From the NCBI RefSeq assembly GCF_004217495.1, contig NZ_SHLC01000001.1, forward strand, positions 1,302,001 through 1,366,000: a DNA stretch of 64,000 nucleotides. Direction: 5' to 3'. This document shows positions 1 to 64,000 of this stretch, piece by piece. This stretch comes from Microterricola gilva. GTDB taxonomy: Bacteria; Actinomycetota; Actinomycetes; Actinomycetales; Microbacteriaceae. Below the pieces are notes generated by a model. The model ran no database searches. It saw nothing but the letters and a program-made list of their open reading frames with translations, and was not told where the DNA came from. The position numbers were made by a program, and so were the translations under genes. Positions within the stretch are counted from its first letter, which is position 1. The number at the start of each line of letters is the position of its first letter.

Positions 1-2
1 AC

Positions 3-137
3 TGGCGCCGGGCGCACCGCGACTACTGGGCGGCGGAAGGTGAGCAGGTCACCGACGACACCCCGGTGCTGTGCATCTACTTCGAACTGCTCGCTGGCGG
101 ATACCCGCCACGCGATCACCAATCAGACGGCTTGTAG
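3..137 (+). CDS. ASCH domain protein, C-terminal end (partial)
   Basis: The frame is already open at the window edge and ends at the TAG at 135-137, leaving the last 44 residues. The residues WRRAHRDYW, then a short acidic linker, then PVLCIYFELL match the end of ASCH domains (a beta-barrel fold related to PUA, thought to bind RNA), which typically close with a WxxxHxxYW helix and a final beta strand. The 3' end overlaps the convergent SDR gene by 22 nt. The start and most of the domain lie outside the window, so the family call rests on this tail alone. Confidence 0.6.
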   Translation, partial: WRRAHRDYWAAEGEQVTDDTPVLCIYFELLAGGYPPRDHQSDGL

Positions 138-1654
138 TCCTTCAGGAACACTCCGAACAGCTCTTCGCCGGCCTCGCCGCGCACGATCGGGTCGTACACG
201 CGCGCGGCGCCGTCGACGAGGTCGAGCGGGGCGTGGAAGCCCTCCTCGGCCAGACGCACCTTCGTCGGGTGCGGCCGCTCGTCGGTGATCCAGCCGGTGT
301 CGACGCTCGTCATGTAGATGCCGTCGCTCGTCATCTCGCGGGCGCTGGTGCGGGTCAGCATGTTGACCGCCGCCTTGGCCATGTTCGTGTGCGGGTGCCC
401 AGGGCCCTTGTAGCCGCGGTTGAACACGCCCTCCATCGCCGACACGTTCACGACGTAGCTGCGACCGGACGGTGCCGCGGCCATCGAGGCGCGCAGACGG
501 CTGATCAGCAGGAACGGTGCAGTGGTGTTGCAGAGCTGCACCTCGAGCATCTCGAGCGGGTCGACGTCCTGCACCTTGTCTGTCCAGCTATTCTCGTGGT
601 GCAGGTCGGGCAGCAGCCCACCCGCGTCGATCGCGGTGCCTGCCGCGAGGCGGTCGAGCGAGCTCGAGCCCGGCGCAAGTGCGAGCGCGGTGAGGTCGTC
701 GGCGGTGAGCGTTCCGGCGCCGGCGGCCGCGGCCAGGATGGGGTGGCTGGCAACGGATGCCGCCAACGCCAGCGGGTGCTGGTCGCTCGTGTGGCCGAAA
801 CTCACGATCTCCGGCAGATCGCCGTCAGGCAACGGTGAGAGTTCAGCCTCCACCAGCGGCGAGTATGCGCCGGGGGAGCGGCGCACAGTCTGTGTCGCGT
901 TGTTGATCAGAATGTCGAGCGGACCCTGTGCCGCCACGTCATCCGCCAGCCCGATCACCTGGGCTGGGTCGCGCAGGTCGATGCCGACAACGCGCAGCCG
1001 GTGCAGCCACTCGGCCGAATCCGGCATCGCCGCGAAACGGCGCACCGCGTCGCGGGGGAAGCGGGTCGTGATCGTGGTGTGTGCGCCGTCGCGCAGCAGG
1101 CGCAGCGCGATGTACATGCCGATCTTCGCGCGGCCGCCCGTCAGCAGGGCGCGCTTGCCGGTGAGGTCGGTGCGTGCGGTGCGCTTGGCGTGGTTCAGCA
1201 GCGCGCAGCGCGGGCAGAGCTGGTGGTAGAAGGCATCGACGAGCGTGTAGCGCTGCTTGCAGATGTAGCAGGCGCGGGCGACGAGCAGCTCGCCTGCGAC
1301 CGGCGCGTCGGTGGCGCTGGAGAGCTCGTGACCCTGCGTCTCGTCGTCGATGCGGCTCGGCGCACCCGTCGCGGTCGCGGCGATGACGGCCTTGTCGGCA
1401 TCCGCGATGCGGGCCCGCTTGATGGCGCGACGCGACACCTTGACCGACTTGAACATCTTGGCCGTCGCGTGTCGCACGGTGAGGAAGTCTGGGTCCTCCT
1501 CGTCGACGTCGCTGAGCGTGGCGAGCACGCGGAGGGCGATCGCGAGCTCCTCCGGGTCGATGCGGGCAGCATCGACGCGGCCACCGCTGATGGCGGACTC
1601 GATGTCGGAATCGATCGCGGCAGAGTCGGGCTCAAGAGATGGTGCAGAGGGCAT
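116..1654 (-). CDS. SDR-family oxidoreductase-like protein with N-terminal zinc ribbon
   Basis: 512 residues, about twice a classical short-chain dehydrogenase. The first ~150 residues are an acidic and basic helical region followed by a four-cysteine cluster (C129xxC132 and C147xxC150) that looks like a zinc ribbon. The Rossmann part begins at about residue 165 with a TGGRAKIG nucleotide-binding loop and continues with the NNA motif and an NVSAMEG serine strand. The usual YxxxK catalytic pair is not present: the lysine is there (HTNMAK) but the tyrosine position holds Thr. A 100-residue insertion sits between NNA and the serine strand. It may bind NAD(P) without ordinary SDR chemistry. Substrate unknown. 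Start ATG at 1654 is followed by an acidic N-terminus. Confidence 0.75.
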   Translation of the reverse strand: MPSAPSLEPDSAAIDSDIESAISGGRVDAARIDPEELAIALRVLATLSDVDEEDPDFLTVRHATAKMFKSVKVSRRAIKRARIADADKAVIAATATGAPSRIDDETQGHELSSATDAPVAGELLVARACYICKQRYTLVDAFYHQLCPRCALLNHAKRTARTDLTGKRALLTGGRAKIGMYIALRLLRDGAHTTITTRFPRDAVRRFAAMPDSAEWLHRLRVVGIDLRDPAQVIGLADDVAAQGPLDILINNATQTVRRSPGAYSPLVEAELSPLPDGDLPEIVSFGHTSDQHPLALAASVASHPILAAAAGAGTLTADDLTALALAPGSSSLDRLAAGTAIDAGGLLPDLHHENSWTDKVQDVDPLEMLEVQLCNTTAPFLLISRLRASMAAAPSGRSYVVNVSAMEGVFNRGYKGPGHPHTNMAKAAVNMLTRTSAREMTSDGIYMTSVDTGWITDERPHPTKVRLAEEGFHAPLDLVDGAARVYDPIVRGEAGEELFGVFLKDYKPSDW

Positions 1655-1710
1655 CCCTGAATTCTACGCGGCGAAGCTGACTGCTCCGCTGTGAACCCTA
1701 GACTGCTGTG

Positions 1711-2202
1711 ATGCGCATCCACATCGCCACGGACCACGCCGGCCTCGACTTCAGCACGCACCTCATCACGCACCTCGGTGCGGCCGGCCATGAGGTCATC
1801 GACCACGGACCGACCAGCTACGACGCCCTCGACGACTACCCGGCCTTCTGCATCAACGCAGCCCTCGCCGTCGCGCACGACCAGGCGCACGGCATCGAGG
1901 CCCTCGGCGTCGTCTTCGGCGGTTCGGGCAACGGCGAGCAGATCGCGGCCAACAAGGTCACCGGCATCCGCGCCGCCCTGGTCTGGAACCTCAGCACGGC
2001 CCAGCTCGCCCGCGAGCACAACGACGCCAACGTGATCTCGATCGGTGCGCGCCAGCACACCATCGAAGACGCGACCAGCTTCATCGACGCGTTCATCGCC
2101 GAGCCGTTCCCCGGCGACGAGCGCCACGTCCGCCGCATCGCCCAGCTCGCCGAGTACGAGACGACAGGCGACATCGCGGGCAAGAACGTCGACCAGTACT
2201 AG
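1711..2202 (+). CDS. rpiB: ribose-5-phosphate isomerase B
   Basis: RpiB/LacAB fold of 163 residues, the usual family length. It interconverts ribose 5-phosphate and ribulose 5-phosphate in the cytosolic pentose phosphate pathway. Visible family marks are the N-terminal IATDHAG motif with the substrate-binding Asp-His, the FGGSGNGE loop that holds the phosphate and stands where the catalytic Cys or Ser region lies, and the HNDANVISIGARQ segment. A GTG lies directly before the ATG; the ATG at 1711 is preferred because it gives the standard MRIHIATDHAG start. It is followed closely by the DNA glycosylase gene. Confidence 0.93.
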   Translation: MRIHIATDHAGLDFSTHLITHLGAAGHEVIDHGPTSYDALDDYPAFCINAALAVAHDQAHGIEALGVVFGGSGNGEQIAANKVTGIRAALVWNLSTAQLAREHNDANVISIGARQHTIEDATSFIDAFIAEPFPGDERHVRRIAQLAEYETTGDIAGKNVDQY

Positions 2203-2222
2203 CCTGATCGGTTTCTTCAGAC

Positions 2223-3212
2223 ATGCCAGAGGGCCACTCCGTCCACAGGATCACCCGCCAGTTCGCCCGTAACTTCGTTGGGCACCGGGTGAGCGCCTCA
2301 AGCCCGCAGGGACGTTTCGCCGAGGGCGCGAGCATGATCGACGGCCGCGTCGTGACCGATGCCAAGGCCGTCGGCAAGCAGATGTACCTGGAGTTCGACA
2401 ACGGGCTCTGGCTGCGGGTGCACCTCGGCATGTACGGGGCGTGGGACTTCGCAGGCGACATCCTGATGGACGCAACGATCGCCTCGGCGAACGGGCGCAT
2501 GGGCCAGACCAACCAGCGCGGAACGATCCTCGACGGCCCGATCCACGACCGCGACGGCGAGAACTCCATGCACTCGATCGGAGCTCCGCGCCGCACCCGC
2601 GTGCGCATGGCGGAGTCCGAGAAGGAGAGCGACGCGCTCGACACGTTCCCGCCAGAGCCGATCGGCCAGGTGCGCGTGCGCCTGCTCACCGACACCGTCT
2701 GTGCCGACCTCCGCGGCCCGACCGCCTGCGAGGTGCTCGATCCCGCCCAGGTCGACGCCATCATCGCCAAGCTCGGGCCCGACCCGCTGCTGGACAACTC
2801 GCAGGCGGCCGAGGACCGCTTCACGGCCGTCGTGCGCAAGAAGCCGACGCCCATCGGCCTGCTGCTGATGGACCAGAACGTCGTCGCAGGCATCGGCAAC
2901 GTCTACCGGGCGGAGATGCTCTTCCGCGCCCGCCTGAACCCGCACACGCCGGGCAAGCTCGTGCCGGAGGACGTGGTGCGCGGTCTCTGGCGCGACTGGG
3001 CGCACCTGCTCAGGATCGGCGTCGAGACCGGGCAGATGATGACCATGGACGACCTCGAGGGCGATGCGTACGCCCAAGCGATGGCGAACCGTGCAGACCG
3101 CCACTGGGTTTACAAGCGCGAGGGCCTGCCCTGTCGCATCTGCGGGACGCACATCACGCTCGAGGATTTCGGGGCACGCAAGCTGTACTGGTGCCCCAAC
3201 TGCCAGCGCTGA
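2223..3212 (+). CDS. Fpg/Nei family DNA glycosylase (endonuclease VIII-like)
   Basis: 329 residues. The mature N-terminus PEGHSVHR carries the catalytic Pro2 and Glu3 of bifunctional Fpg/Nei glycosylase/AP lyases, and the PEGH form points to the Nei branch. The family helix-two-turn-helix is visible at QNVVAGIGNVYRAE (about residues 218-231). The C-terminus ends in a CxxC-x16-CxxC zinc finger (CRIC ... CPNC). It excises oxidised bases and nicks the abasic site during base excision repair. A long insertion rich in charged residues (about 85-150) is seen in many actinobacterial members. It lies 20 bp after rpiB and 17 bp before the PaiB-like gene, so the three may be co-transcribed. Confidence 0.9.
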   Translation: MPEGHSVHRITRQFARNFVGHRVSASSPQGRFAEGASMIDGRVVTDAKAVGKQMYLEFDNGLWLRVHLGMYGAWDFAGDILMDATIASANGRMGQTNQRGTILDGPIHDRDGENSMHSIGAPRRTRVRMAESEKESDALDTFPPEPIGQVRVRLLTDTVCADLRGPTACEVLDPAQVDAIIAKLGPDPLLDNSQAAEDRFTAVVRKKPTPIGLLLMDQNVVAGIGNVYRAEMLFRARLNPHTPGKLVPEDVVRGLWRDWAHLLRIGVETGQMMTMDDLEGDAYAQAMANRADRHWVYKREGLPCRICGTHITLEDFGARKLYWCPNCQR

Positions 3213-3229
3213 GGTGAGAAGCTAGCTGC

Positions 3230-3865
3230 ATGCGCCAGACTCCGAGCTTCATCCTCGCCAGTGACGATGCCGTCAAGCGATTGATCCGCGAGAACCCGTG
3301 GGTCACGATGGTCAGCCACACGGATGCCGGCGAGCTCGTCGCCTCGCACTACCCGGTGATCCTCGACGAGGCCGCAGAGGACGGCATCGTGATCCTCAGT
3401 CACGTCGGGCGCCCTGACGAGCAACTGCACGAGCTCGGTCGGCACCCCCTGCTCGTGATCGTGCAGGGCCCTCACGGCTACATCTCACCCGGCTGGTACG
3501 ACGCGAAGCCGGCCGTCCCCACCTGGAATTTCGTCGTCGCCCATCTGCACGGAACGCCGGAGCTGCTGAGCGATGACGAGAACCTCCAGGTCCTCGACCG
3601 CCTCGTCGACCACTTCGAGGAGCGGATGCCGGAGCCGCGCCGCATGAACGGCACAGAGGCCAACGCGGAGTACGCCGCCCGCATCGTCTCAGGCACCGTC
3701 GGATTCCGGATGCGCGTTGAGCGCTACACCGGCAAGAACAAGATGAGCCAGAACCGCCCGGCCGAGACGGTCGAACGCATCATCCACGAGCTGGAACACG
3801 GCGAGCACTACGCCAGCCCGGAGCTGGCCCGCGAGATGCGCCGCGCCCGCGGCGAGGCGGTGTGA
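3230..3865 (+). CDS. PaiB-like FMN-binding protein
   Basis: 211 residues matching the PaiB family (FMN-binding negative transcriptional regulators with a split-barrel flavin fold). Characteristic segments are the N-terminal MRQTPSFILASD, LxSHVGRPDEQ, the core GPHGYISPGWY and PTWNFVVAHLHG, and near the C-terminus KNKMSQNRP, which resembles the KLSQNR signature. Bacillus PaiB represses sporulation and protease genes; flavin binding is the only role that can be carried over with confidence. It starts 17 bp after the glycosylase gene. Stop is TGA at 3863. Confidence 0.88.
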   Translation: MRQTPSFILASDDAVKRLIRENPWVTMVSHTDAGELVASHYPVILDEAAEDGIVILSHVGRPDEQLHELGRHPLLVIVQGPHGYISPGWYDAKPAVPTWNFVVAHLHGTPELLSDDENLQVLDRLVDHFEERMPEPRRMNGTEANAEYAARIVSGTVGFRMRVERYTGKNKMSQNRPAETVERIIHELEHGEHYASPELAREMRRARGEAV

Positions 3866-3947
3866 GCGTGCCGGTGGGGATAACCCCCGGAAGCCTTCGG
3901 TTGCCAGCTGGCTGTGGCCGCCGGCATCCGCTGGACAGAATCGAAGC

Positions 3948-5312
3948 ATGACCACCATCACGGCAACCCAGGCGACGACTCAGCCGGCGCAGCGCACGCA
4001 CGACAACTACGGCAGACTCTGGCTGCGCGTCCCGCAGGAGCTCGGCTTCCTGCTGCTCAACCTGCCGATCGCCGTCATCAGCCTGGTCGTGCTCTCGACG
4101 CTGTTCTTCACCGGGCTCGGGCTCATCGCCATCCTCGTCGGCGTGTTCATCACGGTCGCCGCGATGTACACGGCGCGCGCTCTCGGCACCCTCGAACTGC
4201 TGCGACTGCAGTGGGCAGGACGCCCGCGGATCGCCCGCCCGCAGTGGGAGAAGCCGGGAGAGACCCAGAGCTTCTGGCGCATCACACTCGCCCCATTCGC
4301 CGACGGCCACTACTGGCTCTACCTGCTGCACGGCATGGTCGTCGCGCCGATCATCGGCATCCTGAGCTGGACGATCTCCTTCGTCTGGCTCACCGTCGGG
4401 CTGACCGGAGCGACGAGCTGGATCTGGCAGCGCGCGCTGCCCGATGAGGCCAACGACACGTGGTTGCACGAGCTCCTCATCGACTGGGCGGTGCCCGGCG
4501 CAGAGCTGGACATCGACCCCGTGCTCGGCGAGAGCCTGCTGTACCTTGCGATCGGCCTGATCTTCCTCGCGACGCTGCCGCTCGTCACCCGCGGCCTCAC
4601 CCTGCTGCACAACGTCGTCGCCCGCGGCATGCTCTCCGCCTGGCGCTCAGAGGCGCTCAGCCTCGAGGTCGCATCCCTCAGCGCCTCCCGTGGGGCAGCG
4701 GTGCTGGCCGAGGACCAGTCGCTCCGCCGGCTCGAACGCGACATCCACGACGGTCCGCAGCAGCGCCTCGTGCGGCTGCAGATGGATCTCGCCAGCGCAG
4801 AGCGCAAGATCGACGCCGACCCGGATGCCGCCAAGGCCCTGCTGACCGAGGCCCGCGAACAGGCCAGGGACACCCTCGAAGAGCTGCGCGCCCTCTCCCG
4901 CGGATTCGCCCCGCCGATCCTGCAAGACCGCGGCCTCATCGCCGGTCTGGAGTCGCTCGCGGCCCGCAGCACGATCCCGGTCAGCCTGGAGCTGCAGCTG
5001 GACCCGGCCATCCGCCTCGCGCCCGAGATCGAGCGCAGCGCGTACTTCGTCGCTGCCGAACTGCTCACCAACGCCGCCAAGCACTCCGGGGCCGGCGCGA
5101 TCCGCCTCCACCTCGCGCTGCGGGCGGAGCCGAGCGCCCAGTGGCTGGATCTCTGGGTGATCGACAACGGCTCCGGAGGCGCGGAGAAGCGTGCAGGGCA
5201 CGGCCTGAGCGGCCTCGAGGACCGTCTCACCGGCCTGCGCGGCGTGCTCTCGATCGACAGCCCCCTCGGCGGGCCGACCGCCGTGGGCGCGCACATCCCG
5301 CTGCCGCGCTAG
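3948..5312 (+). CDS. sensor histidine kinase (NarL/DesK-like, HisKA_3)
   Basis: 454 residues. The N-terminal half has about four to five hydrophobic segments forming a putative membrane sensor domain. The dimerisation/phosphoacceptor helix has the RDIHDGPQQRL motif with His267, typical of HisKA_3 kinases. A compact HATPase follows with an N-box ELLTNAAKHSG near residue 375 and a G-box region GHGLSGLEDRL near residue 425. The ligand is unknown. The stop codon is one base from the GTG of the response regulator at 5314, so the two genes form one operon and a cognate pair. Confidence 0.93.
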   Translation: MTTITATQATTQPAQRTHDNYGRLWLRVPQELGFLLLNLPIAVISLVVLSTLFFTGLGLIAILVGVFITVAAMYTARALGTLELLRLQWAGRPRIARPQWEKPGETQSFWRITLAPFADGHYWLYLLHGMVVAPIIGILSWTISFVWLTVGLTGATSWIWQRALPDEANDTWLHELLIDWAVPGAELDIDPVLGESLLYLAIGLIFLATLPLVTRGLTLLHNVVARGMLSAWRSEALSLEVASLSASRGAAVLAEDQSLRRLERDIHDGPQQRLVRLQMDLASAERKIDADPDAAKALLTEAREQARDTLEELRALSRGFAPPILQDRGLIAGLESLAARSTIPVSLELQLDPAIRLAPEIERSAYFVAAELLTNAAKHSGAGAIRLHLALRAEPSAQWLDLWVIDNGSGGAEKRAGHGLSGLEDRLTGLRGVLSIDSPLGGPTAVGAHIPLPR

Positions 5313-5313
5313 C

Positions 5314-5997
5314 GTGGAGTCTGTGCCGACCACAGACTCCACCGCTCCAGCCCCCGCGCTCCGCCTTGTTCTCGCCGAGGATTCCCTGCTGTTGCGCGAG
5401 GGGCTGGTGCGCCTCTTCGACGAGGCGGGCTACAACACCGTCGCGGCGTACGGCGATGCCGATCAGCTGCTGTCCGAGGTCGACACGGTTCGGCCAGACC
5501 TCGCCGTGCTCGACGTGCGGATGCCGCCGACCTTCCGCGACGAGGGGGTGCGCGCCGCGATCGAGCTGCGCAGGAGGCAGCCCGGCATCGGCATCCTGCT
5601 GCTCAGCCAGTACGTCGAGGGCAGCTACGCCCACGAACTCCTCTCCAGTGGCTCAGGCGGCATGGGCTACCTGCTGAAGGACCGCGTCGCATCGCTCGAC
5701 GAGCTGCAGGATGCCGTGGCCCGCGTCAGCGCGGGCGGGACCGTGCTCGACCCGCAGGTCGTCCGCGAACTGCTCGCGCGCCGCTCCGACCCGCTCGACG
5801 CCCTCACCCCGCGCGAGCGCGAGGTGCTGGAGCTGATGGCGGAGGGACGAACGAACGCCGGCATCGCCGAGCGGCTCTTCATCGGCGTCGGCGCCGTCGA
5901 GAAGAACGTGACGTCGATCTTCCAGAAGCTGCAGCTGGACGACTCCGGATCCGACCACCGCAGGGTGCTCGCGGTCCTCGCCTTCCTGCAGCGCTAG
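5314..5997 (+). CDS. LuxR/NarL-family response regulator
   Basis: 227 residues. The receiver domain shows the acidic pair AED near residue 21, the phosphoacceptor Asp67 in LAVLDVRMP, and a conserved KDR lysine. The C-terminal LuxR helix-turn-helix is seen in LTPREREVLELMAEG, then NAGIAERLFIGVGAVEKNV. It is the partner of the preceding kinase: phosphorylation should promote DNA binding at unknown target promoters. Start is GTG at 5314, one base after the kinase stop. The 3' end overlaps the convergent membrane-protein gene by 4 nt. Confidence 0.94.
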   Translation: MESVPTTDSTAPAPALRLVLAEDSLLLREGLVRLFDEAGYNTVAAYGDADQLLSEVDTVRPDLAVLDVRMPPTFRDEGVRAAIELRRRQPGIGILLLSQYVEGSYAHELLSSGSGGMGYLLKDRVASLDELQDAVARVSAGGTVLDPQVVRELLARRSDPLDALTPREREVLELMAEGRTNAGIAERLFIGVGAVEKNVTSIFQKLQLDDSGSDHRRVLAVLAFLQR

Positions 5998-6680
5998 CCG
6001 GCACTCGGGCTCGGGGACACCGGCTCGTAGTCGTGCCAGAGGGCGTAGTAGCGGCGGCCGCCGATCCAGGAGCTGAGAGCCAGATAGCCCAGCCCGACGC
6101 CGAAGCCAAGCACGTAGAGCAGCCAGGGCGGCGCGCCGAAGAGGCCGCCGAGCGCGGCGACGAACAGCCCGATGAGCGCGGCACAGACCGCCGAGATGAA
6201 GATCATGCTGCTGCCGACGACGTGACTGAAGTCGCTGCGCCGGCCGAGCCAGAAGTACGTGTGCTGCGAACCGGCCTGGTCGTCGTGGCTGGAGGCCATC
6301 AGGTACGGCTCGATGCCGGGGTCGAGCGCGAGGTAGGCGGCGCGGAGCCGATTCATGGCGAGCACGTACATGAGGTCCTCGTGCCCGACGTTGACGACGC
6401 GCACATTCGTCAGGACGCCGATCACGCAGAGCACGCCGAGAATCACGACGGCGAACACCCGGAAGGTGTCGCTGAACGTGCTGGCCTGCCCGACGAGCGC
6501 GATGCTGAGCAGGCTCGCGGAGGTGAGCGTCAGGAAGATGCTGATGCGAGTGAGCACCTCGCCCTGGGTGGTACTCCGCGACGCGAGCAGGCTCCAGTGC
6601 TCGGTCGCCAGCAACTGCGCGCGGACCGAGGCCGACCCGGCCGGAACTCCTTCTGGCGGCAGAGCCGCCTGCTGAGACAT
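5994..6680 (-). CDS. multi-pass membrane protein, function unknown
   Basis: 228 residues with four predicted membrane segments in two pairs, around residues 45-65, 75-95, 155-180 and 185-205, and a soluble middle region (MNRLRAAYLALDPGIEPYL ...). The N-terminal cytosolic stretch RAQLLATEHWSLLASRSTTQGEVLTR resembles bacterial SLATT-like or DUF-type small membrane sensors, but no family is claimed. It stands alone on the minus strand, 56 bp from the start-proximal side of the large membrane gene and convergent with the response regulator. Confidence 0.75.
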   Translation of the reverse strand: MSQQAALPPEGVPAGSASVRAQLLATEHWSLLASRSTTQGEVLTRISIFLTLTSASLLSIALVGQASTFSDTFRVFAVVILGVLCVIGVLTNVRVVNVGHEDLMYVLAMNRLRAAYLALDPGIEPYLMASSHDDQAGSQHTYFWLGRRSDFSHVVGSSMIFISAVCAALIGLFVAALGGLFGAPPWLLYVLGFGVGLGYLALSSWIGGRRYYALWHDYEPVSPSPSAG

Positions 6681-6736
6681 GCAGCCATTGTCCTCCAGCG
6701 CGCCCGGGAGCGCGAGCGGCCAGATGCAGCCCCTCG

Positions 6737-9700
6737 TCAGCGCAGTGCGGTGATCCTCGCCGCGGCGTGCTTCAGATTCTGGATCCGCTTCTCATAGCGG
6801 GCCGCGAGCGCGATCAGCAGGATGCCGCCGACACCGAGCCAGAGCCACCACAGCGTCGGGTTGTACAGCGACGACAGCCACGGCCAGAGCTGCGCCAGGC
6901 CATGCAGCAGTACAACGCCCCCGCCGAGAACGAAGGGGGCCTGCAGACGGAGGGCGAGGCCGGCGAGCAGCACGGCGAGGCCGACGACGCCGAGGCCGAC
7001 GACGCGCCACAGCGGGGAGTCCGTGTAGTCGGCCAGCAGCGATGGCACGAGCAGCAGTGCGAGTCCGCCGCCGAGCGCGGGCCAGCTGCGGGCGCCGGGG
7101 GTGCATGACAGCCGGATGGCGCCGCTGGCGGTCCACGCGAGCGCGACGGGCACGGTCGCCAACTCGAACGGCGGAGCATCGCTGACGCCGAGCACGAAGG
7201 TCGCGAGGTAGTACAGGGCGGTCGCCCCGGCCAGGCCCAGTGCCAGCGTCGGCACCCAGGGCGCGAGGGAGGTTGGGCGCAGCCACGACAGCAGGACGTG
7301 CGCCGCGCTGAGCGCGGCGATGACTGGGATCGCGCGCAGGCCGCCGTCTGCGGCATCCGCGGTCGCCGCCAGCGCCGCGATCTCGAGCAGGGTGCCGCCG
7401 ACGAGGGCGGTCGCGACGAGGGCGGTGCTGAGGCGACGCGATTCGCCGCCGAGCGCCGCCGCCGCGGCGATCAGGATGCCGGCGCCGGAGAGCACCCAGA
7501 GCTCAAAGATTCCGGACACGGTGCCTGACGACACGCCAAGCAGGCCGAGAGCGCGGGCTCCGACGGCCACCAGCAGCGCGACAGCGGAGGCACCGATGAC
7601 GGCGTTGCGGAGCGGCGTTGCGCGTAGCGGGGCGCGCCAGAGGCAGGAGCCGATCAGCATCACGCCGGCGATGGCGACGGTCAGGATCGGGCGGAGCACG
7701 CTGCCGTTCGCGCCGTAGACCGCGGACGGCACGAGCGCGATGAGGATCCCGGCGGCCACGAGAGCGGAGACCGCGGTGCTCGCGGATGCCGCCTCCGCGC
7801 CGTCCCGGCGCGCGCCGCGCACAAGCAGCACCGCGATCAGCAGCAGGGCGGCGGCGAGCGTGACGGAGTACGGTTCCGGTGCCGTGACCCCGGCATCCGA
7901 CAGCCCGGACCAGAGCGCGGCCGTGCCGAGGGCCAGCGCCAGCCACCCCAGCTGGTGACGCGGGCTCGCCGCATTGAACAGGCCGGCGCGGTCGACGGAT
8001 GCCAACAGCACGGCGATCCCCGCAACGAGGTAGACGAGCCAGGCCGCAGGCCCATCGACGGCGGCGAGCGCGCCCACCACTCCGATGACGAGCACCAGCC
8101 CGGCGCTGGCGTCCAGCAGCAGCCGGTCGAGCGCGCGATTCGGGCGGGCCGTGGCCGAGCGCAGCTCCCACGCGAGACTGATCGCCAGCACGAGCAGGCC
8201 GACAACGGCCGGCCAGAGCTCGACCAGCATCCTCGGGGCAGGCACTCCCGCCGTCGCCAGTGCGGCGAAGCCGTACTGTCCGCTGAGCCAGAACGCGGGC
8301 GTGACGCCGAACAGCGCGAAGACCCGCGTCACGGCGAGGGCTCGGTTCGCCGGCAGCGCGATCAGCAACACCGCGGCCGTTCCGGCGGCCGCGACGCCGA
8401 TGCCGGCGAGCAGCGGGGCAGAGAGCGGGCCGTCTCCGGAGAGGGCCCCGGTCAGGGAGGCGAGCACCCCAACGACGGCGGCAGACCCGAGCGCCCACGC
8501 GCGATCCGACGGGGGAGCGAAGCGGCCAAGAGGAACGCTGAACAGCAGCAGGAGAAGCCCGGAGACCAGGATCACGAGCGCGCGGGTGTCGACGACGGCG
8601 CTCCACGCTGCGCCGGTCGCCGTGACCGTCGCAATCGGCAGCATGGCCGTGGTCACGAGCGCGAACACCACCGTCGCGGCGAGCAGCACCGGACGCAGCA
8701 CGGAAGCGAAGGCGATCTCACGGGCGCCGAGCAGCAGGCCAATGATCACACCGGAGCCGAGCAGCCAGAGCCAGAGGGAATCGAAGGCGAGCAGGTAGCC
8801 GGCGGATGCCGCAACGATGAGCGTGGCGAAACCGAGCGCGCGGCTGCCAGCACGCGGGGCGATGCGGGCGTTCAGCGCCGGCAGAGCCAGCACCGCGAGC
8901 GCGCAGGCGGCGATGGCCAGGTAGGCGAGCGCCGCGACGGCGGGCGGGGCGATCAGCACGGCGCAGCCGAGAGCGCTGAGCACGACGAGCGTCTGGAGCA
9001 CGATGACCCGGCGCCTGAGCACGCCGAGGAGCGACCAGGCACCGGCGGTGAGCAGCGCTGCGCCGACGACGACCAACGCGGCCTGGACCGCAACGACGTC
9101 GGGCTGCAGCGTCGCCGGATCGGCTGGCCTCCACGGGCCGAACCCGTTGGCGAGCGGTGCGCGGGCCACGAAGGTCACGAACAGCACGCAGAGCACGACC
9201 ACCAGCGCAGCAGCGACGACGGCTCCGGCGCCGATCCCGGCGCCGAGTCCCGCAGCGAACAGGCGCGGCCGCATGGCGTCGACGGCCAGCAGCACGGCGA
9301 CGCTCACCAGCACCGGCCAGACAAGGGTCTCGGTCTCGGTGCTGGCCCGGAGCCCGATCACGATCGGCATCGCGGCGAGGCTGAACCCGGCGGCGGCCGC
9401 GGCGACCGTTGCTGCCGTGCGGTTCAGCGTCTCCGGCATCCGCAACCCGGCCAGCACGTGCACAGCGAACACCGCCGTCGGCACGCCGAGTCCCCAGATC
9501 GGCGCCCAGTGCTGGCCTGGCGCAACGAACAGGCCGAGGATGACGGCAGCCGGCACCGCCGGGGACGCGATGAGGAGCACGAGCACCCGTTCAGCGAGCA
9601 AACGGTGCGGCCTCGCCAGGCTGCGCCCGAGACGCGGGGCGAGCAGCTGCACCAGGGCGGCACCGACGATCACGACCGCGGACAGCCATGGTCGCTGGAA

Positions 9701-10552
9701 GGCGTCGACTCCCTGCCCAGGCGGGGTGGCGACCGCCCATGCGAGCAGGCCGGCACCGACAGGCACCGCGGCGAAGCCGGCCACGCTGGCGGCGCGCATG
9801 CCGGTGAAACGGAACCAGCCGAGCAACAGCGGTGCGCTGAGCAGCACCGCGATTCCCCAGTACCTGGCCGAATCCACGCTGGCGGCGCCGAACAGGTCGT
9901 TGGCCTGGATCGCCCAGATGTCGAGGTAGACGAGCAGCACGGCGAGCACGGCGATGCCCTCGGCCGTGGAGTGCAGCCGGAATCGCTGCAGCAGCGAGAC
10001 CGCGCCGAACACCAGCACCGTGATGGCGGCGACGATGATGGCGCGGGCGGCGAGGCCGGCGACGAACCAGGCGATGATCAGGAAGAAGACCAACGCGACG
10101 GCCACGAGCGAGACGCCGACGACGAGCAACAGCATCTGCACGCTGGAGCGCCGGGGAGCCGCAGCCGGGGGAGCCGCAGCCGGTGGAGTCGCCGCCGGGG
10201 GTACTGCAGCCGGCGATACCTCAGCCGGCGCAGCGACCGGCGGAACGACTGTGGCCGCTGGCACCGCGATGGGGACGGGTGCGGGTGCGGGCGCGGCAAC
10301 CGGCACGGCCGCACGCATCTGCGCGATCAGCAGGCCGCGCCGGTTCAGCTGCTCGGCGGCATCCGTCGACGCCTGCAGCAGCTCGGCCGCGAGCGGACTG
10401 CTCAGGTCGAGACCGCACACCGTGCAGCGCAGACCGCGCAGCGTCTGGAAGCAGGCGGGGCAGAGCGCACGGTTGACGAGCTCGTCGGTGCTGCGCGGCC
10501 AGACCAGGTGCGAAGACACCCGTTGCTCGTTCTGTCCTGGCGTCACACTCAA
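6737..10552 (-). CDS. very large polytopic membrane protein with N-terminal zinc ribbon (SCO7613-like)
   Basis: 1271 residues. The N-terminus carries a two-CxxC zinc ribbon (CPAC ... CTVC), then a Pro/Ala/Val linker at about residues 85-130, then more than thirty closely packed hydrophobic segments rich in Ala, Val and Leu to the C-terminus. This layout matches the actinobacterial proteins annotated after Streptomyces SCO7613. Their function is unknown; a cell-envelope role is only a guess. The very biased Ala/Leu/Val composition produces long false frames on the opposite strand. Confidence 0.85.
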   Translation of the reverse strand: MSVTPGQNEQRVSSHLVWPRSTDELVNRALCPACFQTLRGLRCTVCGLDLSSPLAAELLQASTDAAEQLNRRGLLIAQMRAAVPVAAPAPAPVPIAVPAATVVPPVAAPAEVSPAAVPPAATPPAAAPPAAAPRRSSVQMLLLVVGVSLVAVALVFFLIIAWFVAGLAARAIIVAAITVLVFGAVSLLQRFRLHSTAEGIAVLAVLLVYLDIWAIQANDLFGAASVDSARYWGIAVLLSAPLLLGWFRFTGMRAASVAGFAAVPVGAGLLAWAVATPPGQGVDAFQRPWLSAVVIVGAALVQLLAPRLGRSLARPHRLLAERVLVLLIASPAVPAAVILGLFVAPGQHWAPIWGLGVPTAVFAVHVLAGLRMPETLNRTAATVAAAAAGFSLAAMPIVIGLRASTETETLVWPVLVSVAVLLAVDAMRPRLFAAGLGAGIGAGAVVAAALVVVLCVLFVTFVARAPLANGFGPWRPADPATLQPDVVAVQAALVVVGAALLTAGAWSLLGVLRRRVIVLQTLVVLSALGCAVLIAPPAVAALAYLAIAACALAVLALPALNARIAPRAGSRALGFATLIVAASAGYLLAFDSLWLWLLGSGVIIGLLLGAREIAFASVLRPVLLAATVVFALVTTAMLPIATVTATGAAWSAVVDTRALVILVSGLLLLLFSVPLGRFAPPSDRAWALGSAAVVGVLASLTGALSGDGPLSAPLLAGIGVAAAGTAAVLLIALPANRALAVTRVFALFGVTPAFWLSGQYGFAALATAGVPAPRMLVELWPAVVGLLVLAISLAWELRSATARPNRALDRLLLDASAGLVLVIGVVGALAAVDGPAAWLVYLVAGIAVLLASVDRAGLFNAASPRHQLGWLALALGTAALWSGLSDAGVTAPEPYSVTLAAALLLIAVLLVRGARRDGAEAASASTAVSALVAAGILIALVPSAVYGANGSVLRPILTVAIAGVMLIGSCLWRAPLRATPLRNAVIGASAVALLVAVGARALGLLGVSSGTVSGIFELWVLSGAGILIAAAAALGGESRRLSTALVATALVGGTLLEIAALAATADAADGGLRAIPVIAALSAAHVLLSWLRPTSLAPWVPTLALGLAGATALYYLATFVLGVSDAPPFELATVPVALAWTASGAIRLSCTPGARSWPALGGGLALLLVPSLLADYTDSPLWRVVGLGVVGLAVLLAGLALRLQAPFVLGGGVVLLHGLAQLWPWLSSLYNPTLWWLWLGVGGILLIALAARYEKRIQNLKHAAARITALR

Positions 10553-10656
10553 GCCCCCACCCGGCCCGCGCTCGCGGGCGCAACGGCTCCCAGCGTAGCG
10601 GCAGGGCAGCGCGGCGAAGCGTAGCGGTAGCTCCGGCGCGGTGGTTGAATTGCGCC

Positions 10657-12045
10657 ATGACGCGCAGCCTGCAGGCTGACTACCTCGTCGTCGGTGCCGG
10701 CGCCATGGGAATGGCGTTCACGGACGCGCTGATCGATCATGCCGACGTTCGGGTGGCGATCGTCGACCGCCGTCACAGCGCAGGTGGGCACTGGCTTGAC
10801 GCGTATCCGTTCGTCCGGCTGCACCAGGCCTCGGCGTTCTACGGGGTCGCGTCGACGGTGCTTGGCGGCAACGTCCAGACGCACGGACCGGAGGTCGGCC
10901 TGTACGAGCGGGGAACGGTCTCCGAGATCTGCGCCTACTTCGGTCGCGTGCTGAGCCGGATGGTGGAATCCGGCAGGGTCGAGTTCCTCGCCAACTGTGA
11001 GTACCTGCCGAACCGTGAGATCGTCTCGCACGTCTCCGGGCACCGGTTCGAGGTGTCTCCCCGCTGTCGGATCGTGGACGCCCGATACCTCGCACCCGAC
11101 ATCCCCGCGAACACGCCGCCGCCGTTCGAGGTGGATCCCGATGTCAGGGTGATCCCGGTCAACGATCTCGCGCGTCTCGGCGATGCGCCATCGCAGTATG
11201 TGATCGTGGGCTCTGGCAAGACCGCAACCGACGCCTGCATCTGGCTGCTCGGGCACGGCGTGGATGCCGGGAGGATCCGGTGGGTGAGACCACGCGAGCC
11301 GTGGATGCTCAACCGGGCGGTGGTGCAACCCAATCCAACCGTGTTCCTCGGCATGGCCGCCGACACGATGGAGGCGGCTGCCGACGCCACCTCTCTGTCG
11401 GATCTGTTCCTCCGGCTGGAGGATGCCGGCATCATGCTGCGCATCGACCGCTCGGTCATTCCGACCATGGCGAAGGCACCGACGCTGGCGGAGTGGGAAC
11501 TCGCGCTGCTGCGCGGGATCGAGGACGTCGTCCGCCTGGGCCATGTCCGCCGGGTGCAGAGCGGGCGGCTCGCTCTCGAACGCGGCGAGGTGGCGATTGC
11601 GCGGGATGCGCTCGTCGTGCACTGCGCGGCATCCGGCCTGCAGAATCCACCGCTCATACCGATCTGGGGCCCAACCGCGATCACACTCCAGCCGATCCGG
11701 GCCGGGTATCCGTGTTTCGGTGCGGCGCTCGCCGGGTACGTGGAGGCGACCAGACGCTCCGACACGGATCACCACGACGCCGAGAAGAACCGGCTGTGCC
11801 CGCCGACCCCGTACGGCAACTCGTTGGCGCAGTGGGCGATGATGACGCTGCTCGGCACCCGCGCCACGATGTCATTCGGATCGGAACCAGACATCAGGGC
11901 GTGGGCCAACGGTGTCGCCCTCAACCCGGCGCGAGTCCCAGCAGAGCCTGAGCGGTCCGCGGAGTTGCTGGGCGCCCTCGGCCGGCTGCAGGCCGCACTC
12001 CCCGGCGGGCTCGGCCGGCTCGAGGAGCTGAGTCGGTCTCGCTGA
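10657..12045 (+). CDS. FAD-dependent NAD(P)-binding oxidoreductase
   Basis: 462 residues from ATG 10657. The N-terminal Rossmann motif is VVGAGAMGMAF (GxGxxG) followed by an acidic end of strand 2 (IVDRRH), then GGHWLDAYPFVRLHQ, the pattern of flavin-containing monooxygenase-like enzymes. A second nucleotide motif IVGSGKTATDA near residue 190 should bind NAD(P). Substrate cannot be deduced. The frame is open back to a TTG at 10645, but the ATG puts the flavin motif at the usual distance. It is divergent from the 1271-residue membrane gene and convergent with the hydrolase. Confidence 0.82.
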   Translation: MTRSLQADYLVVGAGAMGMAFTDALIDHADVRVAIVDRRHSAGGHWLDAYPFVRLHQASAFYGVASTVLGGNVQTHGPEVGLYERGTVSEICAYFGRVLSRMVESGRVEFLANCEYLPNREIVSHVSGHRFEVSPRCRIVDARYLAPDIPANTPPPFEVDPDVRVIPVNDLARLGDAPSQYVIVGSGKTATDACIWLLGHGVDAGRIRWVRPREPWMLNRAVVQPNPTVFLGMAADTMEAAADATSLSDLFLRLEDAGIMLRIDRSVIPTMAKAPTLAEWELALLRGIEDVVRLGHVRRVQSGRLALERGEVAIARDALVVHCAASGLQNPPLIPIWGPTAITLQPIRAGYPCFGAALAGYVEATRRSDTDHHDAEKNRLCPPTPYGNSLAQWAMMTLLGTRATMSFGSEPDIRAWANGVALNPARVPAEPERSAELLGALGRLQAALPGGLGRLEELSRSR

Positions 12046-12050
12046 GCGCC

Positions 12051-12953
12051 TCAGCTGGCGGAGGCCGGCGGGTGGAACTTTCCGCGGTGGATCTCGTAGA
12101 CGCGGGCATGACCGGGCGAATCGGGGTCGTCGACGATCGGCTTGTCCGCCATGAACAGACGGATGACGTGGGCCAGCTCGCCCGGGTGGCTGAAGTTGAT
12201 CGCGTGCGCTGCACCGTCGATCACGACGAGGAGCAGGTGATTGTCGGTCTGGCCGGCGACCTCACTGACCCGCTGGGAGTCCGGCATCAGCGGGTCCCTG
12301 CTGCCGATCACCGCGAGTGTCGGGATGCTCAGCTCGAGCAGGCGGTCGAGGGTCGGGTATTTGGTGAGTGCCTGGAACATCCTGACCGTGCTCGGAACGC
12401 CGAAACGCAGATAGTCCGGCGTCGCCACCCGCATCATCCGCGCCGGCTCACGCGGGCCGTCCTTGGTGAGTTGGCCCATGGCGCGCCGCAGCGGCTGGTT
12501 GTGCAGGCCGCCGGCGGGGGAGACGAGGATCGCGCGTTCCAGCCGCTCCGGGTAGTGGTGGGCGAATTCCAGGATGACCGGGCATCCCATCGAGTTGCCG
12601 ACCAAGGTCGTCTTCTCGACGCCGCGCTCGTCGAGGAATCGTGCCGCGGCATGGGCGAGGTCGGGCACGTCGAGCGCGCTGGGATCCTTGCCGCTCCGCC
12701 CGAAACCGGGAAGGTCGGGCACGAGCGTGTAGAACTCATCCATGAGCAGTTCGGCCGTCGGCAGCAGGTACCGGCCGGAGAGGCCGAAGCCGTGCAGGTG
12801 CATCATGACCGGCGCGTTCGATGGCGCGGGGGACTCGCGGTAGAACACGTCGATTCCGTCGATCGTGGTCCAGTGCTCGGCCAGACGCGAGGCAGGATGC
12901 CGCGGCAGCCGCCGCGGCTTACCGTCGGTGGTTCGTGAACTCGACGACGCCAT
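12051..12953 (-). CDS. alpha/beta-fold hydrolase
   Basis: 300 residues. The oxyanion loop HLHGFGLSG, nucleophile elbow GNSMG (catalytic Ser), an acid in IGSRDPLMP and the histidine in GAAHAINFSHP give a complete Ser-Asp-His triad in the correct order. It resembles the meta-cleavage product hydrolase/epoxide hydrolase-like group, but no substrate is proposed. The frame stays open far upstream; ATG 12953 is chosen because a GGGAGGG ribosome-binding site precedes it and because the family core starts soon after. Confidence 0.88.
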   Translation of the reverse strand: MASSSSRTTDGKPRRLPRHPASRLAEHWTTIDGIDVFYRESPAPSNAPVMMHLHGFGLSGRYLLPTAELLMDEFYTLVPDLPGFGRSGKDPSALDVPDLAHAAARFLDERGVEKTTLVGNSMGCPVILEFAHHYPERLERAILVSPAGGLHNQPLRRAMGQLTKDGPREPARMMRVATPDYLRFGVPSTVRMFQALTKYPTLDRLLELSIPTLAVIGSRDPLMPDSQRVSEVAGQTDNHLLLVVIDGAAHAINFSHPGELAHVIRLFMADKPIVDDPDSPGHARVYEIHRGKFHPPASAS

Positions 12954-13094
12954 TGTTGCCCTCCCCTCGGAGGCGAAGCCGCGCATGCCGGCACGACAGT
13001 CGACTCCTGAATGCAATTTCGCAGTCGCGGCGCGCCGTGTCAAGCCCTGCGCGAGGAGTGGGCAGGATGTGCGCAACGGCGAGCGGAGGACATC

Positions 13095-13478
13095 GTGACG
13101 GCAGAGGATTCTTCGGCTCCGATCGCGCCCACAGTTCGTGGGAAGCGCCTCGTCGCTCTCGCCATCGTGCTGATTCTGGCCCAGGGAGTCCTGACGATCG
13201 CACTGTCGTTCTACATCCTCGACAGGGCGTACACATTCGTGGACGGCTGCGCCGTCTGCAGCATCGACGAGTTGTACATGCTCGGCGATGGGCCGAAGCT
13301 GGCACTCGCCAGCGTATGGCTGACGCCGCTGTTCGGCACACTGGCGGGAATCTTCCTGCTCAGCAGTCCCCTGTACAGGTGGGCCTGGCTTCCCCCGCTG
13401 ATGACGATGCTCGTCAGCATCGCCCTGTGCCTGTACTTCATCTCGACGTTCGAGTACACCCCGCGGACCGGCGGCTGA
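13095..13478 (+). CDS. small membrane protein
   Basis: 127 residues from GTG 13095, with a strong GGAGGA site seven bases upstream. Three membrane helices are visible (about 17-40, 70-92 and 97-115), with a short CAVC pair in the first loop that could form a disulfide or bind metal. No family recognised. It is the last host gene before the prophage boundary. Confidence 0.65.
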   Translation: MTAEDSSAPIAPTVRGKRLVALAIVLILAQGVLTIALSFYILDRAYTFVDGCAVCSIDELYMLGDGPKLALASVWLTPLFGTLAGIFLLSSPLYRWAWLPPLMTMLVSIALCLYFISTFEYTPRTGG

Positions 13479-13503
13479 GCCACGGCGACGAGTGTTCCGG
13501 CAA

Positions 13504-13536
13504 TAAAAAAGGGCCCCAGCCAATCGGCTGGGGCCC
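13504..13536 (-). terminator. native tRNA-Gly terminator (host side of attL)
   Basis: A perfect 11-bp stem (GGGCCCCAGCC with GGCTGGGGCCC) followed on the minus strand by TTTTTTATT. It is oriented to end minus-strand transcription leaving the tRNA-Gly gene that the prophage has now split, so it is stranded next to attL. Confidence 0.8.
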
Positions 13537-13548
13537 TTCATCTACATG

Positions 13549-13596
13549 GAGGGGCTGACGAGAATCGAACTCGCATCATCTGTTTGGAAGACAGAG
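13549..13596. repeat. attL core (48-bp direct repeat)
   Basis: Identical to 53411-53458. It corresponds to tRNA-Gly from the 5' strand of the anticodon stem to the 3' end plus one base. After 13596 the sequence departs from the tRNA (CAAACTAG instead of GCTTTACC), so this copy is a non-functional tRNA fragment. Confidence 0.95.
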
Positions 13597-13637
13597 CAAA
13601 CTAGTTTCCCGACGAGTCCCGCACGGCTGGCGCCCGC

Positions 13638-14879
13638 CTATCCACTGGCATCTGCCGATTCGAGAGTTCCCGTAGAGCCCCGGCCATTGCTCGCATACGG
13701 TGCAGGATAGGGTGCAGAATCACCCTCTGGCTCGGCAAGCTTCCCCATCATCTGGCCGAGCTCCTTCTTGCGCTCCTCGAGCGGGTGCACGTACGTGTCA
13801 TACGTGAATGACGGGTTAGCGTGTCCCAACGTCGCAGCGACCACGACAACGTCGTTGCCCATGTCGAGCATGAGCGTGGCCGCGGTGTGGCGCAGCTGGT
13901 ATCGGCGCGCATGGGGGAGGCCGGTTGATGCGAGCAGCGCCTTCCAGTACTGGGAGTCCAGGCGCGGTTCAATCGGGCGCCCATTGGGGCGGGTGAACAC
14001 CAAGCCGACCGGCTTTCCGGCGTACTCCCACTCTTTGTAGACGCCAGCGTTCTCGGCCTGATCGATCATCTGTTGCGCGCGCGTCGCCTTGAGCTGTTCT
14101 ACGACGACAGGGGCAAGCGTGATGATCCGATCGCCGGCATTCGTTTTGGGGATCGGCATATAGATCAAACCCTTGCCCGTGACGCGCTGTAGCTGCCCGT
14201 GGACGCGGATTGAGCCGCCCACCAAGTCCACGTCTGCCCACGACAATCCAAGGGCCTCAGCGGGGCGCAGGCCGTACATGAGCGCAAGGCTCCACCGCGC
14301 TTCGAGCCTGTCGCCCCTCGCTGCCCGCAGCACAGCACGCGCGTCAGCCTCACTGAATGATGTTGTCTCCGCTTTCGGTCGCTCTGGGATGACCGCATGC
14401 AGCGCCACGTTCTTTCCGATACGCCCTCGAGCAACGGCAACATTCAAAGCTGCACGAATGTTCGCGTGCACGTTTCCGATCGAGCTGGCGCCCAACGGCT
14501 TCCCGCTCTTGCTTACCTTGCCGGAAGCCATGTCGGCGTAGAGCTTCTCGAGCATCTCAACCTTCAGCTTCGACAGCTTGACCGTTCCCAAGTTCGGCGC
14601 GATATACGCCTTGAGTGACCACTCATAGTCTGCGAGCACGCCAGGCTTCAGATCAGCAATCGTGAGCCAATGCCGTATCCACTCCTCGAGCGTCCAGTCG
14701 CGGCCCATGACAAGCGTGCCGTCATCCTTGCGATTGGCCAGCTCGCGGACGGCCGTCGAGGCCAACACTTTCGTCTTGAATACGGGGGTGTACTTCCGCT
14801 TCCCGTCTTCGGTGATGTACCCGCGGTACCCGTTGGCGACCTTTGAAACCGAGCCGGCGCCTTTCGCGTTCCTGCCCAT
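13638..14879 (-). CDS. int: tyrosine-recombinase integrase
   Basis: 413 residues. An N-terminal AP2-like arm-binding region (NGYRGYITEDGKRKY) is followed by a SAM-like core-binding domain (about 60-150) and the catalytic domain with the first Arg in MYGLRPAEALGL, the HxxR box in YQLRHTAATLML, the second His in LGHANPSF and the nucleophile Tyr in YDTYVHP. It catalyses site-specific insertion and excision at tRNA-Gly. ATG 14879 is preferred over GTG 14885 since GAGGAG lies five bases upstream. The 3' end is 41 bp from attL. Its C-terminal APYPAPYA stretch is encoded by the repeated arm-site DNA (13696-13720). Confidence 0.95.
   Translation of the reverse strand: MGRNAKGAGSVSKVANGYRGYITEDGKRKYTPVFKTKVLASTAVRELANRKDDGTLVMGRDWTLEEWIRHWLTIADLKPGVLADYEWSLKAYIAPNLGTVKLSKLKVEMLEKLYADMASGKVSKSGKPLGASSIGNVHANIRAALNVAVARGRIGKNVALHAVIPERPKAETTSFSEADARAVLRAARGDRLEARWSLALMYGLRPAEALGLSWADVDLVGGSIRVHGQLQRVTGKGLIYMPIPKTNAGDRIITLAPVVVEQLKATRAQQMIDQAENAGVYKEWEYAGKPVGLVFTRPNGRPIEPRLDSQYWKALLASTGLPHARRYQLRHTAATLMLDMGNDVVVVAATLGHANPSFTYDTYVHPLEERKKELGQMMGKLAEPEGDSAPYPAPYASNGRGSTGTLESADASG
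13696..13720 (+). repeat. candidate integrase arm-type site, left copy
   Basis: A 25-bp element matching 53338-53362 at 23 of 25 positions in the same orientation. It contains two GGTGCAG half-sites 12 bp apart. It lies 100 bp inside attL, within the integrase reading frame. Confidence 0.6.
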
Positions 14880-14898
14880 TTCCACTCCTCAAATCTCG

Positions 14899-14918
14899 TG
14901 TCCTCATTAATGAGGACA
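14899..14918. promoter_or_regulatory. 20-bp perfect palindrome upstream of integrase
   Basis: TGTCCTCATTAATGAGGACA is fully self-complementary and starts 20 bp upstream of the integrase ATG, overlapping where its -10 element should lie. It is a likely operator for a dimeric regulator of integrase; which protein binds is unknown. Confidence 0.5.
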
Positions 14919-15020
14919 AGTCATGTGTTGTTTGTGCACGCGCAATGCAATGTCGTACGGCACAGCTACTATCAGGTGACAACCCCACTAAGCGGGGCTG
15001 ATCAAGTTGGGGAAGAACAC

Positions 15021-15230
15021 TTGGGCATTGGTATCAATGGTGATGGCTGGCGTTGCGTGCAAGAGACAGTCGACCGTGAAGAGATCATCGAGCGCTTGGG
15101 AGCCGAGGCGGTGAACCTTGACCATGTACTTGCTGGGGCGGTGAAGCCGTCAACCATGTTCATAGCGGCCTCGCTCCTGGCGTTTCCGCTCTCATTCTCT
15201 GACCTCTTCACGATCAGGATCCCCGTCTAG
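15021..15230 (+). CDS. tentative small hydrophobic-tailed protein
   Basis: A 69-residue frame starting at TTG 15021 with GGGGAAG upstream, ending base-to-base with the convergent repressor stop. It has an acidic helical first half (DREEIIERLGAEA) and a hydrophobic C-terminal half (FIAASLLAFPLSF). GC at third codon positions is high, as in real genes here, but there is no recognised family and the start is poor. It could be an immunity or superinfection-exclusion peptide, or not be a gene. Confidence 0.3.
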   Translation: MGIGINGDGWRCVQETVDREEIIERLGAEAVNLDHVLAGAVKPSTMFIAASLLAFPLSFSDLFTIRIPV

Positions 15231-15529
15231 CGCGGCTGGCGCCGGATGACTTCCTCGAGCAGTGCGATCGTGTCGATATCCTCAATGCCCACACGCACCT
15301 CGTGGAGGTTGGCTTCTTCCTTCGTGATGAAGCCGGCCTCCGCGAGTGCCTCTAGAACATTGCGGTTGTAGGCGCGGGCGAACTTCAGGACGAAGTCCCA
15401 GCGTGGGGGATCTCCGCGCTTCCACCGGCTGACTGCTGACGGGTCGAAGTCCGCCTTCCTTGCGATTTCGACTCCGCCAGCATTGTTTGTGACGCGCTGG
15501 ACATAGTCCCACCATGGCGTTGTGTTCAT
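15227..15529 (-). CDS. candidate immunity repressor (small HTH protein)
   Basis: 100 residues from ATG 15529. A helix-turn-helix is visible in GGVEIARKADFDPSAVSRWKRG, followed by an acidic C-terminal helix. Its position, minus-strand orientation and divergence from a Cro-like gene identify it as the likely lysogeny repressor. It is too short to hold an S24/LexA-type self-cleavage domain, so RecA-driven autoproteolysis is not possible. No ribosome-binding site precedes the ATG; a TAGTGT -10 box ends six bases upstream, so the mRNA is probably leaderless. Confidence 0.72.
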   Translation of the reverse strand: MNTTPWWDYVQRVTNNAGGVEIARKADFDPSAVSRWKRGDPPRWDFVLKFARAYNRNVLEALAEAGFITKEEANLHEVRVGIEDIDTIALLEEVIRRQPR

Positions 15530-15535
15530 GCGCAA

Positions 15536-15565
15536 ACACTACATGCGCATACGCAAGCCGTGCAA
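15536..15565 (-). promoter_or_regulatory. repressor promoter (leaderless)
   Basis: On the minus strand, TTGCAC (-35) is separated by 18 bp from TAGTGT (-10), which ends six bases before the repressor ATG. The spacer contains TGCGCA-type operator sequence, so the promoter is probably autoregulated. Confidence 0.5.
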
Positions 15566-15614
15566 GCCATGCTGGCGCGCCCGCAACATTTGGCGGATTT
15601 GTCATGCCCGAATA

Positions 15615-15651
15615 TTGTTAATGCGCATTAACAAGTTGTGCTTGCGCAAGC
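15615..15651. promoter_or_regulatory. paired palindromic operators in the immunity switch
   Basis: A perfect 20-bp palindrome centred on TGCGCA (15615-15634, TTGTTAATGC and its mirror) is followed by a 12-bp palindrome GCTTGCGCAAGC (15640-15651). The TGCGCA core recurs nearby at 15528-15536 and 15544-15551. They lie between the divergent repressor and Cro-like genes and overlap the rightward -35 box, the expected place for repressor and Cro operators. Confidence 0.6.
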
Positions 15652-15670
15652 TCGTTAGATGTCCTAGTGT
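15642..15670 (+). promoter_or_regulatory. rightward early promoter
   Basis: TTGCGC, 17 bp, TAGTGT. The -35 box is inside the GCTTGCGCAAGC palindrome. It should drive the Cro-like gene and the genes after it, and be blocked in the lysogen. Confidence 0.5.
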
Positions 15671-15712
15671 TGTCACAACGCAACATTGCGTGTGGACAAG
15701 CAAGGTGAGCCA

Positions 15713-15928
15713 GTGCAAACACTAGTGATCAACGAAGAGAACGTTGCTCGAGTCAGAGGCGGACGAACCGTCAAGGACTTCGCAGCAGAGCTAGACATGG
15801 ACGCGTCCACCGTGTCCAGACTTGTCCGAAAGATCGCGGAACCAGGCCCACGGGTCATTGCCGCGTTCCTCGTGACATACCCATACCCGTTCGACCACTT
15901 CTTCAGAGTGACGGACGTGGAATCATGA
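15713..15928 (+). CDS. Cro-like HTH DNA-binding protein
   Basis: 71 residues from GTG 15713, chosen because AAGGTGAG lies just upstream; a TTG at 15686 would extend it by nine residues. The helix-turn-helix is visible in RTVKDFAAELDMDASTVSRLVRKIAEPG. It is the first gene of the rightward operon, divergent from the repressor, and overlaps the next gene by four bases. A role in early regulation is inferred from position. Confidence 0.7.
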   Translation: MQTLVINEENVARVRGGRTVKDFAAELDMDASTVSRLVRKIAEPGPRVIAAFLVTYPYPFDHFFRVTDVES

Positions 15929-16137
15929 CCGCCGAGACAGTGGTTGAGCCAATGCTCCCAATCTCGGTAGTTGCCAAAACGCTCGACGTGGGCCGGCACT
16001 ACGTGCAGAACCGCATCGACGCGGGGGAGTTGGCCGTAGTCGAGCTGGGGACGAACCTCAGATCGAAGAAGAGAATCCCGGCATCCTCACTCGCCGCCTT
16101 CATCAAGGCGCGCACATTCGGGGGAGCGGCCTCATGA
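15925..16137 (+). CDS. excisionase-like HTH protein
   Basis: 70 residues. ISVVAKTLDVGRHYVQNRIDAGELAVVELG reads as a MerR/Xis-type winged HTH in which helix two is followed by a short wing, ending in RIPASSLAAFI, the usual close of helix_turn_helix_17 proteins. It may be the recombination directionality factor that shifts the integrase to excision, or a second regulator. ATGA overlaps link it to both neighbours. Confidence 0.65.
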   Translation: MTAETVVEPMLPISVVAKTLDVGRHYVQNRIDAGELAVVELGTNLRSKKRIPASSLAAFIKARTFGGAAS

Positions 16138-16562
16138 CCGCGTTCAAGGGGCAGGCGCTCTCCGCGGACTCGCTCGAGGCAGTAAAAGCTGAGGCTCGCG
16201 TGCCGATCCTCTTCGATCGAGCGGCCGGCAAAGGCGTGATGTACACGCACCGTGGCGTGGATGTCGTCTACATCCTGGAGTTCGCGAACGGCACTGTGAA
16301 GGTTGGCCAGTCCGTCGACTTCGAGACACGCGTTCGTGCGAACTGCAGCAACCGCCGCGTACGTGGCCACAAGCTGATGCGCTTCTGGCGCGTTGGCTCC
16401 GATGCGCCACTCGCCGACGAGGCAACTCTGATCCGTCTCGCGGGGGAGTTGGGCGGCACAGCCGATGGTCGCACCCGGGAGTGGTTCACGGGCGTTGAAG
16501 GCATGACTCTGATCAACGCCGCAGAGCGCGAGCTTGCGACTCTCGAGAGGGAGGCATCATGA
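16134..16562 (+). CDS. GIY-YIG nuclease-like (T5orf172/MUG113 type) protein
   Basis: 142 residues. The core VVYILEFANGTVKVGQSVDFETRVRAN matches the VYVL...VKVG.....R...H pattern of the T5orf172 branch of GIY-YIG domains, and REWFTG near the C-terminus fits the conserved W-F end. The catalytic tyrosine of the first strand is present, an arginine follows in the helix, and acidic residues lie in DEATLIRL. It sits between the excisionase-like and antirepressor genes with four-base overlaps. In phages this domain often accompanies antirepressor or KilA-N proteins; its target is unknown. Confidence 0.65.
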   Translation: MTAFKGQALSADSLEAVKAEARVPILFDRAAGKGVMYTHRGVDVVYILEFANGTVKVGQSVDFETRVRANCSNRRVRGHKLMRFWRVGSDAPLADEATLIRLAGELGGTADGRTREWFTGVEGMTLINAAERELATLEREAS

Positions 16563-17272
16563 CCGGCCTCGACATGTTCACCTATTCAGGCCAGCAGGTT
16601 CGGACTGTCATCATCGACGGCGAACCGTGGTTCGTGGCCAAGGACGCCTGCGACGTTGTAGGCATCAGCAAGTACCGCGATGCTGTCGCACAGCTGGACC
16701 CCGACGAAAGGGTGTCCGTAGCCGTGGACACCCCTGGCGGCATGCAGATGATGGCCGCGGTAAACGAGCCGGGCTTGTTCGCCCTCATGCTCATCAGCCG
16801 CTCGCCGATCGTGCGTGACTTCCAGCGTTGGGTGCGGCACGAGGTTCTCCCGACGATCAACCGCACGGGCCAGTTCGGTTCCGCACTTCCCACCGATTTC
16901 GCTGAAGCCCTCGAGCTCGCAGCTGCAGAGGTTCGCCAGCGGGTCGCACTCGAGGCGCAGATCGCAATCGACGCCCCGAAGGTGGAGGCGTACGAAACTC
17001 TCATGGATGCGGACGGCGCCTACTCAATGGATGCGGCGGCGAAGATCCTCGGTATCGGCCGCACGACGTTGTTCACCCGGTTGCGCGCTGAGGGCATCAT
17101 CCAGGCTGGGCAGCGGACCCCGTACCAGCGTTACGCGCATCATTTCAATGTGACGGCATCCACCTACACGGACAGCGAGGACGTATCGCACACCACGTTC
17201 ACGTCGAAGGTTCGCCCGTCCGGTCTCGACTTCATCGCGAAGAAGCTCGGACTTGTGGCGGTGGCGTCATGA
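16559..17272 (+). CDS. phage antirepressor, BRO-N plus KilAC
   Basis: 237 residues. The BRO-N domain (about 1-105) is recognised by VRTVIIDGEPWFVAKDAC, then AVNEPGLFALMLISRSP and FQRWVRHEVLPTINRTG. The C-terminal KilAC domain (about 130-237) has the HTH MDAAAKILGIGRTTLFTRLRAEG. Such proteins counter the lysogeny repressor or act as early regulators. Given that the repressor here has no cleavage domain, this is one candidate route to induction. Confidence 0.88.
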   Translation: MTGLDMFTYSGQQVRTVIIDGEPWFVAKDACDVVGISKYRDAVAQLDPDERVSVAVDTPGGMQMMAAVNEPGLFALMLISRSPIVRDFQRWVRHEVLPTINRTGQFGSALPTDFAEALELAAAEVRQRVALEAQIAIDAPKVEAYETLMDADGAYSMDAAAKILGIGRTTLFTRLRAEGIIQAGQRTPYQRYAHHFNVTASTYTDSEDVSHTTFTSKVRPSGLDFIAKKLGLVAVAS

Positions 17273-17433
17273 GCGGCTGGGCGATCCTCCTCATTGTGTG
17301 GTTCGTGGTGAATGCGGTGCTGTACATCGCACTCATCGGCAACACCCTCACGTTCACGCGGGCATCTGCCGTCATGGCGTTCTTCCTCTACGCCGGCCTC
17401 ATCTGCATCGTGATCCTCGCCACCACGGGCTAA
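17269..17433 (+). CDS. small two-helix membrane protein
   Basis: 54 residues starting in an ATGA overlap with the antirepressor stop. Two membrane helices (about 5-25 and 33-52) fill almost the whole protein. No family recognised; the overlap supports translational coupling. Confidence 0.55.
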   Translation: MSGWAILLIVWFVVNAVLYIALIGNTLTFTRASAVMAFFLYAGLICIVILATTG

Positions 17434-17798
17434 CAACCCCCATGTTCTAGCCCTTTTTGCGCCTGTCGCACCTAGGGCCTGGCGACGCCTTTGCCTTCTG
17501 GCGGGTGGTCGCAGCACTTCACAACTGAACAGAACTTGCAGGAGTAACAGCCCGTCTGATCTGCGGATATCGGGGACAGCCCGGAGACACCACCTCCCGG
17601 CTATGAGGACTGCGAGCGGTAGTACCGCCCTTGAGGTTTTCGGGGCTGCGCAGGGTTCATGTGAGCGCAGTCACGTTCGGGGCGGGCAACAGGCCGGTTC
17701 GTTCTCATGGAGCGCCGTAAGTGGGTAGAAGTCGTGCCCCAACGCTGACGGGATGAACAGGCCTTGCAAGACATTCAAAACAACGGAGAGGAATCGCA
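17434..17798. other. 365-bp gap with inverted repeats, no convincing gene
   Basis: No frame here has both a good start and sensible composition (a 41-codon frame from the ATG at 17602 is the longest noticed). Two clear inverted repeats are GCGGTA/TACCGC (17616-17628) and CTGCGC/GCGCAG (17646-17670, 13-base loop). This is the longest gap in the early operon and directly precedes the RNA ligase gene. It may hold a leader RNA or a promoter region. Confidence 0.45.
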
Positions 17799-18389
17799 AT
17801 GACAGAGGGAATCACGTTCGAGGCCTTCCCGAAGATCGCCCGCTTGAACCGGGGCATGGTCATCACGGAGAAGCTCGACGGAACGAACGCAGCAGTCGTC
17901 ATCACAGAAGCAGGTGAGGTCGGCGCTCAGTCCCGTAACCGGCTGATCACACCGGATGCCGACAACTACGGTTTCGCCGGCTGGGTGGATCGCAACGCTG
18001 CCGAGCTGCGCGACATTCTCGGCCCGGGTCGCCACTTTGGTGAGTGGTGGGGCTCAGGCATCCAGCGCAAGTACGGCCTCACTGGCGGCGACAAGCGTTT
18101 CAGCCTGTTCAACACGGGCAGGTGGAGCGCCGACGAGCTCGTGGGCGTTGAGGGGCTGGGTATTGTCCCGGTTCTCGCGCAGGGCCAGTTCGACAACTGG
18201 GTCATCGCCGAGCAGGTTGAGCGACTTCGCACGCACGGTTCGGTGGCTGCCCCTGGCTTCATGAAGCCAGAGGGTGTCGTCGTATTCCAGTCGGCCAGCA
18301 GAACGCTTTTCAAGGTCACGGTCGACGGTGACGAAGCGCCCAAGGGTGCTGCTGGTCACGCTCTCGATGAAGAGCGACCTGCGGCCTAG
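17799..18389 (+). CDS. RNA ligase family protein
   Basis: 196 residues. The nucleotidyltransferase motif I EKLDGTNA carries the lysine that is adenylated, followed by motif Ia-like QSRNRL, GEWWGSG (motif III region), KPEGVVVF (motif IV) and FKVTV (motif V). This is a short, core-only ligase. It would seal 3'-OH/5'-phosphate RNA ends, as in repair of tRNAs cut by host defence nucleases; no kinase/phosphatase partner is seen nearby. SD GGAGAGG precedes ATG 17799. Confidence 0.82.
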   Translation: MTEGITFEAFPKIARLNRGMVITEKLDGTNAAVVITEAGEVGAQSRNRLITPDADNYGFAGWVDRNAAELRDILGPGRHFGEWWGSGIQRKYGLTGGDKRFSLFNTGRWSADELVGVEGLGIVPVLAQGQFDNWVIAEQVERLRTHGSVAAPGFMKPEGVVVFQSASRTLFKVTVDGDEAPKGAAGHALDEERPAA

Positions 18390-18459
18390 CAACAAGGCCA
18401 GCACGTGCGCTCACGGATCGGCGTGCTGGCACTCGACAACAAGAAGGAGAAGGAAGCAC

Positions 18460-18777
18460 ATGGCACATGACATTGAGAACGCTCAGGAGCGACTCGCGAC
18501 TCTGCGCGACGCGAAGGAAAAGCGCGAGTACGAGGAACAGGTTGAGCACGCAGGGTTCGATAACCCCGACGACTACGACGCATGGCAGGTTCTCGAAGAC
18601 CTGCGGAAGCTGACCCTTTCGGAGCGCCGTGCTGCTGAGGCAGCTGCTGAACCGAAGAAGGCAAACGGCGGCCTCGTCGTCAGCCGCTCGCTCGGGGACG
18701 GATGGTTCACGCCCACCGTTGAAATCTCCGGCCGTTCTATCCGCGACCAGGTCTACAGCTTCACTCGCGGCGTCTAG
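18460..18777 (+). CDS. hypothetical early phage protein
   Basis: 105 residues, start ATG 18460 after AAGGAGAAGGAAG. The N-terminal half is a charged helical or coiled-coil region (ERLATLRDAKEKREYEEQ), and the C-terminal half ends with a short beta-rich part (ADGWFTPTVEISGRSI-like). No family recognised. Confidence 0.6.
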   Translation: MAHDIENAQERLATLRDAKEKREYEEQVEHAGFDNPDDYDAWQVLEDLRKLTLSERRAAEAAAEPKKANGGLVVSRSLGDGWFTPTVEISGRSIRDQVYSFTRGV

Positions 18778-18899
18778 CCGCAACTCGCACCAAGGCGGCG
18801 AGCCTGCAATCGGTTCTCCTGGGCGTAGTACCCGGCGTCGCACCACAACACCTCACCTATTACCCGCCACGTCTGTGGCTGATTTCGAAGGAGAAACAC

Positions 18900-19037
18900 A
18901 TGACTGCAAAGCATTCGACCGCGCGCCCTGTAACGCGCACCGACCTGATCATCCTTGGCTGGGCTGTTGTCCTCGTCGCAGTTGCTGTGCTCGTGACCGC
19001 CGCAGCACTCCTCATGTCGAAGCTCGGGGGTGCCTGA
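18900..19037 (+). CDS. small single-pass membrane protein
   Basis: 45 residues with SD AAGGAG seven bases before ATG 18900. A basic N-terminus (TAKHSTARPVTRT) precedes one long membrane helix (about 16-40). Its TGATGA end overlaps the next start. Function unknown. Confidence 0.5.
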   Translation: MTAKHSTARPVTRTDLIILGWAVVLVAVAVLVTAAALLMSKLGGA

Positions 19038-19336
19038 TGACTACCGCAAACTGCACCACTTGCACCCGCCCGATACGTCCGACTCGTGCACGCCTGGCTG
19101 ATCATCCGGGGACGGTTCGTGTGTCTGGTCGTGGCCGTTGCGACATGTGCGTGAAGGCGTCGTCTGGTGGCCGTAAGGGTACGAGATCAACGTTGGATGT
19201 CGGGGCGTTCGGGTATCAACCAATCCCGGAACCGACACCGGAAGAACGGCGCTTGGTGTTGCGTCAGGTGAACCGGCTTGGTGGGGATGACGCAGCAATG
19301 TTGGCGGCCATGTTCTTTGGGCCGGTGCAGTCATGA
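19037..19336 (+). CDS. small zinc-finger-like protein
   Basis: 99 residues beginning with CTTC and continuing to CDMC near residue 37, a pair of CxxC knuckles expected to bind one zinc. The second half is acidic and helical (PTPEERRLVLRQVNRLGGDDAAML). Starts within the preceding stop (TGATGA). No family recognised. Confidence 0.55.
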   Translation: MTTANCTTCTRPIRPTRARLADHPGTVRVSGRGRCDMCVKASSGGRKGTRSTLDVGAFGYQPIPEPTPEERRLVLRQVNRLGGDDAAMLAAMFFGPVQS

Positions 19337-19608
19337 TCAAGCTCCCGAAAGACAAGTACGGCAACGAGGGCTGGGTCGTGAAGGCGCGCCAGATCCACTG
19401 GTGCGAGGCCCGCAACTACGGCTGCACGAAGCAGATCAAGCCAGGCGAGCAGTACTACCGCGCGGTGTGCTGGCCGGGTCACGACGCCAACGGCGGCTCA
19501 GTGCCGTGGATCCTCAAGATCTGTCGCGGCTGCCTGAACGAAGAGATGCAAGCGGCGTTCGACGCTGCACTCCCCAAGCCAAACCCCGCAGAGGAGGCAA
19601 CCGCATGA
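19333..19608 (+). CDS. Cys-rich hypothetical protein
   Basis: 91 residues. Cysteines in WCEARNYGCTKQIKPGEQYYRAVCWPG and ICRGC resemble a treble-clef or HNH-like zinc site, but no catalytic His-Asn pair is apparent. Overlaps both neighbours by four bases. Confidence 0.55.
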   Translation: MIKLPKDKYGNEGWVVKARQIHWCEARNYGCTKQIKPGEQYYRAVCWPGHDANGGSVPWILKICRGCLNEEMQAAFDAALPKPNPAEEATA

Positions 19609-19778
19609 CCTTCCAATCCCCAATCAGTGGTGGCGCAGGAACACCAGCCACCTACCCAAAGGAAGCAACCGACCGTTGTTGCGCGCGTTGTTCTGGTGGC
19701 CCTCATGCGTTGGCGTGCGGTCGACCGAATGGTGCGTGTGTGTGCCATTTGAAAGCTAGAGCGCGTCGTGGCAAGTAG
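19605..19778 (+). CDS. small Cys-rich protein
   Basis: 57 residues with CCARC and a CVCHLK end that could bind one zinc. ATGA overlap with the previous gene. No family recognised. Confidence 0.45.
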   Translation: MTFQSPISGGAGTPATYPKEATDRCCARCSGGPHALACGRPNGACVCHLKARARRGK

Positions 19779-19926
19779 CGGCACACGTGTCGAGTGGGAC
19801 ACCGCAGATGTCGATTGCCCGTGTGGTTTCGCCGGGACTGTCGCGTACTGGTCGGACTTCGAAACGTTCGAGCACGGATTTGAATGCCCCGACTGTGGGC
19901 AAGAACACGTAGAGAAAGGGAAATGA
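19768..19926 (+). CDS. small zinc-ribbon protein
   Basis: 52 residues from GTG 19768, overlapping the previous gene by 11 bases. CPCG near residue 17 and CPDCGQEH near residue 42 form a compact zinc ribbon. Probably a nucleic-acid or protein-binding accessory protein. Confidence 0.5.
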   Translation: MASSGTRVEWDTADVDCPCGFAGTVAYWSDFETFEHGFECPDCGQEHVEKGK

Positions 19927-19930
19927 CGGC

Positions 19931-20332
19931 ATGAGCGAGAACAAGACCGAGAGCTATTTCGAAGAGACGCGCGTCGAGCTGAGCGCGGCTGTCGTGGGGC
20001 AGCGAATCGTGAAGGCCGAGGTGGACAGGAGCGGCCGGGAAGACGAGCTGAAGCTGATGCTTGAGAGTGGCCGCGAGGTCGCCGTCAGCGGGTGGGGCAG
20101 CTGCTGCGCATGGGCTGGCGTGGGTGAAATTCTCCTCGACCTGCAGAACGTGGAGCACGTCATCACCTCGGTTGAGGCCACGGGTGGCGATGGCGTCGGC
20201 AGTGGCGAGAAGTGGTTCATCCTCGCGAACCTCGATCAGGTGCTCGGCTTCGAGACGGATGCAAGTGAGGGCACTGGCTACTACGGGTACGGGCTGTCCG
20301 TGAACGTCCGAGAGGAGGCCCCGAGTGACTAA
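19931..20332 (+). CDS. conserved phage protein (DUF7448-like)
   Basis: 133 residues. An all-beta look with the pattern EVAVSGWGSCCAWAGVGEI and a Gly-rich YYGYGLSVNV end resembles small phage proteins grouped as DUF7448; that assignment is from memory and weak. Function unknown. Confidence 0.6.
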   Translation: MSENKTESYFEETRVELSAAVVGQRIVKAEVDRSGREDELKLMLESGREVAVSGWGSCCAWAGVGEILLDLQNVEHVITSVEATGGDGVGSGEKWFILANLDQVLGFETDASEGTGYYGYGLSVNVREEAPSD

Positions 20333-20504
20333 CCGCCGTCTTCTCACCCTCCTCCTGGCCGGATGCGTTTTGTACGTGTTCGGCCCTTACTTTTCCGACC
20401 ACCTGATGATCGCGGGCATGGGCTTGCTGATCGTCGTAGTCCTGATCCTGTGTGCAGCGATCGGGCAAAAGCTTAGGAGAACCAATGACCACCCGACCAC
20501 GTGA
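20325..20504 (+). CDS. small two-helix membrane protein
   Basis: 59 residues from GTG 20325, overlapping the previous gene by eight bases. Two hydrophobic helices (about 6-22 and 28-47) end in a basic tail. The first helix includes LLLAGC, which could be read as a lipobox (Cys14). Confidence 0.5.
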   Translation: MTNRRLLTLLLAGCVLYVFGPYFSDHLMIAGMGLLIVVVLILCAAIGQKLRRTNDHPTT

Positions 20505-20709
20505 GCTCGAACTGATCATCATCGACGACACGGCCGGTGTAGACGCCGCACTCGACGCTGTTGTTCGCGCCGTCAACGCACCCAACGAAGCCGAAGCCGC
20601 ATGGGACCAGTACTCAACGATCCCACTCAACTTCGACGCATCACCCCTATTCAGAGAACACGACGCATTCGTAGCCGGATGGGCTGCAGGACGAGGAGAG
20701 ACAGCATGA
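20485..20709 (+). CDS. hypothetical early phage protein
   Basis: 74 residues. Start ATG 20485 with TTAGGAGAACC upstream. Soluble and acidic; ends with FVAGWAAGRGETA, a short segment common in small actinophage proteins. It overlaps both neighbours. No family recognised. Confidence 0.5.
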   Translation: MTTRPRELELIIIDDTAGVDAALDAVVRAVNAPNEAEAAWDQYSTIPLNFDASPLFREHDAFVAGWAAGRGETA

Positions 20710-20879
20710 GCGACAACACATGGGCTGTCACGTGCCGCGTAGACCACAGCCCTATTGGTTCCCCGGCGGGCGCGTCGCTTGCCACGGCAGAGAGCGAGGC
20801 CGAGGCGCTGGCAGTTCTCGCCGAGAAGCGGGAAATCTACCCACGGTGTGTGCTTGAGGCAGAGGCGGTGTGGGCATGA
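20706..20879 (+). CDS. hypothetical early phage protein
   Basis: 57 residues, ATGA overlap at the 5' end and overlap with the RusA start at the 3' end. Contains one CRVDH and a helical EAEALAVLAEKRE. No family recognised. Confidence 0.45.
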   Translation: MSDNTWAVTCRVDHSPIGSPAGASLATAESEAEALAVLAEKREIYPRCVLEAEAVWA

Positions 20880-21283
20880 CTCCCTGGAACGGCAACGGTT
20901 ACACGCAGGCACCCGCTGAACCGTTCGTGACGGTGCTGCATTTCGACTACCCGCGCCCACCCATTGCGGCGAATGACCGCACGCATTGGGCGCACAAAGC
21001 ACGCCTCACGAAACAGGTCCGCATCAAAACAGCCGAGCTCGCGAAACGCATCCCCGAACTTGGTCGTATCCGGGTGTCGCTCGTGTGGGTAGTGAAAGAC
21101 AAGCGGCGCCGTGACGGTGGCGAAAACATCACACCCACATTGAAACCGATGATCGACGGCCTAGTAGACGCCGGAATTGTCGAGGACGACACACAAGAAC
21201 AAGTCACACGCGACATGCCCCTCATCGAATACCGACCAGGAGCAGTTGCACACATGGAACTACGGATTGAGGAGATTCGATGA
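20876..21283 (+). CDS. RusA-like Holliday junction resolvase
   Basis: 135 residues. PPIAANDRTHWAHK, then RRRDGGENITPTLKPMIDGL and VEDDTQEQV reproduce the RusA layout, in which three Asp residues (RRD, MID, EDD) coordinate the catalytic magnesium. RusA proteins cut four-way junctions and resolve recombination intermediates before packaging. ATG 20876 overlaps the previous stop. Confidence 0.82.
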   Translation: MTPWNGNGYTQAPAEPFVTVLHFDYPRPPIAANDRTHWAHKARLTKQVRIKTAELAKRIPELGRIRVSLVWVVKDKRRRDGGENITPTLKPMIDGLVDAGIVEDDTQEQVTRDMPLIEYRPGAVAHMELRIEEIR

Positions 21284-21450
21284 GCTGGAACGACGGCCAC
21301 GTGACCCTTTCGCTGACTCTCAAAGCTGGCCCTAAGGCTGGGCTGACGAGCGTGTCGTGTTCCTGCGAATGGGCGCGTATGTACCCGACACAAGTCGGTG
21401 CGAAACGCGGCGAACGGGCACACCTGAAGCTGAACGGAATCCACGCATGA
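21280..21450 (+). CDS. hypothetical small phage protein
   Basis: 56 residues. VSCSCEWARMYPTQVGAKRGERAHL is typical of small actinophage proteins with a conserved CxC and a Trp; function unknown. Four-base overlaps on both sides. Confidence 0.5.
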   Translation: MSWNDGHVTLSLTLKAGPKAGLTSVSCSCEWARMYPTQVGAKRGERAHLKLNGIHA

Positions 21451-21560
21451 CCCGCACCGATGCCGCCTACGACGACACCGACGCGTTCGACCGTGGAGGC
21501 GACCCCAGGAGAGCAGAAGTTGGGGACTTGGAAGAGAGATGGGAGGCGCTCAATGAGTGA
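21447..21560 (+). CDS. very small acidic protein
   Basis: 37 residues, strongly acidic (DDTDAFDRGGDP, EVGDLEERWEALNE). Supported mainly by start and stop overlaps that keep the operon continuous. It may serve only for translational coupling. Confidence 0.35.
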   Translation: MTRTDAAYDDTDAFDRGGDPRRAEVGDLEERWEALNE

Positions 21561-22401
21561 GCCACGATTGATCCTCGACATGCCAGAAGCGGAGTACCAC
21601 GCGCATCCGGCTTTGTCATCTACGGGGGCGAAAACGCTCATCAAGGACACGCCGGCACTGTTCAAGTACCAGATCCTCGACGGCAACCGCACCGACAAGA
21701 AAGCCTTCGACGTGGGCCACGCGATCCACGCGAAGGTGCTCGGCATCGGCATGGGCGTTGTCGAGATCCCCGAAGAGGTGCTGTCGAAGTCTGGCAGCAC
21801 GGGCACGGATGCTGCACGCAAGTTCATCACGGACTCGCGTGCACAAGGTCTGATCCCGCTCAAGAGGGCCGAGCTCGAGCAGGTCAACGCATCCGCCGAA
21901 GCCGTCCTCGCACACAAGTTCGCAGGCCCATTGTTCGAGAGCGACGGCATTTCGGAAGCAACCGCGTTCGCCCACGATGACGAGTTTGACATCGACCTCC
22001 GAGCACGCTTCGACCGTATCAGCGGCAACGCAATGATCGACCTCAAATCCGCGGCCGATGCATCGCCCCGCGGGTTCGGCAAGTCAGTCGCGACGTACCG
22101 GTACGACATCCAGCAGGAGTTCTACCGCGAGGTACACGCACGAGCAACAGGCGAACGGTTCGAGCGGTTCTTTTTCGTGGCCGTCGAAACCTCCCGCCTG
22201 CACAGCATCGGCGTCGGCGTGTACGAGCTCGACTTCGAATACGAGCTGCGAGCAATCCGCGACGTGCGGGAAGCGAAAACCCGCTACAAGCACGGCCTCA
22301 CCACAGGCGAATGGCCCGCCTACTCAAACGACGTCGTCACCCTCGAAGCCCCCTTCTGGCTGCGCGACTACGACATGAACGAAACGGAGTACGAACAATG
22401 A
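21553..22401 (+). CDS. RecE-like exonuclease (PD-(D/E)XK, DUF3799)
   Basis: 282 residues. LSSTGAKTLIKDTPALFKY at the N-terminus and AFDVGHAIHAKVLG match the DUF3799/exonuclease VIII C-terminal nuclease family. The catalytic region is DIDLRARFDRI and AMIDLKSAADA (the D...DxK core), followed by YDIQQEFYREV with the conserved Gln and Tyr. It degrades one strand of duplex DNA to give tails for annealing. ATG 21553 overlaps the previous gene. Confidence 0.85.
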   Translation: MSEPRLILDMPEAEYHAHPALSSTGAKTLIKDTPALFKYQILDGNRTDKKAFDVGHAIHAKVLGIGMGVVEIPEEVLSKSGSTGTDAARKFITDSRAQGLIPLKRAELEQVNASAEAVLAHKFAGPLFESDGISEATAFAHDDEFDIDLRARFDRISGNAMIDLKSAADASPRGFGKSVATYRYDIQQEFYREVHARATGERFERFFFVAVETSRLHSIGVGVYELDFEYELRAIRDVREAKTRYKHGLTTGEWPAYSNDVVTLEAPFWLRDYDMNETEYEQ

Positions 22402-22976
22402 GAGTTGCACCCAAGCGCAACACGGACCAATGGAATGCTGACGATTTCGCGGTTGGGTCTCGCGTCTTCACCATCGCAGGAGTTCGCGATGGCACAAAGG
22501 AAGGCCCGTACGACATCGACCTGGTCGAAGGCGAGGGGAAGTGCTGGCGTCCACCGAACACGGTCATCCAGCTCCTCAACGACGTGTGGGGCACCGAGGA
22601 CAGCGACGACTTCATCGGCCGTCGCGTAGAGCTGTACCGCGACCCCAGTGTGAAGTTCGGGCGTGAGGTTCCGGGCGGCATCCGTGTCCGCGCCGTTTCG
22701 CACATCAAGGAGGCGACAACGGTTGTCGTCCAGACGACTCGTGGCAAGCGCGACAAGTTCACCGTCCAGCCGCTCCCAACCGCGCCCACCCAGCCCACCG
22801 ACACATCCGGACGGGACTGGGCCGCTGAACTCAAGCTCGCCGGTGACGACATCGACGCTGTTGCATCACTCGGGAAAGCAGCCAGTGGAGCACACGCAGC
22901 AGGAGACGTGATCGCCGCCATGAAGCGCAAATGGGGCGAGCTCAACAAGGCGGCTGAGAGTGGGGCGGAAGGGTGA
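22398..22976 (+). CDS. conserved phage protein downstream of RecE-like nuclease
   Basis: 192 residues. The beta-rich first domain (GRRVELYRDPSVKFGREVPGGIRV) and a helical C-terminal tail recur in actinophages directly after the nuclease. By position it could be the single-strand annealing or DNA-binding partner, but no RecT or Red-beta motif is visible. ATGA overlap upstream, GTGA overlap downstream. Confidence 0.6.
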   Translation: MRVAPKRNTDQWNADDFAVGSRVFTIAGVRDGTKEGPYDIDLVEGEGKCWRPPNTVIQLLNDVWGTEDSDDFIGRRVELYRDPSVKFGREVPGGIRVRAVSHIKEATTVVVQTTRGKRDKFTVQPLPTAPTQPTDTSGRDWAAELKLAGDDIDAVASLGKAASGAHAAGDVIAAMKRKWGELNKAAESGAEG

Positions 22977-23668
22977 CGAAACCAAGAATCCTTGACCTGT
23001 TCTGTTGCGCAGGAGGAGCCGGCACCGGGTACGCCCGGGCCGGCTTCGACGTTTACGGGGTGGACATTGCGCCCCAGCCCAACTACCCGTTCCCGTTCTA
23101 CCAGGGTGACGCGATCGGGCTGCTCGCGATGTTGGTCGCAGGAGGGGCCGTGCGGTTCGGCGACGAGCTGCTGTCCCTTGCCGACTTCGCGGCCGCCCAC
23201 GCCTCACCACCGTGCCAACGGTTCACCGCGTACAGGAGACGCGGCGCCGGAGTTGGGTCGGGGTACCTGAACTTGATCCCAGAGGCGCGCGAAGGCCTCA
23301 TCGCGTCTGGGTTGCCGTACGTGATCGAGAACGTTCCTGGCGCGCCGCTTGAAGACCCGGTCATGTACTGCGGGTCGAGCTTTCATCTCGACGTGCGTAG
23401 ACACAGGAACTTTGAGAGCAACGTCACCCTGGTCGCGCCGCCGTGTGACCACTCGTGGCAGACGCCCCGCTTTCCCCCGGCAACCAATCGGGCCAACCTT
23501 CGATCGACGGTTGAGGTGGGAGTCTGGCGCATCCCTCTGGATACCCAGCGGAAGGCTATGGGCATCGACTGGATGGAACTACGCGAACTGTCGGAGGCGA
23601 TCCCGCCGGCGTACACGGAGCACATCGGCCGGCAGCTCATCCAGCAGCTCGCAACGGTGCCCGCATGA
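22973..23668 (+). CDS. DNA (cytosine-5) methyltransferase, orphan
   Basis: 231 residues from GTG 22973. Motif I DLFCCAGGAGTGYARAGF binds S-adenosylmethionine, motif IV is SPPCQRF with the catalytic Cys, and motif VI is IENVP. It is short for the family, with a minimal target-recognition region. No restriction endonuclease is encoded beside it, so it probably protects phage DNA from host restriction or regulates expression. Recognition site unknown. Confidence 0.88.
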   Translation: MTKPRILDLFCCAGGAGTGYARAGFDVYGVDIAPQPNYPFPFYQGDAIGLLAMLVAGGAVRFGDELLSLADFAAAHASPPCQRFTAYRRRGAGVGSGYLNLIPEAREGLIASGLPYVIENVPGAPLEDPVMYCGSSFHLDVRRHRNFESNVTLVAPPCDHSWQTPRFPPATNRANLRSTVEVGVWRIPLDTQRKAMGIDWMELRELSEAIPPAYTEHIGRQLIQQLATVPA

Positions 23669-23686
23669 AGAAGGAGAGGAGGAGAT

Positions 23687-24517
23687 ATGGCCCGCATCAG
23701 ATCGATCAAGCCTGAGTTTTGGCGTTCACCGTCGACCGCGAAGGCATCACCGCGGGCACGACTGCTTTATATCGCGATGTGGAACTGGTGTGACGACCAC
23801 GGCGTGGGTGAGTGGACGCCTCGTGAGTTGCTCGGTTTTGCGTTCCCGAATGACGACGATGTGACAAACGCGGAATTTCAGAGCCTTTGCACGGAAGTTG
23901 CAACATGCTTCGGAACCGAGTTTTACACCATCAACGGGCGCCGTTTTTACTGCATTCCGGCATGGGATGAGCACCAGAAGAACGAGCGTCGTGCGAACGG
24001 GAAATATCCGCGACCTGATGCCCCGGATGCCTGTGTTGACGCGGAAGTTCACCGAAATGCGGAAGCGCGCGGAACTTCCGTGCGGACGCACGGTAAAACA
24101 CCCGCTGGAACAGAGGAACAGGGAACAGAGGAACAGAGGAACAGGGAACAGAGGAACCCGCGTTCCGCGGTGGCAATCACCCACGACCTCGACGCTCTCT
24201 TCTCGGCTGCTTACGACCACTGGCCGAAGAAGGCAGATCGCAAGGATGCGCTGGCGAAGTTCAAGAAAGCAGCCGGCAGCATTCCCGTCGATGACTTGGT
24301 GAACGTCATCATCCGATTCGGTGACGCGTACGAGGCGACAACGGAACGGCAGTTCGTTCCAGCTCTTGGTGTGTGGATCGGTCGCGAACGGTGGACGGAT
24401 GACCTGCCCACTCGAGCAGACGCATCACGGAAGCCGACCCGCACAGAGCAGAACCTCGACTTCGTTGCCCAGCTGGCGGCGGAGGAAGCAATGAGCCAGA
24501 GAGGAATTGAGGCATGA
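23687..24517 (+). CDS. replisome organizer / replication initiator
   Basis: 276 residues. The N-terminus MARIRSIKPEFWRSPS, then ARLLYIAMWNWCDDHGVGEWTPRELLG, is the winged-helix domain of phage replisome organizers. A low-complexity Glu/Gln/Arg/Asn linker (about 140-157) is coded by the tandem iterons at 24107-24157. A C-terminal helical domain follows. As with lambda O, the origin probably lies inside the gene. SD GGAGGAG precedes ATG 23687. Confidence 0.82.
   Translation: MARIRSIKPEFWRSPSTAKASPRARLLYIAMWNWCDDHGVGEWTPRELLGFAFPNDDDVTNAEFQSLCTEVATCFGTEFYTINGRRFYCIPAWDEHQKNERRANGKYPRPDAPDACVDAEVHRNAEARGTSVRTHGKTPAGTEEQGTEEQRNREQRNPRSAVAITHDLDALFSAAYDHWPKKADRKDALAKFKKAAGSIPVDDLVNVIIRFGDAYEATTERQFVPALGVWIGRERWTDDLPTRADASRKPTRTEQNLDFVAQLAAEEAMSQRGIEA
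24107..24157 (+). repeat. tandem GGAACAG(A) iterons, candidate origin
   Basis: Six consecutive copies of GGAACAG or GGAACAGA plus a final GGAAC, arranged as two identical 23-bp super-repeats. The last unit forms an inverted repeat with GTTCC at 24162-24166. The repeats lie inside the initiator gene, where lambdoid origins carry iterons. Confidence 0.6.
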
Positions 24518-24948
24518 ACAAGGTTGAGGTGGGCCAGGTGCTCACGATCGCGAGCGGCTTCGACAGGTTCATCACTGTTGACCGGGTTACGACGGAAGCA
24601 TGGTTCCTCGCGTTGGGTGGCGTCGACTATGCGGATGCGCAGGCGGCAACGGTCGCGCACTTCACAGGCCCGCTCGCCAAGGAGACATTCAGTGTTCGGC
24701 ACATCCTGAACGCGGTGGCCGTGTCGAGTCGCACGAGTCAGGCAGCCATCGAGGCGGATGTCAGGTCTGCGAAAGCGCGTGGCCTGATCGAAGCGTCATG
24801 GCCAGCACGCACACCACTGCCCGCCGATGCTGCTGATGCTCTCTACACGTTGCGTGAGGGTGAGAGGAGAGCCGCGGCTGAACGGTTCGAGTTCGACCAG
24901 ATCGAAGGCGTGCCCGTTGATGTTGGCGAAGTGGGGATGCGGGCATGA
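24514..24948 (+). CDS. conserved actinophage replication-region protein
   Basis: 144 residues. VLTIASGFDRFITVDRVTTEAWFLALGG resembles a family that follows the initiator in many actinophages, with a first helical domain about 80 residues long. A helper or loader role is inferred only from position. ATGA overlap with the initiator. Confidence 0.6.
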   Translation: MNKVEVGQVLTIASGFDRFITVDRVTTEAWFLALGGVDYADAQAATVAHFTGPLAKETFSVRHILNAVAVSSRTSQAAIEADVRSAKARGLIEASWPARTPLPADAADALYTLREGERRAAAERFEFDQIEGVPVDVGEVGMRA

Positions 24949-25226
24949 GCGAGATGCGACTGCTCGAGCTCGAGCTGCCCGAGTCGGTGTACGACAGGCT
25001 GCGCACCCTCGCACATCTACGTGGCGACTCGGTGACTGGCCTGCTGACGACGGACGCGTATCGGATGTCGAAGCTACACACGGGTTCGGATGAGGTGCAC
25101 ATTCTCTGGGAGAAGGGCATGACGGTGGCGCAGATCGCTGCCGAGCTCAACTGGACCAATTCGAAAGTCTCCCGCTCGCTGTATGCGCGCGGGTTGCAAG
25201 CAAACAGGAAACGAAGGAGCAAGTAG
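24945..25226 (+). CDS. HTH DNA-binding protein
   Basis: 93 residues. The N-terminal part (ELELPESVYDRLRTLAHLRGDSV) resembles a ribbon-helix-helix. The C-terminal part has the HTH KGMTVAQIAAELNWTNSKVSRSLYARGL with a basic tail. It may regulate early genes. The stop abuts the SSB-like start with no gap. Confidence 0.6.
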   Translation: MSEMRLLELELPESVYDRLRTLAHLRGDSVTGLLTTDAYRMSKLHTGSDEVHILWEKGMTVAQIAAELNWTNSKVSRSLYARGLQANRKRRSK

Positions 25227-25628
25227 ATGGCAATCGTAAAGCTGAAGGATGTCACCGTGACCCGCCTGAACAACTCGGGCAACGGCGTGAAGGTGGTCGA
25301 GGAGAACGAATCGGCCGGGAAGGTCTACAAGACGAGCTACACCCTCTGGTTCAAGGAGCCGTCCGGCTTGTCGGTCGGTGATGTCGTGTCAGTGTCGGGC
25401 CTGTTGTCCGCGAAGGTGGGCGATCCGTGGACGGGTGACGATGGACAGGAGCGCAGATCGGTTGATCTGTCGCTGAACGCGCCACGCATCAGCACCGGGG
25501 AAGCCACAGCCGCCACACAGAACGCTCCCGTATCCGAACCGTGGGCGCCAACCACACCGGCTGCTGAGAGCGCGTCAGGCGACGTCTGGAACACGCCGGG
25601 CAGCTACAGCGACGAAACGCCGTTCTAA
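25227..25628 (+). CDS. ssb: single-stranded DNA-binding protein-like
   Basis: 133 residues. The first ~95 residues read as an OB-fold barrel (VTVTRLNNSGNGVKVV ... YTLWFKEPSGLSVGDVVSVSGLL), followed by a Pro/Ala/Thr/Ser disordered linker and an acidic tip ending DETPF, which copies the DDDIPF partner-binding tip of bacterial SSB. It lies in the replication module. The OB domain is divergent, so the call rests on layout plus the tip. Confidence 0.68.
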   Translation: MAIVKLKDVTVTRLNNSGNGVKVVEENESAGKVYKTSYTLWFKEPSGLSVGDVVSVSGLLSAKVGDPWTGDDGQERRSVDLSLNAPRISTGEATAATQNAPVSEPWAPTTPAAESASGDVWNTPGSYSDETPF

Positions 25629-25631
25629 GCC

Positions 25632-25814
25632 ATGGCTCACATTCTGGCGAAGATAACGCTCAAGTCCGGCGCCGTGATCAAGCTCCGTGCGGAGAAGGTC
25701 ACGCACCGCCCCGGCTCGCTCTCATGGTCTGGCGAGCGAACCGATTGCCCGCAGGTGCTCCACATCGCCTATGACGAGATCGCGGCCGTAACCACCGAGC
25801 GGAAGTGGTTCTGA
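25632..25814 (+). CDS. hypothetical small phage protein
   Basis: 60 residues, beta-rich (AKITLKSGAVIKLRAEKVT). It resembles small Sm-like or SH3-like barrels but no family is claimed. The stop overlaps the next ATG (TGATG). Confidence 0.5.
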   Translation: MAHILAKITLKSGAVIKLRAEKVTHRPGSLSWSGERTDCPQVLHIAYDEIAAVTTERKWF

Positions 25815-26059
25815 TGACGCGCATGCATGTGACTAGCCCGGTTTGGGCGTGGTGTTGTGACGAGTGCGGGCGAACCGATCACCGGCTCGAGTTCGCGCAA
25901 TCCAAGCTCCCGAAGCCCGAGCAGATGACACGCGAAGGCTGGTTCATCGCGAAACTCTGGGGCGACAAATGCCCGGACTGTAATGCGAAACCCACCACCT
26001 TCGAGGCCCTTCCCGCACAAGCGGTCAGGGCCTCCACTGTTTCCAAGGAGGGGACATGA
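25814..26059 (+). CDS. zinc-ribbon hypothetical protein
   Basis: 81 residues. CCDEC near residue 14 and CPDC near residue 54 make a zinc ribbon. ATG 25814 in the TGATG overlap is chosen over an upstream GTG. No family recognised. Confidence 0.5.
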   Translation: MTRMHVTSPVWAWCCDECGRTDHRLEFAQSKLPKPEQMTREGWFIAKLWGDKCPDCNAKPTTFEALPAQAVRASTVSKEGT

Positions 26060-26376
26060 AAAACGACAACGAGAAGCTGATTGAGAAGGCGTTTGATGCG
26101 CTATGCAAACAGCAGCCACTTTCCAGCATCACGCGTTCGGACATTCAGGTGTGGCTTGAGCTGTTTGAGTCATGCGGCGCTCACCTCTCCGCACAGGAGG
26201 CGGCAAGGTTCAAGCCCCGGCCGTTCACCGACGAGGAGATGAATCACCCCGCGATGACCGCAGTGTTCGCGCAGGAGGCGGCAACGGAAGTCGAGCCGAC
26301 GCCAGAGCTTCCGGGATTCGATGGCACTCATGCCGCACTCGATGCGCTCGGGATTCGCGGGCAGGCACAACTATGA
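26056..26376 (+). CDS. hypothetical early phage protein
   Basis: 106 residues, mostly helical and acidic (NDNEKLIEKAFDALCKQQPLSS). SD AAGGAGGGG precedes ATG 26056. No family recognised. Confidence 0.5.
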   Translation: MKNDNEKLIEKAFDALCKQQPLSSITRSDIQVWLELFESCGAHLSAQEAARFKPRPFTDEEMNHPAMTAVFAQEAATEVEPTPELPGFDGTHAALDALGIRGQAQL

Positions 26377-26873
26377 GGGTCATCACCCGAGAGCAATTGA
26401 TCGACCTGCTGCGCGAGCACGGGTTTCAGTCCGACAACTACCACGAGGATCAGGCCGATGCGATCCTCGCGCTTGACTCGGAATTCCTCAGCCAGGCGAC
26501 TCGCTATCAGGGATACCTCACCGCTGCATTGGCTGAGCGTGACGCAGCACTGGCCGTCATCGAGCAGGTGAAGTCGCATCTGGAGAAGACCGCGATACCG
26601 GTCACGGCAATCCGCATGGCGTCGGAGGTCGAGAACATTCTCGCCACCGCACCCGCCGACGCTCTCGCTGAGCATGGTCGGGTGATCGCGGAGAAAGCAT
26701 GGGATGCGGGCGCGGAAGGAGTGCTCGGCAGTCTCAGCAGCGCGTCGGCCTTCACGCTGCCACCCAACCCATACCGGGCAAACCCTGAACCGAAGGCCGA
26801 TCCGCGCACCCAGAAGATCCGGGTGAACGTGGGCACCTACACGCCTGCTCCGAAGGAGGCGACGGATGCCTGA
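26373..26873 (+). CDS. hypothetical early phage protein
   Basis: 166 residues from ATG 26373 in an ATGA overlap. A helical middle (TAALAERDAALAVIEQVKSHLEK) may be a coiled coil; the C-terminus is Pro-rich. Similar fill-in genes are common in actinophage early operons. No family recognised. Confidence 0.55.
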   Translation: MRVITREQLIDLLREHGFQSDNYHEDQADAILALDSEFLSQATRYQGYLTAALAERDAALAVIEQVKSHLEKTAIPVTAIRMASEVENILATAPADALAEHGRVIAEKAWDAGAEGVLGSLSSASAFTLPPNPYRANPEPKADPRTQKIRVNVGTYTPAPKEATDA

Positions 26874-26949
26874 CTACTGGTGCAAGACATGTGGCCGGTA
26901 CGAACAAGGCTGCCGACACTCGATAGGCGAGGAGGCAACGAATGGATGA
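26866..26949 (+). CDS. 27-residue zinc-knuckle-like microprotein
   Basis: Starts at ATG 26866 with a strong GAAGGAGG site and overlaps both neighbours. Contains CKTCGRYEQGCRH, enough ligands (three Cys, one His) for one zinc. Short length limits certainty. Confidence 0.35.
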   Translation: MPDYWCKTCGRYEQGCRHSIGEEATNG

Positions 26950-27187
26950 CACCAACCTGATTCGCGTGTGGAAGCTTGTCATCTGGCGGGTCAAAAGGGG
27001 CTGCGGCTACGACGGGATCGTGCATTCCTTTTGGGCCGACAAACCAATGATCAGCATTCGTTTCGGCAAGAACGGGCGCCGTCCGTTCTCCGAGCGCAAC
27101 CGACACCTGCCCAGCATCCAGAACAGGTGGCACTACTTCTTCGGGAAGCGGGTCACCATCATCACGCCACGGAAGGAGCGAACATGA
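26942..27187 (+). CDS. hypothetical basic phage protein
   Basis: 81 residues, rich in Arg, Lys and aromatics (RVWKLVIWRVKRGCGYDG, NRWHYFFGKRVTI). Possibly nucleic-acid binding. Overlaps both neighbours. No family recognised. Confidence 0.5.
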   Translation: MDDTNLIRVWKLVIWRVKRGCGYDGIVHSFWADKPMISIRFGKNGRRPFSERNRHLPSIQNRWHYFFGKRVTIITPRKERT

Positions 27188-27786
27188 CTGACCTGCTCGA
27201 AGCGGTGGAAGCGCTCACGAAGCCGACGCGCACGAAGGTGATCCAGGACGACGGGACGGTTGCGATCGTCGTTCAGGATGCGTTGCTCGTGCAGCTCGAG
27301 ACAGCGATCCGGTCAAGCATGGGTGGTTCAACAGGCGGTGCATCGTTGCCGTCTGAAGGGTCACCGCTCGATGTTGGGGCACTGTTCGAGTCGCTGAAGA
27401 TAACCGCCGCAATCGGTGACTGGTGCCGGCTCGTTGGCGTCAAACCGTCCCGCAAGTCGGTGCCTGACCTGATCGACTGGCACACCGCATACATTGGCAG
27501 ACCGTCCGAGGCTGATGACTTCTACATCAGCCAACTCAACGGGTGGGTGCGGATGATCACCGCCATGTTCGACCGACCACGCGAGAAAGACCTGCCCGAC
27601 CCATGCCCCGTGTGCGACGCGAAATCATGGTGGCGCGACGGGGCCGAGTACTACCGGCCGCTCGTCGTCAAGTACCGGCCAGACGACCCCGTTGGGAGCG
27701 CGACGGCACTCTGCCGGTCGTGTGAAACCGTTTGGAACGCGCGAGAGCTCGCATTCGCGATTGAGCAGAAGGAGGCATCCAGTTGA
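27184..27786 (+). CDS. actinophage zinc-ribbon protein (DUF7341-like)
   Basis: 200 residues from ATG 27184. The first two thirds are helical; the last third holds CPVC ... CRSC, a zinc ribbon, with WWRDGAEYYRPLVV between the pairs. Similar proteins are seen in the early operons of actinophages; the DUF label is from memory. Function unknown. Confidence 0.6.
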   Translation: MTDLLEAVEALTKPTRTKVIQDDGTVAIVVQDALLVQLETAIRSSMGGSTGGASLPSEGSPLDVGALFESLKITAAIGDWCRLVGVKPSRKSVPDLIDWHTAYIGRPSEADDFYISQLNGWVRMITAMFDRPREKDLPDPCPVCDAKSWWRDGAEYYRPLVVKYRPDDPVGSATALCRSCETVWNARELAFAIEQKEASS

Positions 27787-28241
27787 TTATCACCGACACG
27801 TTGAGTTCCAAAGCGCTGGTAAGCACAGAGCATCTTGGCGTAGAGCGCAGGAGCGCTGTCGCTGACGCACTCCGGAAGGAGGTTATTGCAGTCGGTGCGT
27901 CGCACGGGGTGATCATCCGTCCGCAGAGCGTGCACATCAGCGAGGGACAAACCGATGATGCAATGCTGCTCGAAGTCATCGGCGAGTGGGCACCCGACCC
28001 GACCGAGGGAGTCGCGCTGGTTGGCGGGATTCTCGACGGGAGCATTGAACCCATCGGGCGAGGCGATCATGTGCGCCCACCAGCGCGCCGCCTGTTTCCC
28101 GTCCCGCCGCGTCTCGCAGAGTATTCGACTGAAACGCTGATCACGTCGGTGGGCGCTGAATCGGTCGCGGTCTATCGGCTCGCGGGGATCGATTCGGAGC
28201 ACGACCGATGGGTGTACGAAGCGGAGGTGAAATGCGCCTGA
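27783..28241 (+). CDS. hypothetical early phage protein, last gene of the early operon
   Basis: 152 residues from TTG 27783 (overlap with the preceding TGA). An alpha/beta look with EVIAVGASHGVIIRPQSVHIS; no family recognised. The next 200 bp hold a promoter and a terminator. Confidence 0.5.
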   Translation: MIITDTLSSKALVSTEHLGVERRSAVADALRKEVIAVGASHGVIIRPQSVHISEGQTDDAMLLEVIGEWAPDPTEGVALVGGILDGSIEPIGRGDHVRPPARRLFPVPPRLAEYSTETLITSVGAESVAVYRLAGIDSEHDRWVYEAEVKCA

Positions 28242-28249
28242 GAAAAAGG

Positions 28250-28278
28250 TTGCGACGTTCTTAATCCCGTGCGATACT
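28250..28278 (+). promoter_or_regulatory. promoter for a short transcript
   Basis: TTGCGA, 17 bp, GATACT. It lies just after the last early gene and about 65 bp before a strong terminator. Confidence 0.5.
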
Positions 28279-28284
28279 TAGGTG

Positions 28285-28372
28285 CGCCGGTTTACTCTGA
28301 GAAAAATCAGACATGACACGGCGATTCTTCTTTAACGCGAAAGGCCCCGAGTTTCGACTCGGGGCCTTTTTT
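28285..28372 (+). ncRNA. candidate phage small RNA (~88 nt)
   Basis: Bounded by the promoter at 28250-28278 and the terminator at 28341-28372, with no open frame of useful size. A small hairpin TCTGA/TCAGA lies in the middle. Whether it is a stable RNA or only a leader ended by attenuation cannot be told from sequence. Confidence 0.4.
28341..28372 (+). terminator. strong intrinsic terminator, end of early region
   Basis: Perfect 12-bp stem AAGGCCCCGAGT with a TTCG tetraloop, then TTTT within a T run. One of the clearest terminators in the window. Confidence 0.85.
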
Positions 28373-28443
28373 GCGCCCAAAAACTAAATGCCCCCGCGCT
28401 GCGCTAACAGCCGGGAGCCTGACCAACTCGGTAAGGAGTTGAT

Positions 28444-28950
28444 GTGTCTAATCGTACCCCAGAGCACGCCGGATGGTATCTGGATGAGTATGACGGGCCC
28501 CGATTTTGGGAGCACGTCAACTTCCGCGGCGGCCAGCCGTACCTCAGTGACCCAATCGCTAGGATCGGCGCCGACGCCGGAGAGTGCTGGGTATGGCAGG
28601 GCTGGACCAGCAACGGATACGGACGCTTCAGGGCGTTTGGCAGCGGAGTAACGGCCCACCGGATCGGCTTCCAAGAGTTTGGCGGCAAGGTCACCGCGGA
28701 TCAAGACATTGACCACCTCTGCCGAAACATTGCCTGCGTCCGCCACAGCCACCTTGAGGCCGTAACCCATGCCGAAAACGTCGCGCGAGGATCTCGTGCG
28801 CTGGCAACTCATTGCAAGCATGGGCACGAGTACACCGAGGCCAACACGATCGAACAAGTCCGCGCCGGTAGCAAGTTCCGTCGCTGCCGAGCTTGCCTAG
28901 TTGAGTCAAGGCAGCGGACATATCAGCGGCGCAAAGCACGCGCCGTCTAA
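28444..28950 (+). CDS. HNH endonuclease, probably homing type
   Basis: 168 residues from GTG 28444 with AAGGAG seven bases upstream. The HNH core is QDIDHLCRNIACVRHSHLEAVTHAENV (HNH_3 type), followed by a zinc-binding end CKHGHEYT ... RRCRACL that occurs in phage-borne HNH genes. It stands alone between a terminator and the next gene, which fits a self-spreading insertion. Confidence 0.85.
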   Translation: MSNRTPEHAGWYLDEYDGPRFWEHVNFRGGQPYLSDPIARIGADAGECWVWQGWTSNGYGRFRAFGSGVTAHRIGFQEFGGKVTADQDIDHLCRNIACVRHSHLEAVTHAENVARGSRALATHCKHGHEYTEANTIEQVRAGSKFRRCRACLVESRQRTYQRRKARAV

Positions 28951-29063
28951 CCCCAAATACTTTCCCCGCCGACCGCAAACACAACAAACACGCCAGATCA
29001 CTGAGCCTTACAAAACAGTGCGGTGCGTGCGGGGAAACACCTCACACAGAAGGCGGGTTCATT

Positions 29064-30329
29064 GTGGCATTGCTCGATGACCCCCAGTATGTTGCCGACT
29101 TGCGCTCGGAGCTGAGCAACGTCGCCATCGGAGCCAAATGGGGCACCTCGGAGAAGAGCGTGCGGCGGGCAAAGAAGAAGCTGCCCGCTGCGACTGTCGC
29201 CGGCGAAAGCAGCGAAGAATCGTCCGATGGTTCGAAGGTCGTCACGGCCATTCGAAACCGCCCGGTGACGCTCGCTGATGCACGCGCATGGATCGAAGCA
29301 TCCGGTGACGACCCCGACGACTACGTGCTCTCCATTCGTTCGATCGCGTACGGGCTGGACATGTTCAGCAACCGCATGTCAGCAACCCCGAAACGCGGCC
29401 GCTCTGAAGCTGCCAGCACTGACATCGACCCGGTGGGCATCCTCGCCCAGCTGCGGTCAGAGAACGGCCCCCGCATCTTCTCAATGCTCGATGAGGGCGC
29501 CGACGAATCCACGTTCGTCATCTCCATCAACGATGTCCAGTTGGGTCAGTCCTACAATGGCGGCTCAGCAGCGACCATCGCCCGCTTCTACGAGTTCATC
29601 GCACTGGCCGTCAAGCGCATCACAGAGCTGCGCAAGATCGGCCGCAAGCTCGAACGCATCGTGTTCATCTTCGGTGGGGATCTCGTTGAGGGTTGCTTCA
29701 TCTACCCCCACCAGATGCGCTCCATCGACCTAAACCGCAAGAAGCAGATCGAGGGCGTAGTTGCGCTCATCCTGCACGCCATCGACACACTCGCCCCACT
29801 GTTCGAGCGAGTCACCGCGCTCGCCACCAAAGGCAACCACGGCGAACACCGTGAGGGCGGCAAGAAGATCGACCTCAGCGACAACGACGACACCCTCTGC
29901 GTCGAAATGGCGAAACTCGCCCTCGAACGCGACCCAGACATGCAACACATCGACTGGATCATCGCCGACGAAGAAGCCGCCGTTTGGGCTCCCGTGTACG
30001 ACTGGACGCTCGTAACCACACACGGCGACATCTACGCCAAAGGTGTATCCGGTGCCACAACCGAACGCAAAGCACACGCCTGGATCAAGAACATGGCTGC
30101 AGCATTCCGGAAGTTCGGACGCATCGGCCGTGCAGACGTGCTCATCACGCACCACTTCCACCACGACGAAATGGCCGACTGGGGCGACACGCTCTGGCGG
30201 CAGACAACGTCACAAGACCGCGGCTCACCCGAGTTCTCCCAAGCAACAGGGCAATACTCCGAACCCGGCATGCTGACGGGCGTGATGACACCAACGCAAC
30301 GCTGGCAAGACGAAGCGGTACTGCGGTAA
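29064..30329 (+). CDS. metallophosphoesterase with N-terminal HTH
   Basis: 421 residues from GTG 29064. The first ~40 residues (VADLRSELSNVAIGAKWGTSEKSVRRAKKKL) are an HTH-like segment. The calcineurin-like metal motifs are INDVQLGQ, FGGDLVEG, KGNHGEH, TTHGDI and ITHHFHH, in family order. Such enzymes hydrolyse phosphodiesters or monoesters in nucleotides or nucleic acids. It is placed just before the packaging genes, so a DNA-end or late-regulation role is possible. The fusion of HTH and phosphoesterase is unusual. Confidence 0.72.
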   Translation: MALLDDPQYVADLRSELSNVAIGAKWGTSEKSVRRAKKKLPAATVAGESSEESSDGSKVVTAIRNRPVTLADARAWIEASGDDPDDYVLSIRSIAYGLDMFSNRMSATPKRGRSEAASTDIDPVGILAQLRSENGPRIFSMLDEGADESTFVISINDVQLGQSYNGGSAATIARFYEFIALAVKRITELRKIGRKLERIVFIFGGDLVEGCFIYPHQMRSIDLNRKKQIEGVVALILHAIDTLAPLFERVTALATKGNHGEHREGGKKIDLSDNDDTLCVEMAKLALERDPDMQHIDWIIADEEAAVWAPVYDWTLVTTHGDIYAKGVSGATTERKAHAWIKNMAAAFRKFGRIGRADVLITHHFHHDEMADWGDTLWRQTTSQDRGSPEFSQATGQYSEPGMLTGVMTPTQRWQDEAVLR

Positions 30330-30636
30330 CAAGACTTGCCAACGGCCCTCGGGTGCCGTCCATTGATGCGCGTCAGGCGCTAGAAGCAAGAACCTGACAA
30401 CAGCTACTCACACTTGTCGCGGCGGGTGTGACGCGGATTCAACACAGGTAGCCCACGGGAGCCAAGTCGCGCCAAACTTCCCCCGCTATGTCGCTGTCCA
30501 TTCGCGGCTACGGGCGAACGCTCGGATGCACACACATCCACGAGGACGGCGCCTTGGGAGCAAAAGGCCGGCACCACAACAACACACCGCGCGAGTCTCG
30601 ACGGGTTTTATCGAGGCCAACAACTTAGGGAGCGTC
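30330..30636. other. 307-bp gap with consecutive hairpins, no gene seen
   Basis: No credible frame. Inverted repeats GTCAGG/CCTGAC (30372-30398) and TCACAC/GTGTGA (30408-30431) follow the phosphoesterase stop, and GGATG/CATCC lies further on. No tRNA-like fold was found. It may be a structured leader for the late region. Confidence 0.4.
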
Positions 30637-30804
30637 ATGGAGAGCCTGATCTGGTTCCTCAGCATCGTCAGCTTCTGGGCGCTGTGGTACTCCGCCCGTG
30701 ATGCCGAGTGGAAGCGGCCCGCGTCATGGTTCGACCTCCAGCCCTACATGCGCCAGTCGAAGTCACAGACCGGACGCGCACAACAGAAGCGACGCAAGCG
30801 ATAA
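30637..30804 (+). CDS. small membrane-anchored protein
   Basis: 55 residues. One membrane helix (LIWFLSIVSFWALWYS) is followed by a basic tail ending QQKRRKR. ATG 30637. No family recognised. Confidence 0.45.
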   Translation: MESLIWFLSIVSFWALWYSARDAEWKRPASWFDLQPYMRQSKSQTGRAQQKRRKR

Positions 30805-30830
30805 CCCGCACGGCTCACAAGGGAGTGACC

Positions 30831-30968
30831 ATGACCGGCAACCTGCCCGACAACCCAGACGGATGGGCCGAGAAATACCCGTTGAGCAGGTACACGGAAC
30901 TCGACATCGCTGATGAGGAAGGCGCATGGCTCCTTGTCAGCGCTACGGAGGTGGGGGCGGATGTCTGA
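30831..30968 (+). CDS. small acidic protein
   Basis: 45 residues with AAGGGAG eight bases before ATG 30831. Short and soluble (YPLSRYTELDIADEEGAW). Overlaps the next start by eight bases. Confidence 0.4.
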   Translation: MTGNLPDNPDGWAEKYPLSRYTELDIADEEGAWLLVSATEVGADV

Positions 30969-31092
30969 ACGCTACCGATGCACCGAATGCGACGACGAAC
31001 ACTCGAGCGAACTAGCCGCAGAAGAATGCGGCGACCGCGACCGAGAAGACGACCGCCGCACACGGCAATGGTTCGGACGAGGGCGCGAGTAG
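30961..31092 (+). CDS. small charged zinc-knuckle-like protein
   Basis: 43 residues with CTEC near the N-terminus and one further Cys, otherwise mainly Arg, Asp and Glu. No family recognised. Confidence 0.4.
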   Translation: MSERYRCTECDDEHSSELAAEECGDRDREDDRRTRQWFGRGRE

Positions 31093-31098
31093 CAATCA

Positions 31099-31446
31099 AT
31101 GCGTGTCTGCTCCAAGCATGGATGCCCCACCATCTACCCAGCCAGTGAAGGCAGTAGGTGCAAGACGCACAGGCAGCAAGCAAGGGCAGCACGCGTAGAT
31201 AACAAGGTGTACTCATCCAAGGGGCACCGATCGTTCCGCAGCGCAGTACTCACACGTGACCCCATCTGCACATCATGCGAGCTGACACTCAGCACAGTCG
31301 CTGACCACTACCCACTCACACGCAGAGAACTCGTAGACGCAGGACTCAACCCCAACGACCCACAACACGGACGCGGGTTGTGCGCCAACTGCCACAACAC
31401 ACACACCGCAGCAACCTCACCAGGCGGATGGAACGACCGCACCTAG
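31099..31446 (+). CDS. HNH endonuclease of the packaging module
   Basis: 115 residues. SKHGC and CKTH at the N-terminus plus CTSC and LCANCHNTHT frame the HNH core, with ADHYPL in the first strand. HNH proteins next to terminase genes are needed for cos cleavage in HK97-like phages, which fits its position 148 bp before the small terminase gene. Confidence 0.85.
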   Translation: MRVCSKHGCPTIYPASEGSRCKTHRQQARAARVDNKVYSSKGHRSFRSAVLTRDPICTSCELTLSTVADHYPLTRRELVDAGLNPNDPQHGRGLCANCHNTHTAATSPGGWNDRT

Positions 31447-31594
31447 GCAGGACCACACAGGGAGCCCGAACGGGCGCCCAGTGGCCTCCTGTGAAGGGTG
31501 GGCCCCCACCCACGAACGGATACCACGATCTAGTCGCCGGTGAGGGCAAAAAAACCACAGACGGGTTCAAAAGGTTTCGGGAGCGGGTGATCTC
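31447..31594. other. candidate cos region
   Basis: Non-coding stretch between the HNH and small terminase genes. It holds an inverted repeat GGGTGGG/CCCACCC (31496-31511) and further G/C-rich repeats. In cos phages of this type the end site lies here. The cut positions cannot be read from the sequence. Confidence 0.35.
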
Positions 31595-32053
31595 ATGGCT
31601 TCTGGTGGTGCTCGTTCTCGCAGTGGCCCTGCTCCTGATCCTGACTCTTACCGTTCGCAGAATCGCGAATGGATTGACCTGCCCGCTGCTGGTTTCAGCG
31701 GTGAGGTTCCCAACTTCCCCTTGGCTGGTGCCCTCGGCGTCGAGTCCGAATTGTGGGCTGAGCTTTGGTCGAAGCCTCAAGCTTCGGCGTGGTCTGCTCT
31801 CGGCTTGAAATATCAGGTTGCCGCGTATGTGCGTGCGTTCCTCGAGTCTGTTGAGCCGGAAGCTTCTGCCGGCCTGAAGACGGCTGTCCTCCGCATGGAG
31901 AACGAGCTCGGCATTTCGATTGCTGGCATGAAGCAGAACTTGTGGCGTGTGGCCGCGACTCCCTCGAGCACCTCTGAGGCGGTGAAGAAGCCCGCTGCGC
32001 GGAAGACGCCGACGAATAACTGGTTGGAGGCTGTCCGTGTCGAAGGGGCCTGA
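31595..32053 (+). CDS. terminase small subunit
   Basis: 152 residues. GPAPDPDSYRSQNREWIDLPAAG near the start is the common opening of actinophage small terminases, followed by a helical region (WSALGLKYQVAAYVRAFLESV) and a basic C-terminal tail. It recognises phage DNA for packaging and hands it to the large subunit, whose gene overlaps by 17 bases. Confidence 0.85.
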   Translation: MASGGARSRSGPAPDPDSYRSQNREWIDLPAAGFSGEVPNFPLAGALGVESELWAELWSKPQASAWSALGLKYQVAAYVRAFLESVEPEASAGLKTAVLRMENELGISIAGMKQNLWRVAATPSSTSEAVKKPAARKTPTNNWLEAVRVEGA

Positions 32054-33719
32054 GTACACGATCCCTCCGCGGACGCAGACGCTGGGCTATCTGGCGATGT
32101 GGTGGATTGAGCATCACTGTGTTGTGCCTGATGGCGACAATGCGGGTGCATCGTTCGTCCCCTCGCTGGATCACCGCGTGTACATGGCGAACTGGTATCG
32201 GGTGAAGCCGACCGCGAAGCCTGGCGAGCGTGCTGCTGCGTTTGTGTACCGCATTGGCTTGTGGGTTGCTGCGCAGAAGGTGGGCAAGTCGCCGGGTGTT
32301 GCTGCTGAGACGTGCCTCGAGTTCGTTGGCCCCTCTCTTTACGATGGCCGCGCAGTCGAGGGCGAGATGTACATCTGCCCGTGGTCGGGCTGCCCGTGCA
32401 TGGATGACCCGTACTTTTACGAGGCCGGTGAGCCTCGGGGTAAGCCGTGGGCTACCCCTCGCATCCAGCTCGCCGCCGTGGTCGAAGACCAGGTGGAGAA
32501 CACTTGGGGCGCTCTCGTCCCGATGATCGATGACGGCCCCCTGGCGAACGTGATCCCGAAGACGGGTGAGGCGTTCATCCGCCACCCGAACAAGAACCGC
32601 GACTCACGCACTGAGATCGTCACCTCGAAGGCTGACGGCAAGCTTGGTGCCCGCATCTCGGCCGGCAAGTGTGACGAGACGGGACTTTGGAACGAGTCCA
32701 ACTCGATGAAGAAGTTCGAGCGGAACTTGCGTCGTGGCGCTGGTGGCATGGGTGGCCGTGTCTCGCACTCCTCGAACCCGTATGACCCTGCTGAAAACAG
32801 TGTTCTGCAGGATCAGATGGAGTCACAGCTTCCCGACATCCTGAAGCATCACTTTCCGCCTCCTGCCGCTCTTGAGTTCAAGAAGAAGGCCGACCGGCTG
32901 CAGATCTTCCGCTGGAACTATGCGAGCTCACCTTGGGTGGACATTCGCACGGTTGAGGCTGAGGCTGTCGCTCTCATGGAGACGAGCCCCGCTGAGGCTG
33001 AGCGCTTCTACGGGAATCGCATCGTTGCTGGTTCGGGTACGTGGATGGACATGGCTCGCTGGACGCTCACGGGGCTTGATGGCCTCGAGGGGCGCCCGGA
33101 GCCGATCACGGTGTCTGCGCGCACGAAGGTGACTCTCGGGTTCGACGGGTCGGATAACAACGACCACACCGGCATCCGACTAGAAACGTTGGACGGTTAC
33201 CAGTTCACGCCCACGTATGGGCCGGACAACAACCGGAAGACGTATTGGAAGCCTGCTGATTGGCAGGGTCGCATTCCTCACGCTGAGGTGAACGCGGCCG
33301 TCGATCAGATCGCTACTGAGTTCGAGATCGTTCGGGCCTACTGCGACCCGATGTTCTGGGAAACCGACATCGACAACTGGGGCGCGAAGTACGGCGAGAA
33401 GGTCTTTCTCAAGTGGGCGACGAACCGCATTTCGGCTATGCACGCGTCGCTCGAACGGTTCCGCACTGACGTGTACAACCCTGACGCGCAGTTCACTCAC
33501 GATGCCGACCCTGACGTAGCTGTGCACATGCGAAACGCGATCATTCGCGCCCGCAACGTGGACAAGCTCACGGGGCTTCGGCAGTACATCCTCGGCAAGC
33601 CTGCCGATCACCAAAAGTTCGACCTCACGATGTCGTCGGTGCTTGCCCATGAGGCGCGCATGGATGCGATCGCTGACGGGGCACTAGATGTCCCGGCTGA
33701 TAACTACGTCTACTTCTAG
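32037..33719 (+). CDS. terminase large subunit
   Basis: 560 residues from GTG 32037. The ATPase half has a deviant Walker A AAQKVGKS near residue 85 and TSKADGKLGAR; the nuclease half has the first Asp in LGFDGSDNNDHTG, the second in AYCDPMFW and the last in KFDLTMSSVLAHEA. It powers DNA packaging into the prohead and cuts unit genomes. Length fits HK97-like terminases of actinophages. Confidence 0.93.
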   Translation: MSKGPEYTIPPRTQTLGYLAMWWIEHHCVVPDGDNAGASFVPSLDHRVYMANWYRVKPTAKPGERAAAFVYRIGLWVAAQKVGKSPGVAAETCLEFVGPSLYDGRAVEGEMYICPWSGCPCMDDPYFYEAGEPRGKPWATPRIQLAAVVEDQVENTWGALVPMIDDGPLANVIPKTGEAFIRHPNKNRDSRTEIVTSKADGKLGARISAGKCDETGLWNESNSMKKFERNLRRGAGGMGGRVSHSSNPYDPAENSVLQDQMESQLPDILKHHFPPPAALEFKKKADRLQIFRWNYASSPWVDIRTVEAEAVALMETSPAEAERFYGNRIVAGSGTWMDMARWTLTGLDGLEGRPEPITVSARTKVTLGFDGSDNNDHTGIRLETLDGYQFTPTYGPDNNRKTYWKPADWQGRIPHAEVNAAVDQIATEFEIVRAYCDPMFWETDIDNWGAKYGEKVFLKWATNRISAMHASLERFRTDVYNPDAQFTHDADPDVAVHMRNAIIRARNVDKLTGLRQYILGKPADHQKFDLTMSSVLAHEARMDAIADGALDVPADNYVYF

Positions 33720-33728
33720 GAGGCCATT

Positions 33729-35177
33729 TTGGACGCTCAGGACGCCCGCCTCCAGACGGAGCGCATCTACACCCGGTTGAACGCACGCCGGCCTGACATC
33801 GAGAAGTCGGAGAACTACTACGAGGGCAAGCAGCCTTTGTCGTTCGCGACGAAGGAGTGGCAGGAAGCTAACGCTGCCCGCTATTCCGGGTTCTCTGATA
33901 ACTGGTGCGGGACGATCGTCAACGCTGAGGCTGAGCGCCTGAAGCCGATCGGCCTGACTGGTGTTGGCGATGCCGGCGCGAAGTTGCTGTGGGATCAGCT
34001 GCAGTACAACGAGTTCGACATGCAGTTCTCGCAGGGTGTCATCACGTCGCTGGCTGCACGTCGCGTGTTCGTGATCGTATGGGGCGATCGTGACGGCGAT
34101 GCGATCGTGACGTTCGAGCACCCCTCGAATGTGGAGATCGAGTACGACTGGGAGAACCCGCGGCTGCGGAAGGCTGCCTTGAAGACGTGGGTGGATGAGT
34201 CGAAGGAGTACGCGACTCTCTACACGCCTACCGAGCTTTGGAAGTTCGAGCGCCCCCGGCAGTCGGTCAAGAATGACCGTGACTCGCAGGCGCAGCAGTC
34301 GCGCACTGAGTATGCGGCGGATGGCGGCTGGCAGGCGCGCATCGCTGATGGCGACAACTCGTGGCCGCTGGCGAACCCACTCGGCGTTGTGCCGGTTGTG
34401 GAGCTCCCGAACCGGCCGACGCTCAAGGGCGATCCGATCTCGGAGATTCAGGGCGTCATGCCCATGCAGGATGCAATCAACCTGCTCTGGGCGTACCTGT
34501 TCCTTGCTGCCGACTACGCGTCGATGGATGCTCGTGTGATCCTGGGCGTTGAACCGCCGAAGATCCCCGTGCTCGATGCGACAGGCAAGGTCATCGGCAC
34601 TCGCAATGTCGAGATGAAGGATCTCCGCGAGAAGCGGCTCCTGACGCTCACGGGCGAGAACGCGAAGATCGACTCATGGGATTCGGCATCGCTCGACATC
34701 TTCACGGACACGATCGAGATCGCGGTGGGCCACATTGCCGCGCAGACTCGCACCCCTCCGCACTACCTGGTGTCGAACAAGGGACTGTCGAACCTGTCTG
34801 GTGACGCGCTCACTGCGGCCGAGATTGGTCTTGTGCAGAAGTCGAACGAGTACATCTCGTTCACCGACCCCCAGCTGCGTGAAGTGCTGCGCCTGGTGGC
34901 GTTGGTGAAGGGCGAGAAGGCTCTCGCGCAAGAGGTTCGATTGTCGACCATCGTCTGGAAAGACCGCGAGATTCGTGCTGAATCCCAGTTGGCCGACGCG
35001 CTGAGCAAGTACAAGGCGCTCGGCTACCCGCTGAAGTACATCCTCGAGCTGCACGGCAAGGACCCGGACACCATCAAGAGGGTTCTGGACATGCGTGACG
35101 AGGAAGAGCGCGCCCTGATGCAGTTCGGCGTGCAGGATGCGATCGAATCTGAGGGTCAGGATGTCAACGCTCTCTGA
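33729..35177 (+). CDS. portal protein (SPP1 gp6-like)
   Basis: 482 residues from TTG 33729, with AGGAGG eight bases before it. LNARRPDIEKSENYYEGKQPLSFA and FSDNWCGTIVNAEAERL are typical of the SPP1 gp6-like portal family, and DLREKRLLTLTGENAKIDSWDSASL lies in the stem/clip region. It forms the dodecameric ring through which DNA enters the capsid. Overlaps the MuF gene by 17 bases. Confidence 0.92.
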   Translation: MDAQDARLQTERIYTRLNARRPDIEKSENYYEGKQPLSFATKEWQEANAARYSGFSDNWCGTIVNAEAERLKPIGLTGVGDAGAKLLWDQLQYNEFDMQFSQGVITSLAARRVFVIVWGDRDGDAIVTFEHPSNVEIEYDWENPRLRKAALKTWVDESKEYATLYTPTELWKFERPRQSVKNDRDSQAQQSRTEYAADGGWQARIADGDNSWPLANPLGVVPVVELPNRPTLKGDPISEIQGVMPMQDAINLLWAYLFLAADYASMDARVILGVEPPKIPVLDATGKVIGTRNVEMKDLREKRLLTLTGENAKIDSWDSASLDIFTDTIEIAVGHIAAQTRTPPHYLVSNKGLSNLSGDALTAAEIGLVQKSNEYISFTDPQLREVLRLVALVKGEKALAQEVRLSTIVWKDREIRAESQLADALSKYKALGYPLKYILELHGKDPDTIKRVLDMRDEEERALMQFGVQDAIESEGQDVNAL

Positions 35178-36336
35178 TATCGCGGCTGAGCATCAGCGGC
35201 GTCGCACGGTGACAACGGATAAGGCAACTGTTCGGGCGCTTCGGCAGTTCCGGCAGATCGACCCGGCGTTCTTGGATGCCGGTTGGGATCGGGTGTCGTC
35301 CGCAATGGTCGACACCGTGTCGGCTGCTCAGGTTGCTGCAGCTCGTCAGGCTGGCCCGTACCTGGATCGCGTTGCTGCGGCTTCAGGTGGGGCTCCTGAG
35401 CGTGCGCAGTTGGTGTCTGAAGCGTTCGGTGGAGTCATGCTGGACGGCCGCGAGGTTGGGCCGGCGATGTTCTCCGCTGTGACCACGACGAAGACGCTGG
35501 TCGGACGGGGCATGCCTGCCGCTCGAGCGTTCGAGGTGGGGGCATCGTTCCTTGCAGTCATCGTTGGCGCTGCAGTTCAGGATCTCGGACGGCAGGCAGA
35601 CGAGACAATTGCGACGGGCCGCGGCTACACGCGGTACATCCGTGTCGTGTCAGCCGGTGCGTGCTCACGGTGCGCGATCCTTGCGGGTGGCGCAGAGTAC
35701 CGGGCGCCATTCGAGCGTCATCCTCGTTGCAAATGCACCTCGTTGGCCGTGACGGATGGCGAAGGAACGCCTGCCGGGTTCTACGAAACCCCTAGCGCCT
35801 ACTTCGACTCGCTGTCACCAGCTGAACAGGATCGGATCTTCACCCGTGGTGGTGCTGAGGCGATCCGTTCTGGCGCCGATCCGATCCGTGTTGTGAACGC
35901 TCGACGTGGTGCTGACGGGATCTCAACCTCTCGAGGCATCGGGCGCAACACGACTGCGAATAGTGGCCGGCGCATCCACCGGCAACAGATCGGCGTGAAG
36001 CCAGACGGAACACCCGTCATGGGCGTCACAACATCTGACGGCACGTATCGCGGCGGATTTCGGTCGACGCAGAACCAGATCGGTGTCGGTTCGCACCGTA
36101 TCGACGGCAACCGCTACTCGGCCACGAAGCGCACACGCCTGATGCCGGAAACGATCATGGAGCTCGCTGACGATCTGCCCACCCGGCAACTGCTGCTGCG
36201 TGACGCCGGCTACCTCGAGTTCCCGGTTGGTGACACGAGCACAAACGCATGGGTGGCTAAGCGGCTTGAGTCGCAGATCGCTGACCGTGCCGCAGCCGAC
36301 GCCTTCTATCGCAAGCTCGGCGTCTCCCTGGGCTAG
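35161..36336 (+). CDS. MuF-like minor head protein / capsid maturation protein
   Basis: 391 residues from ATG 35161. A helical N-terminal half is followed by the Mu gpF-like core with CSRCAILAGG near residue 180 and FERHPRCKCTS about 20 residues on, the conserved cysteine and histidine cluster. In actinophages this slot carries the capsid protease or MuF fusion. No protease motif was identified by eye, so only MuF is claimed. Confidence 0.82.
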   Translation: MSTLSDIAAEHQRRRTVTTDKATVRALRQFRQIDPAFLDAGWDRVSSAMVDTVSAAQVAAARQAGPYLDRVAAASGGAPERAQLVSEAFGGVMLDGREVGPAMFSAVTTTKTLVGRGMPAARAFEVGASFLAVIVGAAVQDLGRQADETIATGRGYTRYIRVVSAGACSRCAILAGGAEYRAPFERHPRCKCTSLAVTDGEGTPAGFYETPSAYFDSLSPAEQDRIFTRGGAEAIRSGADPIRVVNARRGADGISTSRGIGRNTTANSGRRIHRQQIGVKPDGTPVMGVTTSDGTYRGGFRSTQNQIGVGSHRIDGNRYSATKRTRLMPETIMELADDLPTRQLLLRDAGYLEFPVGDTSTNAWVAKRLESQIADRAAADAFYRKLGVSLG

Positions 36337-36349
36337 CCCCAACAATCTT

Positions 36350-36426
36350 CCCCACTCCGGTGGGGAGCTGCGTGACGCAGCAATCACCCTTCGGGGTGTG
36401 TAACCGGCCCCGCGATGGGGCCTTTT
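36350..36426 (+). terminator. four consecutive stem-loops before the scaffold gene
   Basis: CCCCAC-tccg-GTGGGG (36350-36365), GCTGCG-tga-CGCAGC (36367-36381), CACCC-ttcg-GGGTG (36385-36398) and GGCCCC-gcgat-GGGGCC followed by TTTT (36406-36426). The last is terminator-like. They fill nearly all of the gap between the MuF and scaffold genes. Confidence 0.7.
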
Positions 36427-36450
36427 CCATCCCACCTAGGAGTGATTCCA

Positions 36451-37074
36451 ATGACAAACACTGATGAGTCCGTGACGGACGAATCAACCGAATCGACCGA
36501 ATCTGTCGAGCAGACCGAAACCGAGTCTGAGTCGACGGAAGAGATCGAGCAGCCTGACCCGAACGCGGGCGCGCACAAGGCTCTCGTGGCTGAGCGCACT
36601 GCGCGCAAGGCGGCCGAGAAGGAGCTGAAGGCACTTCGGGACGCGAACGCGCTCAAGGACAAGCCCGCCGAGGAGCAGGCACTCGAGCAGGCTCGCATCG
36701 AAGCCCGAGCGGAAGCAACGGAGAAGGCCAACAAGCGCCTCATCGGTGCAGAGCTCAAAGCTGCTGCGACGGGCAAGGTCAAGAACCCTGCCCTCGCGCT
36801 GAAGCTCATCGACACGTCAGGGATTGACGTGGATGACGACGGCGAAGTCGATTCGGACGCACTCAACCAGGCAATCGCTGCACTGCTTGTCGACTACCCG
36901 GAGCTGGCCGCTGATGGCGGTTCTCGTTTCGGTGGTGGCGCAGATCAGGGGGCGAAGGGCAAAACGTCCAAGCCCGCGCAGCTGTCTGAGCAAGACATCA
37001 AATCCATGACTCCGGAGCAGATCGGCGCGGCCCGTGCGGCCGGCCAGCTGAACACGCTACTGGGGATCAAATAA
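36451..37074 (+). CDS. capsid scaffolding protein
   Basis: 207 residues from ATG 36451 after TAGGAG. A Thr/Glu/Ser-rich acidic N-terminus, a long Ala/Glu/Lys coiled coil (VAERTARKAAEKELKALRDAN) and a short C-terminal helix are the usual scaffold layout, and it directly precedes the capsid gene. Confidence 0.88.
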   Translation: MTNTDESVTDESTESTESVEQTETESESTEEIEQPDPNAGAHKALVAERTARKAAEKELKALRDANALKDKPAEEQALEQARIEARAEATEKANKRLIGAELKAAATGKVKNPALALKLIDTSGIDVDDDGEVDSDALNQAIAALLVDYPELAADGGSRFGGGADQGAKGKTSKPAQLSEQDIKSMTPEQIGAARAAGQLNTLLGIK

Positions 37075-37092
37075 CCAAAGGAGGGAGCCCTC

Positions 37093-37938
37093 ATGGCTCT
37101 TACGAACTTCATCCCCATCGTCTGGAACTCCCAGATGCTGCTCGACTTCCGCCAGGCAGCAATCGCGGCCAACCTCGTCAACCGCCAGTACGAGGGTGAC
37201 GCGCGGTCGGGTAACACCGTCCGCGTGAACACCGCGGGCGCAATCGCGATCAAGGACTACAAGACCGGACTTCTCGAGTCTGCTCCTGGTGTCTTCATCC
37301 CGCGCACCACGAAGCCCGACGCGATCACCTCGACCAAGGCTGACCTGCTCATCGACCAGGAGAAGTCCTTCGACTTCCTGGTGGATGACATCGACCGTGC
37401 GCAGGCTGCTGGCTCGCTTGGCGAGTACACGCAGTCGGCTGCGGAGGGCATGGCGGAGGACGCCGACAAGTTCATCCTCGCCGGCCTGTCGACCACGAAC
37501 GCCCACCTGACGGCCGCGGCCATCACCACGGGCGATCAGGCGTTCGACAAGATCGGCGACATCAAGAAGGCGCTCGACAAGGCGAAGGTTCCGACCAGCA
37601 ACCGTGTCGCTGTCATCAACGCGGAGTACGCCTCCGTGCTGCTCAAGGCGTCGTCGCGCCTGACGAGCGTTGACCAGTCGGGTTCGCCGGCCGGTCTGCG
37701 TGACGGATACATCGGTCGCCTGCTCGGCATCGACATCTACCAGTCGGAGAACACCCCGAACGTCGCCAAGCCCCAGGTCATCGCCTGGTACAAGCCGGCC
37801 TTCTCGTTCGTCTCGCAGATCGAGAAGACCGAGGGCCTGCGCCACGATGACTCGTTCTCTGACCGTCTGCGTGGCCTCCACGTGTACGGCGCGAAGGCGT
37901 TCCGTCCGACCGGCATCGTCGCGTTCACCGCAAGCTAA
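37093..37938 (+). CDS. major capsid protein (HK97 fold)
   Basis: 281 residues. MALTNFIPIVWNSQMLLDFRQ and YEGDARSGNTVRV open a group of coat proteins with an HK97 fold seen in actinophages; KTEGLRHDDSFSDRLRGLHVYGAK is the conserved C-terminal strand. It follows scaffold by 18 bp with AAAGGAGGG upstream, a strong site suiting high expression. Confidence 0.92.
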   Translation: MALTNFIPIVWNSQMLLDFRQAAIAANLVNRQYEGDARSGNTVRVNTAGAIAIKDYKTGLLESAPGVFIPRTTKPDAITSTKADLLIDQEKSFDFLVDDIDRAQAAGSLGEYTQSAAEGMAEDADKFILAGLSTTNAHLTAAAITTGDQAFDKIGDIKKALDKAKVPTSNRVAVINAEYASVLLKASSRLTSVDQSGSPAGLRDGYIGRLLGIDIYQSENTPNVAKPQVIAWYKPAFSFVSQIEKTEGLRHDDSFSDRLRGLHVYGAKAFRPTGIVAFTAS

Positions 37939-37952
37939 CTAGGAGGTCTGTG

Positions 37953-38519
37953 ATGGAAGCATTCGCTACTGCAGCAGAGCTCGGGACGAGGCTCAACCGG
38001 ACTTTCGAGGCCGGCGCTGAAATCGAGTGGATCGATGAGCTGCTGGCGGATGCTTCCGCACACCTCCGATCGGTCATTGGGCAGGAGGTTTTCCCGCGCA
38101 CCACTTCGGAGTACGTTGCGTACCCGGATGGTGGGCGGGTTGACCTTCCCCAGTGGCCGGTGGTGTCGGTGGAAGCGGTCACCCGTGATGGTGGCGCCGT
38201 TGAGCACACGTACCGGCCGGGGTTCATCATGGTTCGTGATGACGCCCCCGTTGATGTGACATTCACGTGGGGTTACGCAGAGGCTCCTCGTGAGCTTGCC
38301 CGCCTCGCCTGCGTGCTCGTCTCCCAAACTCTTCTCCCGCTCGAGGCCAAGATCGGCCTCACCGCGGGCGGCCTGTCATCAGTTGCGATCGATGACTTCA
38401 AACTGGCATGGGCTGATGCCGGCGCATCGTCCGGCATGACCCTGACGGAGCATGCGGAGAAGGCGATCCGGAAGCAGTTCGGCCAGGGCGACATTGGCAT
38501 TGTCGAGGCCCGCTGGTGA
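37953..38519 (+). CDS. head-tail connector (gp6-like adaptor)
   Basis: 188 residues from ATG 37953 (a GTG precedes it directly; either could be used with AGGAGG upstream). FATAAELGTRLN, then ASAHLRSVIGQEV and a beta-rich middle (GGRVDLPQWPVVSVEAVT) match the HK97 gp6-like adaptor that binds below the portal. Confidence 0.8.
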   Translation: MEAFATAAELGTRLNRTFEAGAEIEWIDELLADASAHLRSVIGQEVFPRTTSEYVAYPDGGRVDLPQWPVVSVEAVTRDGGAVEHTYRPGFIMVRDDAPVDVTFTWGYAEAPRELARLACVLVSQTLLPLEAKIGLTAGGLSSVAIDDFKLAWADAGASSGMTLTEHAEKAIRKQFGQGDIGIVEARW

Positions 38520-38920
38520 GCGTCATCGGTGGCACGGTTTCGATGGGGCGCAGTTGGGCTGAGGCTCGCATGCTGGACTCCTGCATTGTCGGCCTGAAGA
38601 CGATCACCCCGGATCCGGACACCCTCGAGGATGTCGAAACGATCACCGCTCATTACACGGGCAAGTGCCGGATCTCGTCTACGTCGAACGCGGTGACGGA
38701 TAAGGATGCGGTTGGTCAGGTGTTCGCGGATGAGTCGCTCATCTTGTCGGTGCCTGTAGCGACGGCTGGTCTGATTCGCACTGATGACACGGTGTGGATC
38801 ACGGCGGTTGGTCCTGTTGCTGGCAATCCTGCGATGGTTGCTCGTGAGTATCGTGTCGCGGGCCTTGCTTCCACCTCACAGTCAACTGCTGCCCGGTACT
38901 CGATCGAGCTGCTGAGCTGA
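38516..38920 (+). CDS. head-tail stopper-like protein (DUF6093-like)
   Basis: 134 residues, GTG start in a four-base overlap. A beta-barrel look with HYTGKCRISST and ARYSIELLS at the end is usual for the second head-tail protein of actinophages. The stopper role is inferred from order. Confidence 0.7.
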   Translation: MSVIGGTVSMGRSWAEARMLDSCIVGLKTITPDPDTLEDVETITAHYTGKCRISSTSNAVTDKDAVGQVFADESLILSVPVATAGLIRTDDTVWITAVGPVAGNPAMVAREYRVAGLASTSQSTAARYSIELLS

Positions 38921-39360
38921 TGGCTAGCGAATCGGCTGAGGTACGTGCTTTGGCGGCTGATCTGGCAGCGATCGCTGGAACGATGCCGGGTAAAGCTCGT
39001 CAGGCTTTCCAGCAGACGTTGATCCGCACGAAGAAGTCCTATGCGGATGATGCGAAGAAATCGATGCCTAAGAGTGTCGCGAAACGCTACACGCCGACGA
39101 TCGACTACACCATCTCGAAAGGCGAGACGCCGGACGCGCTCGAGGGCGAGGTTGGCCCGAACATCGAACGCTATGGCGGGAAGTCTGGCAAGGGCGGGCT
39201 GTTGCCGTCGTTCGGTTTCCTCGATGACCCTGACGCTGCAGGCGGCATCCGCACGGCCCCTAGCCGTGCCCGTCAGCGTGCGGAGAAGTTCGCGGCCGAC
39301 GAGCTGGTCAAGGGCATTGAGATCGCCGCTGAACAGTCGATGAAAGCGAGGGGCCTGTGA
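38920..39360 (+). CDS. HK97 gp10-like neck protein
   Basis: 146 residues. A basic helical first half (IRTKKSYADDAKKSMPKSVAKRY) and GPNIERYGGKSGKGGLLPSFGF are typical for HK97 gp10-like proteins that close the head-tail joint. One-base overlap with the previous gene. Confidence 0.75.
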   Translation: MASESAEVRALAADLAAIAGTMPGKARQAFQQTLIRTKKSYADDAKKSMPKSVAKRYTPTIDYTISKGETPDALEGEVGPNIERYGGKSGKGGLLPSFGFLDDPDAAGGIRTAPSRARQRAEKFAADELVKGIEIAAEQSMKARGL

Positions 39361-39788
39361 TTCGAGAGCATTTCGCGGCCGTTAAGGCGCGCATCGAAAC
39401 TGACACCACGTTGGCCGGCAAGGGTTACGACTCAGCACGCCTCGATGGCACAGGCGGCCTCGTTCGCGAGACGTACTGGATTCTCTATGGCGGCGGCCTG
39501 GATGAGCTTGACGACAACCGGTTTACGGCGACGCAGCGGGCGAACTCGCGGGGCGATCTGACGTACACGGTGCGCGCAGTGTCGACTACCGCTGATGTCG
39601 CTCGCTCGGTCACTGCGAAGGTGGCGGCCAAGCTGCTCGGGTTCGTGCCAGTTGTGGCTGGTCGCAAATGCGATCCAATCCGGATGCCCCCTGGCGGCAT
39701 GGACGACGTAGAGGACGACAACTCGGTGAAGCCGCCGATGTTCTACCAGGACACGGAGTACGTGCTGCGGTCATCCCCGGCCGCCTAA
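39357..39788 (+). CDS. tail terminator protein
   Basis: 143 residues from GTG 39357. Position between the gp10-like and tail tube genes, and a mixed alpha/beta sequence (REHFAAVKARIETD ... DLTYTVRAVSTTADVARSVTAKV) fit lambda gpU-like tail terminators, which stop tube growth and join the head. Confidence 0.78.
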   Translation: MIREHFAAVKARIETDTTLAGKGYDSARLDGTGGLVRETYWILYGGGLDELDDNRFTATQRANSRGDLTYTVRAVSTTADVARSVTAKVAAKLLGFVPVVAGRKCDPIRMPPGGMDDVEDDNSVKPPMFYQDTEYVLRSSPAA

Positions 39789-39799
39789 CCAGACCCTTT

Positions 39800-39825
39800 G
39801 GGCCTCGCACTTGCGGGGCCCTTTT
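39800..39825 (+). terminator. intrinsic terminator inside the late operon
   Basis: GGGCCTCGC-actt-GCGGGGCCC (9 bp, one G-U pair) then TTTT, twelve bases after the tail terminator gene. Confidence 0.7.
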
Positions 39826-39843
39826 CTATGCCCGGAGGTGCAC

Positions 39844-40059
39844 ATGGCGCAGTTCATTCGCGTCCGAGACAAGGCAACGAAGCACGAGTACGACGCCCCG
39901 CTAGGGGAAGTCAACCGTGCCCCAGATCTGTACGTGGTGATCGATGACGAGCCGGTGAATGCACCGCGCCCGCCTAAGCACTACGTGAAACCTGCGAGCA
40001 CGCAGGCACCGAAACCGTCCGTGGGCAAAACCAAGAAGGAGACGCCTGATGGCTCTTGA
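39844..40059 (+). CDS. small protein before the tail tube gene
   Basis: 71 residues from ATG 39844 with CGGAGGTG upstream. A short beta-rich start (QFIRVRDKATKHEYDAPLGEV) and a Pro/Lys tail. Such proteins recur just ahead of major tail genes in actinophages. Function unknown. Confidence 0.6.
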   Translation: MAQFIRVRDKATKHEYDAPLGEVNRAPDLYVVIDDEPVNAPRPPKHYVKPASTQAPKPSVGKTKKETPDGS

Positions 40060-40558
40060 AGAAATCCCTGAAGGCGTCGTAAGTGACGGCAATGGCCTCG
40101 TGCTGTTCGTCCCGACGATCGCCAACCCTGCAGCGCCGACCGTTGCGGAGCTCTCCGCGGGCACGGTGAAGAAGCTGACGTACTCGATCACGGGTGATGG
40201 CTACAACCACACGGTGACGATCAACAAGGTGACCGCGAACCGGCTGACACTGAAGCAGCAGATCCAGTACGACGGCACCGAGACCGATGACCTGTCGATC
40301 ACCTACGTGTACACGAACACGGAAGACGATGTGATCCGCATCGCACTGCCGCAGGGCACGACCGGCTACATCGTGGAGCGCTGGGCGATCCCCAACGAGA
40401 CGGCGATCACCGCCGCACAGATCGTGGATGTCATCCCGATCAAGGCATCCGTGCCGACCAAGAACGCACCCGTCACCAACCAGGAGCTGACTCGCACTCA
40501 GGCCCTGAACGTGACGGGCACGGTGCACCGCGACGTGGTTGTTGTCGCTGGCGCCTAG
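40049..40558 (+). CDS. major tail tube protein
   Basis: 169 residues. LTYSITGDGYNHTVTINKVTANRLTLKQ and YVYTNTEDDVIRIAL have the beta-rich pattern of actinophage major tail proteins, ending with a typical NVTGTVHRDVVVVA strand. It overlaps the previous gene by 11 bases. A hairpin follows before the chaperone gene. Confidence 0.88.
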   Translation: MALEEIPEGVVSDGNGLVLFVPTIANPAAPTVAELSAGTVKKLTYSITGDGYNHTVTINKVTANRLTLKQQIQYDGTETDDLSITYVYTNTEDDVIRIALPQGTTGYIVERWAIPNETAITAAQIVDVIPIKASVPTKNAPVTNQELTRTQALNVTGTVHRDVVVVAGA

Positions 40559-40565
40559 CTAGACC

Positions 40566-40605
40566 CCTGCCGGGCGTAAACCATGCCCACGGAGCGCCCG
40601 GCAGG
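40566..40605 (+). terminator. stem-loop between tail tube and chaperone genes
   Basis: Perfect 11-bp stem CCTGCCGGGCG/CGCCCGGCAGG with an 18-base loop and no T run. It probably lowers expression of downstream genes or stabilises the tail-tube mRNA end. Confidence 0.55.
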
Positions 40606-40645
40606 CTCCTCCTCATCTGTGGGCTTATCCGTGGGAGATTTTGAA

Positions 40646-41128
40646 ATGACTGCACTGTCTGATGCGATTGCCGCCCAGAAGGTGGCCCGTGCTGCTGGCC
40701 GTGAGACTGACACCGTTGAGGTGCTTGTTGGCGACCGGCTGACCACTCTGAAGTTCACGGAGATGGACGGCCTCGAGTGGCGTCGCATCGTTGAGCTATT
40801 CCCGCCTCGTCGCGGGGTGCAGCTTGACGCTCGCTACAACTACAACACTCTGGAAGGCTCCCTCGAGGGCGCGAAGCACAGCGGTGTCGAGCTGATCGAG
40901 GGCGAGGAAGCCCCACCGCTCAAGGTCGATCTCGAGGCGAATCCGCCAGTTGACGAGTGGGCTGACATGTTCTCGGTGCTGTCCAGCGCTGACCTGAACC
41001 TGATCGCCGCAACGCTGTGGATTCTGAATGAGTACGCGCCGAGCGAGCGGAAGGCCAAAGCAAAAAAAGCGTTGACGGCGCCGGCAAAGCCGAAGCGCGC
41101 CTCGCGCGCGAAGTCGGTGTCCCGCTAA
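40646..41128 (+). CDS. tail assembly chaperone, short form (gpG-like)
   Basis: 160 residues from ATG 40646. EVLVGDRLTTLKFTEMDGLEWRRIVELFPP and VLSSADLNLIAATLWILNEY are typical of actinophage tail chaperones. It ends in a Lys/Ala-rich tail just after the slippery run of seven A at 41062-41068. The short form binds tape-measure protein during tail building. Confidence 0.85.
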   Translation: MTALSDAIAAQKVARAAGRETDTVEVLVGDRLTTLKFTEMDGLEWRRIVELFPPRRGVQLDARYNYNTLEGSLEGAKHSGVELIEGEEAPPLKVDLEANPPVDEWADMFSVLSSADLNLIAATLWILNEYAPSERKAKAKKALTAPAKPKRASRAKSVSR

Positions 41129-41463
41129 GCCAGCTGCGAGGCCGGGAGCCGATCGTCTCGACGTTCTATGAGTATGACGAAAGCGGCCGGCTCATCGCCT
41201 CGCACTCCATTTCGGAGCCCCGGTTTACCCCGGAGGACGTGGCCGTGATGCTCGAATCCGCTGCGTTCGATCGTGACTTGGGCCCACATGGTTACCCGAT
41301 GTCGCTCGCAACTGACCCCGCCATTCGGGGGCGCATCAAGGTCGACGCAACTGTCGACTTCATCGAGCAGGCGATCCGCAACAAGCAGGACGCATACAAG
41401 AAGGATTACGGCCACCAAAACCAGAACGGGTTCCTGTTCTCGGCGGTGGTCGACAAGCCATAA
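40646..41463 (+). CDS. tail assembly chaperone, frameshifted long form (gpG-T-like)
   Basis: A -1 slip on A AAA AAA G (41062-41068, zero-frame codons AAA AAA) moves the ribosome to a frame that is open from 41068 to the TAA at 41461-41463 and adds 131 residues (SVDGAGKAEARLAREVG ... GFLFSAVVDKP), for 272 in all. The T-part has no good start of its own and contains LREVG-like helical sequence common to gpT domains. This arrangement is conserved in long-tailed phages, where the ratio of the two products controls tail assembly. Confidence 0.85.
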
Positions 41464-41495
41464 CCACATTTCAATAGCGCATCCCGGAGGTTGTC

Positions 41496-44333
41496 ATGGG
41501 TAAACGGGTTACCTCAGTTGATCTCCGGTTGCAGTATGCCGAGTTCGTTGGCGGCATGGAGAAGTCCGCGCAGAAGGTGCGCGAGCTGGGCACGGAAACC
41601 GAGAAGCTGGCGGCGAAGAAGGAAGCGTTTCAGCAGCTCGGAACTACGGCTCTCGCGGTGGGCACGATGGCTGCTGTTGGCGTCGGCCTGGCGGTTGCGA
41701 AGTTCTCCGAGTTCGATGCGGCAATGTCGTCTGTTCAGGCAGCCACGCACGAGTCGACGGGCAACATGCAGCTGATGCGTGAGGCGGCGATCGAGGCTGG
41801 CGCTGACACGGTGTTCACGGCCACTGAAGCAGCGAATGCTGTTGAGGAGCTGGCGAAGGCTGGCGTGGAGACTGCCGATGTTCTCGGCGGCGCTCTGGCC
41901 GGGTCGCTCGATTTGGCTTCGGCTGGCGAGCTGGGGGTTGCTGAGGCTGCGGAGATCGCGGCTACGGCGATGACTCAGTTCAAGCTGGCGGGCAAGGATG
42001 TCCCGCATATTGCTGACCTGCTCGCTGCGGGTGCTGGCAAGGCGCAGGGTTCTGTTCAGGATCTCTCGATGGCGCTCAACCAAGGCGGCCTTGTGGCGGC
42101 TCAGACGGGGCTGTCCATTGAGGAAGCCACCGGAACACTGTCTGCGTTCGCTTCTGCGGGCCTGTTGGGCTCCGACGCAGGCACGTCGTTCAAGACGATG
42201 CTGCAGCGCCTTACGCCGCAGTCTGCGGAAGCGCGCGAGAAGATGGAAGAGCTTGGCATCTCCGCCTACGACGCCCAAGGTCAGTTCGTCGGCATGGAGA
42301 AGTTCGCCGGCATCCTGCAGAAGTCGCTCAAGGGGCTCACCCCGGAGGCGCGCAACGCAGCACTCGGCGTCATGTTCGGCTCGGATGCGGTCCGTGCAGC
42401 AGCCGTCGTTTTCGAGCAGGGCGCTGAGGGCATCGGCGAGTGGATCGACAAGGTTGACGACGCGGGCTATGCGGCGCTCACTGCACGCATCAAGCTCGAC
42501 AACCTGAACGGCGACGTTGAGAAGCTTGGGGGTTCGTTTGACACGGCCCTGATCCAGTCGGGTGCCGCTGCGAATGACGTGCTGCGGAGCCTCACGCGGA
42601 CGGCAACTGAAGCTGTCGATGCGTACAACGAGATGCCCGACTGGGCGCAGGGTGTAGCGCTGAGCATCGGAGGCGTGACCGCGGCAGTCGGGCTTGGCTC
42701 GGCCGCATTCCTGCTCGGTGTCCCGCGAATCGCGGCATACCGTGGTGCTCTTGCCACACTCGGCCCAACCGCCCAGAAGACGGCTGCGGCCGTTGGCTTG
42801 GTCGGCAAGTCGGTCGGTGTGGTCATGGCCCTCGGGTTCGCTCACGAAGTCCGCGGCTGGGCTCAGGATCTCACTGGCGCAACTACGAGTGCTGATGGGT
42901 TCGTGAAGGCACTCGACAACTCGGCCTCCGCCTCTTCGATTCTCGACAAGGCGCTCGGCGGCAACGAGCTCGACGTTTTTGGTTCACGCGCCGCCAAAGC
43001 GCGAGGCAACATTCTGCAACTGACAGGCGGCATGTCTGGCTTCAACAGCGTGTTCGCTGACGTGCAGAACTCGCTCGTCGGCACGATCGCTGAGGTTGGC
43101 ACGTTCGGCCTCATTGACACCACGCTGGGCACTTCGAAAAAGAACCTTGCCGAGCTCGACCAGGCGCTCTCTGTGATGGTCAACGGCGGCAACGTCGACA
43201 AGGCGAAAGAGGTTTGGGAAGCGCTCGTCAAGCAGACGGACGGCTCGAAGGAGTCGATCAAGAAGCTCAAGGAGATGTTCCCCGAGTATTCCTCTGCGTC
43301 GCGCGATGCGGCGAAGAACACTGAGGTCACGGTTGAGGAGATCGCCGGTCTTGATGACGTTGCCAATCGAACAACTGAATCGATCAGTGCACTTGCTGAT
43401 GAGATCGCCGGTTTCGGAAGAGCTCAGTTCAATGTCAACGCGACCGCCCGTGAATTCGAGGCTTCGATCGATGACGCCGCCGCGGCCTTGCAGCGACAGA
43501 AGGATGCGTTTATCGAAGTCCAGGAGGAGGCGTACAAGGCTGCGAACGATGGCTCTCTTGACGGATTCGTTGGCACTCTGGATGGCTTCATTGCTTCCCT
43601 CGATATCGCCACTGAATCCGGGCGAGAGAATCAGGCAGCGCTCGACGCTATCGCGAAGTCTGCGAATGACGCAGCGGCAGCGATAGTCCTGAACGGCGGG
43701 TCAACTGACGAGTCAAGCGCGGCAATCGAACGCGGCCGTGAGGCGCTGGTCCTGCAGCTTGAGCAGTTCGGCGTCACAGGTGAAGCAGCTCAGGACTACA
43801 TCGACAAGCTGTTGTCCACGCCGGCAGAGATCAAGACGCAGGCGGTTCTTATGGGCGTTGATCTTGCTCAGGAGCAGATCGATCAGCTTGTTGCGAACAA
43901 CAGCGGGCGGGTCATCGACATTCAGACGCGGGCAACACTGCCTGACCTTAATGGCGACGCGTCGGGTTCGGGGCGTCCGGGGCTTGCTGACGGTGGCGAG
44001 ATCCCCGGCAGTGGCGGGCCCCGTCAGGACAACATCCTGATTCGCGCCTCGGTGGGCGAGCACATGTTCGACGCTGAGGACGTGCGCCGCATGGGCGGGC
44101 AGTCGGCGGTGTACAAGTTCCGGCAGTCGCTCTACGACGGCGCCCAGCGTTACGCGGACGGTGGGGAGGTTCGCTACATGCGCTCGCCCCAGACCAACAC
44201 GCCAGCCGTTGCCGCTAGCACCGGAGCAACGTACGCGCCGACTTGGCAAATCTCTGCGAACGGCACTGACCCGCTAGTGGTCGCAGCCGAGCTGGATGCA
44301 AAGCAGAAATTCCGGATGAGGAGCGGCTTGTGA
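41496..44333 (+). CDS. tape measure protein
   Basis: 945 residues, the longest phage gene. The PhageMin_Tail core is visible in FDAAMSSVQAATHESTGNMQLMREAAIEAG, NAVEELAKAGV and AGLLGSDAGTSFKTML. Long Ala-rich helices, a hydrophobic stretch (ALSIGGVTAAVGLGSAAFLLG) and a Gly-rich end LADGGEIPGSGGPRQD complete it. Its length predicts a tail of roughly 140 nm (at about 1.5 angstrom per residue). Confidence 0.93.
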   Translation: MGKRVTSVDLRLQYAEFVGGMEKSAQKVRELGTETEKLAAKKEAFQQLGTTALAVGTMAAVGVGLAVAKFSEFDAAMSSVQAATHESTGNMQLMREAAIEAGADTVFTATEAANAVEELAKAGVETADVLGGALAGSLDLASAGELGVAEAAEIAATAMTQFKLAGKDVPHIADLLAAGAGKAQGSVQDLSMALNQGGLVAAQTGLSIEEATGTLSAFASAGLLGSDAGTSFKTMLQRLTPQSAEAREKMEELGISAYDAQGQFVGMEKFAGILQKSLKGLTPEARNAALGVMFGSDAVRAAAVVFEQGAEGIGEWIDKVDDAGYAALTARIKLDNLNGDVEKLGGSFDTALIQSGAAANDVLRSLTRTATEAVDAYNEMPDWAQGVALSIGGVTAAVGLGSAAFLLGVPRIAAYRGALATLGPTAQKTAAAVGLVGKSVGVVMALGFAHEVRGWAQDLTGATTSADGFVKALDNSASASSILDKALGGNELDVFGSRAAKARGNILQLTGGMSGFNSVFADVQNSLVGTIAEVGTFGLIDTTLGTSKKNLAELDQALSVMVNGGNVDKAKEVWEALVKQTDGSKESIKKLKEMFPEYSSASRDAAKNTEVTVEEIAGLDDVANRTTESISALADEIAGFGRAQFNVNATAREFEASIDDAAAALQRQKDAFIEVQEEAYKAANDGSLDGFVGTLDGFIASLDIATESGRENQAALDAIAKSANDAAAAIVLNGGSTDESSAAIERGREALVLQLEQFGVTGEAAQDYIDKLLSTPAEIKTQAVLMGVDLAQEQIDQLVANNSGRVIDIQTRATLPDLNGDASGSGRPGLADGGEIPGSGGPRQDNILIRASVGEHMFDAEDVRRMGGQSAVYKFRQSLYDGAQRYADGGEVRYMRSPQTNTPAVAASTGATYAPTWQISANGTDPLVVAAELDAKQKFRMRSGL

Positions 44334-45091
44334 CGAACATTCGCGGCGCCGGCCTTGTGCTCCAAGGAGGCGAAGGGCATGAGGGGTTCTTCATCGATCA
44401 CAAGGGAACGGCTGGCCTCTTCGGAGGGCTCAGCGTTCGCTCGTCATCGGTGGAGATCCCTCAAGACGTGGGCGAGTTCGACGTGCCCGTGTTCAAGACC
44501 GCTCGCTCGGTCGCGATCCAGGGAACGTGTGAGGCGTCGTCCCCGGAGCGGTTGGACCATTTCGCTCTGCAGCTTTCTGGTGCACTTGCTGATGGCAGTT
44601 TGGGGAGCTGGGTTTTCGACTTTCCGGGCGGCCCGCGCTGGGCCAATGGTCGGGTTGTGGGGCAGGAATTCGAGCCGGAAGTCTGGGGCGAGCTGGCGAC
44701 ATTCTTGCTGCAGCTGAAGTTCGCGAAACCGCAGCTATTCGGCAACATGAACACGGCCGCCGCGGCACAGTCGGTGACGATCTTCCACTACGGCAACTTC
44801 AAGGCTTCCCCGGTGCTGGTGATCACGCCGACCTCGAGCATGACCTCCGGGTACACGTTGAATCTCCCGGGCGGCAAGAAGGTCATTGTGACGCAGCCGC
44901 TGACAACGGGCCACGTTCACGAGTACAACACTGCGACTGGGCGCCTGAAGCTGGATGGCGTTCTGCAGGTTGGTGCTACGTCTCGCCGGGACACGATCGC
45001 GGTCAAGGGTGGCGCACAGGTGACGATCTCGATCACTGCGACCGTCGGCGCTGGCCTCATCACCCCGTTCACACCTGACACGTTCATTTAG
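44330..45091 (+). CDS. distal tail protein (Dit)
   Basis: 253 residues from GTG 44330. N-terminal ring domain (FDVPVFKTARSVAIQGTCEAS, WVFDFPGGPRWANG) and a C-terminal galectin-like part (FHYGNFKASPVLVITPTS, LPGGKKVIVTQPL) match siphovirus Dit. It forms the hub that joins tube and tip. Four-base overlap with the tape measure gene. Confidence 0.82.
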   Translation: MTNIRGAGLVLQGGEGHEGFFIDHKGTAGLFGGLSVRSSSVEIPQDVGEFDVPVFKTARSVAIQGTCEASSPERLDHFALQLSGALADGSLGSWVFDFPGGPRWANGRVVGQEFEPEVWGELATFLLQLKFAKPQLFGNMNTAAAAQSVTIFHYGNFKASPVLVITPTSSMTSGYTLNLPGGKKVIVTQPLTTGHVHEYNTATGRLKLDGVLQVGATSRRDTIAVKGGAQVTISITATVGAGLITPFTPDTFI

Positions 45092-45100
45092 GGGGTATCG

Positions 45101-46201
45101 ATGTGGTCGTTTGGCATCTTTGACGCCCTGACCGGCAACTCCGTTGATGACGTGTTCCCCGCTGCTGGCAACTGGCGCACATCGTCTACGGCGATCGGTT
45201 CGGGGCAGCACAAGTTCCATTTGAGGGATGCAGCAACTCGTGTCCCGCAGTCGGTCGCTCGGAACCTGTTTGCGGATTGGTCGCGTGTTCTTGTGGTGAT
45301 GGATGGTGGTGTTCCTGTGTATGCGGGGATCATCCTGAAAACGGAGTACGACAAGGACACGGGCGTCTTGACCGTGGAACATTCTGAGTTGCGGTTGATC
45401 TACTCGAAACGTCACGTGTATGGCGTGGATGAGTACAATTCGACGGCGCAGATTCAGGTGGTTGGGAAGAGCCCGAAGGGGCTGCTGTTGGCGGTCATCA
45501 AGGCGGCGTCTTATCGGCCGGTTCCGGGGAACTGGACTCTGCCGATGCGGTTCCCCGCTGATGAGGCGGGCGGTGTTTCTAAGACGTGGTTCCACTATCA
45601 GCTTATGAAAGCGGAGGACATGATCACGGAGGTTGGCCGGATGGCTGGCGCTGTGGACTTCTACTTGCAGCCCAAGTTGGACGCGAACGGGCGACTGTTC
45701 TGGGATGTGATTCTCGGCAGCCCGCGTCTTCCTGGCGCAACGATCGACGCACCGACGACTGTTCCTGAGCCGATCATCACGGGCCTCCGCGAGGTTCGGG
45801 ATGCGGCCAGGCGGTTGACGGGTGTGTTGATGGTCGGCAAGGGGTCGGAGATGGACATTCGTGTTGGCAAGGCCGGCGCGACTGTGGCCCCGACGATCCC
45901 GTATCTGGATGATTCACGGTCCGCCAAAGCGACTGACAACCAGTTCGAGCTCAACGCTTTGGCAACGTCGGAGATGGGCGTGCATGAGTTCCCGGTCGCG
46001 CAGTACGAATTCAAACTGACGCACACGCGAGACGCTGACGGCAGTGAGCTGTTCAAGCTTTCAGATTGCGTGCCTGGTGCGCGAGTCCTTGTCGAGACCC
46101 GTGATGACGAGTGGCTGTATGACGGCCAGAAAACGTTTTACGTGTTGGGTGTGTCTGGTGACATGTCTCGCACGGTGACTCCGGAGGTGCAGGAACTGTG
46201 A
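45101..46201 (+). CDS. tail-tip (Tal/gp37-like) minor tail protein
   Basis: 366 residues with GGGGG before ATG 45101. RVLVVMDGGVPVYAGIILKTEYDKDTGVLTV and YSKRHVYGVDEY correspond to the hub domains of siphophage tail-tip proteins, which follow Dit. It probably closes the tube and takes part in adsorption. No peptidase domain is seen. Confidence 0.8.
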   Translation: MWSFGIFDALTGNSVDDVFPAAGNWRTSSTAIGSGQHKFHLRDAATRVPQSVARNLFADWSRVLVVMDGGVPVYAGIILKTEYDKDTGVLTVEHSELRLIYSKRHVYGVDEYNSTAQIQVVGKSPKGLLLAVIKAASYRPVPGNWTLPMRFPADEAGGVSKTWFHYQLMKAEDMITEVGRMAGAVDFYLQPKLDANGRLFWDVILGSPRLPGATIDAPTTVPEPIITGLREVRDAARRLTGVLMVGKGSEMDIRVGKAGATVAPTIPYLDDSRSAKATDNQFELNALATSEMGVHEFPVAQYEFKLTHTRDADGSELFKLSDCVPGARVLVETRDDEWLYDGQKTFYVLGVSGDMSRTVTPEVQEL

Positions 46202-46833
46202 GCCTCGACAATCTGAACGATGACCCGATGCGGGACGTCCTCGCGCGTTTGCGTGCGTTGGAGACTGCTGACCCGCTCGGCTTCTCCTCCATCACGCGCG
46301 GGCAATTGCGTGTCGGCGGTTCTGCGATCCTCCTGGTCGACTCGGATGGTGGCGTTGTCATCCACGGCCAGTTGAATGGCGACGGGACGCTCGTGTGGAC
46401 GGGCGTCACGACGCTGAAGGGAACAACTCGTTTCGAGGGCGACACGACGCAGGTTGGTCCGTTCCACATTGAGGGCGCAACTGACCTCAAGGGCGATATG
46501 GCGGTGAAGTCTGGCGGCAAGATCACGGTTGAGGGCGCGAACCCGATCATTCTGAGTCAGGTTGCTGGTGCTGCTCAGATGCAACTGGGCGATGCGAAGT
46601 TGATCGGTGGCGCGAATGGGTTTGCGTTGGGTGTCGGCACCCGTGTCGTGTACTCCAGTTTGGACGGGGTTGTGTTGCAGGGTGGCTTGAATACGCTATC
46701 GGTCAACTCGAGCACGGGCACACAGATCAGCGGCGCTCTTGATTTGGAGAACTTGCCGACGATGGCGCGGGGTTCTTTGGTGCCGAACCTTTACATCGAT
46801 CCCACCTCTAAGCAGGTTTACCGGCTCGTCTAG
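46198..46833 (+). CDS. minor tail protein with beta-repeat body
   Basis: 211 residues, GTG start overlapping the previous stop. After a helical start (NLNDDPMRDVLARLRALE), repeated short strands (GVVIHGQLNGDGTLVWTGVTTLKG) suggest a beta-prism or fibre-like shaft. Typical of actinophage minor tail genes downstream of the tip. Confidence 0.75.
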   Translation: MSLDNLNDDPMRDVLARLRALETADPLGFSSITRGQLRVGGSAILLVDSDGGVVIHGQLNGDGTLVWTGVTTLKGTTRFEGDTTQVGPFHIEGATDLKGDMAVKSGGKITVEGANPIILSQVAGAAQMQLGDAKLIGGANGFALGVGTRVVYSSLDGVVLQGGLNTLSVNSSTGTQISGALDLENLPTMARGSLVPNLYIDPTSKQVYRLV

Positions 46834-46856
46834 CGCGCCCTGTTCCTCAATCTTCT

Positions 46857-46878
46857 GCCTCCACGTTGTGGGGGCTTT
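46857..46878 (+). terminator. intrinsic terminator inside the tail-fibre genes
   Basis: GCCTCCAC-gtt-GTGGGGGC (8 bp, one G-U pair) followed by TTTCT, between two minor tail genes. Confidence 0.6.
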
Positions 46879-46894
46879 CTCTATTGGAGGCCTT

Positions 46895-47356
46895 ATGTCC
46901 ACCGTGACTGGCAACCTGGCGACATTCGACCTTTCATCCACAGATCTTGCGGGTGTGCGGATCGTGTTCACTCCCAGCGGTCCGGCCGTTGCTGGGACGA
47001 AACTTTTCCTGTTCACGAAACCGCGTTACGCGTATCCGGCTGTTGACGGGTCGGGGTTGTTCAGTATCAACCTGGCGCCGACTCGTGATCTGCGCCCCGA
47101 GTCGTGGTATTCGATCCGGGTCGAGTGGCCTGACCCGAACATGTACGGCCCCAATCAGGGATATATCGGTGTCGACTTCCCCGACTGGCGCCTGTACGTG
47201 CCCAACGAGGGTGGCGATTTCGCGACTCTCATTGGCACGTTCGCGAAACCGAACGACATTTTTGTGTGGTGGTCGGCGACCGCCCCTTCCCCTTGGCCTG
47301 TCGGTTTGACGTGGGTCAACACGATCACTGGCGATGTCACCAAAAGGACGGCGTAA
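46895..47356 (+). CDS. minor tail protein, hypothetical
   Basis: 153 residues from ATG 46895 with TTGGAGG upstream. A beta-sandwich look (VRIVFTPSGPAVAGTKLFLFTKPRYAY, SWYSIRVEWP) recalls carbohydrate-binding or fibronectin-like folds. Lies between tail genes, so a structural or receptor role is likely. Family not recognised. Confidence 0.6.
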   Translation: MSTVTGNLATFDLSSTDLAGVRIVFTPSGPAVAGTKLFLFTKPRYAYPAVDGSGLFSINLAPTRDLRPESWYSIRVEWPDPNMYGPNQGYIGVDFPDWRLYVPNEGGDFATLIGTFAKPNDIFVWWSATAPSPWPVGLTWVNTITGDVTKRTA

Positions 47357-47358
47357 TC

Positions 47359-49128
47359 ATGACTCTTGAGCTCATCACGAACATCATGGGGCCTCAGGGG
47401 CCTATTGGTCCGATGGGGCCGGTGAACCCTGACTCTGCGCCGACCGACGAGGCTATCGGTGAGTGGGTGGGTGTACCGAGCGAGACTCGCACTGCACTCC
47501 TGAAGAACGGTCTTACCGGCTGGTTGCATGTCGACGGTTTCGGGGCGAAGCATGATGCTGGCGTGACGGACTCCACCTTGGCGATCCGTGCCGCGTTGGA
47601 TGCTGCCAGCCACGGTGACACGATTTACTTTCCCGGCACAGGGCCCGGCGCCTACTACAAGATCACTGACACGATCACTGTCACGAAGACGAACATTCGC
47701 TTCATGGGCGCACCTCGTGACGCGTACGCATCCTCGATCCGGTGCAACGTCGCAGGGAAGACGATGATCCTTGTGAAAGCTGCAGGGTTCGTCATGGAAA
47801 ACGTTGGCCTCGTAGGCGACGGGGCAATCCCGCTCGGCGCCGGGGCGACCGTCACTGGGCTCGAGGTGTGGGGCGACAACGACGGTAACTGTGACGCAGT
47901 GGTCCGAGGGACCACGTTCCAGCAGTTGAAGCTCGGGGCGCGCACCCGTGGGCGGAACGTGAACTTCGACCTCGACACGATGTTCTCTAACTGCCTCGAG
48001 GGAATCGCGTTCGATGGTCCTGACGCCGTGTTCCACACCGGCCCGAACCGCGAGGACATCCGCGGGCACGCGGTCAAGAACTGCAGGTTCCACACCAACG
48101 GAACACTCAAGACTCACGCGGTTATCCGCTTCACGCCGGCGTCGAAGACGAACGGGGCGATCGTTCGAGATAACTTCTTTGACGCTGGCGGGCAGGCTGC
48201 GCACATCGTCGCAGAGGGAGAAGCAGCAACACCCGCTACGTCCACGATCCGCGGGCTCAGCTTGAAAGACAACGTTCACCACCAAGTGGAGAATCGGGCG
48301 TACGACCTGAAGAACGTGCTTTACAGCTGGATCGACAACCCGAACATCATCGGGTCGTCGTCGGGCGGCGTGTGGAGCGAGGATGCGATTCTGCTGACGA
48401 ACGTGTCCCGATCCAAGGTAAAGGGTGTCTCGGGCAACGTCATCGGCCGTTCGGGAATCAAGATGCGAGGCTGCTCCGTTGTGAGCCTGAAGAATATCGA
48501 CTTTGACAGTGTCGGCATGGACACCGCCGCGGGGACATTTGATGTCCTGGATGTCGACTCCACGAATGACCAGATCCTGATCTCCGACGTCACAGCTAAT
48601 GGGGCGCCCGGTTATGGGTTCAATGGCAACCCAACGGGTAGTGCGCTCTACGATGGCGTGTTCGTTAGCTGTGTGCTTGGGACCGTCAACTCTGACACTG
48701 TGCTGAACAAGGTGCAGCGTGGGTCAAACAGTTTCGTAGAGAACAAGCACGGCCGGCTTGAGGACATCGGGTACAAGGGGCATGATTTCTCATCGGGAGT
48801 TGCGAAACCCGTCGCGACGATCGCAACAGGAGGAAACCTCGCTGGATTCCTTCTCGAGGTGGAGGTCACAGCACAGAACGGCGCCCCGCTGAACGCTTAC
48901 TTGTTCGCGCGACGGTACGTGAACCCGAACAATGGGGCTCCAATTGTGACGACGCTCGGTGCGGACGCTGCAAGTGGCGTAACGCTCACGATTACCGGGA
49001 CGGGGGCGAATGTGAGTGTGTCCGTAACTGTTGGCGGCACGACGTTCGGCAGCGTCCGCCTCCGGACAAGCGCGCCGAGCGGGTCAGGCGCTGTGAATAA
49101 GCGGCAAGCCGCGATTACTATGCTCTAA
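47359..49128 (+). CDS. tail spike / receptor-binding protein with beta-helix
   Basis: 589 residues from ATG 47359. A short collagen-like GPQGPIGPMGP stretch near the N-terminus should trimerise the protein. GWLHVDGFGAKHDAGVTDST opens a pectate-lyase-like right-handed beta-helix (about 65-500), and a C-terminal beta domain ends the protein. Spikes of this type bind and often cleave cell-surface polysaccharide; the catalytic residues cannot be picked out by eye. It overlaps the convergent acyltransferase by 11 bases. Confidence 0.82.
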   Translation: MTLELITNIMGPQGPIGPMGPVNPDSAPTDEAIGEWVGVPSETRTALLKNGLTGWLHVDGFGAKHDAGVTDSTLAIRAALDAASHGDTIYFPGTGPGAYYKITDTITVTKTNIRFMGAPRDAYASSIRCNVAGKTMILVKAAGFVMENVGLVGDGAIPLGAGATVTGLEVWGDNDGNCDAVVRGTTFQQLKLGARTRGRNVNFDLDTMFSNCLEGIAFDGPDAVFHTGPNREDIRGHAVKNCRFHTNGTLKTHAVIRFTPASKTNGAIVRDNFFDAGGQAAHIVAEGEAATPATSTIRGLSLKDNVHHQVENRAYDLKNVLYSWIDNPNIIGSSSGGVWSEDAILLTNVSRSKVKGVSGNVIGRSGIKMRGCSVVSLKNIDFDSVGMDTAAGTFDVLDVDSTNDQILISDVTANGAPGYGFNGNPTGSALYDGVFVSCVLGTVNSDTVLNKVQRGSNSFVENKHGRLEDIGYKGHDFSSGVAKPVATIATGGNLAGFLLEVEVTAQNGAPLNAYLFARRYVNPNNGAPIVTTLGADAASGVTLTITGTGANVSVSVTVGGTTFGSVRLRTSAPSGSGAVNKRQAAITML

Positions 49129-50185
49129 CCGCATCGGGGGCAGCTTGCTTCGACAGCCTGCCACCCCGCCTCTTGAACTTCTGCAGCGGCTTCTCCACGA
49201 GGAACCAGCTGGCGGCAGCAAGGGGCAGGGTGGCGGCAACGCTTGCGATCGCGAAGCCGAAAAGCGGCAGTGCGGAGAGGCCGAGAAGCACAAGCAGCTG
49301 CTGCACTGGGAAAGCGTAGATGTACATGCCGTAGGAGAAGTCATTCCGGAGCACGAGCCTCTTGTGGTTGGCCAGGGCACCAAGCCCGATCAGCCCATAT
49401 GCGAGGAAGGGTGCGGCAACGAGTCGGTATTCGGGGAGCAGCGTCGAGGCGGTCGCAACCGCGAGCGCACCGATGACTAGTGGCCATGACACGGGGAGCT
49501 TCCTCGTGAGTTGGTAGACGAGCGCACCGGCCGAGAACATGAGGCCGAACCGAGCTGCGATGGCTACGTTCTCGCTCTCCACCCAGTCTGCGCTTGAGGC
49601 AAGTAGAGCGATCCAGCTGGCAATAAAGATCAGCGGGACTGTCGCTCGGAAACGGAGTAGCCCGGCGACGCCGGCTGCGAGGATCGCCAGGTAGCAGAGG
49701 AACTCCCAGAAGAGGGTCCAAAGCGAACCATTCCATACGCCGGGGTACGGGATGCCCGATGGTGAGCCTGCAATATCGAACTGGAACATCCAGAGGGCTG
49801 CGTTTTTGAGCACGTATGACAGCGACTCAAAAGAGTAGATCGGTTGCCCGGTTCCCGAAAGCAGGATACCGATGGGCGCGAAGACTGCTGCGGTCACGAT
49901 GAGGCAGACGTAGAACGCGGGCAGGATGCGGATCGCTCGGGCACGGAGGTACCGGCGTGGGGATGGGTTGGCCAGCCAGCTTCCTAGGATGAGAAACCCC
50001 GAGATGGCGAAGAACCCATCGACCCAGAACTGGCCGCGAAGTTCGCCGACTTCGCCCCACGCGAACTCTTTCCCCGCCAGCAAGGGTGAATGCCCGAGGA
50101 TCACTCCAATTGCGAGCAATAAGCGTATGGCGTTTAGGGAGTTCTGCTTTCGATCGAACGCATCGCTCAGTGTCCGTCTGGGCAT
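49118..50185 (-). CDS. acyltransferase 3 family membrane protein (lysogenic conversion candidate)
   Basis: 355 residues if started at ATG 50185; an ATG 18 bases upstream (50203) is also possible. About ten membrane helices. The active-site region LNAIRLLLAIGVILGHS has the R...H pair of OafA/acyltransferase 3 proteins, and FWVDGFFAISGFLILGSW is the next conserved motif. These enzymes move acyl groups onto surface sugars. On the strand opposite the late genes, it fits a moron expressed in the lysogen that alters the cell surface. Confidence 0.88.
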   Translation of the reverse strand: MPRRTLSDAFDRKQNSLNAIRLLLAIGVILGHSPLLAGKEFAWGEVGELRGQFWVDGFFAISGFLILGSWLANPSPRRYLRARAIRILPAFYVCLIVTAAVFAPIGILLSGTGQPIYSFESLSYVLKNAALWMFQFDIAGSPSGIPYPGVWNGSLWTLFWEFLCYLAILAAGVAGLLRFRATVPLIFIASWIALLASSADWVESENVAIAARFGLMFSAGALVYQLTRKLPVSWPLVIGALAVATASTLLPEYRLVAAPFLAYGLIGLGALANHKRLVLRNDFSYGMYIYAFPVQQLLVLLGLSALPLFGFAIASVAATLPLAAASWFLVEKPLQKFKRRGGRLSKQAAPDAVRA

Positions 50186-50481
50186 TTCCTGAGCGTAGCG
50201 CATGTGGAGTCGAGCCTGTCCTTTCGGTTCACGTCCACCCATGCGGTGATGGTGAGCGTCACCCACATGACCGTCCAGAACAGGGAGTATCCGAACGCGG
50301 CTGAGCCGTGCTCGAGCGACGGCGCCCAAGCCCACCACAGGGCGAGTGACAGGATGCCAGCGAGGCCTGCACCGAACCACACATCGTCATAGTCGCGGGG
50401 GGTGGCTTGCTCTGTGACGCGTTCCCGCTCGATGCGTGCACGCCAATAGTTGGTCGGTGTCGCGGTCGCCTGAGGTGTCAT
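50167..50481 (-). CDS. two-helix membrane protein of the acyltransferase cassette
   Basis: 104 residues. Charged N-terminus (YWRARIERERVTEQ) and two membrane helices (FGAGLAGILSLALWWAWAP and FWTVMWVTLTITAWVDV). Its ATG lies in the loop of a GGTGT/ACACC palindrome and its 3' end overlaps the acyltransferase start by 19 bases, so the two are probably coupled. No family recognised. Confidence 0.65.
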   Translation of the reverse strand: MTPQATATPTNYWRARIERERVTEQATPRDYDDVWFGAGLAGILSLALWWAWAPSLEHGSAAFGYSLFWTVMWVTLTITAWVDVNRKDRLDSTCATLRKCPDGH

Positions 50482-50509
50482 AACACCCGAGGATAGGTGT
50501 CATTACACC
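50474..50509. promoter_or_regulatory. twin GGTGT-N4-ACACC palindromes
   Basis: Copies at 50474-50487 and 50496-50509, 22 bp apart centre to centre. The first includes the start codon of the membrane-protein gene; the second lies between it and the ribbon-helix-helix gene. They look like two operator sites on one face of the helix. Confidence 0.6.
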
Positions 50510-50515
50510 CGCTGT

Positions 50516-50662
50516 CTAGTCCTTAGCCAAGTATTCGTCAAGCATCCGATTCACGACCGCCGTCAACGTCTCACCGTTTGCACGCGCTTTCGCCAACGCC
50601 TCCTGATACCTGTCCTCCGGGATGCGAAAAGACTTCAGGGGCGTCTTCGGCTGATTTGGCAT
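50516..50662 (-). CDS. ribbon-helix-helix (Arc/CopG-like) regulator
   Basis: 48 residues from ATG 50662. PLKSFRIPEDRYQEALAKARANGET, then LTAVVNRMLDEYLA is the beta strand plus two helices of an RHH repressor. It is first in the minus-strand cassette, directly before the twin palindromes, and divergent from the endolysin gene. It is the probable ligand of those operators. Confidence 0.65.
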   Translation of the reverse strand: MPNQPKTPLKSFRIPEDRYQEALAKARANGETLTAVVNRMLDEYLAKD

Positions 50663-50692
50663 ACCCACATACAACCACGGCAGGAGACGCAA

Positions 50693-51391
50693 ATGGTGCA
50701 CCTGATCAAAGCTGCACGCGGCAACATCAACACACACCACGGGGAGCAGATCGGTCGTGGCTTTCCTCACGTTGGTATCGACGTTGGTTGGGGCGGTGGG
50801 CTTGAGCTCTACGCCCCAGCCGCGGGCTGGCTCACGTGGTCTGAGGCGGGCACGTACGGCAACCTAGCCGTCATCACGCACGACGATGGCACCCGGTCCC
50901 GCATCGCACACGCAGACGGCTACCTCGGATTCAATGGCCGCCGCGTCGAACAGGGCGAACACATCGGGACCATGGGGAAGTCTGGCGGCCCGTGGGGCTC
51001 GTCCGGTTGGTTCGTGCACTGTCACCAGGAGTACTGGGTGAACGGCCGCGCGGTCAACCCTCTCGACTACATGACCAGCACCGCTGGTTCCGGAATCACA
51101 CCAATTGAGGAAGACGACATGTACACAGACAAAGATCGTGAACGCGACGACATCACCGCGTGGCGCGTCGAACAGATCAAGAACACGCTGGACGAGATCG
51201 CGCTAGGTCGCGGTGTCGTGAACGCGAAACTCGACACCGCACTCTGGGCTGTCGGTGACCCGAAATCCGGACTGCGCACGATGGTCGCCGGCATCAACGG
51301 TGGCACCGCGACACCCATCGACCTCGCTTCAATCGCCACGGCCGTGCAGGACGAAGAAGACCGGCGCAACCGCGACCGGCTCAACCGCTAA
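50693..51391 (+). CDS. endolysin, M23 peptidase type
   Basis: 232 residues from ATG 50693 with CAGGAG upstream. HVGIDVGWGGGLELYAPAAGWLTW carries the first His and Asp zinc ligands (HxxxD), and FVHCHQEYWVNGRAVNPLDYM the HxH motif of M23 (LytM-type) metallopeptidases, which cut peptide cross-bridges in peptidoglycan. The last ~90 residues have a helical region and a tail that occurs in actinophage lysins and probably binds the wall. Lysis function is inferred from the domain and the holin genes that follow. Confidence 0.86.
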   Translation: MVHLIKAARGNINTHHGEQIGRGFPHVGIDVGWGGGLELYAPAAGWLTWSEAGTYGNLAVITHDDGTRSRIAHADGYLGFNGRRVEQGEHIGTMGKSGGPWGSSGWFVHCHQEYWVNGRAVNPLDYMTSTAGSGITPIEEDDMYTDKDRERDDITAWRVEQIKNTLDEIALGRGVVNAKLDTALWAVGDPKSGLRTMVAGINGGTATPIDLASIATAVQDEEDRRNRDRLNR

Positions 51392-51394
51392 CCA

Positions 51395-51414
51395 CCCTCC
51401 CCGCCTGAGGAGGG
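51395..51414 (+). promoter_or_regulatory. hairpin sequestering the RBS of the next gene
   Basis: CCCTCC and GGAGGG form a perfect 6-bp stem with an 8-base loop. The 3' arm is the ribosome-binding site of the gene at 51418, so translation would need the hairpin to open. Confidence 0.5.
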
Positions 51415-51417
51415 CAC

Positions 51418-51699
51418 ATGCCAGATTGGCTCAACAGCAGCCTGACAGTCGCCGTAGCTTTCGTGCTCGGCATCGTCGGAACAGTCCTGACCGGCAAGCG
51501 TGACAAGCGCTCAGCCGAATCCACCCTGATCGACCAGCTGCAGGAAGAGCTGGCCGGCTACCGCGAAACCACCAACGCCCGCCTCGACAAGCTCGAGGCG
51601 GAGAACGCCGGGTACAGGCGGTTCGTGTTCGCGCTCATTGACCACGGCGACGCGAACGGCATTGACCGGCTCCCGTGGCCCAACGAACTTCCCCGATAG
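51418..51699 (+). CDS. holin-like / spanin-like protein (one helix plus coiled coil)
   Basis: 93 residues. An N-terminal membrane helix (LTVAVAFVLGIVGTVLTG) is followed by an Arg/Lys switch and a coiled coil (STLIDQLQEELAGYRETTNARLDKLEAEN). This layout is common next to actinophage holins. ATG 51418 follows GGAGGG that is part of a stem. Confidence 0.65.
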   Translation: MPDWLNSSLTVAVAFVLGIVGTVLTGKRDKRSAESTLIDQLQEELAGYRETTNARLDKLEAENAGYRRFVFALIDHGDANGIDRLPWPNELPR

Positions 51700-51707
51700 G
51701 AGACACC

Positions 51708-51977
51708 GTGACTCACGCAGCACCCACCCGTACGCCGCTCTGGTTTCCGAATCAGCGCGTCATCCGCACAACCGTCCAGGCGATCGTCGGACTCATCCCG
51801 ACACTTGTCGCGATACTGCTCATCCTCGCGGATCAGTGGCCCGTCCAGTGGCTCATCGCTGCAGCCGGCGTCGGCGTGAGTGTGCAGGCCGCGCTCGCGA
51901 AGATCATGGCACTGCCCGCAGTAGACGCATGGCTGACAGAGAACACCGCGCTTGGGTCCGCCCCACGCGAGAAGTAG
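51708..51977 (+). CDS. holin candidate (two membrane helices)
   Basis: 89 residues from GTG 51708 with ATAGGAG upstream. Two hydrophobic helices (QAIVGLIPTLVAILLILADQW and WLIAAAGVGVSVQAALAKIM) and polar ends match class II-type actinophage holins. It comes last in the lysis cluster. Confidence 0.72.
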   Translation: MTHAAPTRTPLWFPNQRVIRTTVQAIVGLIPTLVAILLILADQWPVQWLIAAAGVGVSVQAALAKIMALPAVDAWLTENTALGSAPREK

Positions 51978-51990
51978 CGCCAACACTTGA

Positions 51991-52032
51991 CCCCCAGTGG
52001 TCGCCTCTAGCGGGGCGGCTGCTGGGGGCTCT
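51991..52032 (+). terminator. terminator at the end of the late operon
   Basis: CCCCCAG paired with CTGGGGG around an internal GC-rich stem, followed by CTCTTTT, just after the holin gene. Confidence 0.65.
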
Positions 52033-52327
52033 TTTGCGTTGGCTCGCCGTGTAGGTACTGATACTCGGGAGCCCCCGGAACGCCTCTTGCGAGCAGCCGC
52101 TGATGTGTCTCGTTGCAAGCTTGCTGCAGCGTCCGGTAATGCCCGATCATGCGTCGGCTGTTCTCGTGCTCGGCCCACGTTTGTGCTTTGTAGTACACCT
52201 CGTCACCGCGGCGCATGATGCGGATCAGCCCATAACACTTGCCGAGGGTGTCGATCATCTTCCATGTACCGGTAGGTTGCTCTACCGCTGCGAGGATCGG
52301 ATACCAACGATTCTCACGTCTCTCCAT
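52007..52327 (-). CDS. small leaderless gene under an SOS box
   Basis: 106 residues. WYPILAAVEQPTGTWKMIDTLGKCYG, then IRIMRRGDEVYYKAQTWAEHENSR has the aromatic and charged look of a folded protein. It resembles small uncharacterised actinobacterial proteins, and no named family is claimed. There is no ribosome-binding site: TATCTT (-10) ends six bases before the ATG and TTGCAT (-35) lies 17 bp further, so the mRNA should be leaderless. A LexA-type SOS box covers the -10. The 3' end runs into the late terminator. It may trigger induction. Confidence 0.62.
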   Translation of the reverse strand: MERRENRWYPILAAVEQPTGTWKMIDTLGKCYGLIRIMRRGDEVYYKAQTWAEHENSRRMIGHYRTLQQACNETHQRLLARGVPGAPEYQYLHGEPTQKSPQQPPR

Positions 52328-52330
52328 TCT

Positions 52331-52346
52331 TCGAAGATACGTTCGA
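52331..52346. promoter_or_regulatory. LexA (SOS) box on the promoter of the 52007-52327 gene
   Basis: TCGAAG-ATAC-GTTCGA differs at one of the 12 fixed positions from the actinobacterial consensus TCGAAC-N4-GTTCGA. It overlaps the -10 box (52334-52339) of the minus-strand promoter (-35 at 52357-52362). Confidence 0.68.
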
Positions 52347-52417
52347 GAAATAATGGATGCAAGTCAGCTGGTGCGATCGCTGCGGCGGGTGTAGACCTAA
52401 ACGTGCAGGGACTCCTC

Positions 52418-52630
52418 ATGTACGCCACCAACCACCCGGACAGCACGACGTGGCAAGAACGCTACGACGACGCTGGAACCGGTGTCGAAATCGAGGAGAC
52501 GACCGACCGGTACGTGTTGGCGTTGTCCGCGGCAGTGGTCAAGTATCCGGCCGGTCACCCCGAAATCCTGCGCGCGATGGAAGCCGTGCGACGACACACC
52601 AACGGCCGCAAAACTACTCGGCTTTCCTGA
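52418..52630 (+). CDS. hypothetical protein
   Basis: 70 residues from ATG 52418 with CAGGGA upstream. Acidic (YDDAGTGVEIEETTDRYV) with a helical, basic end. Divergent from the SOS-box gene, so the box may also act on it. It overlaps the convergent gene by 17 bases. No family recognised. Confidence 0.45.
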   Translation: MYATNHPDSTTWQERYDDAGTGVEIEETTDRYVLALSAAVVKYPAGHPEILRAMEAVRRHTNGRKTTRLS

Positions 52631-52754
52631 CGCTGAGCATCTGGAATCCCTCAGGCACCATCGCCGCGAGCTGTGCTTTCACGGCCGTGTAGTCGTCACC
52701 TTCTGCTTCGAGCTCGGACGTTTCGACAGTGCGGATGGTGGCTACGAGTTTCAC
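52614..52754 (-). CDS. small actinophage-type protein
   Basis: 46 residues from GTG 52754 (GTGA overlap with the gene upstream). IRTVETSELEAEGDDYTAVKAQLAAMVPEGFQMLSVR is the kind of sequence found in small actinophage proteins (beta strand, helix, PEGxxLL strand). Function unknown. Confidence 0.55.
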   Translation of the reverse strand: MKLVATIRTVETSELEAEGDDYTAVKAQLAAMVPEGFQMLSVRKAE

Positions 52755-52909
52755 CAGTCCAGCTTACGAGGCAGCTCAGGGATGTCCTCGCCGGCGGCGG
52801 TGATGGCTGCGTGTTCTGCTCGGGCGGCATCCGTCTCGGCTTGCTGCTCAGGGGTCAGCAATGTTGCGGCCACTTCTTGGTCGCCAGGAATTTCCCAGAT
52901 GTCACCCAT
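52751..52909 (-). CDS. small acidic protein
   Basis: 52 residues from ATG 52909. Acidic with a helical middle (LLTPEQQAETDAARAEHAAITAAGEDIPEL). Coupled to the following gene by overlap. No family recognised. Confidence 0.5.
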   Translation of the reverse strand: MGDIWEIPGDQEVAATLLTPEQQAETDAARAEHAAITAAGEDIPELPRKLDW

Positions 52910-53040
52910 GACATAAGCCTGCAGCGTTTAGCCAGGGTGAAACAAGGGTGGAGGCAAGGTTGCGGCGGCGCAAAGGCATGAGCTGGGGGAGTGGCGCGCT
53001 ACTCAACCCCCGGAATTGCAGGCGACACGCTGTTGCACAA

Positions 53041-53064
53041 GCAATGTTGCGTGTGCGCAAACAA
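53041..53064 (+). repeat. operator-like copy of the immunity-switch sequence
   Basis: Matches 15680-15703 at 19 of 24 positions (core TTGCGTGTG) and contains the TGCGCAA motif seen in the switch. It lies on the promoter at 53047-53075, suggesting control by the phage repressor. Confidence 0.5.
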
Positions 53065-53075
53065 TCGGGTAATGT
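53047..53075 (+). promoter_or_regulatory. right-end promoter
   Basis: TTGCGT, 17 bp, TAATGT. The spacer holds the TGCGCAA operator motif. Transcription would run towards attR. Confidence 0.5.
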
Positions 53076-53081
53076 CTAAAT

Positions 53082-53324
53082 CACAACGAACGGCCGCCGT
53101 ATGGAGGGGGTCGAACGAGAGATAGGAACCCGGCAATGAGCTCCACCCAATGCCCACTAAGAAGACACAGGCACACCGGTTTGATCAACGGCGCAGTTTG
53201 GAGTGCGCACGGCAGAAGGTGACAGTAAGGGGAGATCGATGGGGAGACCCACCATGTCCAGAAGAGGCGGCTACCCGCATCACGGCCCACACCAGGGCCA
53301 GTGCGCGGGGCCGCCTCTTTCTTT
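53082..53324 (+). ncRNA. candidate right-end RNA (~240 nt)
   Basis: Bounded by the promoter at 53047-53075 and a compound terminator at 53263-53324. It contains a 28-codon frame (53136-53222, MSSTQCPLRRHRHTGLIN) with weak support, so it is either a small RNA or a very short mRNA. The stretch 52910-53337 holds no other credible gene. Confidence 0.4.
53263..53324 (+). terminator. compound stem-loop terminator near attR
   Basis: AGAGGCGGC (53263-53271) pairs with GCCGCCTCT (53310-53318), an inner GGCCC/GGGCC hairpin (53284-53299) sits in the loop, and TTTCTTTAT follows. Confidence 0.65.
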
Positions 53325-53337
53325 ATGCCCGGATCGA

Positions 53338-53362
53338 TACGGTGCAGAATAGGGTGCAGAGT
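53338..53362 (+). repeat. candidate integrase arm-type site, right copy
   Basis: 23 of 25 positions match 13696-13720, same orientation, with two GGTGCAG units 12 bp apart. It lies 48 bp from the attR core. Confidence 0.6.
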
Positions 53363-53371
53363 AAAGAAGAA

Positions 53372-53397
53372 GGCCCCCAGCTAACCAGCTGGAGGCC
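53372..53397 (-). terminator. phage-supplied tRNA-Gly terminator
   Basis: GGCCTCCAGCT-ggtt-AGCTGGGGGCC on the minus strand (11 bp, one G-U), then a T-rich TTCTTCTTT. It sits just beyond the tRNA 3' end and replaces the host terminator left behind at 13504-13536. It may also work on the plus strand (TTTAT follows). Confidence 0.7.
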
Positions 53398-53410
53398 TTT
53401 ATCTATATGA

Positions 53411-53458
53411 GAGGGGCTGACGAGAATCGAACTCGCATCATCTGTTTGGAAGACAGAG
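53411..53458. repeat. attR core (48-bp direct repeat)
   Basis: Identical to 13549-13596. Here the repeat joins the host 5' half of tRNA-Gly and so restores a complete gene. Confidence 0.95.
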
Positions 53459-53482
53459 GCTTTACCACTAAGCTACAGCCCC
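53412..53482 (-). tRNA. tRNA-Gly(TCC)
   Basis: 71 nt. Acceptor stem GGGGCTG/CAGCCCC, D stem GCTT/AAGC, anticodon stem TCTGT/ACAGA with loop CTTCCAA (anticodon TCC, reads GGA), T arm with GTTCGATTC, discriminator T, CCA not encoded. The 3' half is phage DNA. It serves as the prophage insertion site. Confidence 0.95.
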
Positions 53483-53678
53483 GAATCGGACGGTGTCCGG
53501 CGGGATGCCTGCATCAGCTGCGGGCACTCGAACAATGTTAGTACAGCTTTTGGGGTGCTTTGTTCACACTGCTGCGCAGTGGCATCCGAAACCGTGCAGT
53601 AGACTTGCGGAGGCCTTTCTGGCAGCGTGCGGTTTTTGCACGTCTCCGGAAAAGGTACGACGGGTTGCGGCACTGACT

Positions 53679-53755
53679 CGGGGCGTAGCTCAGCTTGGTA
53701 GAGCGCTCGGTTTGGGACCGAGAGGTCGCAGGTTCGAATCCTGTCGCCCCGACCA
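53679..53755 (+). tRNA. tRNA-Pro(TGG)
   Basis: 77 nt including an encoded CCA. Acceptor CGGGGCG/CGCCCCG, anticodon loop TTTGGGA (anticodon TGG), T loop GGTTCGAATCC. Just upstream of tig. Confidence 0.95.
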
Positions 53756-53805
53756 CGTCGTGAGACATCCCAGCAGAACTTTTGACGTCTAGGAGAATTG
53801 CCACA

Positions 53806-55230
53806 ATGCCAACCACCTCGGTTGAAAAGCTCAGCCCGACGCGCGCCAAGCTCACCATCTCGGTCTCGCCCGAAGAGCTGAAGCCCAGCATCACCCACGC
53901 CTACGGCCACATCGCCGAGCAGGTCAGCGTTCCCGGCTTCCGCAAGGGCAAGGTTCCGCCGGCCATCATCGACCAGCGCGTCGGCAAGAACGCCGTTCTC
54001 GAGCACGCCGTGAACGAGGGTCTCGACACCTTCTACCGTCTCGCCGTTGCTGAGCACGACCTGCGCCCGCTGGGCCGCCCCGCCGCCGACATCGTTGAGT
54101 GGCCGAGCGACAAGGACTTCTCCGGCGACCTCCTCCTCTCGATCGAGGTTGACGTTCGCCCCGAGCTCACGCTCCCCGACCTCTCCGGCATCGCCATCAC
54201 GGTCGACGCAACCGAGATCGGTGACGACGAGGTTGACGCAGAGCTCGAGAAGCTCCGCACCCGCTTCGGCACGCTCATCACCGTTGACCGCCCCGCCAAG
54301 ACCGGTGACTTCGTCACCATCGACCTCACCGCCAAGATCGGCGACGACGAGGTCGACAGCGCGAGCGGCATCTCCTACGAGGTCGGCTCCGGCGAGCTGA
54401 TCGAGGGCATCGACGAGGCCCTCGACTCCCTCTCCGCCGACGAGACCACCACCTTCGAGTCGAAGCTGCTCGGCGGCGACCGCGAGGGCGAGACCGCTCT
54501 CATCACGGTGACCGTCACGGCCGTCAAGGAGCGCGAGCTTCCCGCCGCCGACGACGACTTCGCCCAGATCGCCAGCGAGTTCGACACCATCGCCGAGCTG
54601 CGCGAGAGCCTCGTCAAGCAGGTTGAGGCCAACAAGACCTTCGCCCAGGGTGGCCAGGCACGCGACCTTCTCATCGACAAGCTCCACGAGCTCGTCGAGG
54701 TTCCGGTTCCCGTTTCCCTCGTCGAGGACGAGGTGAACCGTCACCTCGAGGGTGAGGGTCGTCTCGAGGACGACGAGCACCGTGCAGAGGTCACCGAGTC
54801 CAGCGAGAAGACCTTCCGCAGCCAGATCCTGCTCGACGCGATCGCCGAGGCCGAAGAGGTCAAGGTCAGCCAGGACGAGCTGTCCCAGTACCTCATCCAG
54901 GGTGCAGCGCAGTACGGCATGAACCCGAGCGAGTTCGTTCAGGTTCTCAGCGAGAACGGCCAGATCCAGGCCATGGTCGGCGAGGTTGCCCGCAACAAGG
55001 CACTCGCGATCATCCTCGGCAAGGCCGTCGTCACCGACTCCAACGGCAAGCCCGTCGACCTCAGCGAGTTCGTTGCTGTTGAGGACGAGGACGAGGCTGA
55101 GGCCGAGGCCGAGGCCGAGAAGCCCGCCAAGAAGGCTCCCGCCAAGAAGAAGGCCCCCGCGAAGAAGGCCGCCAAGGCCGACGACGCCAAGGCCGACGAG
55201 GCTGAGGCCGACGCCAAGGCTGCTGAGTAG
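53806..55230 (+). CDS. tig: trigger factor
   Basis: 474 residues from ATG 53806 with AGGAGA upstream. The ribosome-binding domain holds [14 protein letters not shown] (the GFRxGxxP signature), followed by the peptidyl-prolyl isomerase domain ([22 protein letters not shown]) and the helical C-terminal chaperone domain. It meets nascent chains at the ribosome exit. A C-terminal tail of about 45 residues is an acidic run followed by Lys/Ala/Pro repeats, common in actinobacteria. A long hairpin follows the stop. Confidence 0.96.
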
Positions 55231-55243
55231 TCACAATTCCTGT

Positions 55244-55282
55244 GAGCGGGGGTCGGATGCCGATGGCATCCGGCCCCCGCTC
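55244..55282 (+). terminator. stem-loop after tig
   Basis: GAGCGGGGGTCGGATGCC pairs with GGCATCCGGCCCCCGCTC around a GAT loop, a near-perfect 18-bp stem with one mismatch. The following T run is weak (TCGTT). Confidence 0.65.
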
Positions 55283-55311
55283 TCGTTAACGCGCGAGAGA
55301 AGAGAACAGCA

Positions 55312-55806
55312 ATGGACCGCCGCACGGAATGGAAGACGCGTGTCGACGCCGTCTGGGCCGACAGCACGCTGAACAACGCAGAGGTCATCGACCGCATCGA
55401 CGAGCTCGCCGCCGAGTGGCGGGATGACGACGCGCTTGCGCTCTTCGAGAAGGCCGGCGCCCGCGATTCCGCCGGCCTGGAGGCGCAGGCGGAGCCGCTC
55501 TATCGCCGCGCGCTGCAGCTGGGTCTGCCCGAGTCGGAGCGGGCGCAGGCCACGATCCAGCTCGCCAGCACCATCCGCAACCTCGGCAAGATCGACGAGT
55601 CCATCGCGCTGCTGCGAGACGAACTCGATTCGGCGCCAGACGGCGAACTCGCCGGCGCTGCGACGGCCTTCCTCGCCCTCGCTTTGGCGAGTCGCGGGGA
55701 TGCGCTCGAGGCAACGCAGCTGGCGCTCCTTGCCCTCGTGCCCCAGCTGCCGCGCTACCAGCGCAGCGTCAGGGCCTACGCCATGGAGTTGACCGCGGGG
55801 GCCTGA
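55312..55806 (+). CDS. tetratricopeptide repeat protein
   Basis: 164 residues. Two to three TPR-like helix pairs (AQAEPLYRRALQLGLPESERAQATIQLASTIRNLGKIDESIALL) match the short TPR_5 family. Such proteins mediate protein contacts; partner unknown. Start ATG 55312 with AGAGAAGAGAAC upstream. Confidence 0.8.
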   Translation: MDRRTEWKTRVDAVWADSTLNNAEVIDRIDELAAEWRDDDALALFEKAGARDSAGLEAQAEPLYRRALQLGLPESERAQATIQLASTIRNLGKIDESIALLRDELDSAPDGELAGAATAFLALALASRGDALEATQLALLALVPQLPRYQRSVRAYAMELTAGA

Positions 55807-55889
55807 CCCGCACGTTTGCCGGCGTCTGGCATGATGGGTGGCTCCCAGGGGTTCCGACGAAGCGACCTCACCGTCTCCGCAGGGATCTC

Positions 55890-56792
55890 ATGTCGCTCTT
55901 CGCCTTCACGCTCGTCGTGGTCGCCGCCATCGCGCATGCCGCGTGGAACCTCGCCTCGAAGAAGGCCAGCTCCAGCGGGCTGCTTTTCATCTGGCTCGGC
56001 GCGGTGGCATCCACCGTGTTCTACCTGCCGCTGGCCATCGTCGACATCGGCCTGCACGGCCTGGAGCTGCGCTCCTTCATCCTCGGCGCGACGGTGTCGG
56101 CCGTGCTGCACGTTGCCTACATGTTCCTGCTGCAGCGCGGCTACGCGGCCGGCGACATCTCCGTGGTCTACCCGATGGCGCGCGGCACCGGTCCGCTCCT
56201 CACGGTCGTCTTCGCGATCGTCATCTTCGGTGAGCGGCCGCCGCCGCTCGCCCTGTTCGGCGCGCTAGTGATCGTGGCAGGCGTCGTGGCGATCGGGCTC
56301 GCCGGGTCCGTCGGGCGCAGGCGCGCGGCATCCGCAGGCCTGGGGATGCCGGGGGCGGCACCCTCCCGCATGCGTGCAGGCATCATCTACGGCCTGCTCA
56401 CCGGCGTCTCGATTGCGGCGTACACCCTCTGGGATGCGTCGGTCGTCAACGGCGGTGGCGTATCGCCGCTGACCTTCATGGTCGGGTGCACGCTGGGGGA
56501 GTTGGTGCTGCTCGCACCGATCGCGCTGCGCAGACGCGCGCAACTGGTGACGGTGTGGCGCAGCTTCAAGCGCGAGGCGGTGATCGTGGGGCTGCTCTCG
56601 CCGCTGTCGTACATCCTCGTGCTCTGGGCGATGCAGCTCGCGCCGGTTTCGTTGGTCGCTCCGGCCCGTGAACTCAGTGTTGTGCTGGTGAGTCTCGCCG
56701 GCTGGTTGGTCTACCGGGAACCCAACCCGGTGCAGCGCATGGTGGGCGCCGTAGTGGTGCTCGGCGGGGTCGCATTGCTCGCCGTCGCGTGA
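55890..56792 (+). CDS. EamA/DMT superfamily transporter
   Basis: 300 residues with ten membrane helices in two EamA repeats (about 1-130 and 155-300). Marks are AHAAWNLASKK in helix one, GDISVVYPMARGTGPL, and APVSLVAPARELSVVLVSLAGWLVYREP in the second repeat. Substrate unknown. Confidence 0.9.
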   Translation: MSLFAFTLVVVAAIAHAAWNLASKKASSSGLLFIWLGAVASTVFYLPLAIVDIGLHGLELRSFILGATVSAVLHVAYMFLLQRGYAAGDISVVYPMARGTGPLLTVVFAIVIFGERPPPLALFGALVIVAGVVAIGLAGSVGRRRAASAGLGMPGAAPSRMRAGIIYGLLTGVSIAAYTLWDASVVNGGGVSPLTFMVGCTLGELVLLAPIALRRRAQLVTVWRSFKREAVIVGLLSPLSYILVLWAMQLAPVSLVAPARELSVVLVSLAGWLVYREPNPVQRMVGAVVVLGGVALLAVA

Positions 56793-56882
56793 CACGCGAT
56801 CTGCCCACGGCGAACACCGCTCTTCCAGCGCGTTGGCTCAGATAGATTCGACATACCGCGTTAACTGAAACGGAGCGACAAC

Positions 56883-57470
56883 ATGGCTGAACCTCTGGTA
56901 GCCACCAGCGTTTTTGATCGACTGCTGAAGGACCGCATCATCTGGCTCGGTTCCGAGGTGCGCGACGACAACGCCAACGAGATCGCCGCCAAGCTTTTGC
57001 TGCTTGCCGCCGAGGATTCCAAGCGCGACATCTACCTCTACATCAACTCGCCCGGTGGCTCGATCACGGCCGGCATGGCGATCTACGACACGATGCAGTT
57101 CGTGCCGAACGACATCGTGACCGTCGGCATCGGCATGGCGGCATCCATGGGTCAGCTCCTGCTGACGGCCGGCACGAAGGGCAAGCGTTACATCACGCCG
57201 AACGCCCGCGTGCTGCTGCACCAGCCGCACGGTGGCTTCGGTGGAACCTCCAGCGACATCCAGACGCAGGCGCAGCTCATCAACGACATGAAGAAGCGTC
57301 TCGCCGAGATCACCGCAGCGCAGACCGGCAAGAGCGTCGAGCAGATCAACGCCGACGGCGACCGTGACCGCTGGTTCGACGCCCAGCAGGCGCTCGAATA
57401 CGGCTTCGTCGACCACATCCGCGAATCTGCGCTGGATGTCGCCGGCGGCGGCGGAACCGAAACCAAGTAA
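56883..57470 (+). CDS. clpP1: ATP-dependent Clp protease proteolytic subunit 1
   Basis: 195 residues. Catalytic Ser88 in GMAASMG and His113 in LLHQPHGG, with the Asp in [23 protein letters not shown] is the substrate strand. With ClpP2 it forms the mixed tetradecamer that degrades unfolded proteins fed by ClpX or ClpC. 42 bp before clpP2, so co-transcribed. Confidence 0.97.
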
Positions 57471-57512
57471 GCCCCGAGCTTCGACAATTCGATCAGAAAC
57501 GAAGAGACGACT

Positions 57513-58181
57513 ATGACGACACCCAGCTTCGGTGGCACCGCATACTCCAACATGCAGGCACCCGGCTCCCGCTACATTCTGCCCAGCTTCGAGGAGCGCA
57601 CGGCCTACGGCTACAAGCGCCAGGACCCGTACGCCAAGTTGTTCGAGGACCGCATCATCTTCCTCGGCGTGCAGGTTGACGACGCCTCGGCCGACGACGT
57701 GATGGCCCAGCTTCTCGTGCTCGAGAGCATGGACCCCGACCGCGACATCCAGATGTACATCAACTCGCCCGGTGGTTCGTTCACCGCGATGACGGCCATC
57801 TACGACACGATGCAGTACATCCGTCCGCAGGTGCAGACGATCGTTCTCGGCCAGGCAGCATCCGCGGCCGCCGTGCTGACGGCCGCCGGCGCTCCAGGCA
57901 AGCGTCTGGCACTGCCGAACGCCCGCATCCTGATCCACCAGCCCGCCGTCGGCGAGGCCGGCCGCGGTCAGGCATCGGACATCGAGATCCAGGCCAAGGA
58001 GATCCTGCGCATGCGCACCTGGCTCGAGGAGACGCTGGCCAGGCACTCCAACCGCGATGCGGCCCAGGTGAACAAGGACATCGACCGCGACAAGATCCTC
58101 AGCGCAGAAGAGGCGCTCGAGTACGGTCTCATCGACCAGGTGCTCACCTCGCGCAAGAGCCTCGCAGCGCTGAGCAAGTAG
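57513..58181 (+). CDS. clpP2: ATP-dependent Clp protease proteolytic subunit 2
   Basis: 222 residues. Ser117 in GQAASAAA, His142 in LIHQPAVG and the Asp in RDKILSAEEALEYGLID. Its N-terminal extension (about 1-40) is longer than in ClpP1, as in other actinobacteria. Second half of the ClpP1P2 protease. Confidence 0.97.
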   Translation: MTTPSFGGTAYSNMQAPGSRYILPSFEERTAYGYKRQDPYAKLFEDRIIFLGVQVDDASADDVMAQLLVLESMDPDRDIQMYINSPGGSFTAMTAIYDTMQYIRPQVQTIVLGQAASAAAVLTAAGAPGKRLALPNARILIHQPAVGEAGRGQASDIEIQAKEILRMRTWLEETLARHSNRDAAQVNKDIDRDKILSAEEALEYGLIDQVLTSRKSLAALSK

Positions 58182-58203
58182 ACCTGAGCGGGCTTCTCGC
58201 GCA

Positions 58204-58962
58204 ATGAACGCGGCGGATGACTGGCTGTATGACAGCCGGGCCATCCGCCGCGTTTCTGCGTATTCGGATGCCGAGATCGACCATCGCAGCTGGCCGGCGA
58301 GTATCCCGGCGATCGCGCAGGTGCTCCGAGACGGCCTGGAGCCGGCATCCGGGGTGACGTTCCTGGTCGGGGAGAACGGCAGCGGCAAGTCGACTCTGCT
58401 CGAGGGCATCGCGACGGCCTATGGCTTGCCGCCGGAAGGCGGCAGCAATCAGGGCTCGCATTCCACGCGCCCGACGGAATCGCCGCTCGGCGACTGGCTG
58501 CGCATCGAGCGGAGCCCGACGGCGCCGCGCTGGGGTTTCTTCCTGCGTGCAGAGACGATGCATGGCTACTACAGCTATCTCGAGGCCCTGCCGAACAGTC
58601 CAGACCAGCATCTGCACTCTCTCAGCCACGGAGAGTCGTTCAACGAGCTGCTCGAGAACAAGCTCAACCATCCGCGCTACGTCACCGGTCTGGCGTGCCT
58701 CGACGAGCCGGAGGCCGCGCTGTCGTTCGCGTCGACCCTGAACTGGATGGTGGGATTGCGCGAGATGGTCGAGCGTGGAACCCAGGTGATCTGTGCGACG
58801 CACTCGCCGATCCTGGCCTCCCTGCCCGGGGCGCGCATCCTCGAACTGGGGGAGTGGGGCATCCGGGAGGCGGACTGGTCCGATCTGCAGATCGTGCAGC
58901 ATTGGCGCAGCTATCTGGATTCGCCCGAACGGTACCTGCGCCACCTCTTCGCCCCCGAGTGA
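58204..58962 (+). CDS. small AAA/ABC-like ATPase
   Basis: 252 residues. Walker A GENGSGKST near residue 57, an ABC-like signature LSHGES, Walker B ACLDEPEAAL and a switch His in CATHSP. It resembles the predicted ATPases with an SMC/ABC head fold (AAA_23/AAA_21 type). It lies 22 bp after clpP2 and before clpX, in the same direction, so it may share their transcript. Function unknown. Confidence 0.8.
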   Translation: MNAADDWLYDSRAIRRVSAYSDAEIDHRSWPASIPAIAQVLRDGLEPASGVTFLVGENGSGKSTLLEGIATAYGLPPEGGSNQGSHSTRPTESPLGDWLRIERSPTAPRWGFFLRAETMHGYYSYLEALPNSPDQHLHSLSHGESFNELLENKLNHPRYVTGLACLDEPEAALSFASTLNWMVGLREMVERGTQVICATHSPILASLPGARILELGEWGIREADWSDLQIVQHWRSYLDSPERYLRHLFAPE

Positions 58963-59084
58963 GTAGCCCCGGAGGCGACGCGCCAGAGAATCTGCGAGCC
59001 ACAAACGGCGGGATGTCGGCATCACAGGCTAGGCTCGGATTACGTTCTGAAACATCAGTTTCGCGACGCTGAGGAGGCGGACGA

Positions 59085-60359
<1,275 letters not shown>

Positions 60360-60383
60360 AGAGGCTAGCGAGAGGCTCCGCCC

Positions 60384-61583
60384 ATTCTGCAACCGATCTT
60401 CGCCGGTATCGTCGCCGCGATCACGGGGTTCGCCAGTTCTTTCGCCCTGGTCATCGCCGGGCTCGCCGCCGTCGGCGCCAGCGATGCGCAAGCGGCGTCC
60501 GGGCTCTTCGCCCTCTGCATCACGGTCGGCATCTGCTGCATCGTCGTGCCGTGGCTGACCAGGGTCCCGATCTCCTTCGCCTGGTCCACGCCGGGAGCAG
60601 CGCTGCTCCTGGCCGCGGCCGAGTCGACCCAGAACTTCGCCGCGGCAGTCGGCGCGTTCATCGTGTGCGCGATCCTGATCGTGCTCTGCGGGCTATGGCC
60701 GACGCTCGGTCGCCTCATCACCCGCATCCCGAAGCCGATCGCGGCCGCGATGCTCGCCGGCATCCTGTTCCCGATCTGCCTCGCACCCGTGACGGCGTCG
60801 GTCGAGCAGCCGCTCATCGCACTGCCCATGATCCTGGTGTGGCTGATCCTCGCTCGGCTGGCTCCGCGCTGGGCCGTCCCGGCCGCGATGCTCGTCGCCA
60901 CGATCGGCATCGCCGTCATGGCGGGGCCGGGTGCCTTCACCGCCCAGTCCTCCATGCCGCGGCTGGAATTCATCGCACCCGAGTTCGTCCCTGCCGTCAT
61001 CGTGAGTCTGGGGCTCCCACTCTTCATCGTGACGATGGCCGGCCAGAACGTGCCCGGTTTCGCGGTCATGTCGACGTTCGGCTACTCCGTCGCTCCTCGG
61101 CCGGTGCTCCTGACGAGTGGCGTCGCCTCCGCGGCCGGCGCGTTCTTCGGCGGGCACGTGATCAACCTGGCCGCGATCACGGCCGCGCTGATGGCCAGCC
61201 CGGAGGCCCACCCCGATCGTTCGAAGCGCTGGATCGCCACGGTGACCTCGGGCTTCGCCTACCTGCTGCTCGGCGCCGGAGCCGGCTTCGCCGCCGCGCT
61301 CGTCTCCGCCGCGCCGCCCATCCTGATCACCGCGGTGGCTGGGCTGGCCCTCCTCGGCGCGCTCGTGACGTCGGTGACGTCGGCGCTGGATGCCGCTGAG
61401 CACCGCATCACGGCGATCGCGACGTTCCTGGTCACGGCGTCCGGTGTCACGATCGCCGGAATCGGCTCGGCGTTCTGGGGACTGCTCGTCGGCGGCGTGT
61501 TCGCGCTGTGGCTCGGTCCCCTGGGCCGCAGGCGAGCGCAGGAGCCCGAGCCCGAGCAGGAGCCAGAGCGGGAGTCGGTCTAG
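60384..61583 (+). CDS. BenE-family transporter, non-standard start
   Basis: About 399 residues. The frame continues well upstream of the first standard start codon (GTG 60546): LQPIFAGIVAAITGFASSFALVIAGLAAVGAS is the ordinary N-terminus of benzoate/H+ symporters. A stop at 60366-60368 leaves only ATT 60384 or CTG 60387 as starts, with GAGAGG eight bases before ATT. Twelve or so membrane helices. Moves aromatic acids or similar solutes in this family; substrate unproven. Confidence 0.85.
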   Translation: MLQPIFAGIVAAITGFASSFALVIAGLAAVGASDAQAASGLFALCITVGICCIVVPWLTRVPISFAWSTPGAALLLAAAESTQNFAAAVGAFIVCAILIVLCGLWPTLGRLITRIPKPIAAAMLAGILFPICLAPVTASVEQPLIALPMILVWLILARLAPRWAVPAAMLVATIGIAVMAGPGAFTAQSSMPRLEFIAPEFVPAVIVSLGLPLFIVTMAGQNVPGFAVMSTFGYSVAPRPVLLTSGVASAAGAFFGGHVINLAAITAALMASPEAHPDRSKRWIATVTSGFAYLLLGAGAGFAAALVSAAPPILITAVAGLALLGALVTSVTSALDAAEHRITAIATFLVTASGVTIAGIGSAFWGLLVGGVFALWLGPLGRRRAQEPEPEQEPERESV

Positions 61584-62749
61584 GCGAGGTCGTCGTCGGT
61601 GCGGGCACCGAAGACGATCTCATCCCAGCTCGGCATCGATGCCCTGCCCTTCTTGCCGCGAGCCTGAGCCGCCGCGGGAGCCGGGGTCGGTGCAGGTGCA
61701 GGCGCCGGTGCTGCCTGCGGTGTCGTTGAGGCACTGGTCGGCCTGCTGGCCGCACCCCAGAGGCGGAGTGTCGGGTTGCTCGGCTCCGGATCGCTCTGCT
61801 GCTCGTCGGCGTCGTCCGACGCGTCGGCCGCAGGCAGGTCCAGTTCGGTGTCGAACGGCAGCGCGAGATGCTCCGCTTCGGATGTCGCGGCTGACTCGCT
61901 GACGGCGGCCGCCTCGCGCTCACCGCGTCGGCGACGCAGCGCCTCGAGCAGATCGGCCGTCTCGCTGAGCGACGGAGCCGGTTCGTCGGCCCGCTTGATC
62001 GCGGCCTTCGTGACGGCGGGGCTCGATGCGGCCGCCCTGCCGTAGGGAACGGGTTCCAGCTGGGGCACGACATCGCCGAGGTCGTCGCCGATGATCGGGT
62101 CACGGAACGTGAACGCCCCGCTGTCGAAGCGCGACTCGTCGATGGTGGTGTCGTGGCCGACGGCGCGCAGGCGGGGGATCAGCGATCCGCTGATCTCGCC
62201 CTGCTGTGAGAGCGTGACGGCCTCGGAGTTCAGCGGCGAGAGGGTGAGCTTCTTCGGTTCGAATGCCCAGCGGGCGTCGTGGTCGATGCCGTCGGCGGTG
62301 AACGCCAGCTTGATGACCCAGCCTCCCGCCGGCTCCTTCCAGCTGGCCCAGCGTTCGCCGTGCGCACCAAGTGATGCCAGGCGGTCGCGGATGACGGTTC
62401 CGAAGGTCATCGCATCGTCGGCCGGCTCTGGGTCGATAGCCGTGTGCACCGGCACGCCGAGGGCGGACGAGACCATGTGCTCGCGTTCGGCGACGACGGG
62501 GCCCTCGAAGCGCTGGATGTACTCCAGTGATGCGCCGGTGACGGCCGCGACATCGTCGGCGGACATTCCGGAGCGGATGTAGGCCTGAACCTCGCGTGGG
62601 GAGAGTTTGGGACTGTTCGTCACCTCGGGCTGCGCCTGGCGCAGTCGCGATTGCAAGACTTCGTCGATGACGATGCGGAAGCGTTCGCCTTCGTCTGAGG
62701 CGACGAGAAGCGCCCCGTTCTCGACGCCGATAACCTTCAGTTCCTGCAT
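61580..62749 (-). CDS. sepH: septation protein SepH (DUF3071)
   Basis: 389 residues. The N-terminal DUF3071 domain (about 1-190) includes LSPREVQAYIRSGMSADDVAAVTG, the HTH region, and EGPVVAEREHM. A long Pro/Ala-rich disordered linker leads to the conserved C-terminal RASMPSWDEIVFG. SepH helps FtsZ assemble at the division site in actinobacteria. Overlaps the convergent transporter gene by four bases. Confidence 0.92.
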   Translation of the reverse strand: MQELKVIGVENGALLVASDEGERFRIVIDEVLQSRLRQAQPEVTNSPKLSPREVQAYIRSGMSADDVAAVTGASLEYIQRFEGPVVAEREHMVSSALGVPVHTAIDPEPADDAMTFGTVIRDRLASLGAHGERWASWKEPAGGWVIKLAFTADGIDHDARWAFEPKKLTLSPLNSEAVTLSQQGEISGSLIPRLRAVGHDTTIDESRFDSGAFTFRDPIIGDDLGDVVPQLEPVPYGRAAASSPAVTKAAIKRADEPAPSLSETADLLEALRRRRGEREAAAVSESAATSEAEHLALPFDTELDLPAADASDDADEQQSDPEPSNPTLRLWGAASRPTSASTTPQAAPAPAPAPTPAPAAAQARGKKGRASMPSWDEIVFGARTDDDLA

Positions 62750-62953
62750 TGCGTTGAGCCCTTTCGCGCTGGCTGACGCTGCCTAGAATGCCACGCACAA
62801 GGCCCATTTCGAGGGAATACACCGGGCGCGCCGGAAGTTCTCTTGCACGGGCGCAAAAACAGGCGCGAAGCAGGGTTTGCTATTCCCCGCGCTTTGTTGC
62901 AAACTATGCCCGCCGATTTAAGTTGTGGCGGCAGTATATGGAAGTGGATGGGT

Positions 62954-63247
62954 ATGGCAACGGATTACGACGCACCTCGGAAGACCGACGATGATTCTGA
63001 CTCGATCGAGGCGCTGAAGGAGCGAGTACCCGACAAGATGTCGGGCGTCGTGGATGTCGAAGATGCCGACAACCCCGGTGGCTTCGACCTGCCTGGTGCC
63101 GATCTCTCAGACCTGGACCTCGACGTGGTCGTGCTGCCCCCGCAGGCAGACGAGTTCACGTGTGTGAGCTGCTTCCTCGTGAAGCACCGCTCGCAGGTTG
63201 ACCACGAGTCGAAGCTCGGACCGATCTGCCTGGAGTGCGCAGCCTAG
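62954..63247 (+). CDS. DUF4193 family protein
   Basis: 97 residues from ATG 62954 (an ATG two codons upstream is possible). An acidic N-terminus, a linker rich in Asp and Leu, and a C-terminal zinc site with CVSC and CLEC. The family is conserved in actinobacteria with unknown function, and resembles a partner of the transcription machinery only by its acidic-plus-zinc-finger form. Overlaps the next gene by four bases. Confidence 0.85.
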   Translation: MATDYDAPRKTDDDSDSIEALKERVPDKMSGVVDVEDADNPGGFDLPGADLSDLDLDVVVLPPQADEFTCVSCFLVKHRSQVDHESKLGPICLECAA

Positions 63248-63732
63248 GCAGCAGGCGAATCAGTTTCTGGCCGTCGCGATCGATTGATCGCGGCGGCCAA
63301 TTCTGTTGGGCGGCGGCTCGAGATCAGCCAGTACGGCGTCGGGTCTGCCTCGTCGAGCAGCGGCACGCGTACGACCGACTTCACCCAGCCGCGAATGAGC
63401 ATCCATGCCCGTGCATCCAGCCGGGGCCCGCGTTCGGCAAAAGCCTCAGCGCCTTCACAGGCTGACGCCTCCCCGAGCTGGTCGAGGCGGATGCCGGCCC
63501 GTCCGGCCGTGAGCATCCCGTCCGCGACCGTGATGCGCGGAGACGCGAGGAGCAACAGCGCGACGCAGCCGGCGTAGAGCACGATGGCCGTGACGATGCC
63601 GGCCGGCATGCTGATGGGGGCGAGCACGAGGATGCTGGCTGGGATGACGAGGGCCGTGGAGATGAACATCCACGGGTTCGGCCACAGCCGTTCGCTGAAT
63701 GCGGGAGCTGACGAGTCATTGTTAACGGGCAT
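63244..63732 (-). CDS. DUF3093 family membrane protein
   Basis: 162 residues. [22 protein letters not shown], two adjacent membrane helices, then [29 protein letters not shown] are the family pattern. DUF3093 genes lie beside dut in many actinobacteria, as here (divergent). Function unknown. Confidence 0.85.
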
Positions 63733-63770
63733 GGCTCTATTCGATCAGAGTTCTGCACTACCCTCGACAC

Positions 63771-64000
63771 GTGGCTGAAAGCGTTGAAGTATTGATCACG
63801 GCATCCGTCGTTCCCCACTACGCCCATCCGGGCGATGCGGGAGCCGACCTGCACTCGGCGGAGTCGTTGACTCTGGCCCCGGGGGAGCGTGCCCTCGTCG
63901 GCACCGGCGTCTCGATTGCGTTGCCTCACGGCTTCGCCGCATTCGTCGTTCCGCGGAGCGGCCTCGCGGCCAAGCACGGCATCACCATCGTGAACAGTCC
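63771..64000 (+). CDS. dut: dUTP diphosphatase (3' end outside window)
   Basis: 76 residues are inside the window from GTG 63771. Motif 1 [11 protein letters not shown] and motif 2 [11 protein letters not shown] are clear; motifs 3-5 lie beyond the end. The enzyme turns dUTP to dUMP to keep uracil out of DNA. Confidence 0.93.

What the first reader, a model, noticed from the sequence alone, without database searches (positions are those of the whole stretch)
52007..52362. SOS box placed exactly on the promoter of a leaderless prophage gene, while the repressor cannot self-cleave
The gene at 52007-52327 has TTGCAT-N17-TATCTT with six bases to its ATG (leaderless), and TCGAAG-ATAC-GTTCGA covers the -10. 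This differs by one base from the actinobacterial LexA site. The candidate lysogeny repressor (100 residues, 15227-15529) has no room for an S24/LexA peptidase domain. Together this suggests a two-step induction path in which host LexA holds down a phage antirepressor-like protein, as in a few enterobacterial phages but with an unrelated protein. What is seen: the promoter, box and repressor length. What is inferred: the inducing role.
Basis: partly seen in the sequence, partly recalled or inferred. Interest (0 to 1): 0.78.

Follow-up and report, generated by a model that had tools for sequence, protein, structure and literature searches.

The report
LexA-controlled leaderless prophage accessory gene
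A small gene at the end of a bacterial prophage appears to sit directly under the host's DNA-damage switch (LexA); relatives of the gene in the same bacterial family often carry the same switch without obvious phage neighbours, so it looks more like a borrowed damage-response gene than a dedicated phage trigger.

Summary
The minus-strand promoter TTGCAT-N17-TATCTT-N6-ATG carries a one-mismatch actinobacterial LexA box on its -10. The Leifsonia sp. Root4 prophage keeps promoter and box. The own genome's imuA', imuB-like, lexA and recA genes have similar sites. Of 138 distinct homologous stretches, 21 have a box with at most one mismatch within 160 nt. In 14 of 18 near-box cases a start codon lies exactly 3 nt after the box. 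LexA control is very likely.

The antirepressor role is not supported. The protein is 87% identical in window and Root4, yet their putative repressors are unrelated. Of 10 box-bearing relatives scanned, six have chromosomal-type neighbours. Thirteen viral-contig relatives lack a box. I read the gene as an SOS-inducible accessory ("moron") member of an undescribed Microbacteriaceae family, probably host-directed; function unproven.

Side finding: 61 other homologues match a pattern for a leader hairpin with a constant GGCCGG loop and a covarying stem; none of them has the box.

The parts
52007..52327 (-). 106-aa protein P0001; basic (computed pI 9.5), ~75-residue domain (family consensus WHPILAA...GYRA..T...GY.RTLRAAC.AAH; here WYPILAA) plus low-confidence tail
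   Evidence: dN 0.067 / dS 0.76 against Root4 over the first 97 codons
52331..52346 (-). LexA box TCGAACGTATCTTCGA, 1 mismatch, ends 3 nt before the ATG
52334..52339 (-). -10 hexamer TATCTT inside the LexA box
   Evidence: TATATT in Root4; TAT[GAC]TT in 16 of 18 near-box homologues
52357..52362 (-). -35 hexamer TTGCAT, 17 nt from the -10
   Evidence: TTGCAG in Root4, TTGCAT in L038
15227..15529 (-). candidate lysogeny repressor, 100 aa HTH protein, no peptidase domain found
16559..17272 (+). KilAC/Bro-N antirepressor (Ant), 237 aa; 93% identical in the Root4 prophage
13638..14885 (-). tyrosine integrase
13549..13596 (.). attL, 48-bp direct repeat
53411..53458 (.). attR, 48-bp repeat inside tRNA-Gly (53411-53482)
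51418..51977 (+). two small genes just before P0001 (51418-51699, weak holin-like hit; 51675-51977, unknown PHROG); 91% and 90% identical in Root4

Best explanation
The gene is an SOS-inducible accessory gene ('moron') at the attR end of a 39.9-kb prophage. Between damage events host LexA sits on a box that covers the -10 and keeps the promoter shut. When RecA triggers LexA cleavage the promoter opens and makes an mRNA that starts at or next to the ATG, so a small basic beta4-alpha protein appears early and independently of the phage repressor. The protein belongs to an undescribed family of small proteins common in Microbacteriaceae. Its SOS control recurs in relatives, several of them with chromosomal-type neighbours, so the protein most likely acts on the host during the SOS response (nucleic-acid metabolism, recombination or growth control) rather than on the phage repressor. 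Shown by sequence: promoter, box, conservation, family, prophage position. Inferred: LexA binding, the leaderless start, damage induction, and the host-directed role.
For: Box and promoter read directly. The Root4 prophage keeps box, spacing and start while the intergenic DNA upstream diverges. The own genome has lexA and recA; boxes with 0 and 1 mismatch lie before imuB-like and imuA' genes and boxes with 2 mismatches before lexA (two) and recA (one, with the same CTTCGA half-site). In the first set 11 of 71 distinct homologues had a box with at most 1 mismatch within 120 nt, about 0.28 expected from the density of such sites in the fetched loci (that density includes the boxes themselves). 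In the larger set 21 of 138 within 160 nt, in several clades: at least 7 changes forced by well-supported branches, 8 on the best tree against 16.9 for shuffled labels, so the box is also inherited within clades. A start codon exactly 3 nt after the box in 14 of 18 near cases. Purifying selection on the protein. Neighbours of 10 box-bearing relatives (20 proteins, 14 with a Pfam hit): PMSR, MerR, OsmC, MFS, DeoR, TetR-like, beta-helix, thiolase, GH1, TraG-type, SSB-like; no structural phage gene among the hits.
Against: No expression or binding data. 56 of 138 homologues have neither box nor hairpin leader by these patterns. SSB-like genes also occur in phages (recalled) and one locus (L061) has an endolysin-like match (34% over 117 aa), so for L056 and L061 plasmid, integrative element or phage cannot be told apart; six of 20 neighbours had no hit. 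The phrog_9 terminase test misses prophages (none found in G280, whose copy lies among phage-like genes). The AlphaFold model is moderate (pLDDT 81, pTM 0.68) with no Foldseek hit at E<=0.001, so no activity is indicated. The Root4 prophage has a second, perfect LexA box beside its integrase, which fits SOS-driven excision or induction in that lineage.
Confidence: 0.57

Rival explanations
1. One reading: P0001 is a LexA-controlled antirepressor that binds the 100-aa repressor after DNA damage and induces the prophage, as GfoA/Tum/AntC do.
For: Short repressor candidate without peptidase hit; gene outside the immunity region under a LexA box; the Root4 putative repressor is also short. Same logic as Gifsy/186/N15 (PMC3121763 passages), where one antirepressor can act on two repressors.
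Against: Same protein with unrelated putative repressors; SOS-controlled relatives beside chromosomal-type genes; 13 viral-contig homologues without the box; a separate KilAC/Bro-N antirepressor is present.
Confidence: 0.17
2. A narrower form of the best reading: P0001 modulates the SOS machinery itself (RecA filament, LexA cleavage or cell division), analogous in role but not in sequence to DinI or SulA (both recalled), buying time for mobile elements.
For: SOS control recurs with chromosomal-type, conjugation-type and phage neighbours; SSB-like genes beside it in L040 (below Pfam's cut-off), L056 and L061; Gifsy LexA operons carry a dinI homologue (PMC3121763 passages).
Against: No sequence or significant fold match to any known protein; most homologues lack a box.
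Confidence: 0.25
3. P0001 is a defence or superinfection-exclusion moron that happens to be SOS-inducible in this lineage.
For: Found near an end of the record in vB_MoxS-R1 and in several viral contigs and as several copies in some genomes; typical moron placement.
Against: PADLOC gives no hit for P0001 and only weak hits (best E 0.013) for 6 families in 1-3 of 54 members each.
Confidence: 0.15
4. The box is a chance match and LexA does not act here.
For: 35 sites with at most one mismatch exist genome-wide against 18 in the reversed-pattern control; a second one lies in the window in a coding stretch.
Against: Same position 3 nt before a start codon in 14 of 18 near-box homologues and conserved in Root4.
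Confidence: 0.03

Closest known systems
LexA-controlled antirepressors of Gifsy prophages (GfoA, GfhA), phage 186 Tum, N15 AntC
   Same: Small protein outside the immunity region, promoter under host LexA, repressor not cleaved (PMC3121763, abstract and passages)
   Different: Relatives have chromosomal-type neighbours; putative repressor differs between prophages carrying the same protein; repressor binding unknown. Sequence relationship to these antirepressors was not tested directly (P0001 has no PHROGs or Pfam family)
Phage GIL01 / host LexA (gp7)
   Same: Host LexA holds down phage transcription (PMC4551915, search listing only)
   Different: By its abstract LexA represses the phage lysogenic promoter there; here one accessory gene
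Actinobacterial LexA regulon (Streptomyces venezuelae; own imuA' cassette)
   Same: 16-bp operator of the same type (S. venezuelae consensus tCGAAC-N4-GNNCGa); prophage-cluster genes are among the most induced LexA targets there (PMC9380542, passages)
   Different: P0001 belongs to no family in the PHROGs, Pfam and NCBIfam scans made here
Microbacterium phage vB_MoxS-R1 gp70
   Same: Homologous protein at the same right-end position of a mitomycin-inducible prophage
   Different: No LexA box with at most one mismatch at gp70; R1 carries a 190-aa regulator next to a metallo-protease gene

Membership tests
Host LexA regulon of the window's genome | 16-bp LexA operator at the promoter | tested here: met
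   1 mismatch, covers the -10; conserved in Root4
Host LexA regulon of the window's genome | Genome encodes LexA and RecA and has this operator before known SOS genes | tested here: met
Host LexA regulon of the window's genome | LexA binding and induction by DNA damage | not testable with these tools
   needs gel shift and RNA-seq
LexA-controlled phage antirepressor | Gene outside the immunity region under LexA | tested here: met
   box at 52331-52346 against immunity region about 15.2-17.3 kb; LexA binding itself untested
LexA-controlled phage antirepressor | Cognate repressor without a self-cleavage domain | tested here: met
   100 aa, no S24 hit; that it is the lysogeny repressor is inferred
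LexA-controlled phage antirepressor | Protein goes with a matching repressor across prophages (my criterion; not strict, since antirepressors can act on several) | tested here: not met
   87% identical protein with unrelated putative repressors in window and Root4; one prophage pair only
LexA-controlled phage antirepressor | Binds and inactivates the repressor | not testable with these tools
   needs pull-down and induction assay
KilAC/Bro-N antirepressor (Ant) | Bro-N and ANT domains | tested here: not met
   P0001 has neither; they are in the gene at 16559-17272
AP2-like DNA-binding domain | three-stranded sheet plus helix, AP2 profile hit | tested here: inconclusive
   model strands 21-25, 31-40, 43-50, 60-64, helix 67-81; no Pfam AP2 hit listed at E up to 10, though filters drop most weak hits; Foldseek AP2 hits only at E 0.7 in PDB and 0.06 in BFVD

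The most novel reading that the evidence does not exclude
An undescribed mobile single-gene unit of Microbacteriaceae and their phages encodes a small SOS-time effector whose expression control is exchangeable: either a leaderless promoter with the LexA operator on its -10, or a leadered mRNA that begins with a covarying GGCCGG-loop hairpin followed by a stretch able to pair with the ribosome-binding site, never both. The prophage in the window carries the LexA form.
Probability: 0.4. Interest if true: 0.65.

Novelty: new variant of a known kind. Interest (0 to 1): 0.5.

Why it matters
The cases of host LexA acting directly on phage genes that I saw or recall come mainly from enterobacterial and Bacillus phages and CTXphi, with LexA-target prophage genes also reported in Streptomyces. 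This case puts it in a Microbacteriaceae prophage, with an undescribed protein and a compact layout (operator on the -10 of a leaderless promoter) that recurs across a gene family. It gives a concrete set of genes for asking what SOS-induced accessory proteins do for phages and other mobile elements. It also corrects a tempting inference: 'LexA box plus short repressor' does not by itself identify an antirepressor.

Tried and rejected
Family searches: PHROGs, Pfam and PADLOC for 54 members and NCBIfam for P0001 alone gave nothing usable. Phospholip_B (P0001 E 0.0012, below its cut-off; 2 of 54 members at E up to 10) and phrog_31637 (1 of 54 members, E 0.0024) were judged chance. PDB sequence search with the profile: 0 hits at E<=10. 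Foldseek against PDB and BFVD: no hit at E<=0.001; the best BFVD hit (an anti-restriction nuclease, E 0.0097) is too weak to use, and P0001 is basic, which does not fit a DNA mimic. A single-sequence model of homologue L012 was poor (pLDDT 63) and discarded. tblastn of P0001 in phages: no match; L056 and L012 in plasmids: no match. Class-wide profile search: 7 of 394 genomes, all the own genome or labelled same family; that search scored only 12 candidates per genome, so absence elsewhere is not proven. Neighbours were clustered over the loci fetched by then: the family itself is the largest cluster (42 loci), the next covers 18 loci; positions and identities of the other clusters were not followed up. 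The regular expression for the leader hairpin was written after looking at the sequences; one of its 61 matches (L036) looks spurious. Of 54 distinct leaders 47 were aligned (near-copies and L036 left out), then split by stem length into 34 and 12, and one (L045) dropped. A plain-pattern genome search for the leader was no better than its control; the covariance model was used instead. L198 looked like a chance hit and was dropped. Papers: no paper describing LexA control in Microbacteriaceae or this family was found with the searches.

Full report
1. The observation. Read on the minus strand, 52362 to 52325 is TTGCAT - 17 nt - TATCTT - CGAAGA - ATG. The 16 bases TCGAACGTATCTTCGA (52331-52346) differ from TCGAAC-N4-GTTCGA at one of 12 specified positions, contain the -10, and end 3 nt before the ATG. 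The window has one other site with at most one mismatch, at 60124 in a coding stretch outside the prophage. One-mismatch sites are not rare genome-wide: 35 against 18 for the reversed pattern. The site alone would be modest evidence.

2. Host LexA. The window lies at 1302001-1366000 of a 3.67-Mb genome placed in the same genus as G129, which is Leifsonia sp. Root4 by its contig length; Leifsonia belongs to Microbacteriaceae. It encodes LexA and RecA. A Y-family polymerase gene next to imuA' and dnaE2 (imuB-like; its hits are below NCBIfam's cut-offs, imuA' and the error-prone polymerase are above) has a perfect box and imuA' a one-mismatch box; lexA has two boxes and recA one with 2 mismatches each. 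The recA box has the same CTTCGA half-site as the prophage box.

3. Conservation. The Root4 prophage carries an 87% identical protein. Its box is TCGAACGTATATTCGA with -35 TTGCAG, the same spacer and the same 3-nt gap, while the upstream intergenic DNA hardly aligns. The codon comparison gives dN 0.067 and dS 0.76. Homologues occur in 79 of 398 genomes of the family and in 35 of 60 genomes of one genus. In the first set 11 of 71 distinct homologues have a box with at most one mismatch within 120 nt of the conserved WHPIL motif; the density of such sites in the fetched loci predicts about 0.28. In the larger set it is 21 of 138 within 160 nt (the 138 are distinct stretches and include second copies of tandem domains and weak fragments). 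Four of the 21 lie 63 nt or more away. Of the 17 near ones plus L041 (two mismatches, added by hand), 14 have a start codon exactly 3 nt after the box (L038 has a second one at 0), two 4 nt, two 10-11 nt; 16 of 18 keep TAT[GAC]TT at the -10 place. On the family tree the box needs 8 changes, at least 7 forced, against 16.9 for shuffled labels (108 rows, 86 columns, many forks open; three second domains of tandem forms and L061, whose box lies 336 nt away, count as without box). So SOS control sits in several clades, is inherited within them, and is fixed in position. This is inference from sequence; no binding was measured.

4. The protein. 106 aa, computed pI 9.5. AlphaFold with 54 aligned sequences gives four strands and a helix, pLDDT 81, pTM 0.68. 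No Pfam, PHROGs, NCBIfam or PADLOC family fits P0001, and no fold match reaches E 0.001. The order of strands and helix recalls AP2-like domains; this is a lead only.

5. Where relatives live. Twenty neighbours of 10 box-bearing relatives were scanned with Pfam; 14 had a hit. Six loci have chromosomal-type neighbours (L077 methionine sulfoxide reductase and MerR; L078 OsmC; L079 MFS transporters; L063 DeoR and a weak TetR-like hit; L038 beta-helix and thiolase; L041 a glycosidase). L040 lies between a TraG-type coupling protein and a weak SSB-like gene. L056 and L061 lie beside SSB-like genes, which also occur in phages; L061 has in addition an endolysin-like match. L095 had no hit. No structural phage gene was among the hits. 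The terminase family phrog_9 rings in 5 of 20 genomes searched, near the gene only in the window and Root4. That test is incomplete: G280, whose copy lies near matches to window prophage genes (holin-like 39%, a 945-aa gene 24%, Ant 37%) and an integrase, gave no hit. Phage-borne copies: window and Root4; G280; Microbacterium phage vB_MoxS-R1 gp70, a mitomycin-inducible prophage (PMC9030533, passages); and 13 viral contigs (L199-L211; nine of them relatives of R1). None of the 13 has a box with at most one mismatch within 300 nt upstream; two-mismatch matches lie about 95 nt upstream in four of the R1-like ones (L203, L206, L207, L211). L199, L200 and L201 show the hairpin leader by eye, and the R1-like group has another short promoter region.

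6. The antirepressor reading. [quoted passage not shown] The window fits the outline: the repressor candidate has 100 aa and no peptidase hit. Against it: Root4 has a 115-aa HTH protein as putative repressor unrelated to P0002, although P0001 is nearly the same. Several relatives have chromosomal-type neighbours. The other phage copies examined lack a clear LexA box. The early region already encodes a KilAC/Bro-N antirepressor at 16559-17272, 93% identical in Root4, whose own control was not studied.

7. Best reading. An SOS-inducible accessory gene of a 39.9-kb prophage bounded by 48-bp repeats at 13549-13596 and 53411-53458, the latter inside tRNA-Gly. LexA cleavage frees the promoter and the protein is made from a leaderless message. 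Because the same SOS control recurs beside chromosomal-type genes, the target is more likely in the host.

8. A second control type. 61 of 138 homologues match a leader pattern with a hairpin of loop GGCCGG just downstream of a -10-like element, followed by a stretch that can pair with the ribosome-binding site; none of the 61 has the box, against 21 with a box and 56 with neither (Fisher p 1.3e-6, not corrected for relatedness). In 34 aligned leaders the 5-bp stem is paired in 93.5% of cells with 40 of 170 cells changed on both sides; no shuffle of 500 reaches these or the covariation score, and slid controls give 0-6 such cells; two other measures (pairs with a double change, further pair types) do not exceed the shuffles. 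A second set of 12 agrees: 97.9% paired, 5 of 48 cells doubly changed. The pairing with the ribosome-binding site is 83% formed but shows no covariation. Eight loci scanned against Rfam gave only tRNAs. A covariance model gives 27 matches at E up to 1 in 71 held sources: 22 just before a family gene (many of them its own training sequences), one before a remnant (L071), four elsewhere at E 0.06 or weaker. In 14 genomes it gives 16 matches: 12 before a family gene or fragment, the same remnant, and three unrelated ones at E 0.04 or weaker; three genomes with the shorter-stem leader (G023, G236, G152) gave none. This leader is not in the window, whose gene has the LexA form.

Noticed in passing
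L012, L019, L030, L064, L072, L173 and others, just upstream of P0001 homologues: Covarying 5' leader hairpin with constant GGCCGG loop, then a stretch complementary to the ribosome-binding site; no Rfam match in the eight loci scanned; never together with the LexA box in 138 stretches.
   Followed up: partly
   Followed up: partly
L112:3061-3076 and 3084-3329 (+) (Root4 prophage): Perfect LexA box 7 nt before an 81-aa gene next to the integrase; the translation looks like a small HTH/excisionase (recalled resemblance, no PHROGs hit).
   Followed up: partly
window 17799-18389 (+): RNA ligase homologue in the early region of the prophage.
   Followed up: no
window 49118-50380 (-): O-acetyltransferase gene on the opposite strand just before the endolysin-like gene 50693-51391, perhaps a surface-modifying moron.
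   Followed up: no
L039, L040, L175, L178: Tandem two-domain forms of the family, first domain of a WQPKL type in L039 and L040; LexA box before the tandem in L039, L040 and L175.
   Followed up: no
L034:4656-4671: Perfect LexA box in the own genome overlapping the listed start of a 210-aa ORF without an NCBIfam family, next to a thioredoxin-reductase-like gene.
   Followed up: no
L036, L050, L058, L062, L066, L085, L087, L091: In 8 of 55 loci scanned a P0001 homologue lies within about 1 kb of a tRNA gene, perhaps marking old integration sites.
   Followed up: no
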